DNA of 64,000 nucleotides from Thermoplasma volcanium GSS1 (GTDB taxonomy: Archaea; Thermoplasmatota; Thermoplasmata; Thermoplasmatales; Thermoplasmataceae): assembly GCF_000011185.1 (NCBI RefSeq), contig NC_002689.2, positions 558,001 through 622,000 on the forward strand, read 5' to 3'. Below are positions 1-64,000 of this stretch, in pieces. The notes below the pieces were generated by a model. It saw only the letters and a program-made list of their open reading frames with translations. It was not told where the DNA came from and made no database searches. Within the stretch, counting starts at the first letter, position 1. The number at the start of each line of letters is the position of its first letter. The position numbers and the translations under genes were made by a program.

Positions 1-521
1 TTTAACGTTTCACCACCAACGCTCGCTACTCCGTCTACAACTATTCTATCCACTAACGGTCTGGCCTTCCTGCATATTTCCTCTATGTCTGCCCTCACGC
101 CTGTGCTCGTTTCGACATGGGTGAAGACCAAAGATGCGAAGTTGCCAGATGAGAGCTTATCCTTTATAGAAGCAGGATCAACTGACTTCCCAGGTTCAGC
201 CTCAAGTACTTCGTATTCCATCCGGTGTGCATCTAAGATCGGCTTCCACCTATTCCCGAATACTCCATTAGAGGCTACGAGAACCTTTCCTTTTCGTGGC
301 AATATCGAAGTAACTGATTCCATTGCTACCGTACCGCTACCAGGCAATATGAATGGCAAATACGAATTATCTGCTCCTACAACAATCCTTAGGCCTTCAA
401 GGGAATTCCTCATAGCTTCAAGGAACTCTGGCGAAGCAAAACCGACGTTTTCTCTGACTCCTTCAAGCTGTACTTCGTAAGATGTCATTGAAGGGCCAAC
501 ATGCATGAGTTTTCTAAGCAT
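1..521 (-). CDS. Class V aminotransferase (partial, C-terminus off the window)
   Basis: PLP-dependent aminotransferase of the alanine-glyoxylate/serine-pyruvate family (fold type I, class V). About 173 N-terminal residues are visible. They show the family's early HVGPS segment, a GSGTVAMES stretch that normally contacts the cofactor phosphate, and the VDGVASVGGE segment around the PLP-ring aspartate. The catalytic lysine lies beyond the left edge, so completeness cannot be judged. In-frame ATG codons at 521, 506 and 488 are possible starts; 506 or 521 are preferred because they retain the conserved HVGPS motif. No strong ribosome-binding site is visible. The amino donor and acceptor cannot be told from this part; phosphoserine or aspartate aminotransferase roles are possible alternatives. 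Confidence 0.8.
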   Translation of the reverse strand, partial: MLRKLMHVGPSMTSYEVQLEGVRENVGFASPEFLEAMRNSLEGLRIVVGADNSYLPFILPGSGTVAMESVTSILPRKGKVLVASNGVFGNRWKPILDAHRMEYEVLEAEPGKSVDPASIKDKLSSGNFASLVFTHVETSTGVRADIEEICRKARPLVDRIVVDGVASVGGETL

Positions 522-588
522 ATAACGAATGTATTACCTATTCATTCATTAACTTTGCCAGATAATGACATACATTTGCATATCGAAA

Positions 589-1821
589 TCAACTTTTTTC
601 AATACTGGGTACTATGCCGTTCCACGATACCTTATACCCATATTTTTCCACGATGCTTAAAGGAAGTCCGTTGCTGTCCAGGAAGTCTATTATAGCATCT
701 ATATCAGGATATAGTTTAGACAGTGCAGCCATCACATAATCCGCCTTTGTCTCTTTAGGTAAAGTTTTCCTGGCATAGGCTTGCACGAGAGACCAGTCGA
801 TCTTTGAACGAAAGCGTAGAGGATAATTGCTCCAGTTTTTTGAAGGCCCGATATAAACTGTGATCCAATTATATCCGGATGCTCTTATTTTGGAATCTCT
901 TTTCAGTATTCGATTAATATCATCATTTCTAACTATGTCGACGTATACCTTCTTTCCATCTATGTCCATCACAGAAGATGGAAAGTAAAGCCTCCCATCG
1001 ATATTTATTGGCTCCGGGTAAGTCTTATCTAACATCCCTTCTCTTTTCTCCGGAAGGTAATAGTTCAGCGATTGATCGAGCTGGACGGAGTAATCTTTTC
1101 CACCAATGCTAACAGTTGCTGAAATTGACCAACTCGAGGAACCTGCCAATAGTGAAAAGGCCTGAGCAAGCGCTGACCCATATCTATCCATACCACCGAA
1201 GATGCTGTTTGGCCCATCTATTATTACCGTCAAGCCCTCTTCGTTTAATGCTTCGAACATAAGGCCGAGTTCCTTGATTGCATCTATAAATGGCAGCCAG
1301 TTGCTCAACTTTTTGACGACCATGCTCTTCGCCTTATAAATTAGTGTTTCTATCTGTTCCAGGTTGTAATTTCTTACCAGCCAATCGGGAGTTATATCTG
1401 GCACGGAGATAAGCCTCTGTTCAGGTTCTATATCTCCGTACAGGGCGTCTTCTATCTCTTGTTTGCCTACAGAAAAATGCTTAGCAGCCATCTCAACAAG
1501 TGTATGGCGTTCCTCTGGTCTCACTGCCGGCCCTAGTGAAAAGAGGAAGCGCCTTACCTCTGAACTCGGGACCTGAAAGCTATCACGGAATTTCGATATT
1601 CTTTCAAGCAGCAGCGCCATGGATCTTACCGTTTTAGGATTCTTTGCCTGGTATTCTATATCCTTGATTCTCTCGTATAGCTCACGGCGCTTTAAGCCAA
1701 TAGATGAACGAAATGTATCTATTACGTTTTCTGCAGGCCATTTGCTGTCAGGTGGGATAACTATGGGTCTTATCGAACCGTTTTCAGTCTTTTTCGCTAC
1801 TAGTAGTTCTAGAGGGAACAC
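589..1821 (-). CDS. bax1: Bax1 nuclease, partner of archaeal XPB (DUF790)
   Basis: A 410-residue DUF790-type protein encoded directly downstream of the XPB helicase and overlapping it by 38 nt, the arrangement known for archaeal Bax1 (binds archaeal XPB). Bax1 is a structure-specific endonuclease that works with XPB in a proposed archaeal nucleotide excision repair pathway (family knowledge). Start: a longer reading frame begins at 1848, but the GTG at 1821 has a near-perfect ribosome-binding site (GGAGGAGG, spacing 4) and begins with VFPLELL, as expected for the family, so GTG 1821 is chosen. The C-terminal half holds YFPSSVMDIDGKKVYVDIV and IRASGYNWITVYIGPS, probably part of the nuclease region. 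Catalytic residues were not assigned individually. Confidence 0.87.
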   Translation of the reverse strand: MFPLELLVAKKTENGSIRPIVIPPDSKWPAENVIDTFRSSIGLKRRELYERIKDIEYQAKNPKTVRSMALLLERISKFRDSFQVPSSEVRRFLFSLGPAVRPEERHTLVEMAAKHFSVGKQEIEDALYGDIEPEQRLISVPDITPDWLVRNYNLEQIETLIYKAKSMVVKKLSNWLPFIDAIKELGLMFEALNEEGLTVIIDGPNSIFGGMDRYGSALAQAFSLLAGSSSWSISATVSIGGKDYSVQLDQSLNYYLPEKREGMLDKTYPEPINIDGRLYFPSSVMDIDGKKVYVDIVRNDDINRILKRDSKIRASGYNWITVYIGPSKNWSNYPLRFRSKIDWSLVQAYARKTLPKETKADYVMAALSKLYPDIDAIIDFLDSNGLPLSIVEKYGYKVSWNGIVPSIEKS

Positions 1822-3151
1822 CTTTCCTCCTCCTTCTTGATGCCCCAAACTCTGCAGTTTGCGATGTTACGAGCTCATACATTACTGCCTTTTTTCCATA
1901 CGATGGCCGTAGTATCCTGCCGAGGCGCTGCCTAAATTGCCTTGTGCTGCCAGAACCGCTCATAACTATAGCTACAGATGCATCTGGAAAATCTACCCCT
2001 TCGTCTAAGACTCGAGACGTTGCTATTACGTTATATTTACCGGTTTTAAACAATTCCGGTATTTCTGATCTCTCATCCTTTGAAGTCATGTAGGTAATCG
2101 CTGGAATCAGGAACTCTTTTGAAATCCTATAGGTCGTTTCAGTATCCTCAGAAAAAATTATTATCCTTTCATTCTTGTGTTGCGCAACTAACGTGCGGGC
2201 CATCTCGATCTTCCCTGCTGGATTCATAGCAATTTCTCTTGATTTTCTCCATGCAGTAAGCGCTTCTCTCCCTTCTGGTGTCCAAGAGCTCCTAATAAAT
2301 TTATTAAAATCCCATGATCCGCCTATTGCCATTCTATGTTTTCTTAGATAGTTTACGAAGATAGAATGATACTTTTCATATTGAGTCTGTTCATCATCAT
2401 CTAACTCAACTGGTATACGCACTATTTTGTAATCGGCTAGGTATTCATCAATTTCCTCGTATCCAAGTTCAAATATCTTCCCTCCCATAAGGTATTCCAG
2501 ATCTTTTTCCAGGCCGTCAGTCCTCTCGTATGTAGCTGTAAGTCCTAGCCTATACCTTGCAGTATACATCATGGCTATCATACGAAGCTTCTCAGATGCC
2601 AGATGATGGACTTCGTCTGCAATGATCAGATCAAAATGGTTGCCGTATTTCTCTGCCATTAAATAAGCGGAGTCGTAAGTTGAGACAGTTATCTCCCTCT
2701 CTTCCTTTTCACCACCGCCTATCTGCCCTGCGTCCAGGTTAAGCAGCTCCTTTATCTTCTGCTTCCATTGCGTGAGTAGATCTATTGTGGGTACAAGTAT
2801 AATCGTCTTCTTTTTCGTTCTATTTATGGCCTCTATACCTATGTGGGTCTTTCCAGCTGCTGTGGGGAGGACTATGGTTCCACGCATATTACTGGATGCC
2901 CACTTATCCAAGGCATCGCTCTGGTATGGCCTTAATTTAATGTTTGCTTTGACTTCTATATCAGGGCAATTACATACGTTATCAGTGAATTCTTTACCCT
3001 TAGACTTGAGGTATTCAGCAACCTTTTCGTAGTTCATTCCCAGTGCTCTATAACACATAATCCTGTTATCGAAGATAGCGATATCTGGTGGCAATTCACC
3101 TTCATAACCTCTTATAAGTATGGAGCCTCCGGAATATGTGAGTTCAATCAC
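1784..3151 (-). CDS. xpb: XPB/Rad25-type DNA helicase
   Basis: Superfamily 2 ATP-dependent DNA helicase of 455 residues, the usual size of archaeal XPB. Visible motifs are Walker A in LPTAAGKTHIG (residues ~95-105), a DEVHH box (~179-183) in place of DEAH, the GLTATYERTDG segment, and the C-terminal QFRQRLGRILRPS arginine-finger motif VI. TYERTDG lies where the XPB RED loop is expected. The N-terminal ~75 residues form the damage-recognition-like domain. It starts with GTG at 3151; a TTTATTA element about 21 nt upstream suggests leaderless transcription. It is the first gene of the xpb-bax1 operon and divergent from the methyltransferase at 3228, sharing a 76-bp promoter region. The role in archaeal excision repair or transcription is inferred from the family. 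Confidence 0.93.
   Translation of the reverse strand: MIELTYSGGSILIRGYEGELPPDIAIFDNRIMCYRALGMNYEKVAEYLKSKGKEFTDNVCNCPDIEVKANIKLRPYQSDALDKWASSNMRGTIVLPTAAGKTHIGIEAINRTKKKTIILVPTIDLLTQWKQKIKELLNLDAGQIGGGEKEEREITVSTYDSAYLMAEKYGNHFDLIIADEVHHLASEKLRMIAMMYTARYRLGLTATYERTDGLEKDLEYLMGGKIFELGYEEIDEYLADYKIVRIPVELDDDEQTQYEKYHSIFVNYLRKHRMAIGGSWDFNKFIRSSWTPEGREALTAWRKSREIAMNPAGKIEMARTLVAQHKNERIIIFSEDTETTYRISKEFLIPAITYMTSKDERSEIPELFKTGKYNVIATSRVLDEGVDFPDASVAIVMSGSGSTRQFRQRLGRILRPSYGKKAVMYELVTSQTAEFGASRRRRKGVPSRTTSSEKD
1826..1833 (-). promoter_or_regulatory. Strong Shine-Dalgarno that sets the bax1 start
   Basis: On the minus strand GGAGGAGG lies four bases before GTG 1821, inside the 3' end of the XPB gene. 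It supports GTG 1821 over the in-frame upstream ATG at 1848, and suggests translation of Bax1 independent of, or re-initiated after, XPB. Confidence 0.75.
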
Positions 3152-3196
3152 ACAGGAAGATCTGAATACGGGTAATAAAGTTGTTTATGAGGAAGG

Positions 3197-3204
3197 TATA
3201 TTTA
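3197..3204 (+). promoter_or_regulatory. TATA box for the 3228 methyltransferase
   Basis: The TATATTTA element is centred about 27 nt upstream of ATG 3228, the archaeal TATA-to-start distance, so transcription probably begins at or next to the start codon. Confidence 0.5.
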
Positions 3205-3227
3205 ACATTCTTCGGATACGATGCTGA

Positions 3228-4373
3228 ATGTCAAAACACTTGGAGAAGATACTGGAGAGGGCTGTCTACGACGAGGCGTTCAGAAATAAGCTGAACAGCC
3301 AAATCGAATATGCTATACAGCAGATCGACCGCGGGGTAAGCGTCCCTGATTCAGTGGTATCAGAATTCGCCAGGGCCAGAATAAGGGTTAGGAAGAAGTA
3401 CAGCAAATGGGACAAACTATTTTTTGACAAATATTCAGCTATGTATTCCACCCCAGAGAATATAGGGAGATACAGAGCTAGCAGAATAAACGGGCCTGTG
3501 CTTGACGTTGGATCCGGGGCTGGCATGCAGTGCATAATGTTTGGCTTGGAATACGGATGTAAAGGCATCGAAGTTGATAGATCAAGATACTTGATGTCTC
3601 TACTGAACTCCATAGCTTATAGATGTAAGTCTGAGTTTGTAAACTCAGATTTTTATAAAAATAGCATAAGAGATGCCCATATAGTTTTCTCTGATCCATT
3701 AAGAACAAAGGCTTCCAGTATCTCTGAGTTAAAACCTTCACCATTAGATATAATGGAAAAAATCCAAGCAGAAGCCTTCATCTTCGATCTACCACCAAGG
3801 ATGCCAGCCAGCACTATTAATATAGATGGAGAAAGAGAATATATATCTGTTGATGGAGTATTATCGAGGTTCACAGTATACACTGGCTCGCTAAAAGAAG
3901 CGGAGTATTCGGCCCACATTATGCCTTCAGGGATACATTTAAATGGTGAGAAGCAAACTGTAAAATTTGAAGAAGGCGTTCCAGGCCGATTAATATATGT
4001 GCCTGATCCAGCAGTTGTTGCTGCCGGCCTCCTGGGTGCATACTCATCGCTTGTTATGGTATCTAACGACGGTAGAAGGCTAATTCTTTCTTCTGACGAC
4101 ACCGTAGAAAATTTTCCAGGCACAATCTACGAAATAATTCATTCTTGCGATGGAACATCGCTTGCATTTTCTCTCAGGAGTTTACGGCCTAGGAACGTTT
4201 ATTTGCGCTTTAGCATAGATCCGGTTCAATATTATAGTATAACCAATAGCGTCACATCAGCGGACGGGTTAACAGATCTATATGTATTTAGGTATAAAGA
4301 GCTATTTCTAATTACAAAAAAAATATTCGACATCAACTCTACTGGTAATAAAGCTGTAAACTTTTTTAAGTAA
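3228..4373 (+). CDS. Predicted class I SAM-dependent methyltransferase
   Basis: A 381-residue protein with a Rossmann methyltransferase core. It has an N-terminal helical region (residues 1-85), the SAM-binding LDVGSGAGMQC (~90-100), an acidic residue after beta-2 in GIEVDRSRY, and VFSDPLRTKASS, resembling the DPxRR-type motif of the family that includes THUMP-like class I methyltransferases. The C-terminal half is probably the substrate-recognition region. The substrate is unknown; RNA is a reasonable guess from the fold family only. A TATA-like element at 3197-3204 lies 24-31 nt before the ATG and no ribosome-binding site is present, so the mRNA is probably leaderless. It is divergent from xpb. 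Confidence 0.7.
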   Translation: MSKHLEKILERAVYDEAFRNKLNSQIEYAIQQIDRGVSVPDSVVSEFARARIRVRKKYSKWDKLFFDKYSAMYSTPENIGRYRASRINGPVLDVGSGAGMQCIMFGLEYGCKGIEVDRSRYLMSLLNSIAYRCKSEFVNSDFYKNSIRDAHIVFSDPLRTKASSISELKPSPLDIMEKIQAEAFIFDLPPRMPASTINIDGEREYISVDGVLSRFTVYTGSLKEAEYSAHIMPSGIHLNGEKQTVKFEEGVPGRLIYVPDPAVVAAGLLGAYSSLVMVSNDGRRLILSSDDTVENFPGTIYEIIHSCDGTSLAFSLRSLRPRNVYLRFSIDPVQYYSITNSVTSADGLTDLYVFRYKELFLITKKIFDINSTGNKAVNFFK

Positions 4374-4456
4374 TATAATTTATATAAAAATAGAAGCAAT
4401 TTTAAATCATGATAAACTAAGTTTTTATACTCTTTGAAGATTTAGAACGACTATCA

Positions 4457-5044
4457 ATGATAGAGCTTTATTCAAATGCAAAGCTGCCTACTGAATTTGG
4501 GCTTTTCCGTATATATACGTTTGTCAACGACGAAAATAAGGATCACGCAGTTATTGTAAGGGGTGATCCGAGAGGAAAGGAAAATGTACCTCTCCGCATA
4601 CATTCCGAATGCCTAACTGGCGATGTCCTTGGCTCACTTCGATGCGACTGCAGAGATCAGCTGATCCAGTCTCTGAGGTATCTTGGCAGACAGGAATACG
4701 GAATGCTTATATACTTAAGGCAAGAGGGTAGAGGTATCGGTCTCCTTAACAAGATAAAAGCGTACAGTCTACAGGATATGGGTGCGGATACGGTAGAAGC
4801 TAATCTTAAGCTAGGACTGCCTGTCGATAGTCGAAACTATAGTTTTGCTGCAGAAGTTCTAAGGTACTTTGAGATAAAATCTATATACATAATGACAAAT
4901 AACCCAGAAAAGATAAAATCGCTCATCGAAAGTGGAATCAACGTGAAGGGAAGAATACCAATATTCAGCGATCCAACGCCATACGATAAGTTTTATTTGG
5001 AAACAAAGAAAACAAAACTCGGGCATGAGATCGAAAATATATAA
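4457..5044 (+). CDS. ribA: GTP cyclohydrolase II (riboflavin biosynthesis)
   Basis: Catalyses the first step of riboflavin synthesis from GTP, releasing formate and pyrophosphate. The 195-residue length is typical of a monofunctional RibA. Zinc ligands are Cys52, Cys63 and Cys65 in HSECLTGD...RCDC, and the nucleotide/phosphate-binding RQEGRGIG lies at residues 88-95. No DHBP synthase (RibB) domain is fused to it. This is the bacterial-type enzyme rather than the formamide-retaining GTP cyclohydrolase III used by many methanogens. A TTTATA element at about 4424-4430 lies ~30 nt before the ATG with no ribosome-binding site, suggesting a leaderless, monocistronic gene. It converges with iorB, only 7 nt apart. 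Confidence 0.95.
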
Positions 5045-5051
5045 AATAGTT

Positions 5052-5636
5052 TTAGTGCGAATTTGTTAGGTCCGTCAGCCTATTCACACCTATGCCAGCG
5101 CGGAAACAAGCCTTGTTGCTTTCGGATACCATAGCCTGCAAAAAATTGTTTACAGATATTTTTAATGTACGAAATGCATTTATTGAATACATATATCCTA
5201 AGAGAACGGCATTTGACCCCTTTCTATTCCCAGATTCAGCTGCGATAGTCTCTGCATCTATGTGATAGACCTGATAATCCTTCAGAGCCTCGAACACTTC
5301 ATCGAGAGTTGCAGGCATCACCTTCGGCAATACAGGCTTAATTAAGTTCTTATTTATGATAAATTTCGTATTAGGTCCGGCATACGATAGATTTCTGACA
5401 GCTTCACTTGCCTCCAATCCGATAATATAATCCGCTTTCCCCCTCTCAATTAACGGAGCATAAACATTTCCCATCCTCACATGCACTGCCACCGATCCAC
5501 CACGCTGCGAGAGGCCATGTGTCTCAGAAACAATTACCTTTACGCCAGCTAAGTCTGCTGCTGTAGCAAGCATTTTTCCCATTGTAATTATTCCTTGGCC
5601 GCCTACGCCTGCAATAAGTAAGTTTAGAGATTCCAT
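5052..5636 (-). CDS. iorB: Indolepyruvate:ferredoxin oxidoreductase, beta subunit
   Basis: Gamma-domain subunit of the 2-oxoacid:ferredoxin oxidoreductase that decarboxylates aryl pyruvates from aromatic amino-acid transamination. The N-terminus carries the family signature AGVGGQGIITMGKML and then SETHGLSQRGGSVAVHVR, typical of IorB. Two starts are possible: GTG 5648 and ATG 5636. The ATG is preferred because GGGTGGAT lies a few bases before it. The reading frame overlaps the end of iorA by about 13 nt, indicating translational coupling. It is the second gene of the iorAB operon. Confidence 0.92.
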   Translation of the reverse strand: MESLNLLIAGVGGQGIITMGKMLATAADLAGVKVIVSETHGLSQRGGSVAVHVRMGNVYAPLIERGKADYIIGLEASEAVRNLSYAGPNTKFIINKNLIKPVLPKVMPATLDEVFEALKDYQVYHIDAETIAAESGNRKGSNAVLLGYMYSINAFRTLKISVNNFLQAMVSESNKACFRAGIGVNRLTDLTNSH

Positions 5637-7438
5637 GCTTCTATCCACCCTTTCGGCGCATTTCCTTTAACTTTTATTGCGTTAAAAGGACAAACCTCAA
5701 CACAGGCTCCACACCCTATGCAGCTGTCATCTATGAACGCTTTCTTATTGGATAATGGGAGTATGGATGGGCATGTAAAGAAATCGTAGCATATCGAACA
5801 TCCGGTGCATTTTTCAAGATCTACCTCAGCTTTCATGGTATAATCCCCGACTTTTTCAAGGACTTCTAACGCGCATGCTCTTTTCGCCACAATTAGGGCG
5901 GGCTTCTTATTCTCTTTAACGTATTCTGCAGCCTTCTGGACTGCGTCTGAACCCTCCTTTACATCGAATGGATCGAATGTGTCGACAAAATCAATCCCCA
6001 TCGCCCTTGCCACATTTTCTATGGATATATGCGTTGATGGGCTAGGTTGCTGGCCTGTCATTGCTGTAGATCTGTTGTCTAGGACAATTATTATTTCTGG
6101 TGTTCCGTTGTAGACGGCATTGGCAACACCCTGCAGGCCGCTATGGAAAAATGTCGAATCCCCTATAATGGATACAGGTATCTGGCCTGTAGCCCTGAAC
6201 ACGCCATTGCTTATGCCAACGCTAGATCCCATGTTTGTAGCGCTATCTTGCTCGTTAAAGGGGGGCAGCGCACCAAGAGTGTAACATCCGATATCACCTG
6301 AAAAGAATGCCTTTTGCATGGATACTTTGCTGAGGCCTTTTTTAATATCGTAGAATGAAGATCTGTGGGGGCATCCTGGGCATAGTGCTGGGGGCCTTGT
6401 CCTCAGCGAAACATCATCTGGATAACTGCGCACATATTCCTTTCCGAAAAAGCCCATTATAGCTCCTCTTACCTTTTCCAGAGTAAGTTCGCCTATAGGC
6501 GATACGAGATCCTTTCCATGCAGTTCTTTCATAATTCCGTTTTTCACCATGAGTTGAGAGAGTTGCAGCTCGACAACGGGATCGTTTTCCTCAACTACAA
6601 GCACTTTCTTTACCCTTGTCATTGAATCTAGGATCGATTTTTCCGGAATAGGTACCGGAGTAACAAGACGAAAGATATTTGCGTTGAGGCCTTCTTCTTC
6701 AGTGATTTCCTTCACATAAGGATAGGCTATTCCACTCGCTATAATAAGGGTATTTGAACCGTTGTCTTCAAGTACATTTAGTCTTTCTATGTATTCCGAT
6801 ACCTGATTCCAGCGATCAATCTGCTCAACTCTGTCCCTCCTGGCATTTTCAGGAGCCATAACGTATTTCCCAGGGTTCTTTTCTATGCCCTTTTTTTCTT
6901 TCTGACCATCTCTTTCAAAGTTGACTTGAGATCTTACATGGCCTACCCTAGTAGTAGTTCGCAGAATAACAGGATGTCGAAGTTTTTCGCTGATCTCGAA
7001 TGCCTTTATGGTGAGGTCATAGGCACTTTGCGGATCATACGGTTCAATCACTGGGATTAGAGCGTGAAGGCCATAGTATCTATTATCCTGTTCATTTTGG
7101 GAGGACCACATTGACGGATCATCCGCACTTACAATTACAAGGGCCCCATCCACACCAGTATATGAACTGCTGAAAAGCGGATCAGCTGCTACATTCATGC
7201 CCACATGCTTCATTGCAGCGAGAGCCTTTGAACCCATCATAGCAGCCCCATATGCGGTTTCAAGGGCTACTTTTTCATTTATGCTCCATTCAGCGTAAAC
7301 AGAGTCGTTAAGCCCCTTTAATGTTTCTATAATTTCAGTGGAAGGTGTTCCAGGGTAACCTGCTGCAACTTCGACCCCTGCTTTAAGGGCTCCGAACGCA
7401 ATAGCCTGGTTTCCCATAAGAACTCTATGATTACCCAT
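5624..7438 (-). CDS. iorA: Indolepyruvate:ferredoxin oxidoreductase, alpha subunit
   Basis: TPP-dependent large subunit (604 residues) of indolepyruvate:ferredoxin oxidoreductase, a heterotetramer with IorB that transfers electrons to ferredoxin and makes aryl-acetyl-CoA in peptide fermentation. The N-terminal domain begins GNQAIAFGALKAGVEVAAGYPGTPS; the TPP-binding domain has CPGCPHRSSFYD, GDIGCYTLG and GDSTFFHSG. The C-terminus carries ferredoxin-like cysteine clusters CTGCSICYDFFTC and CIGCGACVEVCP for two [4Fe-4S] centres. An in-frame ATG seven codons downstream (7417) is an alternative start. It is the first gene of the operon with iorB. Confidence 0.95.
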   Translation of the reverse strand: MGNHRVLMGNQAIAFGALKAGVEVAAGYPGTPSTEIIETLKGLNDSVYAEWSINEKVALETAYGAAMMGSKALAAMKHVGMNVAADPLFSSSYTGVDGALVIVSADDPSMWSSQNEQDNRYYGLHALIPVIEPYDPQSAYDLTIKAFEISEKLRHPVILRTTTRVGHVRSQVNFERDGQKEKKGIEKNPGKYVMAPENARRDRVEQIDRWNQVSEYIERLNVLEDNGSNTLIIASGIAYPYVKEITEEEGLNANIFRLVTPVPIPEKSILDSMTRVKKVLVVEENDPVVELQLSQLMVKNGIMKELHGKDLVSPIGELTLEKVRGAIMGFFGKEYVRSYPDDVSLRTRPPALCPGCPHRSSFYDIKKGLSKVSMQKAFFSGDIGCYTLGALPPFNEQDSATNMGSSVGISNGVFRATGQIPVSIIGDSTFFHSGLQGVANAVYNGTPEIIIVLDNRSTAMTGQQPSPSTHISIENVARAMGIDFVDTFDPFDVKEGSDAVQKAAEYVKENKKPALIVAKRACALEVLEKVGDYTMKAEVDLEKCTGCSICYDFFTCPSILPLSNKKAFIDDSCIGCGACVEVCPFNAIKVKGNAPKGWIEAWNL

Positions 7439-7644
7439 TGGTAAAGTATTAACCTGCAGCTATGTAAATGTGACGTAGTTGATGCAGAGAAGTTTTGGCA
7501 AAAGTCATGTACGTGATTATTTTCATGCGAAAACTATTTTGCTGGTTCTTACGATAGATAAACTTAAATATGAGTGCGGTAATAAGATTATTATCATTAT
7601 TTTATATATAAAAATGAAGGAAAAACCTAAAATACTACTAGGTT

Positions 7645-8451
7645 ATGAGGTCAAAAACAAAGGTGAAATGCTTGAATACAGGAGATTTCATTAAGATCGA
7701 GTATGAAATGAGGGTCGGAGACGATAAAAAGCTTGTGGCTACAAGCAAGGAAGAGCTCGCTAAAGAAAATAATATATATGATGAGAAGCAGAAGTATGGT
7801 GATATAGTTGTCATCGTTGGCCAGGAGGGCCTATTCAAAGAGATAAACGAAAGCTTTAAAAATGCACAGGTAGGCCAAGAACTAGAGGTTGAGATACCAC
7901 CTGAAGACGCTTTCGGACAAAGATTACCATCAAACATCAAAGTGCATACAATGCGTGAATTCCAGCGCCTAAACATAGATCCTAGAGTAGGGATGGAAGT
8001 TGAAATAAACAGAAAAATAGGCAGGATAATCTCCGTAACTCCTGGCAGGGTCTTAGTTGATTACAACCACAAGTGGGCTGGAAAGAAAGTATATTATAAG
8101 TATAAGATAAATGGTACAATAACAGATACGGCTGAAAAAGTGAAAGCCATCATTGCAAATAATTACGATCCAGAGGGCTTTAACGTATCAGTCGATGATA
8201 GCATAAGGATAGAAATTCCTGAAAATGCAAAATTTAGCGTTGCGTGGCTTGACGCAAAGTACACTATAGTCAACACCGCTAGGAAGTATATACCAGGTCT
8301 GGATATACTCATAACTGAAAAGTACGAAAAGGGAAAGGGAGAGGAGCAGAATAAGACGGAAACTACGGCTGAGCAGCCAGCTGCTGAACAAAGGGAAACG
8401 CCTGCAGAAGCGAAGGGAAGCGGGCAAGAAGAAACAAATGCAAAAAACTGA
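7645..8451 (+). CDS. FKBP-type peptidyl-prolyl isomerase, archaeal long type
   Basis: A 268-residue FK506-binding-type prolyl isomerase and chaperone. The N-terminal FKBP domain includes GDFIKIEYEMRVGDD and VGQEGLFKEINESFKNAQVGQ, then the inserted flap with AFGQR, and PGRVLVDYNHKWAGKKV, which marks the archaeal/SlyD-like group. A conserved C-terminal domain (~150-230) follows. The last ~40 residues are a Glu/Lys/Ala-rich low-complexity tail. A TATA-like TTTATATATAAA at about 7598-7609 lies ~40 nt upstream. The end overlaps the trmJ start at 8438, so the genes are probably co-transcribed. Confidence 0.88.
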   Translation: MRSKTKVKCLNTGDFIKIEYEMRVGDDKKLVATSKEELAKENNIYDEKQKYGDIVVIVGQEGLFKEINESFKNAQVGQELEVEIPPEDAFGQRLPSNIKVHTMREFQRLNIDPRVGMEVEINRKIGRIISVTPGRVLVDYNHKWAGKKVYYKYKINGTITDTAEKVKAIIANNYDPEGFNVSVDDSIRIEIPENAKFSVAWLDAKYTIVNTARKYIPGLDILITEKYEKGKGEEQNKTETTAEQPAAEQRETPAEAKGSGQEETNAKN

Positions 8452-9190
8452 TGGCCTTGCGGACAGGATCTGGGTGGTCCTTGTCCAGCCTAAATACCAG
8501 GGAAATATAGGTGCAGTGGCCAGATCGATGAAAAATTCTGGCCTATCCAAACTTATCATTGTAGGCAATAGACCTGATGATGAAGCATTCGCACGTTCCA
8601 TGGGCGGGAGGCAGATACTGGAAAATGCCGAGATTGTGGATTCACTTGAAGAGATCGTTCATAGGTTTACTATCGTAGCGGGCACTTCGAGCACGGCCTC
8701 TTCGAATCTTAAGCGTTTCAGGCGATTACCGGTTGACCCAGAGACATTCTGGAAACAGATGGAGAGTCAAACAGGGAAAGTTGCTCTCGTATTCGGCAGA
8801 GAGGACGATGGTCTGAGAAACGAGGAGCTTGATCTTTGCAATTATTTTATATATATACCTGGTAATCCAGATTATCCTGTCTATAACCTTTCGCATGCTG
8901 TAGCCATAGTACTTTATGTTATGTATAGGAGCTACGTACCTTCAGATATGATACAACACGAATCAATAAAGCCAGAACACGAAGTATTGCTTATGAGTAA
9001 CATTCTAGATATTATGAAGCTTAGCAGATATCCAGCGCATAAAATGCGCAATGCAGAAGTCATGCTTAGACGCATAATTGGCAGATCTATGATCACTGAG
9101 AGAGAATACTTTAAACTTATGGGCATAGTAAGAAGGATAAAAGAGGCCATTGAGGGGAATTTAGATGAAGGTAATAACGAACGTAACTGA
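8438..9190 (+). CDS. trmJ: TrmJ-like tRNA 2'-O-methyltransferase (SPOUT)
   Basis: SpoU/TrmH-type SPOUT methyltransferase, 250 residues, matching the TrmJ family that methylates ribose 32 of tRNA; archaeal TrmJ acts on C32. Motif 1 is VLVQPKYQGNIGAVARSMKN, motif 2 is ALVFGREDDGL and motif 3 is IPGNPDYPVYNLSHAVAIVLY, together forming the knotted SAM site. The C-terminal ~75 residues are a helical extension. It overlaps the FKBP gene by 14 nt and the following DsrE-like gene by 26 nt, so the three probably form one operon. Confidence 0.9.
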   Translation: MQKTDGLADRIWVVLVQPKYQGNIGAVARSMKNSGLSKLIIVGNRPDDEAFARSMGGRQILENAEIVDSLEEIVHRFTIVAGTSSTASSNLKRFRRLPVDPETFWKQMESQTGKVALVFGREDDGLRNEELDLCNYFIYIPGNPDYPVYNLSHAVAIVLYVMYRSYVPSDMIQHESIKPEHEVLLMSNILDIMKLSRYPAHKMRNAEVMLRRIIGRSMITEREYFKLMGIVRRIKEAIEGNLDEGNNERN

Positions 9191-9488
9191 TCCTTCAAAG
9201 GTTGGCCAAGTAGTCAGAAACCTAATGAATTTGCTGCGTGAAGATCCATCCATAGAAGTAGAAGTCGTTTTTCATGTGGATGCAATAACTGTACTAAGCG
9301 CAGAGTCAGAAAATAAAGATGTATATGCCCTTTTGAAAAACGGTATAAATGTGGTTGCCTGCAGAAATTCAATGATTGCAAAAGGAATGGATTCGGATTC
9401 ACTTATATTAGGTGTTACGGTAGTTAACGCTGGAATATACGAACTCGTGAAGAAAATATCAGAAGGTTGGATTTATATTAGATTATAG
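9165..9488 (+). CDS. DsrE/F-like small protein
   Basis: A 107-residue protein resembling the DsrE/DsrF/YchN fold: KVITNVTDPSKVGQVVRNLMNLL, EVEVVFHVDAITVL and GINVVACRNSMIAKGM. The cysteine in VVACRNS sits where DsrE-type proteins often carry a functional cysteine, but no sulfur-transfer role is shown here. It overlaps the end of trmJ by 26 nt and is the last gene of the FKBP-trmJ operon. An association with sulfur relay or tRNA thiolation is inference only. Confidence 0.72.
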   Translation: MKVITNVTDPSKVGQVVRNLMNLLREDPSIEVEVVFHVDAITVLSAESENKDVYALLKNGINVVACRNSMIAKGMDSDSLILGVTVVNAGIYELVKKISEGWIYIRL

Positions 9489-9609
9489 TTTCTATAACAC
9501 ACACCTTTCGTTTGAGTTTCTAATTTGAATAAGCTATTTGTCGATTAAGTCTCAATGTACCTGAAAAGTTCATGTATTAGCGTGGTATCTCCTTCTGTTT
9601 TATCTGTGT

Positions 9610-9683
9610 GCCGTCGTAGCTCAGCCTGGTAGAGCGCGTGCTTGGTAAGCACGAGGTCGCGGGTCCGAACCCCGTCGGCGGCT
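9610..9683 (+). tRNA. tRNA-Thr (anticodon GGT)
   Basis: A full cloverleaf is visible. The seven-base acceptor stem GCCGTCG pairs with CGGCGGC (one G-T pair). The anticodon stem CGTGC/GCACG closes the loop TTGGTAA, giving anticodon GGT. The T arm is GCGGG/CCCGT around TCCGAAC. U73 is the discriminator and CCA is not encoded. No intron is present. It decodes ACC/ACU threonine codons. Confidence 0.96.
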
Positions 9684-10042
9684 TGTTCTTCAAAGGTTGA
9701 ATTTATGGATGGTAAATTATGTTGATCATATAGAGTGGTCCAAATCTCAAGAAATTTTTGGCATTGGCCAAAATTTAGAAATCTTGGGTGCCCTATCATA
9801 CATGTTAATACATATTCTGAAATTGAATTGGATGTTTCTCAAACTAGCAAGGATGTAACTCCTTGTACAAATATTTATCCTGTTGTATGCATCTATCGTT
9901 AATACGGCAAAGAATGACGACAAAAAAAGCCGTAATGCTAAATCGATAAACATAACCAATAATAAAGGCTACATTCTACATCTAACATTGTGTAGTAAAA
10001 ACATTTTCACAACGCATAAATATTCTTGTATACTATTTAGCT
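9684..10042. other. Intergenic region, 359 bp, no supported gene
   Basis: No reading frame here is convincing. A stretch at about 9730-9900 can be read for some 55 codons from a GTG on the plus strand, but it has no recognisable motif and no ribosome-binding site. The right end holds the TATA box of the radical SAM gene. Confidence 0.5.
10016..10023 (+). promoter_or_regulatory. TATA box of the radical SAM gene (leaderless)
   Basis: ATAAATAT lies 20-27 nt upstream of ATG 10043 with no Shine-Dalgarno between them. This is the canonical archaeal leaderless layout. Confidence 0.6.
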
Positions 10043-11632
10043 ATGAAGGTTTTACTTATAAAACCCCTTAACCCTACAGGAAGCGGATACACCACAAAGT
10101 TCGGGTTCCTGCCAACACCTCTCGGTCTTGAGGATCTTGCAGGTGAAGCTAGAGTAGTAGGCATAAAAGATGTCAAGATAGTTGACATGGAGGCAGATGA
10201 GTTAACGCTAAACGAAATGGTTGCCTATATTGATAGATGGAGACCCGACGTTATAGGAATCACTCTTCACGCGACTGCAGCGCATTCATTTTCTCAGCAA
10301 CTGGCAACGCAAGTTAAGTCAATATACAATCCACTGATCGTTGCCGGTGGGCATCAGGCTACTTTTGTACCAAATCAGTTACTTGACAACGGTTTTGACG
10401 TGATAGTGCTCGGCGAAGGAGACGAAACTTTTAGGGAAATTCTAAAACACTACAAGGACGGAATAGACTTCGACAACATTCCAGGCATAGTTTTCAAAAG
10501 GAATGGAAGAAAATTTAGAACGAAAAAACGAGAACTTATTGATGACCTTGATTCATTGCCAATCCCTGCTTTTGACTTAGTTGAACCAGAAAAATATACA
10601 TTTAAGGTTTTTGGTGAAGGCAGCGTGGCAACGTTAGAGACCTCAAGGGGATGTCCGTATGCCTGCGATTTTTGTTCTGTTACTCCAACGTGGGGTAACA
10701 AATGGCGCAATAAATCAAACGAAAGAATAATGGAAGAGCTTAGGATAATAAAGCAATTAGGCTACAAGTGGGTCTTCTTTACAGATGATATTTTTATAGT
10801 TTATCCTAACGTAAAGCAGAGAGAAGACTTGTTTAATAGAATCATAGAAGAAGATCTTGGATTGAAATTTATAGTTCAGATGAGGGCAGATGTCACCGCC
10901 AAGAACCCAGACTTAATAAAGAAGGCCGCCCAGGCGGGTCTAACTATTGCTTTCCTTGGAATTGAATCTGGAAGTGAGGAAGTACTTAAGGCAATGCATA
11001 AGGGCATAATAACAGATTCATCTATCCGAGCAGTCAAAGTTTTAGAGGAAAATAATGTCGTTGTGCTTGGAGGCATGATGCTCGGTGCTCCATACGAGAG
11101 GATATCCGACATCAGGAAAACGATAAAATTTTCAAGGATATTGGCAAGGGCGGGAATAGATGCCATTCAATTTAGTACGTATACACCGCTGCCTGGAACC
11201 CGAATATTTCTTGATTCATTGAGAAACAAAAAAATATTCACATTAGATTGGTCAAGGTACGACATATTGACCCCTGTTGCTATAACTAAAGTGAATCCAG
11301 CGATAATCCAAGCCTTAACGGCGTATGCTTATTATACCTTCTATATCTATAAGTGGCTACACGACAGGCTCCATTCAATTAGAGCTGTAGGCTTCAAAGA
11401 CCAGATAATGCTAAATGCCCAGAAGTTTATCCTCAGGATGATGCCATCCTATGTAAAGGACATACTCAGACTGCCGTCTGACGTCATAAAGACCGCATTG
11501 CTTTACAGGAACGGGTTGAAGCATATGGATTTCGATCAGACTACAGTAAACGAACTCCTTAACGATTCGAGCCAGATTGTGTACAAAGAGACTGGTACTA
11601 AGAATCCTTACTTTAAGATCAAGAACCAATGA
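10043..11632 (+). CDS. B12-binding radical SAM enzyme (possible lipid-modifying type)
   Basis: A 529-residue protein with an N-terminal cobalamin-binding Rossmann domain (MKVLLIKPLNPTG, PDVIGITLHA, VAGGHQAT, VLGEGDETF; residues ~1-140). A radical SAM TIM barrel follows, with the [4Fe-4S]-binding CPYACDFCSV (~CxxxCxxC) and downstream FTDDIF and GIESGSEEVLKAM motifs. The C-terminal ~150 residues are helical and aromatic-rich. The domain order resembles the BchE/HpnR/Grs superfamily of enzymes acting on hydrophobic substrates. Thermoplasma makes tetraether lipids with cyclopentane rings, so a GDGT ring synthase (Grs-like) role is a reasonable hypothesis, not demonstrated here. The gene is monocistronic and probably leaderless. 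Confidence 0.8.
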   Translation: MKVLLIKPLNPTGSGYTTKFGFLPTPLGLEDLAGEARVVGIKDVKIVDMEADELTLNEMVAYIDRWRPDVIGITLHATAAHSFSQQLATQVKSIYNPLIVAGGHQATFVPNQLLDNGFDVIVLGEGDETFREILKHYKDGIDFDNIPGIVFKRNGRKFRTKKRELIDDLDSLPIPAFDLVEPEKYTFKVFGEGSVATLETSRGCPYACDFCSVTPTWGNKWRNKSNERIMEELRIIKQLGYKWVFFTDDIFIVYPNVKQREDLFNRIIEEDLGLKFIVQMRADVTAKNPDLIKKAAQAGLTIAFLGIESGSEEVLKAMHKGIITDSSIRAVKVLEENNVVVLGGMMLGAPYERISDIRKTIKFSRILARAGIDAIQFSTYTPLPGTRIFLDSLRNKKIFTLDWSRYDILTPVAITKVNPAIIQALTAYAYYTFYIYKWLHDRLHSIRAVGFKDQIMLNAQKFILRMMPSYVKDILRLPSDVIKTALLYRNGLKHMDFDQTTVNELLNDSSQIVYKETGTKNPYFKIKNQ

Positions 11633-11640
11633 ATAGATCG

Positions 11641-11652
11641 AAATATTTATTA
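11641..11652 (+). promoter_or_regulatory. TATA box of the vWA-PP2C operon (leaderless)
   Basis: The AAATATTTATTA element is centred about 28 nt upstream of ATG 11675, with no ribosome-binding site between. It gives the vWA-PP2C pair its own promoter, separate from the upstream radical SAM gene. Confidence 0.55.
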
Positions 11653-11674
11653 AAGTAAGACAATTGTTTTCATA

Positions 11675-12508
11675 ATGTATGACGCAGAGATAAGTCGAAG
11701 AAATCCTGGCCTTTTCCTTTTTCTTGTCGATCAATCGAGATCCATGGTAAGGAAGATAGCTGGTGGAAGTGAATCAAAGGCCAAAGAAGCTGCAGATGCC
11801 ATAAATAGACAGATCGGAGAGCTAATAATGAGGTGCACAAAGAACGATGGGGTGCGTGATTACTTTTACGTTGGGGTGATAGGTTATGGGGGAGAGAAAG
11901 GCAAGGCATCCTATCTACTTGATGATGATCTAGTACCTGTTTCGAAACTAGCCGAAAACCCCATAAGGACGGAAAAAAGGGTAATGAAGATACCAGACGG
12001 ATCTGGAGGTACAGCGGACGTTGAATACGAATTCGGAGTGTGGTTCGAAGCTGTTGCGAACAGCGATACACCTATGGTTAAGGCGATGAATATGGCAAAG
12101 GAGGCTGTCGAAAAATGGGTCTCAGAGCATCCGTCTTCGTATCCGCCTATAATTATAAACGTAACTGATGGCCAATCTACCGATGGGGATCCTTATCCTG
12201 TAGCAAGAAATATAATGGAAATGGAGACAGACGACGGGAATCCTATGATATGGAACTGCCATATATCATCCGAGAACGCTGCTCCTCTCTCGTTTCCTTA
12301 CTCAGAGAATCAGCTGCCAAATGATATGTATGCAAGGTCCCTTTTTAAGATGTCTAGCATACTTCCTACGAAATATATAAATTACGCTATTGAGGCTTTT
12401 CCGGATATTAGAGATGGATCTAGATCATACGTTTTTAACGCTCAACTTGAGCAGATGATTGAGTTCATCGATATTGGTACGAGGGGAGCAATAAGTTCTA
12501 TGGAATGA
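11675..12508 (+). CDS. TerY/YegL-type von Willebrand A domain protein
   Basis: A 277-residue single-domain vWA protein. The metal-ion-dependent adhesion site is complete: DQSRS (residues 19-23) gives DxSxS, DTPMVKAM supplies the threonine, and NVTDGQSTDGDP the distal aspartate. It is followed 9 nt later by a PP2C-type phosphatase, and then by a convergent protein kinase. This trio is the composition of the bacterial TerY-P or YegL-YegK-YegI triad, where the vWA protein is thought to be the scaffold or phosphorylated target (family knowledge). No signal peptide is present, so it is probably cytoplasmic. Confidence 0.85.
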   Translation: MYDAEISRRNPGLFLFLVDQSRSMVRKIAGGSESKAKEAADAINRQIGELIMRCTKNDGVRDYFYVGVIGYGGEKGKASYLLDDDLVPVSKLAENPIRTEKRVMKIPDGSGGTADVEYEFGVWFEAVANSDTPMVKAMNMAKEAVEKWVSEHPSSYPPIIINVTDGQSTDGDPYPVARNIMEMETDDGNPMIWNCHISSENAAPLSFPYSENQLPNDMYARSLFKMSSILPTKYINYAIEAFPDIRDGSRSYVFNAQLEQMIEFIDIGTRGAISSME

Positions 12509-12517
12509 AGATTCGCG

Positions 12518-13216
12518 ATGCTGTATCTTTATTCCTATCATCAGCCAAAGATAGGAAACACTGAAAACGAATATGAAGACGCCTTCGCATATGACCTTAA
12601 CACTGGCAGGTTTGCGATGGCAGACGGCTCTTCAGAATCTGTATTCTCAAACATATGGGCCAAAGCACTTGTTGATGAATTTGTTTCGGGAGACTACATA
12701 CTTAAAATAGACACTTTAGTAGAAAAGGCAGCTAGCAAATGGCAAAGCAAACTGCCATGGAAGGAAATGAAGTGGTTCGTAAAAAATAAAATAATGATGG
12801 GGGCCCTCTCTACCTTTCTTGGTCTTGTCGTATCTGATGAAAAGTTTAGTGCAGTTGCGGTTGGTGATACATGCCTATTTGTATTTTCTTCAGGAGGCTA
12901 TAGAAGCTTCCCTATTACCAAGTTAAGTGATTTTGGAAATAGCCCAAAGCTGGTTTGGACAGGCAATCCAGTTTTGAGGGCAAGGAGGCAAATCAAATGG
13001 GTGAATTTCCTTGAAGGCCAGACTGATGGCGTTGTACTTGTAATGGCAACAGATTCTCTATCCTACTGGATACTAAAGAATGCAGAAAACGATCCGTGGC
13101 TGACGCTCCTTAACAGCAAAGGCCATGAAAAAGAGTTTATTGATGATCTGATAGAGAAGAAGAAGATTAAGAACGATGATATTACGTTTACAATTATTTC
13201 GCAGAATAAAATTTAG
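12518..13216 (+). CDS. PP2C-like Ser/Thr phosphatase of the TerY-P triad
   Basis: A 232-residue PPM/PP2C-type phosphatase. The metal-binding motifs are recognisable: ED (residues 20-21) in NEYEDAF, ADGSSES (Asp36) in place of VADGMGG, AVGDTCLF for the GDS motif, VMATDSLSYW for SDGL, and the C-terminal NDDITFTII. The ADGSSES form is typical of YegK-like members rather than of classical PP2C. It lies 9 nt after the vWA gene in the same direction and its end overlaps the convergent kinase gene by 23 nt. It probably dephosphorylates the vWA protein or the kinase. Confidence 0.83.
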   Translation: MLYLYSYHQPKIGNTENEYEDAFAYDLNTGRFAMADGSSESVFSNIWAKALVDEFVSGDYILKIDTLVEKAASKWQSKLPWKEMKWFVKNKIMMGALSTFLGLVVSDEKFSAVAVGDTCLFVFSSGGYRSFPITKLSDFGNSPKLVWTGNPVLRARRQIKWVNFLEGQTDGVVLVMATDSLSYWILKNAENDPWLTLLNSKGHEKEFIDDLIEKKKIKNDDITFTIISQNKI

Positions 13217-14399
13217 TTGGTTCTACAGCGTTAACGTTTCCATCTTGCAGCGATTTAATGAGCAAGGAGGCTAACTTAGCAGATTTTCCTCCCATTTTTT
13301 TGATGTAATCAAAGACTTCAGATCTTTCGTAGTGAAGGAAATCATCCTTCCTAAAGAGCAAAGCATCAGGATCGTCACCATTGAATTTCCATGCTTCAGG
13401 CCGAAGTGATAGAACGTAGAGAGATGTATATATTACTAGGGCAGAAAAATTGTCCATGTCCTCGCCGTAATCGCTGGATCTCCTTGAAGGATGCTGAAAA
13501 TTCTCATGCCCGTTTTCGTTGGAGGGCAGATCCTTGAGCGATGGCACATACATACCGTCGTAATCAACGAATATTACCTTTCCATTTGATATCATTATGT
13601 TGTCGCTTGAAAGGTCTCCATGAGCGATGTGGTTTTTCTTTAAAAGAATCACACTCTTTGCGAATTCGTTTGCTATCCTCCTTATTTCTTTGCCGTCATC
13701 CAAGTTCCTTTTTATGTAAGTGTAAAGAGAATCACCTTCTATCCAATCCATCTTGAGAACAGGATAATATATGGAAGGGTCTTTCATAGTTCTTACCCCC
13801 GCTTCCAAATACTCGAAGTTCACAATACAGCTCAAATTTCTGCTTTTTATGTGTTTGCCAATTTCATAATACCTCTTGTGAAGGTCAGATCCTTTAGTAA
13901 AACACTTTATGGCATAGTACTTCGATTCTTTTTCGATCTTGAAAATCAGTCCGTAATTTCCTGATGAATATATCATGTTTCCGGTCATCTTTACATTTGG
14001 ATTTTTTATGACAGTTCCACCGGAAAGTTCCCGCGCAAAAGAGTAACCGGGATTCTGAAAAGCCTGGGAATACTCGAACTGATTAGGCCATTTCTTCACT
14101 TCAGTGAACGTAGATTCTGCATGCTTATGCGATACCTCTTCCGTACTTTCTATAGGTTTAGGTGTGATCAATTCTTTTCTGTCGATTATAGAAACAAAGA
14201 GATCTATCACCCAAATAACAACTACTATCGAAGCAACTAAAAGATCAAAGTGCAAATATTTAATATCAACACCAGAAAATAGAAAATACGAATCTATCTG
14301 GGTTATATGGCCCAGAAAGAAAGGTTGTAACAAAGATACTAGTAAAACTCCACCCGCTACGGTACCAGCAACAGCAACTGTTTTCTTTAGTGTAGTCAA
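13194..14399 (-). CDS. Membrane-anchored Ser/Thr protein kinase of the TerY-P/YegI type
   Basis: A 401-residue kinase with two predicted N-terminal transmembrane helices (about 5-28 and 50-72), a linker to ~115, then a protein-kinase-like domain. A glycine-rich loop SSGNYGLIF (145-153) is followed by the ATP-site lysine K165 in YYAIK. The catalytic loop HGDLSSDN gives D262 and N267. VDYDGMYVP gives the metal-binding D279 with DYD in place of DFG. The DYDGMYVP segment, followed by a GHENFQHPSRR stretch, resembles the YegI-like kinases of the vWA-PP2C-kinase triad. The helix-hairpin-helix tail of the E. coli form is absent. It converges with the PP2C gene with a 23-nt overlap. Confidence 0.82.
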   Translation of the reverse strand: MTTLKKTVAVAGTVAGGVLLVSLLQPFFLGHITQIDSYFLFSGVDIKYLHFDLLVASIVVVIWVIDLFVSIIDRKELITPKPIESTEEVSHKHAESTFTEVKKWPNQFEYSQAFQNPGYSFARELSGGTVIKNPNVKMTGNMIYSSGNYGLIFKIEKESKYYAIKCFTKGSDLHKRYYEIGKHIKSRNLSCIVNFEYLEAGVRTMKDPSIYYPVLKMDWIEGDSLYTYIKRNLDDGKEIRRIANEFAKSVILLKKNHIAHGDLSSDNIMISNGKVIFVDYDGMYVPSLKDLPSNENGHENFQHPSRRSSDYGEDMDNFSALVIYTSLYVLSLRPEAWKFNGDDPDALLFRKDDFLHYERSEVFDYIKKMGGKSAKLASLLIKSLQDGNVNAVEPTKFYSAK

Positions 14400-14463
14400 T
14401 GCATAGAAAATATACGCAGTGTATATTTAAGGCTAATCGGGCCTTATACGTTACCTTCCATTG

Positions 14464-15237
14464 TCATTTGTCCTTGCTGTCTAGAATCGTTTCAGCATAT
14501 GCCCTGATCCTGGCTATTGCATCCTTTACTTTCTTTCTAGCCGCTTCTTGAGATACATCATAGGCTGATACCTCTATCTCCAACGATGGATTTACAACTT
14601 CAATATTTTTGGGGTGGCTTTTCACGTAAACTCCGTCCACTTCCCTCATAACCCTCTCAACGTAAGGTGCGAATGTACTCTCCATGATTCCAGTGATATT
14701 TATGGATTCATCGAAATAACATGAGTTTTCAATAGCGAGTGAATCCCGCATTGATTCCAGGAGCGCTTGCATTTCCATTGGCACACCGGGAAGTATTACA
14801 ACTTTCTTCCCACCTACACTGCACAATAGGCCTGGGGCTGTACCTACAGGGTTCCTGATAGGCTTGCATACTTCAGGCATCATTGCCATCTTCTTCCTTT
14901 CAGGGGTAATCTCGATATTTTTGTACTTTTCCTCTATCATAGCAAGTGCGTCTTGGTTTAACTTGTTATCAGATCCTATGGCCTTTGCAAAGCCCTCCAC
15001 AGTCATATCGTCGAAGGTAGGCCCAAGGCCGCCAGATGAGACGATTACATCGCCTCGATCCATGGCAGTCTTAAAAGCCCAGGAGATATCTTCGAGATCA
15101 TCCATAACAGTCAAGCCGAGCTTAACTCTATATCCTTGATATGTCAGAAAGTTCCCAATAAACGAGGCATTTGTATTAACTGTCCTGCCTTTAAGGACTT
15201 CATTCCCAACTGTTATCACTACTGCGTCTTTCATCAT
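14464..15237 (-). CDS. CinA N-terminal/MoeA-like nucleotide-binding protein
   Basis: A 257-residue protein of the competence-damage (CinA) N-terminal family, related to the MoaB/MogA molybdopterin-binding fold. Visible features are GNEVLKGRTVNTNASFIGNFL at the start, the SSGGLGPTFDDMTVEGFA loop (GGxGPTxDD) and VVILPGVPMEMQALL. The C-terminal nicotinamide-nucleotide deamidase domain of bacterial CinA is missing. Family members are associated with ADP-ribose pyrophosphatase activity, so a nucleotide-hydrolysing role is possible. It starts at ATG 15237 (or the next ATG), 8 nt after pyrH ends, in one operon with it. Confidence 0.85.
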   Translation of the reverse strand: MMKDAVVITVGNEVLKGRTVNTNASFIGNFLTYQGYRVKLGLTVMDDLEDISWAFKTAMDRGDVIVSSGGLGPTFDDMTVEGFAKAIGSDNKLNQDALAMIEEKYKNIEITPERKKMAMMPEVCKPIRNPVGTAPGLLCSVGGKKVVILPGVPMEMQALLESMRDSLAIENSCYFDESINITGIMESTFAPYVERVMREVDGVYVKSHPKNIEVVNPSLEIEVSAYDVSQEAARKKVKDAIARIRAYAETILDSKDK

Positions 15238-15245
15238 CTCATCGC

Positions 15246-15929
15246 CTACGCTTTTTCCTCTATAGACGTAAATACCGAGGGTTTCCCCTCTAAAATATTT
15301 TTAAGGTTGTTAAGGTCTCTAGATGCAACTATAACCTTTATCTTTGACCTCATAGCTATGCTTAGCGCCGTAATATCCATGAACACGTTTGGGCCGGCAC
15401 CTACAGAACTTCCTGTAGAAAGAGTAATCGCTTCACGGTAGCCTAGTGTATCAAAACGCCTTGCATCTTTGTACTTATTAGGATCTAGATCGTAAACTCC
15501 GTCGACAGAGGTTATATTAATAAGTGTATCAGTATCACTTCTTTCACATAGCAGAGCTGCAACAGTGTCTGTTGTATGCCCTGGCTCAGTTCCACCCATG
15601 ACTACGAATCTATACTCTGACATCAGGTTTACGGCCTCTTCAACCGTTGATGGTATTATTGGATTTGCGCCCTTTAGCAGACTTGCCAACGAAAGGGCAT
15701 TCATCCTTGTGGCGTATATTCCTATTTCATCCAGCATATTTTCGTTTATGCCAAGAGACCTTAACAATGAAATATAGGATCTTGCGGTTTTTCCTCCACC
15801 TGTTACTATACCTATCCTTTTGAACTTTGATGACGCAAGTATTTTTGCGAAGGATTGCAAATAATCGGCATCTATAGGATCTCCAGATATGACGGATCCA
15901 CCCAGCGATATTACGATCGATTCATTCAT
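15246..15929 (-). CDS. pyrH: UMP kinase
   Basis: Amino-acid-kinase-fold uridylate kinase, 227 residues, the size of archaeal PyrH. It phosphorylates UMP to UDP in pyrimidine nucleotide synthesis. Motifs are VISLGGSVI at the N-terminus for phosphate binding, GIVTGGGKTARSYI, GTEPGHTTDTVAALLCE for UMP recognition, and NITSVDGVYDLDPNKY for ATP binding. GAGGGATGAT lies just upstream of ATG 15929 as a possible ribosome-binding site. It is the first gene of an operon with the CinA-like gene. Confidence 0.94.
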   Translation of the reverse strand: MNESIVISLGGSVISGDPIDADYLQSFAKILASSKFKRIGIVTGGGKTARSYISLLRSLGINENMLDEIGIYATRMNALSLASLLKGANPIIPSTVEEAVNLMSEYRFVVMGGTEPGHTTDTVAALLCERSDTDTLINITSVDGVYDLDPNKYKDARRFDTLGYREAITLSTGSSVGAGPNVFMDITALSIAMRSKIKVIVASRDLNNLKNILEGKPSVFTSIEEKA

Positions 15930-16120
15930 TGCCTATCATCCCTCTTTTTTATGGTTATTATCATTACAAGCATTAATTTTGCCAATTGTAATTCTATATG
16001 GTCAGCTATGCTTAAAATGAGGAACATACGAGTGTGCTTGCATATCGAAACCTTTATGGATTTTGCTGTGTTTCTCCCTTTATAAAAAACATACTTATAT
16101 GCAACTATTATGCGTTTACT

Positions 16121-16193
16121 GGGGCCGTGGGGTAGCCTGGTATCCTTCCAGCTTCGGGAGCTGGAAACTCCGGTCCAAATCCGGACGGCCCCA
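16121..16193 (+). tRNA. tRNA-Pro (anticodon CGG)
   Basis: Acceptor stem GGGGCCG pairs with CGGCCCC. The anticodon stem CCAGC/GCTGG encloses TTCGGGA, giving anticodon CGG. The T arm is TCCGG/CCGGA around TCCAAAT. The discriminator is A and CCA is not encoded. It decodes CCG proline codons. A TACTTATAT element about 25 nt upstream is its likely TATA box. Confidence 0.95.
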
Positions 16194-16984
16194 TACTAAT
16201 CATATTAAATTGGAAAAATTAAATTGGGTTATCGCTTATGGAAAGCCTTATTGATTTTCATTAAATTAAATTATCGTGGAAAAATTCTAATAAATAAGAG
16301 GTGCCCACTCAAAGTGATAGATGAGTAAAGACAACTTACTTAAAAATGATACTAGTTAACTTTAGTTTTATGAGCATACAATAGTGAAGGATAAAAAACA
16401 TCAAATTAAGAAAAATTAATTTATTAAGAGGCGAAAATTAGCTATTTTTAAAAATGTGTCTAAAGTACTGCCACAAAGCTGTATTATGAAACGAAAGTAT
16501 AGAAACGATAAATGGGATAAAAAATTGGCATTTAAATATATAATACGTTCTCGAGAAAATATTGAAATGATGTATTTATTCATAAATGGAGAGAATAAAA
16601 TTTATAATAAAATGAGTCAAGGCTATTTAACCTAGAATATATTTTAATTGATTGGGTTTATGTGAACACTGATTATAGTCGACATTAAGAGCGTTATTGA
16701 TAGTATAAAAGTTGTTCTATTGCAAAAGATAGTCCATTTATTATACAACAAGAAGAATAAAAATAAAAATTGATCATACGCTATAACCAGCAATAAGATG
16801 GTTATTATACAGAAAATAAAATAACTAAAGAAACATTAGGATAGATCAAACCGAGAAGGAACAATGAATATTGACTTGATTTATGAATCAGTGCGTTTAT
16901 TGCGTTGGTAGATGTGTACTAAATCCTATGCTATAGTAATATTAAGATTGAAATTGTGTGGCTAAATTAGAGAAAGAGGTGACA
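16194..16984. other. AT-rich degenerate intergenic region, about 790 bp
   Basis: Very AT-rich DNA with frequent stops in all frames and no gene supported. It lies between tRNA-Pro and a dead transposase, so decayed insertion-sequence DNA at a tRNA-adjacent site is likely but not shown. No CRISPR-like or clear tandem repeats are seen. Confidence 0.5.
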
Positions 16985-17781
16985 TGCATTCACTGCTACA
17001 AATGCATTCATTACATTTCATGCTAAACTCAGGGAAGTATACGGAATACCGTTCAGATCCCTGGAAGGAATTGCCAGGATATTCTCCAGAATCAATGGAA
17101 TGAGGTCGGCATGCTACACCAGCATATTCAAGATGATCAGGAAGGTGGTTCCACAACTTCTTGGAACCACTTGAAAACCTGTGGAATGTGCCATTGATTC
17201 CACAGGTTTCAAGATCACAATCCGAGGTGACTATCTGGGAAACAAATGGAACAGAAAGAGAAAGGAATGGCATAAGTTACATGCGATTATATCCATCCGT
17301 GATGTTATTCAACATCACCGATGATCATGTTCATGACGTAATGGTCGGAAGGAAGATACCTGAATCCATAAAGGATCGTATAGCAAAGATATTCAGAGAG
17401 AGGCGTTATGATTCAAAGGCAATATTCAATGACTTTAGATCAAGGAAAGTAATACATCCCGGAAGGAATGCATCTTCACGGAGTGGATGTTCTCAAGCAA
17501 GGGCAAGTATTGTGAGACTGATAAAGAAGACATATGAGGAGGAGTGGAAGGAATCTGTCCAGTACGGAAAAAGGTGGAATGTTGTGATCTATTTTTTAGG
17601 CTTGAAGAGAACCATGGGAGAGGTGATCAAGGCTGTTAGGTCTGAATACATTGTTCAGGAGATTGCCCTGAAGGTGCAGTATTACAAGATCATGAGAGAT
17701 AACCCATGCGTATTGAATTGTGCAACATACTTATTCGTAACCTATGCGGATACTAGAAATAACATCGAAAGAGTACTCTAG
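16985..17781 (+). pseudogene. Decayed DDE (IS4/IS5-type) transposase
   Basis: Coding similarity to a DDE_Tnp_1-type transposase is spread over shifting frames. 16985-17154 encodes FITFHAKLREVYGIPFRS and YTSIFKMIRKVV, then stops. 17170-17320 in the same frame reads KPVECAIDSTGFKI, with the first catalytic Asp, then stops. From about 17300 to 17781 another frame reads NITDDHVHDVMVGRKI, YDSKAIFN, YGKRWNVVIYFLGLKR and IVQEIALKVQYY. The catalytic Asp normally before xxYDS is replaced (RERRYDS), and the glutamate expected in RWNVE is Val (RWNVV). With at least two frameshifts and two lost catalytic residues, it is inactive. Terminal inverted repeats were not identified. Confidence 0.85.
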
Positions 17782-18189
17782 GTATGGAAGCATAGTGATT
17801 AGGGATAGTAAATTATCCGAGTGTCCAATTGTGTAAACGTTGACCACGATTAGGACGACTGTGATCCCAGGACATCCGAAGCTTTAGCTATGATAGTATG
17901 TCAGTAATCATACAACACTCTATAAAAGTACCATAGAAAAGTATATGTTAAATAGTAGAATAGGGAATAAGGTACCTAATTTGGAATTAATCTGCTGTAT
18001 TTCAGTAGATATTCTATGATGGGTGCAGAGGTCATATCATGTACACCGGGGCACAGTCGTTGAGATATTACGCATATTTGAATATAACAATTCCAATCTG
18101 CACTGGGCCTTGGATACAAACTGACGAAGTCGCAAAATTTTGCAACTTTTGTTTTGCAAACTAATATACATACTGCAGAGGTGTATTTT
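17782..18189. other. Intergenic region before aRF1, about 400 bp
   Basis: No gene is supported. The left part may be the decayed right end of the insertion sequence. The last 60 bp contain a palindrome and repeated TTTTGCAA boxes upstream of the aRF1 gene. Confidence 0.45.
18132..18143. promoter_or_regulatory. 12-bp palindrome upstream of prf1
   Basis: GCAAAATTTTGC is a perfect palindrome 46 nt before the prf1 ATG. Its TTTTGCAA half recurs at 18152-18159, 14 nt further on in the same orientation. This is a possible protein-binding site; its function is unknown. Confidence 0.35.
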
Positions 18190-19437
18190 ATGGCAGATGA
18201 TGAACAGATAAGAAGATATGAATTTAAAAGGGCCTTGGAAGAGCTTTCAAAGCTTCACGGGCGAGGTACTGAGCTTATTTCGCTTTATATACCTCCGGAG
18301 AAGCAGATATCTGATGTAGTAGCGTATCTGCGTGATGAATATTCGACATCCTCTAACATAAAATCAAAATCAACGAGAAAGAACGTATTGGCAGCGATAG
18401 AATCCATTATGTCAAGGCTCAAGTATTACCGATTTCCTCCACCAAACGGCCTAGTTTTTTTTGTGGGCCATATAGCCACAAGGGGAGACCAGACTGAGAT
18501 GTATACGAAGATAATTGAGCCTCCAGAGCCAATAACCACGTTTATGTATAAATGCGATTCCGAGTTCCATACCGAGATGTTAAAGGCAATGTTGGATGAG
18601 AAGGAGATCTATGGGCTCATTGTTATAGATCGAAAAGAGGCTACGGTAGGTTTCCTTAACGGTACGAGGATCGAAGTGGTTGAAAATGTTCAGTCTCAGG
18701 TTCCGAGCAAGCACCATCAAGGTGGTCAGTCATCGCGAAGGTTTGAGAGGCTTATTGAAATTGCTGCAAACGAATTCTTCAAAAAGGTAGGTGAAATCGC
18801 AAACAATGCTTTTATACCAAGGATAAAAGAAATACGTGCTATTTTCCTTGGCGGCCCGGGAGCTACAAAAGAGTATTTCTTTGAGAAGGACTACCTGAGG
18901 AATGAGGTTAAAGATAAGATCAAGGATTTATTCGACGTTGGATATACTGATGAATCTGGTCTAAGGGAACTTGTTGAAAAAGCCTCAGAATCCATAAAAG
19001 ATATGAAAATATCCAGAGAAAAGGATCTCATGGATAGATTCCTAAGAGAAGTCAAAAAACCGGACGGAGGGCTTGCAGTATACGGAGAAAAAGCTATAAG
19101 GGATGCACTTGAGCAAAAGATGGTTGATCTGCTTTTGATCTCAGAAGGCATAAGGAGAGTCAAATATACTTACAAGTGCCCTACATGCGGAGAAGAAAAG
19201 ACGTTTTCTGAGGAACCCTCTGAATGGCCTGTCTGCGACAAAGATGGGACGCCTCTTGAGCTTATCGGCGAAGATGACATGATCGAAGATCTGTATAAGT
19301 TAGCAAAGGAATCTGGAGCCCAGGTGGAGATTATCTCGGATCAGAGCGATGAGGGGAAACTCTTGAAGCAGGCTTTCGGTGGCCTAGCTGCTGTACTCAG
19401 ATTCATCAGAAAGGATAACGTACAAAATGTAATGTGA
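18190..19437 (+). CDS. prf1: Peptide chain release factor aRF1
   Basis: Archaeal class I release factor that reads all three stop codons and triggers peptide release. The protein is 415 residues long from ATG 18190. NIKS (56-59) in [12 protein letters not shown] is the stop-codon-recognition motif. GGQ (178-180) in [14 protein letters not shown] is the catalytic hydrolysis motif. A C-terminal zinc-finger-like pair of cysteines ([17 protein letters not shown]) lies in domain 3. An in-frame TTG at 18154 would add 12 residues, but GAGGTG six bases before ATG 18190 and the conserved N-terminus favour the ATG. It is followed with overlap by a cysteine synthase-family gene. Confidence 0.96.
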
Positions 19438-20372
19438 TCAATATGATGCACGCAGAATTAGGGCCAGATATGGTTTCCAAGATTCTTGACCACATGAAGG
19501 CTGCGCATATAGGAAATACGCCTGTAGAAGAGATCGATGCGAATGGCAATATATACGCTAAGATAGAATGGGAGAATAGGTTCGGGTCGATCAAAGATAG
19601 GCCGGCATTCTTCATAATGGATTATCTTAAGTCCAAGGGTGTACTTGAAGGTAAGGCTATAGTAGAAGCCTCATCAGGAAATACTGGCCTTGCGATATCT
19701 ACAATATCCTCTATGTTGGGCTTGCAGTCCTGCATTGTTTTGCCAGAAAACGCAAGTCAGGCAACAAAGAAAATTATAGTTGAAAATGGCTCTCAACTCA
19801 TTCTTACGCCTCCCGATCTTGGTACTGAGGGGAGCATAGAAAAAGCAAGGTCATTAGCCTCTTCAGGCAGTTTTTATTGGATAAATCAGCATTCGAACCC
19901 ACTCAACAGCGATGTACACTACTACAGTACAGCACCTGAATTGCTAGATCAGGAAGGGATGCCTGAAGCAATAGTTGCGGGAGTAGGAACGGGTGGTACG
20001 ATCACAGGCATAGCAAGATACTTTAAGGAAAGAGACCCATCAGTAAAGGTGATAGGCGTTCAGCCATCGCTATATTCCCACATCCCTGGGCTAAGGGATA
20101 TAAAGAAGACTTCTAACAAAGGCTTGATCGATCTTTACGGCAGCTACATCGATGATTTCCTATATGTGAAGGAATCAGATGCCATTGCAGAAGTTTTCGA
20201 TCATTACGTAAATACAGGGGAGCTTATAGGGATATCTTCGGGTGCAAATCTTTACGCGTCTAAGCAGCTCTCGAGCAAATTTAAGAAGATATTCACAGTA
20301 TTCCCAGATAGCGGCCGCAAGTATTTGGATATTTTAAAGCCATACGATAAAAACAACGTTTTAAATTATTGA
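19434..20372 (+). CDS. Cysteine synthase/cystathionine beta-synthase family PLP enzyme
   Basis: Fold-type II PLP enzyme of ~310 residues. The cofactor lysine lies in [13 protein letters not shown] (GSxKDR), substrate binding is [10 protein letters not shown], the phosphate cradle is [14 protein letters not shown], and GISSGANL is the C-terminal cofactor serine region. It most likely makes cysteine from O-acetyl- or O-phosphoserine, or cystathionine; the substrate is not resolvable by eye. GTG 19434 overlaps the aRF1 stop codon (ATGTGA); in-frame ATGs at 19443 and 19446 are alternative starts. It sits between prf1 and hemA in a tight same-strand cluster. Confidence 0.88.
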
Positions 20373-20389
20373 ATATAATTTGGTTGTTA

Positions 20390-21613
20390 ATGAATATAGT
20401 TACTTTGATTTCGTGGGACTTTAAAAGAAATAATGAATCATTTCAAAGGGCAATTATTAATGGATATGATTATTGGTCACGTATATTGGACGATCATGGA
20501 GTAGAAAAATACGTTATACTCTTGACATGCAACAGAGTAGAGCTTTATTATAGGGGCGACCCGTTCGATGTTCAGGAAAAAGGTTATAACATAATTTCTG
20601 ACGATATGGCAATAAATCACCTATTTCACGTTGCTGCAGGATTAGATTCAATGAGTATTGGTGAAAACGAAGTCTTGAAACAGGTAAAGCAAGCCTATGA
20701 AAAGTCTTCTTCTATGGGGAAGAGTGACAAGTTTCTATCCCTAATTTTTCAGCGTGCCATAAGTGTTGGCAAGCTTGTAAGGTCAAAAACAGGCATAGGC
20801 AAGGGGAAAGTATCTATCCCATCGATTGTATATGATATTGTCCGAAAGAATGGTGGCAATAAGATACTTCTCGTAGGAAACGGAATGCTAGCATCTGAAA
20901 TTGCTCCCTATTTTTCATACCCGCAGTACAAGGTCACAGTTGCCGGTAGGAATATAGATCACGTAAGAGCTTTTGCTGAAAAGTATGAATACGAGTACGT
21001 ACTTATAAACGATATAGACTCTTTGATAAAGAATAATGACGTAATAATAACAGCAACTTCTTCGAAGACACCAATAGTGGAAGAACGATCATTGATGCCT
21101 GGAAAACTCTTCATAGATCTTGGGAATCCGCCTAACATTGAACGCGGAAATAATGTAATAACCTTGGACGAAATTTATGAGATTTCAAAAAAGAACGAGA
21201 TGTTACGGGAGGAGAAGATAAACCAGGCTGAAATACTTATAGAGAACGAAATGAAAGCAACGATGAACAAGATAAAGGATCTAATGATAGACGACATATT
21301 CTCTCAATTCTATAGATTTGCCTCCGTGGTTCAAACCATGGAGATACAGAAATTCAGGAAAATGCATCCAGAGGTAAACGAAAATGATCTTGAAGCTCTT
21401 GCACATTCAATAATAAACAAAATACTTAACGTACCTGTAACGACACTCAAAGCGGTTTCCAGATCTCAGGGCAACTCAGATTTCAACAGATTATTTGAAT
21501 CATTCTCAAGCAATTTCAACGATATCGTGTCTGCTGCCCTTCAGAGCTACGAAGGTCTTCGAGATACCCAAAGTCTACGAGACCGAACTCGTCAGTTATT
21601 GCAAAAATCCTGA
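20390..21613 (+). CDS. hemA: Glutamyl-tRNA reductase
   Basis: First enzyme of C5-pathway tetrapyrrole synthesis; it reduces glutamyl-tRNA(Glu) to glutamate-1-semialdehyde with NADPH. The catalytic cysteine is Cys47 in LLTCNRVELYYR. GLDSMSIGENEVLKQVK is the conserved substrate-binding region, ILLVGNGMLASEIAPYF the NADPH-binding loop, and the C-terminal dimerisation helix follows. A TTG at 20369 would add 7 residues, but ATG 20390 gives the standard N-terminus. The 3' end overlaps the convergent phosphoesterase gene by 98 nt, so the last ~32 residues are coded on both strands. Confidence 0.94.
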   Translation: MNIVTLISWDFKRNNESFQRAIINGYDYWSRILDDHGVEKYVILLTCNRVELYYRGDPFDVQEKGYNIISDDMAINHLFHVAAGLDSMSIGENEVLKQVKQAYEKSSSMGKSDKFLSLIFQRAISVGKLVRSKTGIGKGKVSIPSIVYDIVRKNGGNKILLVGNGMLASEIAPYFSYPQYKVTVAGRNIDHVRAFAEKYEYEYVLINDIDSLIKNNDVIITATSSKTPIVEERSLMPGKLFIDLGNPPNIERGNNVITLDEIYEISKKNEMLREEKINQAEILIENEMKATMNKIKDLMIDDIFSQFYRFASVVQTMEIQKFRKMHPEVNENDLEALAHSIINKILNVPVTTLKAVSRSQGNSDFNRLFESFSSNFNDIVSAALQSYEGLRDTQSLRDRTRQLLQKS

Positions 21614-22265
21614 AGCTGGAGGCCTTCATGCCCTTTAGTGAAGGCGTGAAGTGTTCTTCGCTAAGCAATGACTGTGATAAGTCTGTTCCGGATGAAAAGA
21701 AGCTCATTGCCGGTGTTATTATTACGTTCTTCTTAAAATTGAAGGCAAAAGCTGGCAGTTTGTATATCCCGCCGACTCTATCCCTCAGTACAAGCGAAGG
21801 ATGCTCGTGTCCAAGAATGGTTATTTTCTTTGTTGAGAGATCTTTGTCTCCGTGGTATATAAAATATCTATCGTCTTCATAGTAGTCCAGAAGTTCTTTG
21901 TTCTTCTTAGATAGTATTGTGGCAAGGTAATTGTCATGGTTTCCTCTCACAAATATGAGATCTCTATCATCATATCTATTTATGAAATATATAATATCGT
22001 CCCATTCACTTGGGAGGTTTTTTGAGAACTCCTGTTTAAAGTCTCCGTTTATTATTATTTTTTCAGGATCGTACCTCTCAACAATTTTATCCATGATATG
22101 CGTAACGTGATCTCTTTGCATCCTAGGCAGGAACAGTCCGTGAAGGTTCATCTCCTCCTCATAACCCAGATGGAGATCTGACACTACCACTGCGCTAATG
22201 TCACGAAGGTAAACACAGTAGAGATCGCTTAGAAAAACGTCTCTAAGTATCTCGATGTCCCTCAT
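21516..22265 (-). CDS. Metallophosphoesterase
   Basis: Calcineurin-like phosphoesterase of 249 residues. Dinuclear metal-site motifs are DLHLGYEEE (DxH), INGDFKQE (GD), VRGNHDN (GNHD) and LGHEHPS (GHxH-type). It resembles archaeal ICC-like phosphohydrolases; the substrate is unknown. Start: ATG 22265 has a strong ribosome-binding site GGAGGT four bases upstream, so it is preferred over the in-frame TTG at 22277. The C-terminus GLVDFGYLEDLR is family-like and lies within the 98-nt overlap with hemA, so both overlapping ends look genuine. Confidence 0.87.
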   Translation of the reverse strand: MRDIEILRDVFLSDLYCVYLRDISAVVVSDLHLGYEEEMNLHGLFLPRMQRDHVTHIMDKIVERYDPEKIIINGDFKQEFSKNLPSEWDDIIYFINRYDDRDLIFVRGNHDNYLATILSKKNKELLDYYEDDRYFIYHGDKDLSTKKITILGHEHPSLVLRDRVGGIYKLPAFAFNFKKNVIITPAMSFFSSGTDLSQSLLSEEHFTPSLKGMKASSFRIFAITDEFGLVDFGYLEDLRSSEGQQTRYR

Positions 22266-22269
22266 TGAT

Positions 22270-22275
22270 ACCTCC
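22270..22275 (-). promoter_or_regulatory. Shine-Dalgarno of the metallophosphoesterase
   Basis: GGAGGT on the minus strand, four bases before ATG 22265. It decides the start against the in-frame TTG at 22277, which lies upstream of it. Confidence 0.7.
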
Positions 22276-22404
22276 AATAAAATGCTAAATTAAACAGTGA
22301 TGCCTTTCTGGTATATCAATTACTACGGTCTTCCTGGAGTAAAAAAATCGTTAATAATTATGTATCCTTCAAAAATAATGATATAGAGCATTTGGATGGA
22401 TCTT

Positions 22405-23550
22405 CTATTTTCCAACCTGCTTAGATCCGATAAACTTTATGTATTTTATGACCTCTGGTATGTTAATTTTCATTGGGCAAACTTCTTTGCAACCCCCAGA
22501 ATGAACACAGTATGAAGCAGGCCATGGATCCTTGTTTGTTATGTAGTTCCACATAACGCCTGTAGGCCCATTGTACGGCGATTTTGTGGATATCCACTCC
22601 TTGCCAAGCGTCCTATATATGGGGCACGAAAAATAGCACCTGCCGCACTTTATACAAAGCAGGGCTTCCTTCAGATCTTCATTCTTGCTCGCTTCAAGCC
22701 TTCCATTATCAATTAATACAAGGTGGAAGTCCTTCGGTCCAGTAGCTGGAGATACTCGCCTAAGTTCAATGTCGGCTGTGGAGCTCGGGCCGGAAGTCAC
22801 GTTTATGTACGTTGGCGGAAATATCCCCGCGTATGCAGCCTGTACCATCACTTCGTCGAGCGCATCTCTCATTGTGGGCACTATTTTATCTATGCCAGTA
22901 ACGGCGATATGCATCGGTGGCATAACAGTATCAATCCTTATGTTCCCTTCATTTTCGACTAGAGCTACGGATCCACTGTCAGCAGCAACTGCATTTGCGC
23001 CAGTTATCCCCACGTCAGCTTTAACATACTTCGACATTAGGAACTTCCTAACCGCCGCTACTATATCCTCTATTTTTGAATTCTCATTTATGCTAGGATC
23101 GATCTTTTTCACGGCCTTTGCTGCTTCTTCTCTCGTCATATCCAGTGCAGGTGCAACAATGTGTGTCGGCCATCCTCGTGATATCTGTACTAGGTATTCA
23201 CCTAGATCTGTTTCCCATACTTCGTTATTTCTCTCTTGCAAGAATTCCCTAAGGCCTATTTCGTATGCTACGTTTGTCTTTGAAAAAACAACGGTTTTCT
23301 TTTCTCCTACGAGATCCCCGATTATTTTTCTTGCCTCGTCTTTATCCTTTGCTAGATAGGCATGTCCGCCAAGTTTCTCTACGCTATCCATAGTTCTTTT
23401 TACATACGTGTCTAGATTTGCGATGACCTTTAGCTTCTGCTCTCTTAGGTGATCCGCCATGTCGACTATGTAAGGATAATCCTGAAGTATCTTCTCCACT
23501 TCCATGTAGTTTCCGGCTGAAACGAGGGAAATTATTTGAGACCAATTCAT
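22405..23550 (-). CDS. lutB: LutB-like LUD-domain iron-sulfur protein
   Basis: A 381-residue protein with an LUD domain (about residues 60-290, including VGITGANAVAADSGSVAL) followed by ferredoxin-type clusters CIKCGRCYFSCP (~298-309) and CVHSGGCKEVCP. This is the LutB/YkgF layout; in bacteria LutABC oxidises L-lactate to pyruvate. It overlaps the end of lutA by 4 nt (ATGA) and is transcribed after it. No LutC-like gene is present here. A role in lactate oxidation is inferred from the family and from the neighbouring transporter and FAD dehydrogenase. Confidence 0.87.
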   Translation of the reverse strand: MNWSQIISLVSAGNYMEVEKILQDYPYIVDMADHLREQKLKVIANLDTYVKRTMDSVEKLGGHAYLAKDKDEARKIIGDLVGEKKTVVFSKTNVAYEIGLREFLQERNNEVWETDLGEYLVQISRGWPTHIVAPALDMTREEAAKAVKKIDPSINENSKIEDIVAAVRKFLMSKYVKADVGITGANAVAADSGSVALVENEGNIRIDTVMPPMHIAVTGIDKIVPTMRDALDEVMVQAAYAGIFPPTYINVTSGPSSTADIELRRVSPATGPKDFHLVLIDNGRLEASKNEDLKEALLCIKCGRCYFSCPIYRTLGKEWISTKSPYNGPTGVMWNYITNKDPWPASYCVHSGGCKEVCPMKINIPEVIKYIKFIGSKQVGK

Positions 23551-24449
23551 GCAATCACCTCCGCTATATCCTTAACATTACAGAACTCGGATAAGTTTGC
23601 ATAGCAAAGAGGACACGCTACGAGTACATCTTTATTCACGGATGTTAGTGTTTCAGCCCTTGCCTTTGCAATTTCATTGCTTAATTTATCGTTAAGCGGC
23701 CCTACTGGCCCACCACAGCAGAAACCCGCGCCCTTTCCAGTGACCGTGGGATCCTCTACTAGTTCGACACCGGCTGATCTTATCGTCGTTCTTATGCTTT
23801 CGTACATACCGAGGAAACGGGAATATAGGCAGGAATCATGAAGGACGAATTTTCCGGTACCTTTCGCTTCCTTTATCAAGTTTAAATAGGGAGTAAACGG
23901 AATATCAAAGCCGATGTATTTTTTTAGGTTTGTTAGAGTATTTGTGGTATGCGGATCTATTGTTATTATGTTTGATACTTTATGCTGCTTAAAGAGTTCA
24001 AATACCTTTTTGCCGTATTCTTTGAATTCGTCCATGAACCCAAGCTCATAGAGTAAAGATCCGCTATAAGGCTCCTCTTCGTAAAGATACCCTATATTTT
24101 CATTACTTCTCTTCACTATTCTGTATATATTCTGAAGTATTGCATTGAACCTTTTTATATCCTCTTCCTTCGGCTTTATAAGTTTTGCTCCTATTGAAGC
24201 TATTATTTTTGAAGACCCAAGGGAACCAAATGTAGGCACATACTTTTCGTATGATTTGAATACATTCGCCATTTGATACATGTAAGATGTGTAAATAATT
24301 GTCGAACCACCTCTCGGAACATTTATGGCGTAAGCCCATTGTGTTGCGATCTTTTTGTCGAGAGGAAAAGGGACGTAACTTTCCATTAGGTTCTTTACAA
24401 GGACATTTCTTATGGTAGCTTCCTGCTTCTTTACATAGTCTTCGTCCAA
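23547..24449 (-). CDS. lutA: LutA-like CCG-domain subunit
   Basis: A 300-residue protein related to LutA/GlpC/HdrB subunits with CCG motifs. Visible are HDSCLYSR, GAGFCCGGPVGPL and ACPLCYANL, which usually hold an unusual Fe-S centre. The upstream TSYMYQMANVF and EEPYSGSLLYELGFMDEF segments closely match the 26082 protein, so the two are paralogues. It lacks the N-terminal ferredoxin clusters of that paralogue. The start is TTG 24449, with AAAGGTGA about five bases upstream as a clear ribosome-binding site. It is the first gene of the lutA-lutB operon, with a 16-bp palindrome at its promoter. Confidence 0.85.
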   Translation of the reverse strand: MDEDYVKKQEATIRNVLVKNLMESYVPFPLDKKIATQWAYAINVPRGGSTIIYTSYMYQMANVFKSYEKYVPTFGSLGSSKIIASIGAKLIKPKEEDIKRFNAILQNIYRIVKRSNENIGYLYEEEPYSGSLLYELGFMDEFKEYGKKVFELFKQHKVSNIITIDPHTTNTLTNLKKYIGFDIPFTPYLNLIKEAKGTGKFVLHDSCLYSRFLGMYESIRTTIRSAGVELVEDPTVTGKGAGFCCGGPVGPLNDKLSNEIAKARAETLTSVNKDVLVACPLCYANLSEFCNVKDIAEVIA

Positions 24450-24456
24450 GATTTCA

Positions 24457-24472
24457 CCTTTACATGTAAAGG
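24457..24472. promoter_or_regulatory. 16-bp perfect palindrome at the lutA promoter (candidate operator)
   Basis: CCTTTACATGTAAAGG is its own reverse complement. It lies 8-23 nt before the lutA TTG, overlaps the ribosome-binding site, and sits about 25 nt downstream of a minus-strand AATTTATTA TATA-like element near 24485-24495. A repressor here would cover the transcription start. Confidence 0.6.
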
Positions 24473-24525
24473 AACTAGAACCTAATAAATTAATTTACGA
24501 CCTAGTCCAGAATTTTTAAATAAAT

Positions 24526-25737
24526 TCAGGATGGACTTGAAACGTCCAACCTGGCGTTTTTGCTTTCCTTTCCCAATGCCCAAGCAACCATTGTTAATGG
24601 GAAAACTATAAGCACCAGTAAAAGCAAAGAGTAGGAATAGTTATCGGAGAACATCGATGATACCGCAACTTCTATGGAGGCGGCAGTTGATGTTACCATA
24701 ACCCCAACCATGTAGGCAACACCAGGTATGGTTGCCCTAGCTTCAGCAGGTGATCTCTCATTCATGTATACTCCTGGCATCGCCCAAGCGCCCTGTACTA
24801 TGAACTGCATAACAACTGGGGCCAGGAACGCCATGTATATAAGTGAACTATGTCCGAACAATTGTGGAAAGGCCCAAAGCGGTGATATGACTATACCAAC
24901 AGCCAAAAAAGCGACAGCGTTCCACTTCCTGCCGAGCCTAGTGTTCTGAGATATGATGCCTGATAAGATCCCTCCAACTATTGCCGCTGCGTTATACGCT
25001 ATAGCTATAGAAGCTGCGTATGTAGGAGAAAATTTGAGCTGGTGCTCCAGGAACGTAGGATAAAGGTCCTGAGTAGAGTGGGAAACGAAGTTCATTCCAA
25101 TGAGGAGTATCGAAAGATATACGAACAGTTTCCAGTTTTTCCCTATGGTAGTCAATGTCTTCTTAAAGGAGGCTCTTTCTTTGTACTCTGCGTACACGGG
25201 GCTTTCCCTTGTTGTGAGCATTATGTAGATAACTGCAATGGCTGGCAGGGCCGCAAAGAAGAACATAGGCCTCCAGCCGAATCTTGGATAAATCGCAAGA
25301 TAAACTACGGCTGCGAGAAGGTAACCAGTTGGATATCCGCCCTGTATTAAGCCGGAAACCCAACCTCTAGCCTTTGCTGGGAGGGATTCCATTGCAAGGG
25401 CAAATCCAGATCCCCATTCACCTCCCATACCGAAACCGTACAATGCTCTCAGTATAAGAAATATTGTTATGGTTGGTGAAAATGCAACAAGGGTGTCAAA
25501 GAATGCAAGGAAAAGCAGGCTTATTATCATAGTTATCTTTCTCCCGTATTTATCTCCGATAGGGCCAAAGAATAGTGAGCCGATGAACCTCATCGATAGA
25601 GTTAGTGTTATACTCAACGTAACTACTATTAACGCTACATTGAAGGTTTTGGCTATCGCTAGCATAACAAACGTTATAAGGAAGAAATCAAATGCATCAA
25701 GCGACCAACCCAGATACGTAGCTATTATAGTATGCAT
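24526..25737 (-). CDS. JEN-type lactate/pyruvate transporter (MFS)
   Basis: A 403-residue major facilitator with about 12 hydrophobic segments. GPIGDKYGRKITM is the MFS loop 2-3 signature, and GWSLDAFDFF is typical of the sialate:H+ symporter/JEN group. Residues 216-228 (NFVSHSTQDLYPT) match the JEN monocarboxylate signature NxxSHxxQDxxxT exactly. This supports proton-coupled lactate or pyruvate uptake. ATG 25737 is the first in-frame start after a stop; GGTAA just before it is only a weak ribosome-binding site. It is flanked by the two lactate-oxidation gene sets, all on the minus strand. Confidence 0.85.
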   Translation of the reverse strand: MHTIIATYLGWSLDAFDFFLITFVMLAIAKTFNVALIVVTLSITLTLSMRFIGSLFFGPIGDKYGRKITMIISLLFLAFFDTLVAFSPTITIFLILRALYGFGMGGEWGSGFALAMESLPAKARGWVSGLIQGGYPTGYLLAAVVYLAIYPRFGWRPMFFFAALPAIAVIYIMLTTRESPVYAEYKERASFKKTLTTIGKNWKLFVYLSILLIGMNFVSHSTQDLYPTFLEHQLKFSPTYAASIAIAYNAAAIVGGILSGIISQNTRLGRKWNAVAFLAVGIVISPLWAFPQLFGHSSLIYMAFLAPVVMQFIVQGAWAMPGVYMNERSPAEARATIPGVAYMVGVMVTSTAASIEVAVSSMFSDNYSYSLLLLVLIVFPLTMVAWALGKESKNARLDVSSPS

Positions 25738-26081
25738 TTACCATCTTGTCATCTTATTAGGGGTTTGATCTGAATAATTTTCCATAGCGGGCTATGATTA
25801 TTCTAAATAAAAATTATTTGATTTCATCTGTTTGTCATATAAAAAATATTATGAATACATTTCTGGAAAAATTATTAGTCGGAGAGAGAATCAATAATAT
25901 TCAAAAGTGCTAAGTCATTGAAGCGCGAATTTCCATAAAAATACGTGATGCCGGACTTAAAATAACGATTTCATTTTCGGATCGTAAAACCTATAACAAG
26001 AAATACAGAGTTGGGATATAATCCTTAGAAATGCTGATTTACTTGCCATATCTAATGCACTATGTATCATGGGGATTTCAA
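25738..26081. other. Intergenic region upstream of the JEN transporter, 344 bp
   Basis: No gene is supported. It holds the transporter promoter at its left end, with a GC-rich inverted repeat at 25783-25796 and an AT-rich TTTTTATTT element (minus strand) near 25803-25812. Confidence 0.5.
25783..25796. promoter_or_regulatory. Inverted repeat CATAGC-GG-GCTATG upstream of the transporter
   Basis: A perfect 6-bp inverted repeat with a 2-bp centre, GC-rich in an AT-rich spacer, 46-59 nt before ATG 25737 and just downstream of a TATA-like element on the minus strand. It is a candidate operator, different in sequence from the lutA palindrome. Confidence 0.4.
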
Positions 26082-27218
26082 TCAAATGAGAGCGGAAATG
26101 TCGTATACAGTGTCGTCCTTTGCCAGATTAGCATAACATATTGGACATGCAGTGATGATGGGCAACCCCTCAGCCTTTAATTCGGAAAAGCGCCTCTGTG
26201 AAATATTTTCTGATATCTGAGGAAATAGAAGTTCGTCTGGGCCGCCGCAGCATTTAGTTTGACCTGTGTCCGGAGAGACGTCGATAAATTTAGAGATGAA
26301 CGATGTGAAATCGAAATATCTGGAAAAGTGGCATGGAGTATGCACAGCATACCTGCCTTCGAGCTTCTTTGGTTCTATGAGCTCAAGGTAGTAAACTACA
26401 TCAAAATCAAACTTCACATACCTAGGATATATATATTTTAGAAGCTCGTATGTGTGTGGGTCTACCGTTATTATCCTTTCAACGCCGTGTTCCCTAAATA
26501 AATTCGAGACGTATTGTGCGTACGACACGAAGTCGTCCATAAAGCCGAGGTCATAGATGAAAGTACCTGGATAAGGCTCTTCCTCTCCAAGATACCCGAA
26601 CTTTATTCCGGCTTTCTTAAGAGCGTTTACTATATTTCTCAAGTAAATGCTCATTTGATCCATCATCTTCCTATCGTACATTCTACTTAGGGCCCTTATC
26701 AACGAGGGCCTCTCCCTTATTAGCCGAGCGAACTTAGCGTCATAGCTTCCGATCATCTTCCTAACCCGGGAGAAAGATTTTAAGTAAGCCATAAGTTGGT
26801 ACATGTTGCCAGTGTATAATATCGTCGAACTTTTATCAAAATCGATACCAGTAGCCCATTTAGCGCACATCTCCCTAACTGCCAGGGGATTCTTGTACAG
26901 CATAGTTATCTGGACTATCATCTTCGCAACTTCAGGGGCGTTTCCTGATTTTGCTACTATCTGCCTTCCTATTTCACTGACTTTGCCTGCATTGACGCCA
27001 GCCGGGCATACCGCTACGCAGGCGTAGCAATCTACGCAAGAGTAGAAGCTAGTCGATGGATCAATTACCGTGCCGTTTTTGTAGACGAATTTTGCAATAT
27101 CTACTCTTCCCCTTGCGCCGATGCTGGCTATGAAACTGGATGCAGGGAGCGTAGGGCACACTGATTCGCAGAAACCGCAATTTACGCATTTTCCGGCTTC
27201 CTGAATGAGTAGTTCCAT
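26082..27218 (-). CDS. Fe-S/CCG subunit of a lactate/glycolate dehydrogenase (GlpC/GlcF-like)
   Basis: A ~378-residue electron-transfer subunit. N-terminal ferredoxin clusters CVNCGFCESVCP and CVDCYACVAVCP are followed by a CCG region with HTPCHFSRYF, TKCCGGPDELLF and ACPICYANL. This is the GlpC/GlcF/LldF-like architecture that passes electrons from a FAD dehydrogenase to the membrane or another carrier. TTG 27227 is in frame, but ATG 27218 directly follows the end of the dehydrogenase gene and keeps the N-terminal cluster, so it is preferred. It is a paralogue of lutA (shared YTGNMYQL/TSYMYQM and EEPYxG segments). Confidence 0.87.
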   Translation of the reverse strand: MELLIQEAGKCVNCGFCESVCPTLPASSFIASIGARGRVDIAKFVYKNGTVIDPSTSFYSCVDCYACVAVCPAGVNAGKVSEIGRQIVAKSGNAPEVAKMIVQITMLYKNPLAVREMCAKWATGIDFDKSSTILYTGNMYQLMAYLKSFSRVRKMIGSYDAKFARLIRERPSLIRALSRMYDRKMMDQMSIYLRNIVNALKKAGIKFGYLGEEEPYPGTFIYDLGFMDDFVSYAQYVSNLFREHGVERIITVDPHTYELLKYIYPRYVKFDFDVVYYLELIEPKKLEGRYAVHTPCHFSRYFDFTSFISKFIDVSPDTGQTKCCGGPDELLFPQISENISQRRFSELKAEGLPIITACPICYANLAKDDTVYDISALI

Positions 27219-27219
27219 C

Positions 27220-28599
27220 TCATTCAAAGATATTACCCCTGTTTAAGATGTTCTTTGGATCGAACACCTGCTTTATCGCCTTCATTATATCTAGCGTACG
27301 CAGATTGTTGTTGTACTTCATCTCTTCTATCAATAATTGCTTCTTTTCTATCCCGATGCCGTGTTCAGCAGAGACGCTACCTCCGTGCTTCACTGCCACC
27401 ATAGCGAGGTCCATCATGAATCTGTTTACTTTGTCCATCGCCGAATTATCACCTAAATCTGCGAATATGTTTGCGTGTATATTCCCATCGCCTATATGCC
27501 CGAATATAGCAGCCCTGACACCGTCTTCATCCCTCTTTTTCTCTATCTCCTTTAAGGATGTAGGCAGCTCGGATACCGGCACAACTATGTCCCCTATAAC
27601 TATATATTCCTTTTCGCTTTTCCTTAATTTAAGTATCGAAGCATAAAGTCCTTTTCTAGCTCTGTATATCTTCTCCATTTCTGCTGGATCAGTCGTACTT
27701 TTTGTAGAGATCGCATACCTCTTCAATAGCTCTTCCGTTTCAGTCTTCTTCTTGCCCAAGAGTTCAGGTGGCCCTGACACATCGATTATGAGCGCATATT
27801 TTGTGCCTGGTGGATATGTTATGGCTTCCGGAACGGAATCCAGGGATATTTTATCCAGAAACTCTGCCATCTCTGGTATTGTTGAAACTTTCAGTTCGTT
27901 CACAGCTCTGCCAGCGCTCTCGATGTCTTGGTAAAAAGCAACGAGCCTTGCAACTTTTTGAGGCTTTGGCCAGATTTTTAGATACGCTTTGGTGATAACT
28001 CCTAAAGTACCTTCTGATCCTATCATTAGGGAAGTTAAATCGTAGCCAAGTGTCCGTTTTAATGTTTTATTTCCGAATTTTACCATCGTGCCGTCAGCAA
28101 GTACCACATCAAGGCCGAGGATCCAGTCCTTCGTCACGCCATAAGCTACGCCACGCAGACCACCTGCGTTGGTAGATATTGATCCACCCACAGTTGCAGC
28201 CATAGAACTGGCTGGATCAGGTGGATAGAAATGCCCGTATTTATCCAGATAGAGTTGCAGATCATTCAATCTCAAGCCAGGCTCTACAGTTACGCATTTG
28301 TCGTTCAAGTTTATATCTAATATACGGTTCATTCTTAGCATCGACATTACTATGCCACTTTCCTTTAGGATGGAAGATCCAGTTAATGAAGATCCCCCAC
28401 CCTTTACAACCACTGGTTTTTCGTATTTATAGGCTAATCTCATTATAGTTTGAACGTCTTCTGCGGATCCAGGCAGCACGACTGCCTCTGGCATTTCACC
28501 GGTAAAATAGGAAGCGTCATTCATATATGGTATAAGATCTTTCTTCTCAGTTATTACGTAGTTGCCCAATGCTGACTTGATCTCTTCTATAAAACCCAT
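27220..28599 (-). CDS. FAD-linked D-lactate/glycolate dehydrogenase (GlcD-like)
   Basis: A 459-residue FAD-binding type 4 oxidoreductase. The PCMH-type FAD domain has VVKGGGSSLTGSS, VGGSISTNAGGLRGVAYG and IGSEGTLGVIT. The C-terminal domain has GHIGDGNIHANIF and EHGIGIEKK, the metal- or substrate-binding histidine motifs of the D-lactate dehydrogenase/GlcD family. It oxidises a 2-hydroxyacid; D-lactate is favoured by the adjacent JEN transporter and LUD genes, but glycolate is possible. It is the first gene of an operon with the Fe-S/CCG subunit. Confidence 0.9.
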   Translation of the reverse strand: MGFIEEIKSALGNYVITEKKDLIPYMNDASYFTGEMPEAVVLPGSAEDVQTIMRLAYKYEKPVVVKGGGSSLTGSSILKESGIVMSMLRMNRILDINLNDKCVTVEPGLRLNDLQLYLDKYGHFYPPDPASSMAATVGGSISTNAGGLRGVAYGVTKDWILGLDVVLADGTMVKFGNKTLKRTLGYDLTSLMIGSEGTLGVITKAYLKIWPKPQKVARLVAFYQDIESAGRAVNELKVSTIPEMAEFLDKISLDSVPEAITYPPGTKYALIIDVSGPPELLGKKKTETEELLKRYAISTKSTTDPAEMEKIYRARKGLYASILKLRKSEKEYIVIGDIVVPVSELPTSLKEIEKKRDEDGVRAAIFGHIGDGNIHANIFADLGDNSAMDKVNRFMMDLAMVAVKHGGSVSAEHGIGIEKKQLLIEEMKYNNNLRTLDIMKAIKQVFDPKNILNRGNIFE

Positions 28600-28802
28600 A
28601 CTTGATATAACATCAGATAGTTAATTACCTTTTTGAATCTAGATTCGCATCTATTTGTGTTAAGATGAACAACTATTGTATAATTAACAACACTTTATTA
28701 AAATGCAGGATATACCATCATAAAATACTTATGAAATGCTTAAATTAGCCAATTCGAAACATTTTATCGAAATATAAAAATAAAAATGATGGATCGCGTA
28801 TA

Positions 28803-31800
28803 ATGAAATTGATACATATCTTAATTGTCGCAATGCTTGTCGTCCCGACCTTATTTTTAGGGATAAGTTCTGCTCAGGGCATTAATAGTTCAAACATAGG
28901 TGATGCGGAAACGCATTCTTCCTACTATTTCTACGGAAACATGACAGTAAATGCAAATTCAACACTGGACATAATTAATGAAAATTTTTACTTTTTTGGT
29001 CAATCAATAAGGATTTATGGGAAGCTAACATTGATAAGTTCAACTATATACTCTCAGGAGGCAAATCTATCTGTTATTGACGGTACCCTAGATATTTATA
29101 GCTCGGTATTTCTTATGAACGGAAGCATATACGTTTATGGATCGGATTTTAGTTGCAATGAAAGCAGAATTGGAAACCGTAATTCGGTAATAGGCATTAA
29201 CTTCCTTAATTCAATGGTATCCATAACAAACTCAAGCATATTTGGTCAGCAAATCGCTAATGAACTGAATTTTACTTCCATGGCTTTATTCAACAATAGT
29301 TACCAGCCGTTTAGTGGGAACATCGATCTTAAAAGCATTACCTACGTCAAAGCTTTTGTAAACGAGGTGGTGCTGAACGTTGAATACCAATCAACAAATA
29401 GCACAAGCGCATATCTTCGCCTAAATGTATCTGGCAAGAACTTTATGTACCATTTTTCGAATTCATCTGTACTGGCAAATAAAACTGCAGAATTCGATCT
29501 CTCTAAACCGGTGTTTGATCCCAGCATAGTACTTACATATTCCGAAGGTAGCTCGAATGTACGGCTTTACGGTGTAAGCCTTTCTGAACGTTCTAACGAT
29601 ACATATGATTATTACGGCCAATCTAGGTTCAACATTGTCTTTAAAAACACTACTGCCTTAATTTCGCATTCTCTCCTTGCTCTAACCAACGGATCACCGT
29701 TCATCTATTACCACTTGAGAAATTATAGGAGGACAGGATTAGCACTCTATAATTCTACGGTATTCCTCATAAGCTCTGCGTCATCATATGGCGATATAGA
29801 GAGCTGCCCGATAATATCGTTTAATTCCCGCACCTACTATTTTGAGGAAACTAATATTACGAACTCTACAGACGGACTTTATTTTGGGCAAGATAAGAAT
29901 GTATTTTATTCTAATTTAACACGTTATGAGGAACCAAAAAGTCTTCTTGAAACCGAATCTTTTATGGATGCATACGTACTAGGTAATCCGCTTCTTGTGT
30001 GGATATACAATGGCACATTCAAATACTACGGAAATTATGCCGCAAAGGTCTACAGTGCATTCGAGTATTTTTCTATTAAGCCCTTTCCAGATCTTACACT
30101 CCTGCCCTATGAATTCAACGTCACATACAAAGTGCCGTTAATATCCATCAGTGGAACAATTAATAAACTTGTTTCAGGCGCATGGAACAACTTTACTTTT
30201 TTACTTTCCGATTCTTATGTTTCCAGCAGGAACGTCTCACTTAACTTATATATAGAGAACAAAACAACAAATGTATTGATCGCCTCAAAGGAAGGAGTTT
30301 ACATAGGTTCCGGCACAGAAAAAAACGAAACTTTCCGTTTTTATTTAAATGTCGATCCCGGATCTTACGATGTTGTTGTGACGGTTAATGAGTCAATTCC
30401 ACATATCGGATTATATGCCTATGATTTTCCTGTTAACGTAAGCGATGACGTAAACCTGACTTTTAGCTACGAATATTCCTATCTAGTTCCATTCACTAAT
30501 TTATCTTTAAAACTTTACTTGGAAAATAAATACGGTGTAAATGCGTGCGGAACTCTTGAAATATTTTCCGGAAATGCGTCCTATAAAAAAATATACAATG
30601 ATATTCCGTTTAATATTGAGCCGGAAAATTCTGAAGAATATAGCATGATTCTACATAGCAGCAAGGCTGTGAGAAATCTAACTATTGTTGTCAATTACGG
30701 AGATAATATGCATAACCTGCTGAAGCAAAGCGTTTACGTAATAAACCTGAAACCTCTATTTTTGGTATATCGTGTAAATTTCCATATAGTTGGCAATTAC
30801 ACAGGATCGGCAGTAGCTTATATCTCAAATAAGAGCATCGATATAGTGAACGAATCAGGCTATACTTATCTGCCCAATGGTACTTATGCATTGGCGATTT
30901 GGCACGATTCTGCGTATTCACTTAATTATACACATACATTTTCAGTGAACGGCGCTATACTAAATATAACGATTGAGGCAACGCCGATCACTTACGAGGT
31001 AATATTTCGTTCATACTTAAATGTGAGCTGGTATGGCTATTTACAGGATCGCCTCGTGGAAAATAATTCCGTATTATACCTTCAGAACGGCAGTTACGCA
31101 CTCCATGTATCCGCAGTTAAAGGATACTACAATACAACGATTAGCTTTAATATCTCTGGGCGGCAGAAAATAGTGATGATCACTCTGTCACCTTTCACTT
31201 ATTTTGTATCAATATTTTCGGAACCTTCGATCTATCCATTCACCATAGCTATAGATAGAAGAGTTGTAAATATAACCCATCCAGGCTACACCCTACATTT
31301 AAGTACAGGTACTTACAAAATTATTGGACTTGGAAACGCGAATTATACATCAACTTTCTTTGATACAGTCACTCTTAGCAGCAATTTGAGCCTAACGATA
31401 CAGCTTGTACGAAAGGAATCTAACGTTACAATCCGTTTGCAGAACTATACAGGCAACTTGACGCTGGAATTGGGCAAAGAAGCTTACAACGTGAAAAACG
31501 GAAGCGTATTAAGAATAGTCTACGGTTTATACACCGTAAGGACCTCTGGAAACCGCAATTTCTATTTCTTACATAGTGAAACAGTGGAATTATATACAGA
31601 AAATGCAACTATTTACATCAATGCCTCAGCATATAAAAATCCAGTTACACTGTCATTCAACGTTCCGGTACGTTTAAAAATTAACAACATGTCAACAAAA
31701 GGACAAGTTTTTGATATGGAATTTCAAAATGGGACATACTATGCTTTAGCCTATGCGCCAGGTTACAGACCGTTAAGTATCCTCATAGAAGTTAATGGCT

Positions 31801-32237
31801 CGGAAAGCCTAAACTATACTATGAAGCAATTTACCTATGCCGTATCAATAATTTCGAACATTAAGGGCTTCAATTTAAGCTTGGGGTCTAGGTATTACAC
31901 GTTCAGGGGCAGAACAGCTTCAATAGATCTTCCAAATGGTACTTACACAGCCGTATTTGAAAAACGAGGATACGCTCAATCTTCTATTAGAATAATCGTG
32001 GATGGATCAGATATATCGGTCTCTATAATTATGCATAAGATTACTTGGTATCAACATCTATTATCATATCTCATTAAAAATATCTGGGGTATTATGACGG
32101 TCTCTGCTATAATCTTAGCGATCTACGTTTTCTTGCTTAGAAGAAGGGTTTATATTAGTGTTAAGAGTATTGAGAGCGAAATAGATAAACTGCATTTAAA
32201 TTATGGGGTGTTAGATGAAAATAATATACAAGACTGA
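28803..32237 (+). CDS. Large secreted or membrane-anchored surface protein with PEGA-like repeats
   Basis: A 1144-residue protein. An N-terminal signal peptide (IHILIVAMLVVPTLFLGIS) is followed by a Ser/Asn-rich region of short beta strands (~35-170) suggestive of a beta-helix. From ~658 to ~1076 come repeated ~70-90-residue units with LPNGTY-, LQNGSY- and FQNGTYYAL-type motifs, resembling PEGA domains. A C-terminal transmembrane helix (~1096-1112) precedes a short RRR-rich cytoplasmic tail. Asn-X-Ser/Thr sequons are very frequent, so heavy N-glycosylation is likely. It would be displayed on the outside of a wall-less cell; its function is unknown. An AAATATAAAAATAAA tract lies just before the start. 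Confidence 0.75.
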   Translation: MKLIHILIVAMLVVPTLFLGISSAQGINSSNIGDAETHSSYYFYGNMTVNANSTLDIINENFYFFGQSIRIYGKLTLISSTIYSQEANLSVIDGTLDIYSSVFLMNGSIYVYGSDFSCNESRIGNRNSVIGINFLNSMVSITNSSIFGQQIANELNFTSMALFNNSYQPFSGNIDLKSITYVKAFVNEVVLNVEYQSTNSTSAYLRLNVSGKNFMYHFSNSSVLANKTAEFDLSKPVFDPSIVLTYSEGSSNVRLYGVSLSERSNDTYDYYGQSRFNIVFKNTTALISHSLLALTNGSPFIYYHLRNYRRTGLALYNSTVFLISSASSYGDIESCPIISFNSRTYYFEETNITNSTDGLYFGQDKNVFYSNLTRYEEPKSLLETESFMDAYVLGNPLLVWIYNGTFKYYGNYAAKVYSAFEYFSIKPFPDLTLLPYEFNVTYKVPLISISGTINKLVSGAWNNFTFLLSDSYVSSRNVSLNLYIENKTTNVLIASKEGVYIGSGTEKNETFRFYLNVDPGSYDVVVTVNESIPHIGLYAYDFPVNVSDDVNLTFSYEYSYLVPFTNLSLKLYLENKYGVNACGTLEIFSGNASYKKIYNDIPFNIEPENSEEYSMILHSSKAVRNLTIVVNYGDNMHNLLKQSVYVINLKPLFLVYRVNFHIVGNYTGSAVAYISNKSIDIVNESGYTYLPNGTYALAIWHDSAYSLNYTHTFSVNGAILNITIEATPITYEVIFRSYLNVSWYGYLQDRLVENNSVLYLQNGSYALHVSAVKGYYNTTISFNISGRQKIVMITLSPFTYFVSIFSEPSIYPFTIAIDRRVVNITHPGYTLHLSTGTYKIIGLGNANYTSTFFDTVTLSSNLSLTIQLVRKESNVTIRLQNYTGNLTLELGKEAYNVKNGSVLRIVYGLYTVRTSGNRNFYFLHSETVELYTENATIYINASAYKNPVTLSFNVPVRLKINNMSTKGQVFDMEFQNGTYYALAYAPGYRPLSILIEVNGSESLNYTMKQFTYAVSIISNIKGFNLSLGSRYYTFRGRTASIDLPNGTYTAVFEKRGYAQSSIRIIVDGSDISVSIIMHKITWYQHLLSYLIKNIWGIMTVSAIILAIYVFLLRRRVYISVKSIESEIDKLHLNYGVLDENNIQD

Positions 32238-32247
32238 TAAGGAGGAA

Positions 32248-32688
32248 ATGAAGACATTATTTATAGATAGGGACGGAACAATTAACAAGGATTGTCCTTA
32301 CTGCCACAATCCATCGGATCTTTTCATATACCCCGATGCAGTTGATCTTCTTCAAAGATACCAGGATGATGGATTTAGAATAATAATTGTGACAAATCAG
32401 TCAGGTATAGGCAGGGGTTATTTTACAGAAAGCCAGTTTAAGGAATTTTCAGATTTCATGAACGACAAGCTCAAGGAAAATGGTATTGTAATTTCAGCCA
32501 TATATTACTGCCCTCATAAGCCAGAAGATAGCTGCAACTGTAGGAAACCCGAAACCGGTCTCTTTAGCGAAGTATTAGAAGATTATAAAGTGGATATCCC
32601 ATCATCCATAGTGGTAGGGGATAGGAACGAGATCGATGGGGAATTTGCAAGGAGAATAAAGCTTCCATTCAGGCTTCTAAGGCATTAA
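32248..32688 (+). CDS. GmhB-like HAD phosphatase (heptose bisphosphate type)
   Basis: A 146-residue HAD-family phosphatase. FIDRDGTIN gives the nucleophile Asp7 and acid/base Asp9. Zinc ligands Cys88, His90, Cys96 and Cys98 (CPHK...CNC) match the D-glycero-D-manno-heptose-1,7-bisphosphate 7-phosphatase signature, and VVGDRNEIDG is the C-terminal Mg site. In-frame codons reach back to 32215, but AAGGAGG directly before ATG 32248 fixes the start. It lies 10 nt after the surface-protein gene. A role in surface glycan synthesis is inferred from this context; histidinol-phosphate phosphatase is a less likely alternative. Confidence 0.85.
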   Translation: MKTLFIDRDGTINKDCPYCHNPSDLFIYPDAVDLLQRYQDDGFRIIIVTNQSGIGRGYFTESQFKEFSDFMNDKLKENGIVISAIYYCPHKPEDSCNCRKPETGLFSEVLEDYKVDIPSSIVVGDRNEIDGEFARRIKLPFRLLRH

Positions 32689-33982
32689 TTTTTGTCTTGA
32701 ACATGCTTTCTATTTCAAACGGCATGGAAAGATGCCGTCTCGCTACAACAGGAACATCGTATTTCCCTGGAGAAATTTCTCTCTTAACCTCATGATAGTC
32801 GGGCGTATTATACCTTCTCCCGCATTTGGGGCATCTGAAATCGTTTTTACCCTTTGATTTTGTTCTCGTGTTGCAGAACTTGCATAACGGCGTTACACGC
32901 GAAAACACCCTGGATACCGAAATTATCTGCATTTTTTCAACATTCAAGTTTCCATTTGTAAAGCTACCATAAAATGTAACTGTGTCTCCTGGCATTAGCT
33001 TTGAGAATGTATGCCTAAATTCCTTTGTTGGCTCAAACGCTGCAGCAGTGAATTCACCTGCTCTGGAAATAGACCTCACAAAATAATGGCCCCCTGCTAC
33101 TGAGAATGGTTTATCAATTATCTCTGCTGTTATCTTGTAAGAATGAAGATCCTCTATAACATTTGGTTCATCTATTATGTGGTCATCAGTTGCCTGATTT
33201 GTCAAATAAGTGACTGTGGAATCATAGTTTATAGAACCATCATCAATTACCTTCTTTGCTGCATTTGCTAGAACGGATGGATATAACCCTCTGATCCCGA
33301 AGATGACCGGAGTCTTAGGATTAGGAAAAATAGCCGGATATTTATTCGCAATATCTACGTTGTTAAAAGTACCGCGAAACGTATCTGCTAGAATAGAAAG
33401 GCGCATCTTTTTTTCTGTTTCTATCTCCTCTGGATGAGGGTATTTATAAGCGAGTATCTCGTATGTCGTTCTAGTTGCAGGCCACGATATAGCAGCGCCT
33501 GATCCTATAATACCTCTTCCACTTTTGAATTTTAAGAACTTGCCGTTGTTTTCTGTAATGAAATTTTCAGCTTCCTCTATCCTTATTTCTCTTTCCAGAG
33601 CTGACCAGTAATAGTTCTCTGGAAATGGATTTTTGGAAACAACGATACCTGGATTTGTATTGAAATAATCCAATTCAGAGTATTTTTCTACAAGATCCTT
33701 CATAACATAAAGGACGTTCTCATCGTATTCATCTTCACCTTCAGCATAACCATAAAGTATCTTCCCATGGAGTTCGCCTATGGTGTGTTTTTTTCCGATC
33801 CCTCTTCCAAGGTGTACACTAAGGGCGCCATTGCCGCGGGTCTTGTACCTAATATTTGGGTTTAGGCGGACAAGGCGGGGATAGCCAATAACATCAAGAT
33901 TCACCTTCCTAAGGAATTCTTCCATCAAGTAGGTGGTGCACATTCCAGAAGGTGAATCGGTATCATCAAATGCAAGAAACAT
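32669..33982 (-). CDS. tiaS: tRNA(Ile2) 2-agmatinylcytidine synthetase
   Basis: TiaS makes agmatidine at C34 of tRNA-Ile(CAU) with ATP and agmatine, allowing AUA decoding; it is archaeal and essential (family knowledge). At 437 residues it has the right length. The N-terminal catalytic domain starts FLAFDDTDSPSGMCT. The central region contains FKSGRGIIGSGAAISWPA and VIFGIRGLYPS, followed by an OB-fold and a C-terminal zinc ribbon (CKFCNTRT...CPKCGRRY). Its end overlaps the convergent GmhB-like gene by 20 nt. It is the second gene after uppS, with a 5-nt gap. Confidence 0.95.
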   Translation of the reverse strand: MFLAFDDTDSPSGMCTTYLMEEFLRKVNLDVIGYPRLVRLNPNIRYKTRGNGALSVHLGRGIGKKHTIGELHGKILYGYAEGEDEYDENVLYVMKDLVEKYSELDYFNTNPGIVVSKNPFPENYYWSALEREIRIEEAENFITENNGKFLKFKSGRGIIGSGAAISWPATRTTYEILAYKYPHPEEIETEKKMRLSILADTFRGTFNNVDIANKYPAIFPNPKTPVIFGIRGLYPSVLANAAKKVIDDGSINYDSTVTYLTNQATDDHIIDEPNVIEDLHSYKITAEIIDKPFSVAGGHYFVRSISRAGEFTAAAFEPTKEFRHTFSKLMPGDTVTFYGSFTNGNLNVEKMQIISVSRVFSRVTPLCKFCNTRTKSKGKNDFRCPKCGRRYNTPDYHEVKREISPGKYDVPVVARRHLSMPFEIESMFKTKINALEA

Positions 33983-33987
33983 ATAGA

Positions 33988-34764
33988 TTACCTTCCAAAC
34001 CTCCTCTGCCTCCTTTGGTACGAATATATTGCTCTAAGAAAATCTAATTTAGAAAATTCTGGCCAGTAGACATCAGAGAAGTAAAGCTCAGAATAAGCGC
34101 TTTGCCAGAGGAGGAAATTTGAAATTCTCTCTTCGCCGCTAGTCCTTAGAATAAGATCTGGATCCGGTAAATTTCCATCGTATAGATAGTTCCTAAACTT
34201 GCTCTCGTCGATCTCATCTACGTTTATTTTTCCTGCGATAGCATCTCTAGCTATTCTTTTAATTGCGTCTAAGATTTCCTCCCTACCTCCGTACCCTATG
34301 GCGAGGTTCATATGGTAATTAGAGAAGTTTTTAGTCGTTTCCTCTGTTATCTTAATGGTCTCTCTTAGATACTCTGGGAGCATTGATACATTACCTATGA
34401 CCTTGACGTTTATTTTATTTTTATAAACGCGCTCGTCCTTTAACAAGGAAATGAAAGCATCATTTATTAGGTGAAATAGAAAATCAACTTCCTCAGGGCT
34501 TCTTTTGAAATTTTCCGTTGAAAATGCATAAAAAGTTACGATTTTAATATCAAGCTCCATACACCAGTCGAGGACTTCCTCGACTTTGTTTTTGCCCTTT
34601 ACGTGGCCCTCGTTCTCGGGAATACCAACTATTCTTGCATATCTTCTGTTTCCATCAGTTATTATGCCGACATGCCTAGGTCGCGGGTACTTCTTAACCT
34701 CTTCCATAAGTACGTCTTCATATACCTTAGAGGCTATGTCCCCTAATTTTCCTGATATTCCCAT
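33988..34764 (-). CDS. uppS: cis-Prenyltransferase (undecaprenyl/dolichyl diphosphate synthase type)
   Basis: A 258-residue cis-isoprenyl diphosphate synthase that builds the polyprenyl lipid carrier for glycan transfer. HVGIITDGNRRYAR holds the catalytic Asp37, STENFKRSPEEVDFLF the substrate-binding segment, and DLILRTSGEERISNFLLWQ and ELYFSDVYWPEF the C-terminal motifs. In archaea the product feeds protein N-glycosylation, which fits the glycosylated surface proteins in this window. A TTTATTATTATAA tract about 20 nt before ATG 34764 suggests a leaderless promoter for the uppS-tiaS operon. Confidence 0.95.
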   Translation of the reverse strand: MGISGKLGDIASKVYEDVLMEEVKKYPRPRHVGIITDGNRRYARIVGIPENEGHVKGKNKVEEVLDWCMELDIKIVTFYAFSTENFKRSPEEVDFLFHLINDAFISLLKDERVYKNKINVKVIGNVSMLPEYLRETIKITEETTKNFSNYHMNLAIGYGGREEILDAIKRIARDAIAGKINVDEIDESKFRNYLYDGNLPDPDLILRTSGEERISNFLLWQSAYSELYFSDVYWPEFSKLDFLRAIYSYQRRQRRFGR

Positions 34765-34853
34765 TGTCGCTCGTTATAATAATAAACCAGTATTTAGCGT
34801 TATGTAATGGATTTACTTTGTCTTTTTAAATGAAAAATACAATATATCTTATA

Positions 34854-35312
34854 TTAGTCTTGGACAATTTCATCTACAAATGTAGAGATTCTAATGATGG
34901 TACTTTTCTTTACAGTTTTAGGTATCCTCAGTATTTTCACGCCGTCTATAAACGCAACGTACTTTTGTATATCCTCATCTGTGACGTTCTTAAAAGTCAG
35001 TTCATCAATGTTTCTGAAGGCTACTTTTTGGCCAAAATCCTTAAGATCCTCTGCGGTAACTTCCAGCTTCTTGAAATTATCTATATATCTGGGTAATGCT
35101 GATTTCGCCCCTTCAACGAAATTCTGGGAAATGTTTCTTATTCCTTCAATGCTTCCTATAAAGGTTCTATAGGCATCGTTAGTTATTTCCCCTATTGTTT
35201 TTCCGGTATGTTTTGCTAAATCAGTCACATTTTTGTAGAGATCGTCTCTAATGCCCTTTACGGATATTGTTATCTTCTTTGTTTCTTCTTCTTTTGTTTC
35301 TTTTTCTGCCAT
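34854..35312 (-). CDS. Small archaeal protein with an N-terminal ribbon-helix-helix-like segment
   Basis: A 152-residue protein of unknown function. After a charged, Lys/Glu-rich leader, residues ~15-55 (TISVKGIRDDLYKNVTDL...GEITNDAYRTF) look like a beta strand plus two helices of a ribbon-helix-helix DNA-binding module. The remainder is an unrecognised alpha/beta region (~75-150). ATG 35312 and ATG 35318 are alternative starts; a CTTATATA element is about 24 nt from 35312. It stands alone on the minus strand between uppS and the 35418 gene. DNA binding is inference. Confidence 0.55.
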   Translation of the reverse strand: MAEKETKEEETKKITISVKGIRDDLYKNVTDLAKHTGKTIGEITNDAYRTFIGSIEGIRNISQNFVEGAKSALPRYIDNFKKLEVTAEDLKDFGQKVAFRNIDELTFKNVTDEDIQKYVAFIDGVKILRIPKTVKKSTIIRISTFVDEIVQD

Positions 35313-35417
35313 AATCATATATCCCTAGCCAGTATATAAGATTACTGATAATCTGGAAATCTGGATTACTAATTTTTCTTGTAAAACATTATAAGATATG
35401 GTTGATATACCCGTTTT

Positions 35418-35813
35418 ATGAAGTACGCTATTAGAGAATACAAAGGAAAAAATGTAGATCTATCTAAGCTCTCTAGTATTATAGAAAATTATTTTCGTGA
35501 AGAAAATTTCGTTACCCAGTCTTCACAACATCCAAGGGGATACGTAATACAGGCTAAAAAAGGCGGTATTTTTAGGACAATACTTGGCATGGATAGGGCA
35601 TTTACCATCGTCTTAGTAGGAGATTCTTCAGATTTTAAAGTACAGATCGGTGTAGGTAAATGGCTTCAGGATTTAGGCGTAGCTGCGATTGAAGCGTTTT
35701 TGATAACACCCGTTGTGGCTTTTGTAGAGGTTCCTGAATCCCTCTGGTCTTTTGAATTGGAGCACGAATTTTGGCAGTTTCTGGAAAATCAAATAAATCT
35801 TGGCATTCAATGA
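35418..35813 (+). CDS. Conserved hypothetical protein, 131 residues
   Basis: Not assigned a function. The pattern GYVIQAKKGGIFRTILGMDRAFTIVL and VQIGVGKWLQDLGVAAIEAFLITPVV, with its GxxKW centre, resembles a family of small proteins with an alpha/beta domain and a hydrophobic segment that may contact a membrane. No signal peptide is seen. The stop is immediately followed by the regulator gene at 35814, so the two probably share a transcript and may work together. Confidence 0.6.
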   Translation: MKYAIREYKGKNVDLSKLSSIIENYFREENFVTQSSQHPRGYVIQAKKGGIFRTILGMDRAFTIVLVGDSSDFKVQIGVGKWLQDLGVAAIEAFLITPVVAFVEVPESLWSFELEHEFWQFLENQINLGIQ

Positions 35814-36797
35814 ATGAGCCTTAGAGACGTACTGCTTCGGGAGCTTAAGCGAGCCAGGGGCCTCGGAATAGATCAATTCCAGATAGAAGAAATGATGGGG
35901 TTCTCCAAATCCACGGTATCCGAGGCTCTGAAGGATCTAGAAGAGAAAGGTATAATCAAGAGAAGGACAATAGGTGGCAAGATAAAGCACGTTTGGCTTG
36001 CAGAATACTACCCTTACTATGATGAAAAATTACTGAGGATAGGTTGTCTCAGGTCGACCGAGTACGTTAAATTTGTTAGTGTAGCTAAGAACTACAGTGA
36101 ATCTAAAGGTATAGATTTAATTGTCAGATTCTACGACGATGCAATTAGCTTGATGAACGATCTTTCACAGGGGCTTCTGGAATTCGCTTTAGCTCCTATT
36201 TTTACAGAGATAATATATTCTATTTCAAATAGAAACTCAATCATACTAGGTGCTGTTGCTTCAGGTGGATCTGGAGTATATAAAAATGTGAATTGCAACT
36301 GTGGAAAGATACTAACGAGCGAATCATCTTCAATGATGATCCTCGCAAGAGAATTTGCAAAGACGAGGAAAATAAGTGAAATTGCAATATTTAAGGATCC
36401 GAGAAGAGCAATAAAAGACTACGAATCATTTAAAGCAGAATATATCGTTATATGGGAACCATACGCCTCAAAAATAATGGGAGAAAAGATGGCTAGTTTC
36501 TCCGACGTATTGGATAGCTTTCCGTGCTGTGGGATTAGCGTATCTGAAAATAATAGAGAAAACAGAACCCTCATAGAAATAGTCAGGTTATATAAGAGAT
36601 CAAGATTTACTGCAAGGGAAGACGTGATCGATATATTTGCTAAATCTACATCCGTTTCACCTAAAACGGCCAAGGCTAGCCTTGAAAACTATATATGGGA
36701 CATAAAGTTCTATAGGTCAGACTTAAAAAAATACCTTGAATTTATAGGCTATCCGCCAATTGAAGAAATAATAGAAAAGATATACGAAGAAGTCTAA
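35814..36797 (+). CDS. Winged-helix regulator fused to an NMT1/SsuA-like ligand-binding domain
   Basis: A 327-residue protein with an N-terminal winged helix (residues ~8-65: DQFQIEEMMGFSKSTVSEALKDLEEKGIIKRR). It is followed by a domain that looks like a type II periplasmic-binding protein lobe (~75-245: LRIGCLRSTEYVKFVSVAKNY, GLLEFALAPIFTEII, GAVASGGSGVYKN, YIVIWEPYASKIM). The C-terminal ~80 residues are helical. No signal peptide is present, so the binding fold is cytoplasmic and would sense a small molecule directly. It directly follows the 35418 gene. The ligand is unknown; NMT1-like folds often bind pyrimidine or sulfonate compounds. Confidence 0.68.
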   Translation: MSLRDVLLRELKRARGLGIDQFQIEEMMGFSKSTVSEALKDLEEKGIIKRRTIGGKIKHVWLAEYYPYYDEKLLRIGCLRSTEYVKFVSVAKNYSESKGIDLIVRFYDDAISLMNDLSQGLLEFALAPIFTEIIYSISNRNSIILGAVASGGSGVYKNVNCNCGKILTSESSSMMILAREFAKTRKISEIAIFKDPRRAIKDYESFKAEYIVIWEPYASKIMGEKMASFSDVLDSFPCCGISVSENNRENRTLIEIVRLYKRSRFTAREDVIDIFAKSTSVSPKTAKASLENYIWDIKFYRSDLKKYLEFIGYPPIEEIIEKIYEEV

Positions 36798-36858
36798 TAT
36801 GTCTTTAGTTAGCGAAATAAATGTACTAATTAGAAAAATTTATATTTAATTATTAGCT

Positions 36859-36882
36859 ATGTCTGACAATAAGGGGAGGTAA
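36859..36882 (+). other. Possible 7-codon upstream reading frame
   Basis: ATG TCT GAC AAT AAG GGG AGG TAA lies directly before the ribbon-helix-helix gene, with its last codons forming that gene's ribosome-binding site. It may be chance; a regulatory role is speculative. Confidence 0.2.
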
Positions 36883-36889
36883 AGAGAAA

Positions 36890-37213
36890 TTGGTCGAGGA
36901 GAAAAGAATCACCGTTAGATTGCCTCTTTCGCTTGTTGATGAAATTCAGAACTTAGTAGATACAGGGGAATTTGAAAGCATGTCTGATGTTGTGCGTAGG
37001 GCTTTGGTCTATTTGACCGAGTCCAGAACGGCAAAGAAGGAATACGTTAAAGTGGATCTGCTGATACCGAAGAAAATTGTTTCTGATAGTGATGGAAAGA
37101 TAGGCACGTCCATAACTTTGGACGATCTTGCTTCGCTGGTACTGGATAGGATGAACAGCAGGGTAGCAAGAGACGCCATAAAGAAAATAGTGAATGAAGA
37201 AAATATTAAATAA
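36890..37213 (+). CDS. CopG/NikR-type ribbon-helix-helix regulator
   Basis: A 107-residue protein. Residues 5-50 (KRITVRLPLSLVDEIQNLV...SMSDVVRRALVYL) form a classic ribbon-helix-helix DNA-binding domain. The C-terminal part lacks the four metal-ligand residues of NikR that could be recognised, so the effector is unknown. The start is TTG 36890; no ATG or GTG is available in frame near the motif, and GGGGAGGT lies 9 nt upstream. An AATTTATATTTAA element near 36837-36849 is the likely promoter. It precedes pheT by 22 nt and may be co-transcribed with it. Confidence 0.78.
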   Translation: MVEEKRITVRLPLSLVDEIQNLVDTGEFESMSDVVRRALVYLTESRTAKKEYVKVDLLIPKKIVSDSDGKIGTSITLDDLASLVLDRMNSRVARDAIKKIVNEENIK

Positions 37214-37235
37214 ACAGGCAATCTAACGCTTACAA

Positions 37236-38849
37236 ATGGTAGTTGTACGAAGATTGAGACAGTCGCTTGTTGATGAATACGGGAAGGAGATATATTCTCT
37301 ATTGAAAAGCTTTGCAGATGTAATAGGGTATTCGTTTGAAGATGAAGAAGAAATAAAAATTGAATTCAATCCAGACCGGCCTGATCTGTTTTCGATTCCC
37401 ACGCTTGTTGGCGCAGCGAAGATTTTCTATTACAACGAACCTATTGTCAGGTCTCTATTTCAGGCAAGTGAAATTGAGGTTGCTATTTCAGAAGGTGTCA
37501 GTTTTATACGGCCATATTTCGCTGGGTTTGTCGCTGAAGGTCCATCCATAGGTTCTAAATTGGACGATCTCATAGATTATCAAGAAATCATACATCAGAC
37601 CGTGGGTAAAGAAAGAAAGAAAGTATCGATAGGGATACACGATCTTGACAAAACAGAGCCACCATTCCGTTATACTACAATTTCTAAATTGGAAAGGATG
37701 AAAACGTATGATTCATTTGAGGGGACAATTGAGGATGTATTACAGAAGCATCCTAAAGGGATGGCTTATTCATCTCTACTGCCAGATTCTCGGCGTGTAC
37801 CAGCGATACTTGATAAGAACGGTGGTATTTTGTCTGTACCACCAATAGTTAATGGTATAATGACAAAGATAGAGCCAGAAACACGTAAATTCTTTGTTGA
37901 TATAACAGGAATGGATTCAAATTCTGTTAAATATGCTTTTTACCTTTTGGCAAATTTCTTCCAGAGCTCGAAATACAGGATCAGCCTTCCTAAGATAAAG
38001 GGAAGCTACGGCCCTTCAAAGAAGGAGATTTTAGATTTCAATTTCCGTCCCTATCGTTTAAACCTGAAATATGTATCTAGGTATCTTGGCGATAAAGTAT
38101 CTGAAGAAAATGTTATTTTGAACTTAAGAAAGATGGGTTATGTAGCTGAGCCAGGATATCCAGAGGTTATGGTTTACGTTCCTGGTTTTAGAGTAGACGT
38201 AATGGGTCTTGTAGATATAATTGAAGATTTTATAAAATCATATGGAATAGAAAACGTAAGGGAGCAGTACGTATCGCCTGGAACAATAGGTTCCCCTAAT
38301 ATATTCAATGAGATCAAGGAAAAAATCAGGGATGTTGTAGTGGGCTTAGGGTTTCAAGAGGTAATGACATTCGTGTTGACTGGAAAATATTATCAAGAAG
38401 ATTTTCAGGGTGAGGTGCGTATTGAAAACCCAAAGAGCGAAGACTACTCTGTTATAAGGGATAGACTCTATCTAAACTTGCTTGATCTCCTCGCAAGAAA
38501 CAAGAAACACCCTCTTCCACAAAGGATATTTGAAATTGGAGATGTCATCGTGCATGGCAAACAAGAAACACATCTTTGCGTGATGGTTGAAGACAATAGA
38601 AGCGGAGTCTCAACATCTAAATCAATTCTTACCTCTTTTCTAAAAAGATTTTCGGACCACGAATCGAAAATATCGGGCAAAAAGATCTATGGCTGTATTG
38701 AAGGAAGATCTGGGGAAATATTCCTTTCAGGGAAAAGTATAGGTGTAATTGGAGAGGTACACCCATCCACACTGGAAAATTTCGGCCTAGTAAACCCTAT
38801 ATCATTTTTTGAAATAAATATCCAGGAGCTAATAGACCAACATCAATGA
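37236..38849 (+). CDS. pheT: Phenylalanyl-tRNA synthetase beta subunit
   Basis: Large subunit of the (alpha-beta)2 phenylalanyl-tRNA synthetase; it contributes tRNA binding and editing. The 537-residue archaeal/eukaryal-type length is shorter than bacterial PheT. Visible features are FNPDRPDLFSIPTLVGAA near the N-terminus (B1-type), VSIGIHDLDKTEPPFRY in the B3/4 editing region, VPGFRVDVMGLVDIIEDFIKSYG (B5/B6), and VMTFVLTG...RIENPKSEDYSVIRDRL with PQRIFEIGDV in the catalytic-like C-terminal domain. PheS is not in this window. The end overlaps the convergent carbonic anhydrase gene by 7 nt. Confidence 0.96.
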   Translation: MVVVRRLRQSLVDEYGKEIYSLLKSFADVIGYSFEDEEEIKIEFNPDRPDLFSIPTLVGAAKIFYYNEPIVRSLFQASEIEVAISEGVSFIRPYFAGFVAEGPSIGSKLDDLIDYQEIIHQTVGKERKKVSIGIHDLDKTEPPFRYTTISKLERMKTYDSFEGTIEDVLQKHPKGMAYSSLLPDSRRVPAILDKNGGILSVPPIVNGIMTKIEPETRKFFVDITGMDSNSVKYAFYLLANFFQSSKYRISLPKIKGSYGPSKKEILDFNFRPYRLNLKYVSRYLGDKVSEENVILNLRKMGYVAEPGYPEVMVYVPGFRVDVMGLVDIIEDFIKSYGIENVREQYVSPGTIGSPNIFNEIKEKIRDVVVGLGFQEVMTFVLTGKYYQEDFQGEVRIENPKSEDYSVIRDRLYLNLLDLLARNKKHPLPQRIFEIGDVIVHGKQETHLCVMVEDNRSGVSTSKSILTSFLKRFSDHESKISGKKIYGCIEGRSGEIFLSGKSIGVIGEVHPSTLENFGLVNPISFFEINIQELIDQHQ

Positions 38850-39352
38850 TCAGAATTTTTCCTGTACCTTTCAAATTTCCCCGAAAGGTATAGATCCCTG
38901 AGTTTTATGTAATCCTCAGCATTGGCTTTTACATAAGATATCTGGTCTTGATTTAACCTCATCACTTTTGCTGGTAAACCAAGTATTACAGAATATTCAG
39001 GTGCTTTGAATCCTTTTGTTACAACAGCTCCAGCTCCAACTATAGATCCGTGTCCAATTTGAGCCCCGTTCATAATTATTGCGCCCATACCAATGAGTAC
39101 CTCATCCTCCACAGTACATCCATGGACGACAGCGTTGTGTCCAATTGATACATATTTTCCAATTCTTGTTGGATACCCCACATCCGTATGTATAGTTACG
39201 TTATCCTGGATGTTTGTGTTTTCTCCTATTATGATTTTTTCTAAATCTGCTCTCAAAACTGCACTGTCAAAAATAGAAACCCCATCGGCTATATCAACAT
39301 CACCTATTACTACTGCTGTTTCAGCTATGTATACGTTCTTTCCAATCCTCAT
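38843..39352 (-). CDS. Gamma-class carbonic anhydrase-like protein
   Basis: A 169-residue left-handed beta-helix of hexapeptide repeats. His55, His72 and His77 (NVTIHTD, SIGHNAVVHGC) match the zinc/iron ligands of gamma carbonic anhydrases. It lacks the acidic loop and signal peptide of the Cam type, so it belongs to the shorter CamH/YrdA-like group, whose activity is variable. It converges on pheT with a 7-nt overlap. Hydration of CO2 or an acetyltransferase-like role cannot be separated from sequence alone. Confidence 0.85.
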   Translation of the reverse strand: MRIGKNVYIAETAVVIGDVDIADGVSIFDSAVLRADLEKIIIGENTNIQDNVTIHTDVGYPTRIGKYVSIGHNAVVHGCTVEDEVLIGMGAIIMNGAQIGHGSIVGAGAVVTKGFKAPEYSVILGLPAKVMRLNQDQISYVKANAEDYIKLRDLYLSGKFERYRKNSDH

Positions 39353-39726
39353 AACACATAAGCACAGTGATAAATAAATCCTTTAATGTTTGTAGGGCCT
39401 TGCAGTAAAATACGGTACGTAAATATGTTAAATGAAAACAGCTCTTCAGGCACTGCATAACTTAATTATCGCTATTTTGCAGATTCATCTATTAATTTTA
39501 ACCTATAAGTCTCGTAGTTTTCATCGGTTTTGCGCTTGAAACTACTAAATAAAACTTAAGCGTCTTTTTTTACATTCCAGAAAAGTTCTTGAACTGTATT
39601 CATAAGTGAATTAATATTTATTTTGTCCCAACTTAAAAGTATGTGACATTGATGTGCATCTGTCAGCCTTTTAAGAAAGCTGCAGGGAAAATACGTCTGA
39701 TTCGCAAAGATTTATGTAAGCTATGA

Positions 39727-39743
39727 TGGATTTTATAAATCCA
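39727..39743. promoter_or_regulatory. Inverted repeat TGGATTT-TAT-AAATCCA
   Basis: A perfect 7-bp inverted repeat with a 3-bp centre, about 145 nt upstream of arlB. It is a candidate regulator site for the archaellum operon. Confidence 0.35.
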
Positions 39744-39819
39744 CTATCACTCGGCATTATTATAGACAGAAAATGCAAATAGAAAGATGTTGCTATCATT
39801 AAACATATTCATATACATA

Positions 39820-39831
39820 AAAGTATACTTT
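39820..39831. promoter_or_regulatory. Palindromic AAAGTATACTTT, probable arl promoter core
   Basis: A perfect 12-bp palindrome containing a TATA-like centre, 57-68 nt before the arlB ATG. Transcription would begin about 25 nt downstream, leaving a ~35-nt leader that contains GAGGTG at 39878-39883. Confidence 0.45.
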
Positions 39832-39887
39832 AAACTCTGCAAAAAAGCCGTATATGTATATCGGAGATCGAAACTTTGAGGTGCTAG

Positions 39888-40631
39888 ATGAATAAGCTCT
39901 TAAGAAAAGTGCGTAAAGCGTTCAGCCTTAAGGCAGATAACAAGGCTGAAACGGGGATCGGCACACTGATAGTTTTTATAGCCATGGTTCTCGTGGCTGC
40001 AGTGGCTGCAACTGTCCTCGTACACACCGCAGGAACTCTGCAGCAAAAGGCAACGAGCACGGGGTCTCAGACAACACAGCAGGTATCTACCGGTATACAG
40101 GTTAACAGTATATATGGGTTAGACTCAAACAAAAGTGTGCCAACACATGGCGTAATAGAATGGCTAGCTATACAGATATCCATAACGGCAGGAAGCTCAC
40201 CTATTAACCTAGCCAATGTGACTATATCGCTGACATACCATGGTGTATCCGCATCCTTAACATATGTTGGCCTAGAAAACATAGGGAATGCTACTGTAAC
40301 AAATGATGTGTACGGTTTCAACTCAGCAGTTGGTGGAACAAACAATGTGTTTAACAGCTCCTACTTCAAGACTATAAATGGTGCGTCCAATGGATCGAAA
40401 CACTTTGCGATACTCGTTCTGAGTGATCCTACTAACTCTATGACAGCCCAGTACCCAGTGATATCATACGAGGATCAAGTTGATCTGCTAGTTAATGTAA
40501 GTGCAGTGTTTGGCGGAATTACTGAGGGTCAGGCAGTATCGGGTGAAGTACAAGCCCCAGTTGGATCTCCAGGTGTTATACAGTTTACTGCGCCAGAGTC
40601 CTTCGTCTCCGATGTGATACAGCTTCAATAA
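39888..40631 (+). CDS. arlB: Archaellin (archaellum filament protein)
   Basis: Structural subunit of the archaellum, 247 residues. A class III signal peptide is processed by prepilin peptidase ArlK/PibD: a basic leader (KLLRKVRKAFSLKADNKAETG) is followed by the hydrophobic assembly helix IGTLIVFIAMVLVAAVAATVL, with cleavage expected before IGT. The rest is a beta-rich, Asn/Ser/Thr-rich domain with several N-glycosylation sequons (NVT, NAT, NSS, NGS, NVS). GAGGTG precedes the ATG by four bases. It is the first and only archaellin gene of this operon. Upstream DNA is long and palindromic. Confidence 0.96.
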   Translation: MNKLLRKVRKAFSLKADNKAETGIGTLIVFIAMVLVAAVAATVLVHTAGTLQQKATSTGSQTTQQVSTGIQVNSIYGLDSNKSVPTHGVIEWLAIQISITAGSSPINLANVTISLTYHGVSASLTYVGLENIGNATVTNDVYGFNSAVGGTNNVFNSSYFKTINGASNGSKHFAILVLSDPTNSMTAQYPVISYEDQVDLLVNVSAVFGGITEGQAVSGEVQAPVGSPGVIQFTAPESFVSDVIQLQ

Positions 40632-40669
40632 GTATATATTGAAGCTGTACCATATTTTTAGTGACTACT

Positions 40670-41134
40670 ATGGGTCTCTTAAATAATATGAAAAAACTGG
40701 TTAAAAAAGAGGCCACAGCGACCCCCCAGCAAAGCATTAGCGAAGAAAAGCAGGTCCAAGCCATACATGTTACCAATGGAATTGATCCAAAAGTAATAGA
40801 TGCAATGAATGAGAGGATGACAAAGATAGAAAATAATCTTGGAAAGATGACAGCGGAACTCGAAGGTCAAAAGAAAAGTCTCAGCGATATGAAGAATGAA
40901 TTAGAGGGAATTAAGGAGAATGTAAAGATGGTAGTTTCACTGTACGAATTGGTATCCAGAGATTTCAATCCTTTCATGGACAAGACACCGGAGGAAATAA
41001 GAGGAATAACAGAAGAGCTTTCAGATCAGATAAATAATCTGAAAAGGCTTGTAGAGTCTGCAATAAAAGACTTGAGGGAACTGTATGGTGTACCTGACAT
41101 AGACCAGGTCATTCAGATGGAGGAGAAAAAATGA
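40670..41134 (+). CDS. arlC: Archaellum component ArlC
   Basis: A 154-residue accessory protein of the archaellum motor complex. The middle is a coiled coil (NERMTKIENNLGKMTAELEGQKKSLSDMKNEL) followed by the conserved FlaC segment VVSLYELVSRDFNPF. In Euryarchaeota ArlC, D and E form the cytoplasmic scaffold linking ArlH/I to chemotaxis input. GTG 40661 is in frame; ATG 40670 is preferred for the conserved start MGLL. It lies 38 nt after arlB and overlaps the next gene (ATGA). Confidence 0.87.
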   Translation: MGLLNNMKKLVKKEATATPQQSISEEKQVQAIHVTNGIDPKVIDAMNERMTKIENNLGKMTAELEGQKKSLSDMKNELEGIKENVKMVVSLYELVSRDFNPFMDKTPEEIRGITEELSDQINNLKRLVESAIKDLRELYGVPDIDQVIQMEEKK

Positions 41135-41784
41135 TCAATGACGCTTTGAAACCATACCTGGAGGAGAAAATTGAGAGCGCTAAAAAAACCGTCCCCAGTT
41201 TCGCTCTTGAAGAACTAAAGCAGAAGATAATCTCTTCGCCAATACAATTCGGAAAGAGTGATATAGACGATTTGGTAGCAAACCTGCTAAAGAGATATGA
41301 GCAGACGAAGGAAAATTCGCTGATTGGGAAGATCGACTCAATATTCAAAGAAATATCCGACATGGAAAAGGTCATGTCTGGAAAGGCTGCAGAGCCTGCT
41401 CAACCTGCTGAAAAGCCTAAGAAGAAGGCAAAGCTGGAGGCAATAGGGGATGATGTAGTTTCGATAATGGTGTCGCTGCGCTGGCTCGAGTTTCTCTTGG
41501 ACAATTACGGCCCTGAGAATACATTGGATGTACTCGACTACTATGAAAGCCTGGGCTGGATATCATCTACTGTTAAGGAACAGATGATGAAGTATGCAAA
41601 GATGACTGGGGTGATGAATCCTGCACAGGAATATAAGATAAAACCTTCAATACAAGATCACATAATAAACATGCTCTTCATAGAAAAACTCAGGGGAGAG
41701 GAGATAAACAGGGATCTAATAGAGGCGCTCGAGAGAGAGTTTAGAACAATAAGGAAAGGAGTTGACGAGCTTTATGGGATTTAG
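41131..41784 (+). CDS. arlD: Archaellum component ArlD/E
   Basis: A 217-residue archaellum accessory protein. The N-terminal half is a charged helical region with a Pro/Ala/Lys-rich linker (~85-105). The C-terminal half is the ArlD/E domain (SLRWLEFLLDNYGPENTLDVLDYYESLGWIS). Only one D/E-type gene is present, so D and E functions are combined in this protein. It overlaps arlC by 4 nt (ATGA) and arlF by 11 nt. Confidence 0.88.
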   Translation: MINDALKPYLEEKIESAKKTVPSFALEELKQKIISSPIQFGKSDIDDLVANLLKRYEQTKENSLIGKIDSIFKEISDMEKVMSGKAAEPAQPAEKPKKKAKLEAIGDDVVSIMVSLRWLEFLLDNYGPENTLDVLDYYESLGWISSTVKEQMMKYAKMTGVMNPAQEYKIKPSIQDHIINMLFIEKLRGEEINRDLIEALEREFRTIRKGVDELYGI

Positions 41785-42187
41785 CTACACTGTAGCGGCG
41801 GTCATAATGCTCTCGTCTACTCTCATATTTTTTGGGATAGTCTATTCATCTTACGTTCAATCTAATACCAGTATAACAAATGCAAATCAGAAATTGATAA
41901 AGAATATATATAATTTAGAAAATACAAAAATAGAGATAGTTAGCTATTATTATAATTCATCAAGTTCAACTTTTTATGTTAATGTAACTGACAACGGGAG
42001 CACTTCGTTCAATCTCTCGGAGTCCAATGTCATACTTAATGGTACGTTGATAAGTTTCAACGAATCAAACCAGTATATATTCCCGCTGGAAACGATAACT
42101 ATATCGTTTAAGGCGAGTCCTGGTATATATTCCTTCGAATTAGTTATGCCAGATGGATACGAAGTATTTAAGGAGGTGAAGTCTTAG
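41774..42187 (+). CDS. arlF: Archaellum stator protein ArlF
   Basis: A ~137-residue protein with one N-terminal transmembrane helix (YTVAAVIMLSSTLIFFGIVY) and an external beta domain, as in ArlF/ArlG stator subunits that anchor the motor to the cell surface. ATG 41774 overlaps the end of arlD by 11 nt. An in-frame TTG at 41762 would add 4 residues; it is less likely, though a GGAG lies just before it. The beta domain carries several N-glycosylation sequons (NVT, NLS, NGT, NES). Confidence 0.85.
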   Translation: MGFSYTVAAVIMLSSTLIFFGIVYSSYVQSNTSITNANQKLIKNIYNLENTKIEIVSYYYNSSSSTFYVNVTDNGSTSFNLSESNVILNGTLISFNESNQYIFPLETITISFKASPGIYSFELVMPDGYEVFKEVKS

Positions 42188-42631
42188 ATGGCTTCAACTG
42201 CAGTTTCAGAACTCGTCTTCTTTATAGTAACGTTGCTTATCACTGCTTCTGCGGTTGCTGTCCTCTCAGACCAGACGATACATATAGTATACGGGATGCA
42301 AAGCTCTTCTCAGAGAACTACCGACATGATCCAGGAAAATTTCGCCATAATAAACAACCCGGATCAGATACCATATGACAACGGTTACGTGTTCTATATA
42401 AAGAACACCGGGTCAGTTGGCTTTGCATTTGACAATACTAGTATATCCGTACTAGTCGATGGTTCAGCAGTTACCGGAAAGTACGTTAAGTTCATTTCTC
42501 TGGAAAACTCCTCGATTCTCGTACCTGGCCAGGTCGGAGAGATAGTGGTTAACGAGACGTTGTCCGGATACAATTCAATAACAATCAGCTTGGGTACAGG
42601 TGTATCGCATACATTTAATTTCGAGGTGTAA
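42188..42631 (+). CDS. arlG: Archaellum stator protein ArlG
   Basis: A 147-residue protein with an N-terminal transmembrane helix (LVFFIVTLLITASAVAVL) followed by a beta-sandwich domain. ArlG filaments capped by ArlF bind the surface layer in other archaea; Thermoplasma lacks a wall, so the anchoring partner is unclear. It starts immediately after arlF (AGGAGGTGAA is visible 9-18 nt before the ATG). It contains NTS, NSS and NET sequons. Confidence 0.87.
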   Translation: MASTAVSELVFFIVTLLITASAVAVLSDQTIHIVYGMQSSSQRTTDMIQENFAIINNPDQIPYDNGYVFYIKNTGSVGFAFDNTSISVLVDGSAVTGKYVKFISLENSSILVPGQVGEIVVNETLSGYNSITISLGTGVSHTFNFEV

Positions 42632-42635
42632 TAAG

Positions 42636-43307
42636 ATGTTCTTCAGCTTTAAGATCGATGGGGACGAACTCGACAAGAGGATGGGTGGCGGTGTTTACGT
42701 AGGGCAACTCTTCACCATCCTTGGAGACAACAGCGAGGGAAAGACTCTTCTATCGCTACGGCTAGCATACGGGTTTTTGAAGAATGGTACGTCTGTTGCT
42801 TATGTGTCTTCCCAGATGCCCGTGAGAGAGTTCATCTCATTCTCAGATGCCCTAGGGTACCCTGTTCTTAATGAGATCATCTCCGGTACATTCATGTTCG
42901 TAACGCCTGTATTTATATTGAGAAAGCCAAAAAAGGCAAGGTTAGACGACCTACTTAATAATGAAAAGATAAGGGAAAAGAATGTACTGATAATAGATTC
43001 ATTAAATCCGGCGATGTTCTATGATTTTGATATAAATACTTACATGGAAAAACTCAGGAAATTTTCAGAGAACCGAGTAGTTATATTGACGGCGAGCCCG
43101 TCAAGCTTGGACGATGCAACCACGCTTAGGATTAACCAGCTCTCCACAACGATAGTTACGCTGCATTCAAAGGAGCTTGGGGGGATGAAGAGGCATTTCA
43201 TCGATCTGGTAAAGTATCCAATGGTAGTCCGTAGTATACAGCAAAGCATACCGTTTAGGGTAGAACCAGGCCGTGGGCTCATAGTGGAAATATCTAGTGT
43301 GTCGTGA
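42636..43307 (+). CDS. arlH: Archaellum motor ATP-binding protein ArlH
   Basis: RecA-like KaiC-family ATPase of 223 residues that binds ATP and regulates ArlI. Walker A is LGDNSEGKTLLSLR and Walker B is VLIIDSLNP. A codon further upstream (42600) is in frame, but GAGGTG seven bases before ATG 42636 and the conserved FFSFKIDGDELD start favour the ATG. It follows arlG by 4 nt and overlaps arlI by 4 nt. Confidence 0.92.
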   Translation: MFFSFKIDGDELDKRMGGGVYVGQLFTILGDNSEGKTLLSLRLAYGFLKNGTSVAYVSSQMPVREFISFSDALGYPVLNEIISGTFMFVTPVFILRKPKKARLDDLLNNEKIREKNVLIIDSLNPAMFYDFDINTYMEKLRKFSENRVVILTASPSSLDDATTLRINQLSTTIVTLHSKELGGMKRHFIDLVKYPMVVRSIQQSIPFRVEPGRGLIVEISSVS

Positions 43308-44920
43308 GCAATATGGAGAAATCCATAATATCTGATAGTTACGATGTTGCTATATCACGTAATCCACACTTGGCAGAATATCTTAGCAACTATAGGAATG
43401 AATCAGGGAGAAGCCCATCGTTCCTTGTAAACATAGATTCTTCTTTAAAGAACTTAGCTCATGTTGATGTAATTTATCCGGTAGGCGATCCTATATTCAT
43501 ACATATATACGAAAAAGGGAAAGAAAGGAGGTACAAACCGATTGAGCCCATGTTGAAGGATGACGAGTATCATTATATGGACGCCATAATGGATATAATT
43601 ATGACTAGGGCTTTTGAGTACCCTCCAGCAGAATCCGTTGAGGAACAGGAAAAAAACATTGAAGATATATTTAAAAAGACGGTCACCGTTGGAAGCAATA
43701 AAATACGGAGAGGCAGCGTTTCTCTAGAGAAGGAACTTTACGATAAAATGCTCTATAATGTGAAGAAAGAGATCACGGGGCTAGGCCCTCTCGAACCGCT
43801 TATAAGAGATTCGCACATAGAGGATATAAGCGGCATCGGGCCTGACGATGTATACATAGTGCATAAGATATTTGGATCAATGGCCACGGATATAACATTT
43901 GGGAGTATGGAAAGGTTAATGGTATTCAGCAAAAGGCTTTCTGAAAGAGTCGGCAGGCCGGTTAGCGATAAAAGGCCAATAGTAGATGCTACCCTGCCTG
44001 ATGGTTCAAGGCTTTCACTCGTTTACAGTACAGACATATCGCAAAGAGGCCCCAGTTTCACAATAAGAAAGTTCTCAGAGGTACCGCTCAGCATAATAAA
44101 CCTGATAAAGTACAACACAATGTCTTATGAAGAAGCTGCTTACCTCTGGCTTGCGCTGGAATATGGACAGAGCGTATTTGTTTGCGGTGAAACGGCGAGT
44201 GGTAAAACAACTGTTGTCAACGCAATCATACCATTTATAAGGCCTGAATCAAAGATATATAGTGCAGAGGATACACCTGAAATAAGAGCACCACAAAAGG
44301 CGTGGCAGCAGCTAGTTACCAGGGAGAGCGGTTCGGAAGAAAGCAGAGTATCATTATACGATTTATTGAGGACAGCGCTCAGGTCTAGACCTAATTATAT
44401 AATAGTAGGTGAAATAAGAGGTGCTGAAGGGGCTATGGCCTTCCAGGCCATGCAAACGGGCCATCCTGTCATCTCTACATTTCATGCATCATCTGTAAAG
44501 AAGATGATACAGCGGTTTACCGGCAATCCGATAAACATACCTGTTACATTTATGGATAACCTGAATATAGTGCTGATTCAACAGGCTGTCTACGTAGGTG
44601 GCAAATTCCTGAGGAGGACTACGAGCATAAACGAGATAGAGGGTTATTATGAGGATCTCGGAGGAGTGGCTACTAGAGCGGTATTTGAATGGGATCCTTC
44701 GACAGATAAGCATATATTCCGTGGAATGAACAACTCGTATATACTTGAGGAAAAGATAGCGAAAACGGCAGGACTCGTTGATACAAGCCTTATCTACAAC
44801 GAGCTGTTCAGACGGGCAAGGATACTCAAGGAACTGTCGGATCAAAAAATAAGCGATTACTACGAAGTTTATCAGAAGATAAAGGAATTTTACGAAGGGG
44901 GCTCTGGGTATGGATACTAA
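43304..44920 (+). CDS. arlI: Archaellum motor ATPase ArlI
   Basis: Secretion-type hexameric ATPase (type IV pilus PilB/GspE superfamily), 538 residues, powering assembly and rotation. Walker A is VCGETASGKTTVVNAI, the Asp box is around EDTPEIRAP, Walker B is YIIVGEIRGAEG, and the His box is VISTFHASS. The N-terminal ~200 residues are the ArlI-specific domain. The start is GTG 43304 (overlapping the arlH stop) or ATG 43313, three codons later; GTG is kept for its coupling to arlH. Confidence 0.94.
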   Translation: MSNMEKSIISDSYDVAISRNPHLAEYLSNYRNESGRSPSFLVNIDSSLKNLAHVDVIYPVGDPIFIHIYEKGKERRYKPIEPMLKDDEYHYMDAIMDIIMTRAFEYPPAESVEEQEKNIEDIFKKTVTVGSNKIRRGSVSLEKELYDKMLYNVKKEITGLGPLEPLIRDSHIEDISGIGPDDVYIVHKIFGSMATDITFGSMERLMVFSKRLSERVGRPVSDKRPIVDATLPDGSRLSLVYSTDISQRGPSFTIRKFSEVPLSIINLIKYNTMSYEEAAYLWLALEYGQSVFVCGETASGKTTVVNAIIPFIRPESKIYSAEDTPEIRAPQKAWQQLVTRESGSEESRVSLYDLLRTALRSRPNYIIVGEIRGAEGAMAFQAMQTGHPVISTFHASSVKKMIQRFTGNPINIPVTFMDNLNIVLIQQAVYVGGKFLRRTTSINEIEGYYEDLGGVATRAVFEWDPSTDKHIFRGMNNSYILEEKIAKTAGLVDTSLIYNELFRRARILKELSDQKISDYYEVYQKIKEFYEGGSGYGY

Positions 44921-46568
44921 GACAAAGAGAGGCTTTTGGATAGGGATAAACTACTCAAAGACGAATCTGTCCCTCATAACTGCCAGCGCGATCCTCTCCA
45001 TAGCCTTTTATTTGATCTACTATAACACTAAAAAGACAGTCGCTGCGGTTCTCTTTTTGGCATTAGCCATCGGTGCAGCATTCTTCTTCATAAAGCCGAT
45101 AGTAGACCGGGATAACAAGAAGAACGATATAAATTCTAACATACCATTCTTCATCACCGCTTTCTCTTCGCTAGTTACCAGCGATGCGAATATAATAGAC
45201 GTGCTTATTCTGCTCTCGAAGAAGGAAAAACTTGGTTATCTCCGAGTAGAGATTGAAAAGATATTAAACTTGGTCAAAAATTGGGGAATGGGACTTGCTG
45301 AGGCAATTAACTTCGTTGCAAAGAAAACACCTAGCGATCTATTTTCTGATTTCTTAACGAGGTTTAGCCATGCCATAGACAGTGGGCAAGATCTCGAAGA
45401 ATTCACGAGAAGCGAGGTCTTTAGCACAATGAACAGCTTTGAAACAGCCTATGTATCAGCGTTATACTCATTCGACCTATACAGAGATATTTATGTCTCA
45501 CTTCTTCTTTCGTTTGCATTTCTTATAACTTTTATAATGATAATGCCCATTCTAATACCTATAAACGTGTTTTCTGTCCTGATGTTGAGCCTGATCATGG
45601 TAGCATTAGGGGAGTTCATGCTTGTATACGGAATTAGCATAGTGTTGCCGAAGGATCCGCTATGGCACAGAACCGGAATAAAAACTGATACCGATATAAA
45701 AATGAGAAATCTTTTCCTAATTTCAGGTACATTTTCGATGATGATATTCATAGTAATAGATGTAATGAAGATTATGTTCAGAATTCCATTCTACTTTTCA
45801 TTTGCCCTCATAGTTACACCTTTAGCATACCCGAGTTACGTGGGAACGAAGATGGAAAGGGAGGTGCAAAAGAAGGACGAAATGTATGGAAGCTTTATAC
45901 GATCCCTTTCGGGTTCTGCCTCTGCAAGGGGCAATCTTCTGATAGATGCATTGAAAGCTATAGTCATGCATGACTTTGGGATACTTTCAAAAGACGTAAA
46001 TAAACTGTACAGGAGGCTGCTTTACAGAATAAATTCGTTGAAGGCGTGGAAGATGTTTTCCGCTGATACTGGATCGCATTTAATAGAGATATACTCTGAA
46101 ACCTATGCTGAGAGCATAGACCTTGGGGCCGATGCCCTAAAGAGCGGTATGGTTATATCGGAAAACTTCGAGAAGATAGTCGGTCTTAGAAAAAGAAAGC
46201 ATTCCTCTGTAACAAGCTTCGTTGGCATTATGTATGGGATCACTGCTGGCTTGGCATTTTCACTTGCGATATCATATGGTATACTAAAGATAATAGACGG
46301 TATATTTTCTTCGTTCAACTTGAGCTCTCTAGGTATGACTGGTATATTCCTCTCCCCACCTTCATCCTCTATATTTCTGATCGAAATATTCCTATTGATA
46401 ATCCTATTTGTACATTCTTTTATAGGAGGTATTTCGCTGAAGGTTTCGGATGGCGGCAGGATAATCAACGGATTGCACCACACTGTTCTGATGATCTGGA
46501 TCGTCTCCTTTGTAGTTTATGGAACTATGTACATAACAACGATCCTTCTTGGATCTACTGTCAGTTAA
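44910..46568 (+). CDS. arlJ: Archaellum platform protein ArlJ
   Basis: Polytopic type II secretion F-like membrane protein, 552 residues, the membrane platform on which ArlI acts. Hydrophobic segments are at about residues 25-60, 190-245, 270-310 and 430-545. Two cytoplasmic GspF/T2SF-type helical domains lie between, including LSGSASARGNLLIDALKAI. It overlaps arlI by 11 nt and is the last gene of the arl operon. Confidence 0.92.
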   Translation: MDTKTKRGFWIGINYSKTNLSLITASAILSIAFYLIYYNTKKTVAAVLFLALAIGAAFFFIKPIVDRDNKKNDINSNIPFFITAFSSLVTSDANIIDVLILLSKKEKLGYLRVEIEKILNLVKNWGMGLAEAINFVAKKTPSDLFSDFLTRFSHAIDSGQDLEEFTRSEVFSTMNSFETAYVSALYSFDLYRDIYVSLLLSFAFLITFIMIMPILIPINVFSVLMLSLIMVALGEFMLVYGISIVLPKDPLWHRTGIKTDTDIKMRNLFLISGTFSMMIFIVIDVMKIMFRIPFYFSFALIVTPLAYPSYVGTKMEREVQKKDEMYGSFIRSLSGSASARGNLLIDALKAIVMHDFGILSKDVNKLYRRLLYRINSLKAWKMFSADTGSHLIEIYSETYAESIDLGADALKSGMVISENFEKIVGLRKRKHSSVTSFVGIMYGITAGLAFSLAISYGILKIIDGIFSSFNLSSLGMTGIFLSPPSSSIFLIEIFLLIILFVHSFIGGISLKVSDGGRIINGLHHTVLMIWIVSFVVYGTMYITTILLGSTVS

Positions 46569-47410
46569 ATAATAATCCCAAACTGCAAATTTTTTTCGGC
46601 AAGAGGTGAAGATAAAAACATAAGGGCTTGCCAAGTACCTGTTTAGGTTTGGCTTCCTGCCATATTCTCCACATCTTTTGACTGATTCACATCTTTACTT
46701 AACGCGACTTTAGTGTATCGTTTCGAACATGTGCGAAGACTTTTCTATGTGTTCGTAGTTACATTTACTTCTCTATCTGTAGTAATGGAAAAGGAATTAC
46801 ATTTCAATACTCTTAAAACAATAGTATGCGGATAATATTAGCCCATCCACATGCGGTACTCTTGCTTTTTGCCTTTTCTCATTATTTTCCTACAGGCTTT
46901 AACAAGTGAAACGCTTTATCGATTATATTCGAATTATGACGCTAAGACATATCTTATTTTTTAAGTTAACTGTAAACTTACTTTTATACAGAACCACTCG
47001 ATGAAATATTCCTATCGATAATAATGTCGGTAGAATGGTTAACAATATTGGTAAACCTATGCATTGAACATCTTTAATTTATTGTATGGTAGAAAATCAT
47101 ATGTTATCGCCTTATAGGCATACACGGATGTTATAGACAGCATGTATCGAATTTACTTACTGTATTTCACCTGAAGTACGGATACATTAAAAAATAAACA
47201 AAAAAATTGACAACATCAAATATAAGAAAAACTAATATTTACTGTAGTGTTATAATTAGCTTAATTTTATATTAACCTAAATTTATTAAGCCTTGAATCT
47301 GTCAACAAGCAAAAGATCCAGTGACTTAGGAAAATTTACAAAGATTTTTCCTGTAAAAGTTAATATAGATAATTCAATGTTCTATCTATATTTCAATATA
47401 TGGTGTTGGA
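46569..47410. other. Intergenic region between arlJ and the helical-repeat gene, 842 bp
   Basis: The longest gene-free stretch outside the decayed patch. No reading frame or RNA gene is supported. It includes a hairpin near arlJ (46630-46653) and becomes strongly AT-rich over the last 250 bp, ending in TATA-like sequence before ATG 47411. Confidence 0.5.
46630..46653 (+). terminator. Possible hairpin downstream of the arl operon
   Basis: GCCAA...TTGGC with an inner CCT...AGG pairing and a short loop forms an imperfect stem about 60 nt after the arlJ stop. No long U-tract follows, so a termination role is uncertain. Confidence 0.3.
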
Positions 47411-50400
47411 ATGGTGGATGCAAAGTTAACTAAAAATCTCATGATCAAGATAAATGCCATTATAGCCGAAAAAGACCAAGATAAGAAATTACAAAGGATA
47501 GATGATCTAATAAGCCTACTCCGAAATACAAATCCCGATGATATAGACAAAAAGGAAATAGACCCGTTTGTGTCGGTACTTGTTAGGAACGTTTCAGATG
47601 AAAACCAGCTTCGGGAGCTTATAACTTTACTTGACTCAATTGTGCCCCAAAATAAAGGGCTTTTGGAAACAAAGGTAGTAGATCTCTACAAAAATGGATA
47701 CTACGATGACGTTGTAAAGATAATTACTTCGGACAATTATTTTTGTTCAATCGACAGCATTATAAGCCTGCTTGTTAGCAGTTCAGGCCACATAGAAAGA
47801 TACGACGCAGCAGCCCTCTATCTTTCAAAGTGCGGAAGGTATGAGGAAAAGATAGTACAAATGTACGCTGAGAGAAACAGAAATCCTGACACAACCAAAG
47901 CCATAATAGAAGGATACGTGAATGGGAATCACTGTGAAATGGCCATCAAGTTCATTATGGAGATCATGTCTAGGGAGCAGTCAGAATTATACCTTGGCCC
48001 ATTGATAAATTGCTCCATCAAAACTGATGACAAAGATGGCATGAGGGCTGCGCTTGATTTTGCCCTAAAGATCGACATTTCGGACGCAGATCTCATAAAA
48101 AAGCTCGTGCAGGCTGCTCTGTCTCTTGGCGAATATACAATCGGTAAAGAATTGGCAAAAAATGGGCTTAAACTTAAGCCTGCAGACAAAGATCTCATGA
48201 AATGGCTAGCTCTTTGCCTTTCAAAGTCCGGAAATTATGGGGAGGCAATAGAAACTTACAAGGATTTACTTACGTCCTATCCTGATGATATTGATGCAAC
48301 GATAGATCTTATGGATTTACTTTACGAGCATGGAAAGGCCTCTGAATATCTATACGTTGTTGAAAAGATAGGAAGAAACCAGTTAAGGCCACTGGATTAC
48401 ATAAGGTTAATTCAGCTTATGAAAGCATCAGGAGACATAGGAAAGGCAGTAGAATTAGCGAAAGAAGCTTACAAGAAATTCCCGAGCGAAGATGATGTAA
48501 TTATTGAGTATGCGAGGATCGTCGACGAAATAGGAAACAAAGGCGAGAGTTTCGACGCTTATTCAAAGCTCTTCGATAAAGGTGGAAAGGAGGCGCAGTC
48601 ATTCATCTTAAACTACCTTTTTTCCAGAGAAAGATATGAAGAGTTCGTAAAACGATTCGAAAGCAGTGATAATGAAGATGTTAAAGATGAATTCAAAGGT
48701 AAATTGGCCGCCTCGTTTGTGTACCTTGGTTTCTTTGATAATTTTAATAAGCTTGTAAAAGAGAATAAAAATCTACTAGATGATCCAGATACTGTAGATT
48801 CCGTATTCTATAAAGTTAGAGATAAAGAAGCGCTTGAAATATTAAACTCATTGGATATAAAGGGATCTTATGTCTCTGTGGTATTGGATAGGCTGCAGGG
48901 AAGGGAAATAAGGGGTTCTGATTATCTCCTTGACTACGCAGTATCGAAGTGCTCAAAATCTATTGCTTATATTTCTGCAGAAACATATTTTAGAAGGATG
49001 ATATCATTGCCAGATAAGGTGCGGTCCGCTTTGTCGACCAATTGCCTATCTGAGATTTATGATATATTCGATATTCTCACTAAGATAAAGGGTGGTACAA
49101 ATTCAGGCATATACGAAGATCGGCCAAGATATCTGTACTGTTTTTCCTCAACCTTTATAGATGCAGGAAAACTGGACGATGCTTACAAGCTCCTCCAAAG
49201 ATATGAAAAAGAGGTCGACCCATTTTATTACTTCACTTATGCAAAGTTACTCTGGAAATCGGGGAGAAATAAAGAAGCATCAAGAATGGTTGAAAAGGCC
49301 ATAGAGCTCTTCCCTAATATAGATTTCCATATTCTGCATCTTAATGTTGATCCAGAATCTTGCCTTGAATCAATTCAAGCTATATTTGACATAGACGCAG
49401 CTATGATCCCCTATGATGTTCTGCAATCACTAATAGAAGATCATCCAGACCTCGTAAGCGAGGCGGTGAATTTTCTTATATCTAGAGGGATAGATGATGT
49501 CAGGCTTTTAAGGCTTTCCAGGGACGTTTATCTCAAGAATAAAGATATAGGGGATGCATTGAAGGTATCCTCCCGAATAATCTCTCAGAGCAGTGAATCC
49601 AGAGACATTGCAATACATTACAGAATACTAAAGGAGATAGACTTGGATGCTGCCTTGGCCTTCATGAAAAATAACATAGACACGTTCAACGGAAAAGAAG
49701 AACTGATAGAAGCCGGAGAACTAATGTACTCAAAGCGGAAGTACGAAGATGCCATAAGTGCATTCCGGAAGGCGATAAGGCTGGGAGTAAATCCCCTTTC
49801 CATCCCTCACTATTTAGATTCACTAATAGAAACAGGAAGTTACGCGGAAGCTGAAGATCTTGTTGGAAGGCAGATATCTATGGATGTTTATGCCGTTAAA
49901 CTTTTTTTCCGTGAAGGCAAGATTTCGGAGATCGTAAATTACCTGACTGACACTCAAGAGAAGGATAATGCTGTTCTTAGGTATATAGTGCAGCAAGGCT
50001 GGGATAACCCAGATGTAAAGAAAGCGACATTTGATTACTATAAATCGACTGGTGATACCGAAATAGGGAAGGTTATAGCAAAGAGGCTGCTGAATGAAAA
50101 CAAACTCGATGAAGCTCTTGAAATTCTTAGGCAGATACACGATACAGACGAATCAGATGCAGAAGCATCAATCATGACCACGGATGTGTTGAGGAGACAG
50201 GGAAAGCTAACGGAAGCATACGAAATAGCGGCTTCGGCGGCTGCACAGTGCAGCGATACAGAATGCGAGAAGGAACTTTATCGCAGAATTTATTCAATAA
50301 TGTACGACCTCGGAATGTATTCGCAGATAGTCAAGATATTTAAGAAAAGGAAAGAAAAGGATAACAACGTCATCCCGTATGTAGTAAAGTCAATGGTGGA

Positions 50401-51019
50401 ATTGAAGCAGTTTGACGATGCCGAAGAAGTGCTGTCATCTTTTAGCACACTTCCTGAGGCAGTAAAGAATGCATTAGAGTCCTATATTAATCAAGGCCGT
50501 TACCTCGACCGTTTAAACAAGTATGCATCGCGTGTGCTTTCTCATGAATTTAAAGCAGGAAAAATAATGCCAATCGATGAATCAGTTAAGAAGAGTGATG
50601 TTCCAGAGGATATGATACAGGACATACGTGATTTCTTAACAGGTGAGAAATATATCGGAAAAGTAGATGAAAACAAGCTTGAAGAACTATCGGGAGATGT
50701 AATAAAAAGAATCGCTCTTAAACTTAAGATCTCTGACTTATCCTCCATTAAAATAAACACAGTTTATGCATTCCTACAAGATGACAGCGCAATTATGGCA
50801 AAAAATCTGTATTTATATATCAAGAGAGCAAAATATACACCTCATATATTTACACAAAGCGATGTTGAGGCAATTCGTGGATCTTTCAGTGAAATTGCTA
50901 CTTCAAATCCGATAGATGTTATAAAAAGATACGGGGTGGGTATAAAGAAAGCTTATGCATTAATAGAAGCTGCTAAAAGCCTACTTCAAAATGAGGATGG
51001 ATCATTGAAGCAGAATTAG
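47411..51019 (+). CDS. Giant TPR-like helical-repeat protein, 1202 residues
   Basis: An almost all-helical protein built of degenerate 34-40-residue repeats, e.g. DLMKWLALCLSKSGNYGEAI (~260-280), DYAYKLLQRYEK-like units, and EDAISAFRKAIRLGVNP (~780). These are TPR or SEL1-like and probably form a long superhelical scaffold. The last ~40 residues (SNPIDVIKRYGVGIKKAYALIEA) look like a helix-hairpin-helix-type element. No membrane segment or enzyme motif is seen. A CTATATTT box ~22 nt before ATG 47411 suggests leaderless expression. Function is unknown; assembly of a large complex is inference. Confidence 0.72.
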   Translation: MVDAKLTKNLMIKINAIIAEKDQDKKLQRIDDLISLLRNTNPDDIDKKEIDPFVSVLVRNVSDENQLRELITLLDSIVPQNKGLLETKVVDLYKNGYYDDVVKIITSDNYFCSIDSIISLLVSSSGHIERYDAAALYLSKCGRYEEKIVQMYAERNRNPDTTKAIIEGYVNGNHCEMAIKFIMEIMSREQSELYLGPLINCSIKTDDKDGMRAALDFALKIDISDADLIKKLVQAALSLGEYTIGKELAKNGLKLKPADKDLMKWLALCLSKSGNYGEAIETYKDLLTSYPDDIDATIDLMDLLYEHGKASEYLYVVEKIGRNQLRPLDYIRLIQLMKASGDIGKAVELAKEAYKKFPSEDDVIIEYARIVDEIGNKGESFDAYSKLFDKGGKEAQSFILNYLFSRERYEEFVKRFESSDNEDVKDEFKGKLAASFVYLGFFDNFNKLVKENKNLLDDPDTVDSVFYKVRDKEALEILNSLDIKGSYVSVVLDRLQGREIRGSDYLLDYAVSKCSKSIAYISAETYFRRMISLPDKVRSALSTNCLSEIYDIFDILTKIKGGTNSGIYEDRPRYLYCFSSTFIDAGKLDDAYKLLQRYEKEVDPFYYFTYAKLLWKSGRNKEASRMVEKAIELFPNIDFHILHLNVDPESCLESIQAIFDIDAAMIPYDVLQSLIEDHPDLVSEAVNFLISRGIDDVRLLRLSRDVYLKNKDIGDALKVSSRIISQSSESRDIAIHYRILKEIDLDAALAFMKNNIDTFNGKEELIEAGELMYSKRKYEDAISAFRKAIRLGVNPLSIPHYLDSLIETGSYAEAEDLVGRQISMDVYAVKLFFREGKISEIVNYLTDTQEKDNAVLRYIVQQGWDNPDVKKATFDYYKSTGDTEIGKVIAKRLLNENKLDEALEILRQIHDTDESDAEASIMTTDVLRRQGKLTEAYEIAASAAAQCSDTECEKELYRRIYSIMYDLGMYSQIVKIFKKRKEKDNNVIPYVVKSMVELKQFDDAEEVLSSFSTLPEAVKNALESYINQGRYLDRLNKYASRVLSHEFKAGKIMPIDESVKKSDVPEDMIQDIRDFLTGEKYIGKVDENKLEELSGDVIKRIALKLKISDLSSIKINTVYAFLQDDSAIMAKNLYLYIKRAKYTPHIFTQSDVEAIRGSFSEIATSNPIDVIKRYGVGIKKAYALIEAAKSLLQNEDGSLKQN

Positions 51020-51063
51020 TAAGGAATAAAGTAATATAAAGTTGTGATACGGCACCTGGTATC

Positions 51064-51642
51064 ATGTATGGCCACAATCTTAACAATGAAGAGAAGGATA
51101 TACTTGTATCTGTACTCGCTTTGACGGCAGCTTTCGGTATAGCATTCAGGTTTAGGTCTCCTTACGGACCAATATTCGTACTTGCTATGGCTTTCTTAGT
51201 ATCAGTTACTGCGTTTTTAATGCACGAATTAGCACACCGCTATGTTGCAAGATCCTATGGTGGAATAGCATATTTCAAGATGTGGCCACTTGGTTTGCTC
51301 CTTGCTCTCCTAACTTCTGTGTTCGGTTTTATATTTGCAGCTCCAGGTGCGGTCAACATTGGCGGTCTATATCGTAAAGACCAGATAGGAAAAACTGCTC
51401 TCGCTGGTCCTGCGATGAACATTTTTCTCGGCATTCTTTTCTATGGCCTATCACATATTACTGTTTTACCTGTAGTCGCCCTAATATTTGGATACGTTGC
51501 GGCAATGAACTTTTGGTTTGGCTTCTTTAATTTGCTACCAATACCACCGCTTGATGGCTATAAGGTGATGAATTGGGATATTTATGTATTCCTCGTCTCG
51601 ATAATAATAGCCCTGATATTCGTGGCGCTGGTGGTTTTTTAA
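51064..51642 (+). CDS. Site-2-type membrane zinc protease (M50)
   Basis: A 192-residue polytopic protein with five to six hydrophobic segments. HELAH (His54, Glu55, His58) in a membrane helix is the zinc site, and FNLLPIPPLDGYKV supplies the third ligand, Asp164. This is the compact archaeal M50B/S2P group without PDZ or CBS domains. It would cut substrates within the membrane; regulators or signal remnants are typical targets. It lies 44 nt after the helical-repeat gene, on the same strand, and could be co-transcribed. Confidence 0.9.
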   Translation: MYGHNLNNEEKDILVSVLALTAAFGIAFRFRSPYGPIFVLAMAFLVSVTAFLMHELAHRYVARSYGGIAYFKMWPLGLLLALLTSVFGFIFAAPGAVNIGGLYRKDQIGKTALAGPAMNIFLGILFYGLSHITVLPVVALIFGYVAAMNFWFGFFNLLPIPPLDGYKVMNWDIYVFLVSIIIALIFVALVVF

Positions 51643-51672
51643 AATATCTTGCAGAATAAATACTGCAATAGC

Positions 51673-52743
51673 CTACGGGTCTAAAATTTTTTGAAGCTTG
51701 TACTGCCTTCCGCGCCAAATGATTTCACCCATGCGTTTAGCTTTCAGTAAATTCGCAAGATAAATGAAGGGGATAAACAGGTATATGATGGCAAATATTG
51801 GGCTTTTTATCACGCTTCTCTCGTATACTCTGTACACACCAATTGCAACTGGAATAAAAAGGTAAACAAACGCGAGGGATATAGAAGTAAGAAGGACTGC
51901 AGAGAAAAATTCAAAAATATAAAGAGAATAAAATATGATGCCATAAGTGAATACACGCGGTGAGGCATTTATCGAGAGCGCTGTCTGCCTGTTTGCCCAC
52001 TCCCAAAATTGTGGAAAATTTTCTGCAGTATATATAGCAGGCCTTGCCTCTTTCACGTAGGCTATATCTAATTTTTTAGATTTGCATATTGCGGTAAGCG
52101 CAGAGTCATCTGAGATATTTGATGTGAAATAATCCATTTTATCAGATATTAAGCTTTTTTCAAACGCCAGCGAACCTCCCCAACCAAATCTCGTCAGTTT
52201 TGATTCCATCAGGCTCTGTCCTACTGTTCCCCACACTGCTTTAACCTTTGATGCAAGGCCGCCTATTGGAACAAAGTAGGGGAAAGTTGTTGATAACCCA
52301 ACCCTATCATTGCATAATGGCGAAACCAGATCTTCTAGCCAATTGCTATTAGGTCTTATATCAGAATCTGCGATTACATAGGCATCATAGTCAGTGTATT
52401 TTTTAATAGCAGTAGCTATTGCTTTTACTTTCCCGCTGCATTTTTCGCATGTATAATCAGAAATTATGTAATTAATTCCAACCTTTTCCAGAACACTGAC
52501 AGATTCGTCTTGTAAACTGTCTACAACGCCTAAATAATCCGCTCTATCGTAGTTCTGTTTTGTTATTGCCTTTAGGTTGTCTTCAAGCCCTAAGTCAAGA
52601 CCTTTGCATGGTATTATAACAAGCGTTTTTGGCCTGCAGTTTTTCCTTTGCTTAAGTTCATTAGATTTGTATATTCCAATATAAGAAAAACCAACCGCAA
52701 TAAGTGATGCAATAGAGACGTAAAAAACCAATAAAAAATTCAT
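51673..52743 (-). CDS. Membrane-bound family 2 glycosyltransferase
   Basis: A 356-residue GT2 enzyme of the ceramide-glucosyltransferase-like group. An N-terminal transmembrane helix (~2-24) is followed by the GT-A domain with LVIIPCKGLD, DSDIRPNSNWL (DxD-type) and ISDDSALTAI, plus WEWANRQTALS in place of the (Q/R)xxRW motif. Two or three hydrophobic segments end the protein (~265-335). The sugar and lipid acceptors are unknown; a glycolipid role is plausible. Its ATG overlaps the aEF1-beta stop (ATGA). Confidence 0.85.
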   Translation of the reverse strand: MNFLLVFYVSIASLIAVGFSYIGIYKSNELKQRKNCRPKTLVIIPCKGLDLGLEDNLKAITKQNYDRADYLGVVDSLQDESVSVLEKVGINYIISDYTCEKCSGKVKAIATAIKKYTDYDAYVIADSDIRPNSNWLEDLVSPLCNDRVGLSTTFPYFVPIGGLASKVKAVWGTVGQSLMESKLTRFGWGGSLAFEKSLISDKMDYFTSNISDDSALTAICKSKKLDIAYVKEARPAIYTAENFPQFWEWANRQTALSINASPRVFTYGIIFYSLYIFEFFSAVLLTSISLAFVYLFIPVAIGVYRVYERSVIKSPIFAIIYLFIPFIYLANLLKAKRMGEIIWRGRQYKLQKILDP

Positions 52744-53006
52744 ATTAAAGAAACGTTTTCAGTGTTGATTTCCCCAACTCCCTTTACCATGGATAGAACT
52801 TTTTCTATCCTATCCACCTCCCCTTCTTTGTCTTCCACAATTACTTCCAGGTGTATGTACTTTAGGCCAAAGCCTATGTCCTTCTCCTCGATATTATTTA
52901 TCTTGCATACGCCATTTAACTTTTCTTTTACTTCTGATTCCATAACTGAGGTATCAACATCGCTATCGCTCGGTAGAAGTTTAAATGAAACAAGTACGTC
53001 TGCCAT
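52740..53006 (-). CDS. ef1b: Elongation factor 1-beta (aEF1-beta)
   Basis: Guanine-nucleotide exchange factor for elongation factor 1-alpha. An 88-residue protein, the small archaeal form, with MADVLVSFKLLPSD at the start and KYIHLEVIVEDKEGEVDRIEKVLSMVKGVGEINTENVS at the end, split between its two halves. GTG 53015 is in frame, but ATG 53006 gives the family N-terminus. It follows the zinc-ribbon gene by 5 nt and overlaps the GT2 gene by 4 nt. Confidence 0.92.
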   Translation of the reverse strand: MADVLVSFKLLPSDSDVDTSVMESEVKEKLNGVCKINNIEEKDIGFGLKYIHLEVIVEDKEGEVDRIEKVLSMVKGVGEINTENVSLI

Positions 53007-53011
53007 CTCTA

Positions 53012-53179
53012 TCACGGGCCCTCAAAACCACATTTGCTACATACATAGGGTGTAGAATGTTCTCTGCATGTCTTGCATCTGCCTATAATCTCGTTTCCAC
53101 AGTTGGGGCAAAGGAATATAGAGAAGCCTTCATCGATCAGTCCGACCCCACAGGATGTGCACGTCTCTTTATAAACCAT
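53012..53179 (-). CDS. Small zinc-ribbon protein (HVO_2753-like)
   Basis: A 55-residue protein with four CxxC pairs: CTSCG, CPNCG, CKTC and CSKCG. This double zinc-ribbon layout is the small archaeal family encoded next to aEF1-beta; a ribosome- or RNA-linked role is often assumed. TTG 53194 is in frame, but ATG 53179 lies ~26 nt after an AATAATAACTATATAC element, fitting a leaderless start. It is the first gene of the zinc ribbon-aEF1-beta-GT2 operon. Confidence 0.86.
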   Translation of the reverse strand: MVYKETCTSCGVGLIDEGFSIFLCPNCGNEIIGRCKTCREHSTPYVCSKCGFEGP

Positions 53180-53333
53180 AAACTCGGATGTCAAACCTGT
53201 ATATAGTTATTATTTTCCATTCCTCTCGAACAATTCTCTAAGGCTTTGTTCAGCCTAAGTTTTCGTTAATAAATGCGTATGCTCACAGCGGAAGGATATA
53301 AAAAAGTAAATATGATATAACGATCAATAAGGC

Positions 53334-54677
53334 ATGGCAGTGGAGAGACTATTCGGTACTAATGGTATCAGAGGAATACCAAATGACGATATGTCGCCAG
53401 ATTTCGCAATGAGTGTCGGAAAGGCTATAGGTACTTACGTTTCAGGAGAGATCGCCTTTGGAACAGATACAAGGCTAACTGGCGATATGATAAAAAATGC
53501 TGTAATTGCAGGCATTCTTTCTACCGGTATTAGTGTAATAGACCTGGGAGTATTGCCAACTCCAGCAATCCAATACTACTCCAAGAAGCACGGCATATAC
53601 GCTGTCGTAATAACAGCCTCACACAATCCGCCACAATACAACGGCATAAAGGTTATAGATAAAGACGGCACCGAGCTAGAGCGTCCTGGAGAGGAAAAGA
53701 TAGAGGAGATATTCTACTCCAAAGCCTTCAGAGTTGTCAAGTGGGAAAACATAGGAAGAATACGTCAAGTAAGTGATGCAATAGACATATATATAAACGG
53801 GGTAATATCCAATGTAGATTCTGATAATATAAAATCACATGCATTTAAAGTACTTGCTGATGCAGGAAATGGTGCGGCATACTATTCAACTCCTAAATTG
53901 CTTGAAAAACTTGGATGCTCAATCACTACGTTAAATGCAAATCCGGATGGAAGATTTACTGCTAGAAACGCTGAACCTGTACCTGAAAACCTTGTCAACC
54001 TTATATCACTGATGAAATCTGGCAGGTTCGATCTCGGCATAGCACATGACGGGGATGCGGATAGGGCAGTTTTTATAGATGAGAAGGGAAACTTCATTGA
54101 CGGTGATAGGATGCTTGCTTTAATAACTAAGTACATAGCAAAGGCAGGGGATGTAGTAGTAACGCCGGTAAGTTCTTCCGACACAATTGCTGATATCTGC
54201 AATGCTATAGGCGCTAAACTCATAAGGACAAAGGTAGGGGCGCCTATTGTTGCTAGGGCAATGATAGACAACGGTGCTACTATAGGCGGCGAGGAAAACG
54301 GCGGTGTAATATATGGAAAGCACCAGTACTGCAGGGACGGGGCAATGACTGTTTCGCTTGTACTTAATTTGATGGCCTCCACTAACAAAAAATTATCGGA
54401 ACTTATCTCAGAGCTTCCTGTATATTATTTGATAAAAAAGAAGGTAGAGCGGCGTGTAGATTGGCCGTCTCTTGCAAGGGAATTGAAGAAGGGGGAACGG
54501 GTCGATGAGACCGATGGTATAAAGATATTGAAGGATGACGGATGGATACTTATACGGCCATCCGGCACTGAAAAAATTTTAAGAATATATGCTCATTCTT
54601 CAGATTTCGAACTGGCTAACAAATACTGCGAACAATACATAAGAAAAGTTAACGACATTCAGGATAAGTTATCGTAA
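53334..54677 (+). CDS. glmM: Phosphoglucosamine/phosphomannomutase (phosphohexomutase)
   Basis: Alpha-D-phosphohexomutase of 447 residues, interconverting hexose 1- and 6-phosphates for nucleotide-sugar synthesis. The active-site phosphoserine is in TASHNPPQYNG, the metal loop is DGDADRAVF, the sugar-binding loop GEENGGVIY, and the phosphate-binding loop RPSGTEKILRIYA. Length and motifs fit archaeal GlmM/ManB; the preferred sugar cannot be read from sequence. A GGATATAAAAAAG box lies ~35 nt upstream. The end overlaps the convergent AIP synthase-like gene by 9 nt. Confidence 0.93.
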   Translation: MAVERLFGTNGIRGIPNDDMSPDFAMSVGKAIGTYVSGEIAFGTDTRLTGDMIKNAVIAGILSTGISVIDLGVLPTPAIQYYSKKHGIYAVVITASHNPPQYNGIKVIDKDGTELERPGEEKIEEIFYSKAFRVVKWENIGRIRQVSDAIDIYINGVISNVDSDNIKSHAFKVLADAGNGAAYYSTPKLLEKLGCSITTLNANPDGRFTARNAEPVPENLVNLISLMKSGRFDLGIAHDGDADRAVFIDEKGNFIDGDRMLALITKYIAKAGDVVVTPVSSSDTIADICNAIGAKLIRTKVGAPIVARAMIDNGATIGGEENGGVIYGKHQYCRDGAMTVSLVLNLMASTNKKLSELISELPVYYLIKKKVERRVDWPSLARELKKGERVDETDGIKILKDDGWILIRPSGTEKILRIYAHSSDFELANKYCEQYIRKVNDIQDKLS

Positions 54678-55268
54678 TTCTTTAAATATAATATAAAATC
54701 TTTGGACAACAGTAGCCGATCCTAGGATTCCAAATATTAAGAGCATCAAGTTAGTTGGAGTAAGGGTAAGGAAAGGAAACCTAACTATGATTCCGATGGG
54801 GATCTGCAATGCTATGAAGATAACCATCAACACTAGCCTATCCGCTCTTCCCATTATGCCTGCGTACAGCCTGTTCAGGCCAAGTGCTTGTGCCTGAGTC
54901 CCCATATAGCTTGTAAGTATCACGCCGATTAAAGCAAATATCCCTAGGTCAACGTTTGCATAACGGCTGAAGGTGAATCCAAGAAGAATAAACACGTCTG
55001 AAAATCTGTCGAAACTGTGATCTATGAAATCACCTCTCTTCGATGATTTTCCTTGTATCCTAGCTAATTTGCCGTCAACAGCATCAAACAGCGCAGATAT
55101 AATAAGAAATAATAAGCTTAAGTAAAGATAATTGAGATAAAAAAAGATGCCTGTCAGACCTGCAGATATAAGGGAGATAATAGATATTGTATTCGGACTT
55201 AAAAAGCCTAAAGCCTGGGCAATTGGTGTCAAGATACTGTCGACCTTTGCCCTGTATGAATCCAGCAT
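54669..55268 (-). CDS. Archaetidylinositol phosphate synthase (CDP-alcohol phosphatidyltransferase)
   Basis: A 199-residue integral membrane enzyme that couples CDP-archaeol to inositol phosphate (or another polyol phosphate) in archaeal lipid synthesis. The catalytic motif DAVDGKLAR...GDFIDHSFDR fits D-x2-D-G-x2-A-R-x8-G-x3-D-x3-D. About six transmembrane helices are visible. The start MLDSYRAKVDSILTPIA is typical of the AIP synthase subgroup. It is transcribed after the AK6-like kinase, 19 nt downstream. Confidence 0.88.
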   Translation of the reverse strand: MLDSYRAKVDSILTPIAQALGFLSPNTISIISLISAGLTGIFFYLNYLYLSLLFLIISALFDAVDGKLARIQGKSSKRGDFIDHSFDRFSDVFILLGFTFSRYANVDLGIFALIGVILTSYMGTQAQALGLNRLYAGIMGRADRLVLMVIFIALQIPIGIIVRFPFLTLTPTNLMLLIFGILGSATVVQRFYIIFKELR

Positions 55269-55287
55269 AGTACTTTAAATTCTCCTC

Positions 55288-55749
55288 TTATTTATTATTT
55301 CTTGATCTCTCAATTATAGAGATGATCCGCTTTGCTGTTTCATCAATGTTTCCGTTATATAAGGTAAAGATACGGTTTGCTGGCAATCTTTCAAGGCTTT
55401 CGTAATAAAAAATAGACGACATCTGAGTCTCTATATTTTCTTGGATCTTTTCTTCACTATAACCCCTTGCTCTCATTCGATCGATAAGATCATTTAGATC
55501 CGCTTCAAGAATGAAGACAGTACTACATCCTAACAAATGCGAATAATGTGAACATATTATCCCGTCAAATCTATCTTCTGCCAGCTTCTCTTCTAGACAT
55601 TCTACATCGACTTCTTCATCGAATAGGCATCCATATTCCTTGGCGAGTTCGTTACCTTCCTTGCAGTTGTAGCCGTATTCTCTTAACTTAGAGCACACTG
55701 TGGATTTGCCTGCACCAGGAGGGCCGGTTATACATGCAATTTTGCCCAT
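55288..55749 (-). CDS. AK6/Fap7-type nucleotide kinase
   Basis: A 153-residue P-loop kinase of the adenylate kinase 6 (Fap7) family. The P-loop is GPPGAGKSTVCSKL; FDEEVDVECLEEKL and IICSHYSHLLGC match family motifs, and the LID-like RMRARGYSEEKIQENIETQ segment follows. Eukaryotic and archaeal AK6 assist small-subunit ribosome maturation and phosphorylate AMP (family knowledge). A GGTATAAAG box lies ~22 nt before ATG 55749, suggesting a leaderless first gene of the operon with the AIP synthase-like gene. Confidence 0.9.
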   Translation of the reverse strand: MGKIACITGPPGAGKSTVCSKLREYGYNCKEGNELAKEYGCLFDEEVDVECLEEKLAEDRFDGIICSHYSHLLGCSTVFILEADLNDLIDRMRARGYSEEKIQENIETQMSSIFYYESLERLPANRIFTLYNGNIDETAKRIISIIERSRNNK

Positions 55750-55787
55750 AACGATAGATCATCTTTATACCGTTTAAAAAATTAGCC

Positions 55788-57125
55788 TTATACAGCTAAT
55801 TTCCTATTTTCTAGTTTCCCGTACAAGTAAACGTATAGAATCATGGAGGTAAAGAATGAAACGAAGTAGCTTATATCGACGCCTCCAAGGATCGAAGCTA
55901 TAGGCATATTGAATAGGCCAGCTGGGGACATGAATGGGATAGAAATCAATATAGATATGAGATATGAAAGAACGCCAGCCATATTTAGCTTCGTATTATT
56001 CATAGTACTGGTATTTGGATGAACAAGGAAGAAATGGGCTATCATTACACCGATCCATGGAGTGATCCAGTAATCAAGAACAAAAAGAAAAGTTTCATAA
56101 AACCCGTAGAACCTGGTAAATCCAAATATGCCTAGAATCACCGAAAATAGTGTAGCGATAATAACTCCAGTTATCCTTCTGGTCTTGAACCCCATTGCAA
56201 TGAATGATAAAGAGTTAGAATAGAGGTTAATTGCGTTTGCGGATATTCCACCTAGAAACAATGATATCATGCCTGCGAGGGCGAATGATCCCATAACTAA
56301 TTCCAGATCTGTTGCTGGATTGCCGGACGGATTCCCGGAACCTATGGCTACGAACATTCCAACTATTTCCGCAAATACAGTTGCCAAAGCAGAACCGCCA
56401 AGAGTGAAGAGAAATACTTTCCGTGAACTTTTCGGCGAGTACTGGTGGCGAGAATAATCTGAAGCATAAGGCCCCCAAGACATAATGTAGGAAAAAGCAG
56501 ATGCAAACGTTATACCGAAAGCTGGGATAAAAGATACGCTGCTTGAACCACTATAAATTAGAGTGTAGTGTCTTAATACCATAAAAATAATTATCACTAT
56601 GAATAAAATACCAAGAACGTATGACATATACCTTTCTAGAGCCCTTATTGCCCTATAGCCTAGCGCTGCAGTAAGAGCTACTATAACTGCTATCAGCAAA
56701 ATAATGAAGTAATAGGGTATTTTTAATACCTCGTAGAGTGCAAAGGATGATAATATAACGTTTACGGTTAGCCATCCGGCGGTGTTGCCCCACTGCAGCA
56801 GTGCAAGGAAAGAACCTCCAATCCGACCGAAGGGACCCTTCCCCATCTCCATTTGGGGCATATGATTGATCGACCCAAGCATGCTCATGTATGCAAGAAG
56901 TATTCCACCAGCCAGCGTACCTAGCACCATAGACAGGATAGCGTAAGATTCTGAAAGGCCAAGATAAACTGGTATAAAACCAAGGGCGAAATCACCAACG
57001 GTCAGATTGGACGCAAACCATATATAGAACATAGACGAAGGATTATCCCTTATTCGATCTGACAATGCACCCTTAATAATACGGTTTTTTGTTTCAATAT
57101 CTCCGAACTTATGTTCGGTAACCAT
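55788..57125 (-). CDS. NCS1-family cytosine/purine/allantoin-type permease
   Basis: A 445-residue transporter with about 12 membrane segments. The N-terminal loop with the ASNLTVGDFALGFIPVYLGLS segment, MLGSINHMPQMEMGKGPFGRIGG and SWGPYASDYSRHQYSP are characteristic of the nucleobase:cation symporter-1 family. The substrate is a nucleobase or related compound; cytosine or purine is likely but not resolvable. A TTTTATATGGG box on the minus strand ~28 nt before the ATG is its promoter. It is divergent from scpB across a 71-bp spacer. Confidence 0.9.
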   Translation of the reverse strand: MVTEHKFGDIETKNRIIKGALSDRIRDNPSSMFYIWFASNLTVGDFALGFIPVYLGLSESYAILSMVLGTLAGGILLAYMSMLGSINHMPQMEMGKGPFGRIGGSFLALLQWGNTAGWLTVNVILSSFALYEVLKIPYYFIILLIAVIVALTAALGYRAIRALERYMSYVLGILFIVIIIFMVLRHYTLIYSGSSSVSFIPAFGITFASAFSYIMSWGPYASDYSRHQYSPKSSRKVFLFTLGGSALATVFAEIVGMFVAIGSGNPSGNPATDLELVMGSFALAGMISLFLGGISANAINLYSNSLSFIAMGFKTRRITGVIIATLFSVILGIFGFTRFYGFYETFLFVLDYWITPWIGVMIAHFFLVHPNTSTMNNTKLNMAGVLSYLISILISIPFMSPAGLFNMPIASILGGVDISYFVSFFTSMILYVYLYGKLENRKLAV

Positions 57126-57196
57126 GCCACCAGATTCTTATCACCCATATAAAATTTGGCGTTTGTATTTCCTTATATCATAAAGCAAATCAATTT

Positions 57197-57712
57197 ATGC
57201 ATATCAAATATGATCAAGCAATGGATGATGAGACAAAAGTTGAGGCTATATTATATGCGACTAGGAATCCCCTTTCTGTTAGATCAATCTCTTTGATACT
57301 AGGTATTGAGGCTGGAGCAATATCTAGAATAATAAAGAAACTTAGGCTAGAGTACAAAAAAAGGAACACATCACTGGAAATTGCTAAGATTGGCAACAAG
57401 TACAGAATACAACTCAAAAAAGAGTACTACGATTTCGCGTATAGGGTAATGGAACCTGAGCTATCGAAGTATGAAACTGGTTTTCTTGCAACTGTAGCGC
57501 TGAACGAAGGGGCCTCATTATCATTTTTTAGGAAAAGATATGGAAGCAGAACAGACGATATGATAAGCAAATTAAAGACTATGTCTCTTATACGAACCTC
57601 AAAGAAAGGGAATGGAACAGCTATATACTTAGGAGAAAATTTTGAAAAGGTATTTGGAATCACAAAGAAAGAGCTTCTTGAACGAGCAACCGAATACGAT
57701 CGCCAGAATTAA
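57197..57712 (+). CDS. scpB: Segregation and condensation protein ScpB
   Basis: A 171-residue kleisin-associated winged-helix protein that works with Smc and ScpA in chromosome organisation. ETKVEAILYATRNPLSVRSISLILG is the N-terminal winged helix and ETGFLATVALNEGASLSFFRKRYGSRTDDMISKLK the second one. ATG 57197 lies ~22 nt after a CCTTATATCATAAA element, favouring a leaderless start; ATG 57221 is an alternative. Neither smc nor scpA is next to it here. Confidence 0.87.
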   Translation: MHIKYDQAMDDETKVEAILYATRNPLSVRSISLILGIEAGAISRIIKKLRLEYKKRNTSLEIAKIGNKYRIQLKKEYYDFAYRVMEPELSKYETGFLATVALNEGASLSFFRKRYGSRTDDMISKLKTMSLIRTSKKGNGTAIYLGENFEKVFGITKKELLERATEYDRQN

Positions 57713-57820
57713 ATCATGGTTAAGTTGCTTAATGTAAAATTTTAGCCGGGTTGAAAATTTAACTGCATAGCAACGAAGAACTGTAAATGAAATATATAAC
57801 TGTGGTGTAACGAAAATACC

Positions 57821-59128
57821 ATGGTAAGCAGGGTACTTCTGATAGGAAGCGGTGGAAGAGAAGACGCAATAGCAAGGGCCATAAAGAGATCCGGCGCAAA
57901 ACTGTTCTCGGTAATAGGCCATGAAAATCCATCTATCAAAAGGTTATCTGAAAAGTACCTCATCGGTGACGAGAAAGATTATAAAAGCATAGAGGATTTC
58001 GCATTATCGTCTTCAGTGGATATTGTATTTGTGGGTCCTGATCCTGTATTGGAAACACCACTTGTCAACAACCTTCTAAAGAGAGGCATTGCAGTAGCAT
58101 CGCCTACTATGGAAGCCGCCCAAATTGAGACTTCAAAGATGTTCATGAGGGATCTGCTTACTAGGCATAGCATACCTGGCAATATAAACTACAAGAAGTG
58201 TTTTAGTGAACAGGAGGTTAAGGACTTCTTTGATAAGAATAAGAAAGATGTTGCTGTAAAACCCATAGGGCTAACTGGAGGGAAGGGCGTAAAGGTTATG
58301 GGTGAACAGCTAAAAAGTCAGGGAGAAGCTATAAATTATGCTATCGAGGTTTTGCAGCGCGATGGCGTTGTATTGATTGAAGACAGGATGATAGGCGAAG
58401 AATTTTCCCTTCAGGCCTTCACAGACGGTAAAAATACGTCCTTTATGCCCATAGTGCAGGACTACAAGAGGGCCTTTGAAGGCGATACAGGGCCTAATAC
58501 CGGAGGCATGGGATCTATATCAGATGTAAATTTTTCGCTGCCTTTCCTAAGCAAGAAAGCGCCAGAAGATGCAAGACATATAATAAACGATGTTGTTAGA
58601 GCCATGTACGACGAGAACATACCATTTAAGGGAGTTATGTACGGGCAATTCATGGATACGCCGGATGGAGTTAAAGTTATAGAGATAAATGCAAGGTTTG
58701 CGGATCCAGAAGGGATAAATGTACTTTCTTTGCTTAAAAGCGATTTCGTCGAGACACTTTATCAAATATACTCTGGTGAATTGAACGGCGAGCGTCTTTT
58801 CGAGGATAGGGCAACAGTTCTGAAATACATAGTCCCACCAGGCTATGGGCAGGCACCTTTGCCTGGAGATCTGCACATCGATCCAGAGATAGAGAAGCTG
58901 GATACTGAGCTATACTATGCGGCTGTTTCCGGCACCTTATACGATGTTAAGATGTCATCATCCAGGTCGCTGGCTATTTTAGGGAAGGCAGATAATATAC
59001 CAGAAGCTTCGGAAATGGTGGATTCTGCACTTAAGTACGTTCACGGCAGTTATTATGTAAGGAGGGACATAGGGAAGAAAGAATTCCTGGAAAAAAAGAT
59101 AATGGCTGCGAGTAGAGCTAAGAGTTAA
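57821..59128 (+). CDS. purD: Phosphoribosylamine-glycine ligase
   Basis: ATP-grasp enzyme of purine biosynthesis joining phosphoribosylamine and glycine to form GAR. A 435-residue protein with the N-domain VLLIGSGGREDAIARAI, the ATP-grasp VAVKPIGLTGGKGVKVM, EFSLQAFTDG, GDTGPNTGGMGS and EINARFADPEG, which binds metal and substrate. An AAATATATAAC box ~29 nt before the ATG indicates a leaderless mRNA. No other pur gene is adjacent. Confidence 0.96.
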   Translation: MVSRVLLIGSGGREDAIARAIKRSGAKLFSVIGHENPSIKRLSEKYLIGDEKDYKSIEDFALSSSVDIVFVGPDPVLETPLVNNLLKRGIAVASPTMEAAQIETSKMFMRDLLTRHSIPGNINYKKCFSEQEVKDFFDKNKKDVAVKPIGLTGGKGVKVMGEQLKSQGEAINYAIEVLQRDGVVLIEDRMIGEEFSLQAFTDGKNTSFMPIVQDYKRAFEGDTGPNTGGMGSISDVNFSLPFLSKKAPEDARHIINDVVRAMYDENIPFKGVMYGQFMDTPDGVKVIEINARFADPEGINVLSLLKSDFVETLYQIYSGELNGERLFEDRATVLKYIVPPGYGQAPLPGDLHIDPEIEKLDTELYYAAVSGTLYDVKMSSSRSLAILGKADNIPEASEMVDSALKYVHGSYYVRRDIGKKEFLEKKIMAASRAKS

Positions 59129-59452
59129 AAATGGCTTGTTTGTTTAAAGAACATAAGTTCAATATAATCATCGAACAGACAATTTGCTTAAAGGCTTGTA
59201 TATAATTGTTAATATAACCCATTCATGATGTTATTTGCGGCAATTTGGTAGTAACGATATTAAGTTATTTGTGAACAAAACGTTATTTGAACTTCGAATT
59301 AAATAATTGCAAGTTAAACCCAACGATCGATATTTCGGCTATACGTAATACATTAATGAAAGGTTTTTTCTTCTATAAAAGAAGAGGCTTTGGTTTACAC
59401 CTAATCTTTTTATAATTGTAAAATATAGCTTGCCATTAATATGGTGATGGCC
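59129..59452. other. Intergenic region, 324 bp
   Basis: AT-rich, with no gene supported. A small TCTTC-GAAGA hairpin lies near 59365-59385. The last bases contain the ribosome-binding site of the UPF0147 gene. Confidence 0.45.
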
Positions 59453-59710
59453 ATGGATCAGAATCTTTTTAATGAAGTTATGTACTTGCTGGATGAATTA
59501 TCTCAAGACACCACTGTGCCAAAGAACGTAAGGAAGGTTGCCCAGGATTCAAAGACCAAGCTTAGCCAGGAAAATGAGAGCCTAGATTTGAGATGTGCAA
59601 CAGTGCTCTCTATGCTTGATGAAATGGCCAACGATCCTAACGTACCATCGCATGGCCGTACAGATCTATATACAATAATAAGCAAACTTGAGGCCCTTGC
59701 CAAAAGTTAG
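59453..59710 (+). CDS. UPF0147 family protein
   Basis: An 85-residue archaeal protein of the UPF0147 family, function unknown. It has the typical repeat of ALDELSQDTTVPKNVRK-like and MLDEMANDPNVPSHGR units, i.e. two similar helical motifs. Several in-frame starts exist from 59441, but GGTGAT four bases before ATG 59453 matches the archaeal anti-Shine-Dalgarno and fixes this start. It stands alone upstream of the 59864 regulator. Confidence 0.9.
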   Translation: MDQNLFNEVMYLLDELSQDTTVPKNVRKVAQDSKTKLSQENESLDLRCATVLSMLDEMANDPNVPSHGRTDLYTIISKLEALAKS

Positions 59711-59801
59711 TTATATAAATAATATATTTCTAATTCATATACTAAGTAAGATAATTATACGGGAATCGTTTTAGTAAGGATTTACATGTGCTCGATCAAA
59801 A

Positions 59802-59813
59802 AGTATATATACT
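59802..59813. promoter_or_regulatory. Palindrome AGTATATATACT upstream of the wHTH gene
   Basis: A perfect 12-bp palindrome 51-62 nt before ATG 59864, flanked on both sides by CGAT. It could be a second binding site for the regulator encoded downstream. Confidence 0.35.
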
Positions 59814-59829
59814 CGATTATTTAAAAAGG

Positions 59830-59858
59830 CTAAATATTTATATAAATATAATATTTAG
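59830..59858. promoter_or_regulatory. Inverted repeat CTAAATATT-N11-AATATTTAG at the wHTH promoter
   Basis: A perfect 9-bp inverted repeat with an 11-bp AT-rich spacer. It covers the TATA-like element and ends 5 nt before ATG 59864. This layout fits a homodimeric repressor binding its own promoter. Confidence 0.55.
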
Positions 59859-59863
59859 GTACG

Positions 59864-60226
59864 ATGAACATGGTACTGAGTGAAGATGCTGAGAAATTGG
59901 CTAAATACCTAATGATAGCTGATATACCAAGAAGCGTTGCCTACACCCTTGTCTATATCCGCGATAAGGACGAGGTAACTAGCGTGGAGATAGAGAGGGA
60001 AACCGGATTGAGGCAGCCGGAAGTCTCTATAGCGATGCAGTGGTTAAGACGCAAAGGGTGGATAACCAAACGGAACATGAAGAAGGAGGGCAAGGGTCGT
60101 CCTATACACGGTTACAGGCTGTCAAAGTCATTCAGCGAAATTCTAGACGAGATAATTCAGGACCTAAGTAAAAAGATAAACGATATAAACTATAACATAG
60201 AACAGCTTAAAAACTATAGAAAATAA
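59864..60226 (+). CDS. Winged-helix transcriptional regulator
   Basis: A 120-residue archaeal regulator. The winged helix covers residues ~20-90 (SVAYTLVYIRDKDEVTSVEIERETGLRQPEVSIAMQWLRRKGWI, then a GKGRPIHGY wing). The C-terminal ~30 residues are a coiled coil (LDEIIQDLSKKINDINYNIEQLK) likely to form the dimer. TTTATATAAATATA lies ~22 nt before the ATG with no ribosome-binding site, so it is leaderless. It is 76 nt upstream of the 666-residue membrane protein. Autoregulation is inferred from the inverted repeat. Confidence 0.82.
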   Translation: MNMVLSEDAEKLAKYLMIADIPRSVAYTLVYIRDKDEVTSVEIERETGLRQPEVSIAMQWLRRKGWITKRNMKKEGKGRPIHGYRLSKSFSEILDEIIQDLSKKINDINYNIEQLKNYRK

Positions 60227-60302
60227 AATTTATTTTTTGCCGAAGTTGAAATTATCTGTTGGTGGAGAAAATTAATTAAGGTGAATTCATATTACCACGT
60301 TT

Positions 60303-62303
60303 ATGAACAGGAAATCCTTGGCGATACTGGCCCTGATAACCGGCGTTGGTATCGGTATAAGGATTATTCCGTCCCTTACGAGTTACGGTTGGGGAAATGA
60401 TTTTGGGATTTATTATACTATAACTCAGGACTATATCCGCTCCAGGCTGGCCGTCATTGATGTACCATCGCCATGGGGAATTTCGGGTTACGGCTCTTTT
60501 CCTGTAATGTATTGGGTAATTTCTGTTATATACTTCTTTACAGGAATAAAGTGGGTATATCTTCTTAAGTTTGTGCCTCCTGTGTTCGGAGGATTAACCG
60601 TTACGATAATATATTTCATAGCCAAGGAGATAACAAAGGATGAAAGGGTAGCTTTTCTTTCTGCGATTTTTCTCGCTGTAGATCCTGTGCAGGCCTACCA
60701 AACCTCTATTTCCTCTATTTTAGTCTTTGGCCATTTCTTCGGTTTATTGACTATACTTACGTTCTTGACCTCTTTCAGAAATACAAAGTATTTTGTTTCT
60801 GCTACAGTATTCTCAGTGTTGCTTGTAATGTCCCACCAGCTATCTACTTTTATGTATCTGCTTGAGATGCTTGGTATACTTGCATACTACAAGCTTAGCA
60901 GAGGTTCAATAGGCCTATATCATAAGATATATATAGAGGCTTTTTCATCCTTCATGTTTTTATATTGGATAATAAATGTAAAGCACACTTTAGGATTCAT
61001 ATCTGGTGGGAGCCTTGGCATCCCATGGTACATAACAATTTCAATTTATTTCGTTTTACTTACCTTGTTTATCAGTTTACCAAAAAAATACACTTCTTCT
61101 TTGTTATGGGCTATTAAAAAATTGAGACCGATCAATTACAAGCACACGACTAAGCTGGCCGTATTGCTATCATTTGTTATACCGCTAGCAGGAATAGTCC
61201 TTATGAGAAGGTACATCACCAACATCACGGGATATACTTTCGCAGTATTCATCCCAATCTTGTTAACTGTTTCTATAGCTTCGGTTGGTTATATAGTTGC
61301 TTGGAAAAAATATCCTGTTTTACTGGGTATGCTGGCTCTGCTTCTAGTTACAGCAATATATGCAGTGGCCACGATGAGCACTGTGCTCTTGCCTGGAAGA
61401 TTCTTCGAATACATATTCGAAATACTGTCGATATACGACGCCGCAGGCCTTTATTCCTATATAGATTCAAGGAGGCCAAAGGGCATAAAGATAGAATATG
61501 TTAAAAGTAATTCGTTAGGTGCACGCCAATTATGGGATGTTTCCGTTGGTCAGCCAGGGATTGGGCCGACAGCCATAGTATATTCCAAGGTAAACTCCAG
61601 ATCCTACCAAGCTACTTATTATTATGAGAAAAAAAGGTACAGCAAATCTCAGGTTATTTCGGCTATCGTACTGTTTATCGTACTGATCGGATCTGCAAGC
61701 GCGGTGTATCCATTGGGCCAAGTTGTTGTCCCATCGGGGACACAGGCAATATCCTATCAGGATGAATACGCCATAAACTGGGTGGTTGCACACGACACTG
61801 GAAACTATTCTGTTCTATCTGACCACCGCCTTGGACTTATGATAGAAGCCTATAATATTACAGATCCATTCGAGTATGCGTCATACGTCTGGAATTCCAC
61901 AGACTACGCTGTTATAGTTCCTCAACTCTTAGGAGAATACAAAAATATTTCGATGCATCCAGTGGAATTCATACTTATAGACAACTACATGTATAAAGAC
62001 GGGGTTTGGGGCTACAAGGGTGGTGTGAATCCAGACATTCCGCCAATTAAATTCACAAACCAAAGCTTTCTCAAGTTCGTGGCTCAACCATTCATACCTG
62101 TTTACTTCAACTTCTCTGCAAGTACAGGGGACTGGGCTATGGTAGTGGCAGTCAACTGGACATTTATATCTGAAAAGTACCACTTTGAAGTACCTGTAGG
62201 ATTATTGAATTTAACCTTCAATAATTCGGTAAACGCAGTTCAGCTTTTACAAATCGTGAATCCAGCCCTAATTCCATATTACACTTCTTACTACCAGGGC
62301 TAA
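60303..62303 (+). CDS. Polytopic membrane protein, GT-C-like glycosyltransferase candidate
   Basis: A 666-residue protein with about ten membrane helices in the first ~400 residues, a cytoplasmic linker (~390-445), one more helix (~455-475) and a ~190-residue outer domain rich in N-glycosylation sequons. The first loop holds YGWGNDFGIYYTITQDYIRS, an acidic motif like the D/E-x-D of lipid-linked-sugar GT-C enzymes such as AglB/PMT relatives. It may use a polyprenyl-phosphate sugar; this is inference, and a transporter or sensor role is not excluded. It follows the wHTH gene by 76 nt. Confidence 0.65.
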   Translation: MNRKSLAILALITGVGIGIRIIPSLTSYGWGNDFGIYYTITQDYIRSRLAVIDVPSPWGISGYGSFPVMYWVISVIYFFTGIKWVYLLKFVPPVFGGLTVTIIYFIAKEITKDERVAFLSAIFLAVDPVQAYQTSISSILVFGHFFGLLTILTFLTSFRNTKYFVSATVFSVLLVMSHQLSTFMYLLEMLGILAYYKLSRGSIGLYHKIYIEAFSSFMFLYWIINVKHTLGFISGGSLGIPWYITISIYFVLLTLFISLPKKYTSSLLWAIKKLRPINYKHTTKLAVLLSFVIPLAGIVLMRRYITNITGYTFAVFIPILLTVSIASVGYIVAWKKYPVLLGMLALLLVTAIYAVATMSTVLLPGRFFEYIFEILSIYDAAGLYSYIDSRRPKGIKIEYVKSNSLGARQLWDVSVGQPGIGPTAIVYSKVNSRSYQATYYYEKKRYSKSQVISAIVLFIVLIGSASAVYPLGQVVVPSGTQAISYQDEYAINWVVAHDTGNYSVLSDHRLGLMIEAYNITDPFEYASYVWNSTDYAVIVPQLLGEYKNISMHPVEFILIDNYMYKDGVWGYKGGVNPDIPPIKFTNQSFLKFVAQPFIPVYFNFSASTGDWAMVVAVNWTFISEKYHFEVPVGLLNLTFNNSVNAVQLLQIVNPALIPYYTSYYQG

Positions 62304-62799
62304 TTTTTATTTGTTTTATTGAAGTTTCCAACCGTTTGATGAGATATAGAAAAGATCGAGGAATAACATAAGTAGGAACGCAGGAAATCCTTCGCAAATA
62401 AAATATTAGAGAGCATTTTCTAAGCAATAATAAAGATGATAGATCCGTTCAAGAAAAGTCGTTTTAGACGATGCATCTTATATGAAGAGGAAAAATGTAT
62501 AGCCTATCAAATGCTCCAATAATTAAGATGCCCACGGCTTGTGGAGGTACTAAATAGCTTATTACTGGCAGAGAAAGATCAATGTGCGAACAGTACAATG
62601 CAAGGAGAGCAGATCACGAATAGATGTCTAAGCATCGATCGGGCCCAAAGCTTGAATGCGAATAGATAAAAGGGGATCCTAGATCCGGAAATAGATACGA
62701 TCTTTAAAGTAGCTACACATTGAACTCATAGGCGATGCTTAAATAAGATAAGAATCATGATGTTTATATACAAAACGACTTAAAAAGGAAAGCAGAGGG
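62304..62799. other. Intergenic region, 496 bp, no supported gene
   Basis: The part from about 62450 to 62740 looks less AT-rich than most spacers and contains several short G/C-rich stretches, e.g. GATCGGGCCC. No RNase P, SRP, tRNA or protein motif was recognised. A non-coding RNA or a decayed gene is possible. Confidence 0.35.
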
Positions 62800-63501
62800 A
62801 TGCAGACGGAAGATAATGAAGATGCTTTTGGGCACGCGCTCCTTGATTTTTCTAGCGGACACTGCAGCTATGAAATGATAGAAACGTCAGATGGGAAGAT
62901 CGATGTAACGTCTATATCCTATTACTTTAAGAATTATGATCAGTGGCCTCTTATGGAACAGAAAGCCATTGAATATGCAAAAGGTATAATTGTGGACGCG
63001 GGTGCAGGTGCTGGCCGCCATTCTCTTTATCTTCGCAAAAAGGGTTACCAAGTATTCCCTTTTGATATTTCTCCTGGTGCAGTATCGGTAATGAAAAAAC
63101 GTGGGCTTGATAATGCCTCTATTATGTCGTTAGAAGAGTTCGATATGTCTTTCGATACGCTCCTTCTACTCGGAAACAATTTCGGTTTACTCCGCTCTTA
63201 TAAAAAAGCGCCAATATATCTGAGAAAATTGTACGAAAAGTCTAGCGATCATGCCATGATCATAGGCGAAACAACAGATCCTGTATCAACAAGATTCGCC
63301 AGCAACGATTCTGGCCTCGAAGCAGGGGACCTTACTATAAGAGTAGTATACAAGGAATACAAAACGCCATGGTTCGAGTATATGCTTGCTTCTAAGGAAA
63401 AATTAGAAATGTTAGTTAAGGACACCGGGTGGAGGGTAAAAAAATTCATTGAAATGGATGGTGTTGATGTTTATTGCTTTTTACTTGAAAAGGAGAAATA
63501 A
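62800..63501 (+). CDS. Class I SAM-dependent methyltransferase
   Basis: A 233-residue predicted methyltransferase. Motif I is IVDAGAGAGRHSLYLRKKGY, followed by PFDISPGAVSVMKKRG for the acidic post-II site and DTLLLLGNNFGLL in motif IV. The C-terminal part (ETTDPV, VVYKEYKTPWFEYMLA) resembles small-molecule methyltransferases. Substrate unknown. A TTTATATAC element lies ~35 nt before ATG 62800 and AGAGG close before it. It is 101 nt upstream of the AAA+ gene. Confidence 0.78.
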   Translation: MQTEDNEDAFGHALLDFSSGHCSYEMIETSDGKIDVTSISYYFKNYDQWPLMEQKAIEYAKGIIVDAGAGAGRHSLYLRKKGYQVFPFDISPGAVSVMKKRGLDNASIMSLEEFDMSFDTLLLLGNNFGLLRSYKKAPIYLRKLYEKSSDHAMIIGETTDPVSTRFASNDSGLEAGDLTIRVVYKEYKTPWFEYMLASKEKLEMLVKDTGWRVKKFIEMDGVDVYCFLLEKEK

Positions 63502-63602
63502 AGCTGTAACCAGAAACATAAAATAACCATGCCAGCATGCATGTAATAATGCTAAAGAATCTACTAAGCCATTTCATTCTTTATGAAATAGGTGATGTTT
63601 GA

Positions 63603-64000
63603 ATGGATAGGCTCCTATTTCCGTTTTCAGCTGTTGTAGGCGAAGATGATCTGAAGGAGGCCCTGTTGATAAATGCGGTAAATCCTAGGATAGGTGGAGT
63701 CCTTATAAGGGGGCCAAAGGGCGTAGCGAAATCCACCATAGCAAGATCCCTTATCGACATTTTGCCAGAGATAGATGTTGTTAAGGATTGCCCGTTCAAA
63801 TGCGACCCGGACGATTATGAAAGCATGTGCGATGAGTGTCGCATAAAATACGAAAAAGGGCAGATCGTTAGGGATAGGCGAAAGATGCCTTTCGTGGACC
63901 TTCCGGTTAGTGCAACAATTGATAGAGTTATAGGCAGTATAGATATTTCCAAGGCTGTAAATGAAGGGATTAAGGCCCTTCAGCCAGGGCTATTGGCTGA
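63603..64000 (+). CDS. Mg-chelatase ChlI/BchI-type AAA+ ATPase (partial)
   Basis: The N-terminal 132 residues of an AAA+ ATPase that runs off the right edge. LLFPFSAVVGEDDLKEALLINAVNP is the ChlI start, and LIRGPKGVAKSTIARSL holds Walker A in the GxxGxxKS form. The insert CPFKCDPDDYESMCDECR is the cysteine-bearing region of the BchI/CobN-chelatase-associated family, followed by VDLPVSATIDRVIGSIDI. GGTGAT six bases before ATG 63603 is a strong ribosome-binding site. It may work with cobaltochelatase or a vWA ChlD partner outside the window. Confidence 0.88.
   Translation, partial: MDRLLFPFSAVVGEDDLKEALLINAVNPRIGGVLIRGPKGVAKSTIARSLIDILPEIDVVKDCPFKCDPDDYESMCDECRIKYEKGQIVRDRRKMPFVDLPVSATIDRVIGSIDISKAVNEGIKALQPGLLA

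What the first reader, a model, noticed from the sequence alone, without database searches (positions are those of the whole stretch)
11675..14399. Archaeal vWA / PP2C / membrane protein kinase triad
Three adjacent genes encode a MIDAS-complete vWA protein, a YegK-like PP2C phosphatase and a YegI-like kinase with DYDGMYVP. This is the composition of the bacterial TerY-P (YegL-YegK-YegI) triad. Here the kinase is convergent, overlaps the phosphatase by 23 nt, lacks the helix-hairpin-helix tail and has gained two N-terminal membrane helices. That suggests a phosphorylation switch read out at the membrane, rarely described in archaea. The triad family is established; the membrane version and its purpose are inference.
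Basis: partly seen in the sequence, partly recalled or inferred. Interest (0 to 1): 0.7.

Follow-up and report, generated by a model that had tools for sequence, protein, structure and literature searches.

The report
Archaeal TerY-P kinase switch, re-tethered
Three neighbouring genes of a heat- and acid-loving archaeon (most likely Thermoplasma volcanium) encode a phosphorylation on/off switch related to a bacterial anti-virus system, but in this archaeal family the kinase gene is flipped, has lost the bacterial tail, and carries one of three different front-end modules (membrane helices in Thermoplasma).

Summary
In detail: intact vWA (TerY), PP2C and kinase genes at the stated coordinates, kinase convergent, 23-nt 3' overlap, two predicted N-terminal helices. 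The family assignment needs correcting. The trio is the TerY-P (TerY/PP2C/STK_OB) branch, not E. coli YegL-PphC-YegI, which only resembles it remotely.

It is not a Thermoplasma oddity. The trio is near-core in one archaeal family (TerY in 31 of 37 genomes), and in 28 of 29 loci with both genes the kinase and phosphatase stops lie -23 to +12 nt apart. Bacterial relatives are rare, co-directional and often in defence islands.

All complete archaeal kinases lack the bacterial C-terminal tail and carry an N-terminal module: 2-6 helices, a PH/GRAM-like domain, or a filamin/Ig-like domain. Each class is one fully supported clade.

Membrane attachment is probably not new. Ten of ten proteobacterial STK_OB kinases end in a hydrophobic helix or amphipathic tip, so the tether seems to have moved from C- to N-terminus.

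Best reading: a kinase/phosphatase switch acting on TerY, sited by the N-terminal module. Substrates, signal and any anti-viral role are untested. New variant of a known kind.

The parts
11675..12508 (+). TerY-like vWA protein, 277 aa, complete MIDAS
   Evidence: PADLOC TerY E=5e-87, residues 2-272 over profile 3-274/277; 45-47% identical to proteobacterial TerY
11729..11743 (+). MIDAS motif DQSRS (residues 19-23); further MIDAS residues T132 (12068-12070) and D165 (12167-12169)
   Evidence: invariant in 51 archaeal and 13 bacterial TerY at D19, S21, S23, T132, D165
11641..11653 (+). TATA-like box AAATATTTATTAA, 22-34 nt before the TerY start
   Evidence: identical in all five genus members
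12518..13216 (+). PP2C-family phosphatase, 232 aa
   Evidence: PADLOC TerY-P PP2C E=1e-26; Pfam PP2C_2 20 bits, below cut-off 24; metal aspartates invariant
13194..14399 (-). TerY-P kinase, 401 aa: N-terminal membrane module plus catalytic core, no C-terminal tail
   Evidence: PADLOC STK_OB E=3e-60 over profile 4-273 of 562 only; Pfam Pkinase 37.8 bits, above cut-off; only Pkinase match over cut-off in the genome
14325..14381 (-). predicted transmembrane helix 1 (residues 7-25)
   Evidence: hydropathy, conserved position in five species
14184..14240 (-). predicted transmembrane helix 2 (residues 54-72)
   Evidence: hydropathy 2.84, conserved position in five species
13272..14090 (-). kinase catalytic core (residues 104-376)
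   Evidence: 33% identical over about 265 residues to bacterial TerY-P kinases
13599..13622 (-). catalytic loop HGDLSSDN (residues 260-267)
   Evidence: HGD and N invariant in archaea and bacteria
13542..13565 (-). metal-binding/activation motif DYDGMYVP (residues 279-286)
   Evidence: DYD invariant in archaea and bacteria
13194..13216 (.). 23-nt tail-to-tail overlap of PP2C and kinase genes
   Evidence: stop-to-stop distance -23 to +12 nt in 28 of 29 family loci that hold both genes
14421..14432 (-). TATA-like box (CCTTAAATATAC) 22-33 nt before the kinase TTG start
   Evidence: A/T-rich box at about the same place and TTG start in all five genus members

Best explanation
The three genes form an archaeal TerY-P phosphoswitch. 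The kinase phosphorylates the metal-binding vWA protein TerY (and perhaps TerY-bound partners), the PP2C phosphatase reverses it, and the phosphorylation state of TerY decides what it binds. The kinase is sited in the cell by its N-terminal module. In Thermoplasma this is a two-helix membrane anchor with both ends inside and a 28-residue outward loop, so the switch is sited at, and possibly gated from, the membrane. Relatives use 4-6 helices, a PH/GRAM-like domain or a filamin/Ig-like domain on the same core. The archaeal form arose from a bacterial-type TerY-P in which kinase core and OB tail lay in one direction behind TerY and PP2C. The kinase gene was inverted, the tail lost, and a module gained at the other end. 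Kinase and TerY-PP2C thus have separate promoters and face each other with abutting stops, so their doses can be set separately and may oppose each other. SHOWN here by sequence: identity, intact catalytic residues, architecture, conservation, module classes. INFERRED: TerY as substrate, membrane siting, expression logic, direction of the change, and a stress or housekeeping rather than anti-phage role.
For: Profile placement. Trio conserved: TerY in 31 of 37 family genomes, PP2C in 31, kinase at E<=6e-65 in 30. Convergent with stops -23 to +12 nt apart in 28 of 29 loci, the exception having a broken kinase. N-terminal module and C tail of at most 4 aa in all complete archaeal kinases, against core-first, co-directional genes in bacterial loci, with C tails of about 250-375 aa in the STK_OB type. 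Module classes are three starred clades, 3 changes where 3 is the least possible. N-terminal sequence only 17-23% identical within the genus but helix positions kept, core 67-71%: this fits selection for anchoring rather than for sequence. PH-like fold by AlphaFold2 pLDDT 85 with Foldseek hits to PH domains of GRK2 and MTMR6. No TerD in the genome. Published precedent: the archaeal vWA protein ArnB is a kinase substrate whose phosphorylation changes partner binding (PMC12852372), and TerY-P is hypothesised as a metal-sensing phosphorylation switch (PMC11090510).
Against: No data on kinase activity, substrates, localisation or phenotype. Transmembrane calls are hydropathy only. The Ig-like class has no obvious membrane link, so membrane siting is not common to the whole clade. 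A bacterial cousin is a reported anti-phage system (PMC7699616), so defence is not excluded. The aRF1 tree suggests exchange of the trio between genera, which fits an accessory system better than a strictly vertical core one.
Confidence: 0.6

Rival explanations
1. It is an anti-virus defence system, as the bacterial TerY-P is reported to be: the trio senses infection and triggers a phosphorylation-dependent shut-down.
For: TerY-P acts against T7-like phages (PMC7699616); PADLOC profiles match all three proteins; NCBI names the closest E. coli genes 'TerY-P anti-phage system' and one copy sits beside a type I restriction system; the trio seems to move between archaeal genera.
Against: Near-core and single-copy in the family whereas bacterial copies are sporadic (5 of 5426 E. 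coli genomes; 1 of 392 and 2 of 369 genomes, the query genome counted). Archaeal flanks are mostly housekeeping (radical SAM, Nre, PEPCK, proteasome) while bacterial flanks hold Drt, Lamassu and candidate defence genes. The OB tail of the tested defence version is absent.
Confidence: 0.22
2. It is the archaeal counterpart of E. coli YegL-PphC-YegI, sharing that system's role.
For: Same three-protein composition and same gene order TerY, PP2C, kinase; weak but significant profile similarity of YegL and YegI to the archaeal profiles.
Against: YegL, PphC and YegI do not match PADLOC TerY, PP2C or STK_OB at E<=0.001, and YegI keeps a helix-hairpin-helix tail; similarity to bacterial TerY-P is enormously stronger.
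Confidence: 0.06
3. The kinase is a membrane receptor kinase whose physiological substrates are unrelated to TerY; the trio is kept together only by shared expression or shared transfer.
For: It is the only Pkinase match over the cut-off in the genome, so it could serve many substrates; it has a separate promoter-like box.
Against: The three genes stay together while all flanks change; TerY is the most conserved partner (87-90% within the genus).
Confidence: 0.12

Closest known systems
Bacterial TerY-P anti-phage system (PADLOC TerY, PP2C, STK_OB; annotated in E. coli strain E2, L204)
   Same: Same three protein families, same catalytic motifs, TerY 45-47% and kinase core about 33% identical; bacterial kinase probably also membrane-tethered
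   Different: Bacterial genes co-directional, kinase core first with a 250-375 aa OB-type tail ending in a TM helix or amphipathic tip; archaeal kinase convergent, tail-less, with an N-terminal module
TerY-P triads of Type II/III-A CoCoNuT systems (PMC11090510)
   Same: vWA, PP2C and Ser/Thr kinase triad
   Different: There the kinase carries a C-terminal zinc ribbon and the triad accompanies McrB/helicase-nuclease genes; neither was seen here
E. coli YegL-PphC(YegK)-YegI
   Same: vWA, PP2C and kinase neighbours in the same order
   Different: Outside the STK_OB/TerY profiles, co-directional, helix-hairpin-helix tail on the kinase
Sulfolobus ArnA/ArnB with ArnC/D kinases and PP2A (PMC12852372, PMC7472852)
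   Same: Archaeal vWA protein whose kinase/phosphatase state changes partner binding; works-like analogue
   Different: FHA partner, PP2A-type phosphatase; homology to the trio was not tested here
GRK2 (PH-domain kinase recruited to membranes)
   Same: PH-like domain linked to a protein kinase core, as in the PH-class relatives
   Different: Fold-level analogy only, about 18% identity; not the window's own architecture

Membership tests
TerY-P triad (broad sense: TerY vWA + PP2C + Ser/Thr kinase) | TerY-like vWA with complete MIDAS | tested here: met
TerY-P triad (broad sense: TerY vWA + PP2C + Ser/Thr kinase) | adjacent PP2C phosphatase with metal-binding aspartates | tested here: met
TerY-P triad (broad sense: TerY vWA + PP2C + Ser/Thr kinase) | adjacent kinase whose core matches STK_OB | tested here: met
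   E=3e-60 over profile 4-273
TerY-P triad (broad sense: TerY vWA + PP2C + Ser/Thr kinase) | trio conserved as neighbours in related genomes | tested here: met
TerY-P anti-phage system (OB-fold type, Gao et al. 2020) | C-terminal OB-fold tail on the kinase | tested here: not met
   profile 274-562 unmatched; archaeal C tails of 1-4 aa
TerY-P anti-phage system (OB-fold type, Gao et al. 2020) | three co-directional genes (usual layout, not strictly defining) | tested here: not met
   kinase convergent in the archaeal loci of the clade that hold both genes
TerY-P anti-phage system (OB-fold type, Gao et al. 2020) | protection against virus | not testable with these tools
   needs a plaque assay
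YegL-PphC-YegI | kinase of the YegI type with helix-hairpin-helix tail | tested here: not met
CoCoNuT-associated TerY-P | zinc-ribbon tail on the kinase | tested here: not met
   no C-terminal tail
Tellurium-resistance (ter) cluster | TerD-family proteins in the genome | tested here: not met
   no PF02342 match in the genome

The most novel reading that the evidence does not exclude
TerY-P began as a membrane-tethered bacterial defence switch (kinase held by a C-terminal membrane tip). It was taken over by Thermoplasmataceae as a near-core membrane or stress switch, with the tether moved to the N-terminus and then diversified into three alternative modules (transmembrane, PH/GRAM-like, filamin/Ig-like) on one unchanged catalytic core.
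Probability: 0.35. Interest if true: 0.75.

Novelty: new variant of a known kind. Interest (0 to 1): 0.55.

Why it matters
This is the only protein in the genome that passes the Pfam Pkinase cut-off, so it may be the main Hanks-type kinase of Thermoplasma apart from RIO/Bud32-like proteins, and no function was found for it in the papers searched. The result gives it a testable role, links an archaeal signalling trio to a bacterial anti-phage system, and suggests that membrane tethering, and not nucleic-acid binding alone, is a shared property of TerY-P kinases. Three module classes on one core make a natural swap experiment.

Tried and rejected
Rejected: membership in YegI/YegL/YegK. Rejected: ter-cluster association (no TerD). 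Rejected: the N-terminal helices as an artefact of start choice, because the TTG start and helix positions recur in five species. Rejected: a claim that all Ig-class members carry an N-terminal amphipathic membrane helix; only some look that way. Led nowhere: no solved structure of TerY or this PP2C by sequence; plasmids gave one distant kinase and viral contigs none; two wider bacterial samples gave almost no further STK_OB kinases for the C-terminal tip test, which therefore rests on 10 related proteins plus one E. coli copy. The primary papers (Anantharaman 2012, Gao 2020) were not held, so they are cited through PMC11090510 and PMC7699616. Sigma-70-type promoter and terminator scans found less than the shuffles and do not apply to archaea.

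Full report
WHAT IS THERE. The three ORFs are at the stated positions. The window lies at 558001-622000 of a single 1,584,804-base contig. That is the size I remember for Thermoplasma volcanium GSS1; named Thermoplasma records carry TerY proteins 87-90% identical. All active-site residues expected for a vWA MIDAS, a PP2C and a Hanks-type kinase are present and conserved. The kinase starts at TTG in all five genus members, with an A/T-rich box at a similar distance upstream; TerY has its own box AAATATTTATTAA, identical in all five. So the kinase and the TerY-PP2C pair most likely have separate promoters.

FAMILY. PADLOC profiles place the proteins in TerY-P: TerY 5e-87 over the full length, PP2C 1e-26, STK_OB 3e-60 but only over positions 4-273 of 562. 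E. coli K-12 YegL, PphC and YegI match none of those profiles, and YegI carries a helix-hairpin-helix tail. Direct similarity of the window proteins to proteobacterial TerY-P is far stronger (TerY 46%, E=2e-87; kinase core 33%, E about 1e-43) than to YegL/PphC/YegI (best 6e-5).

DISTRIBUTION. In the family (37 genomes) TerY is present in 31, PP2C in 31 and a strong kinase match in 30. The near-complete genomes lacking it belong to three genera (g9, g18, g19), whose three representatives form one clade on an aRF1 tree. Among 390 genomes of the phylum only two outside the family had TerY, one of them divergent. In bacteria it is sparse: 5 of 5426 E. coli genomes, and 1 of 392 and 2 of 369 genomes around two bacterial carriers, the query genome counted each time. 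Only the trio is shared between archaeal genera; the flanking genes change.

ARRANGEMENT. In 28 of 29 family loci with both genes, the PP2C and kinase genes face each other with stop-to-stop distances of -23 to +12 nt; the exception (L047) has an interrupted kinase. The other archaeal loci of this clade, from named records, are also convergent. Every bacterial locus in which a kinase was found has it co-directional with TerY and downstream of it, as do E. coli YegI and the E. coli TerY-P.

KINASE ARCHITECTURE. Archaeal kinases: an N-terminal module of 96-326 residues, then the core, then 1-4 residues. Bacterial STK_OB kinases: core first, then a tail of about 250-375 residues. The N-terminal modules fall into three classes. 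TM class: 2 helices in Thermoplasma, 4-6 in the others. PH class: weak Pfam hits to PH_TFIIH, POB3_N, bPH_3 and GRAM; the AlphaFold2 model has seven strands and a C-terminal helix at pLDDT 85, and Foldseek finds GRK2, MTMR6, SSRP1 and TFIIH, all PH-containing proteins. Ig class: model pLDDT 81, with filamin domains among the best hits. On a TerY plus kinase-core tree each class is one starred clade and only three changes are needed, the minimum. The two-helix Thermoplasma form groups with the 4-6-helix forms with full support. Within the genus the N-terminus has diverged to 17-23% identity against 67-71% for the core, yet the helices stay in place. A single-marker aRF1 tree rejects the TM and Ig species as clades (AU p 0.019 and 0.015; PH 0.11), which hints at transfer of the trio between genera, but it rests on one gene.

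MEMBRANE ATTACHMENT IS PROBABLY OLDER. All ten full-length proteobacterial STK_OB kinases (L110-L116, L118-L120) end, after a Pro/Ser-rich linker, in a hydrophobic helix (L111, L112, L119, L120) or a short amphipathic tip such as KIFDWLFG, RLFAWLFRW or KIFKWLSRLLH. Hydrophobic residues are enriched in the last 12 of each (p 0.04 to 1e-4). For four of the six amphipathic tips the hydrophobic moment exceeds every other window of the same tail; for the other two it is in the top 7-8%. The E. coli copy ends NIVTKILKWLLG. These proteins are related, so this is nearer one observation than ten. It suggests that the tether changed ends rather than being invented in archaea.

DEFENCE OR NOT. Of 99 archaeal flanking proteins few match PADLOC at 1e-15: mainly one type II methyltransferase, one UvrD-type helicase, one DRT-associated helicase profile, QueC and MADS-like hits. 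The commonest Pfam hits are housekeeping or metabolic families. Of 68 bacterial flanking proteins several match specific defence genes: Drt1a, Drt2, Lamassu LmuB and PDC candidates, and the E. coli copy sits beside a type I restriction system. With near-core distribution this favours a physiological role in archaea, but does not exclude defence.

MECHANISM. From the families involved, the kinase should phosphorylate TerY and PP2C should reverse it; TerY then binds partners depending on its state and its metal. The Sulfolobus vWA protein ArnB gives an archaeal precedent for a vWA protein switched by phosphorylation (PMC12852372). The two Thermoplasma helices, with lysines before helix 1 and R/K after helix 2, put both ends inside by the positive-inside rule, with a short outward loop. 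The loop could sense the outside, or the helices could simply hold the kinase at the membrane. None of this is shown experimentally.

LIMITS. Transmembrane and amphipathic calls rest on hydropathy and moments. The flank comparison depends on mechanically chosen ORFs. Bacterial sampling is thin and the tree has long bacterial branches, so the direction of the change (bacterial layout first) is an inference.

Noticed in passing
L047 6230-8020 and L084 5832-7622 (Thermogymnomonas acidicola JCM 13583): The kinase, and apparently the PP2C as well, are interrupted in this record; either decay of the trio or assembly errors.
   Followed up: partly
L124-L128 and L131-L141: Magnetotactic and other Alphaproteobacteria (Magnetospirillum, Magnetovibrio, Terasakiella) carry TerY next to a short TerY-P-like kinase; many of these kinases end in a short hydrophobic tip such as GLFSFIS.
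   Followed up: partly
L117 6740-9913: A Thermotogae TerY-P kinase of 1057 aa has 458 residues before the core and an FGE-sulfatase domain after it.
   Followed up: no
L122 4974-7639: Three tandem TerY-like genes precede PP2C and kinase in a Chthonomonas record.
   Followed up: no
L165 338-3675: A divergent TerY trio in another Thermoplasmatota family has a different layout (PP2C and kinase on either side of TerY, both on the opposite strand).
   Followed up: no
L098 5352-7500: The PP2C frame runs on for 520 aa antisense through the kinase gene, as if its stop were lost.
   Followed up: no
genome position 708345-708857 (outside the window): A second PP2C gene, closer to the Pfam model than the window's; possibly the one studied biochemically in T. 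volcanium (from memory).
   Followed up: no
window 10043-11632: A B12-binding radical SAM protein lies directly upstream of TerY in all five genus members, on the same strand, but not in other genera.
   Followed up: partly
window 9610-9683 and 16120-16194: tRNA-Thr(GGT) and tRNA-Pro(CGG) genes flank the region at about 2 kb on either side.
   Followed up: no
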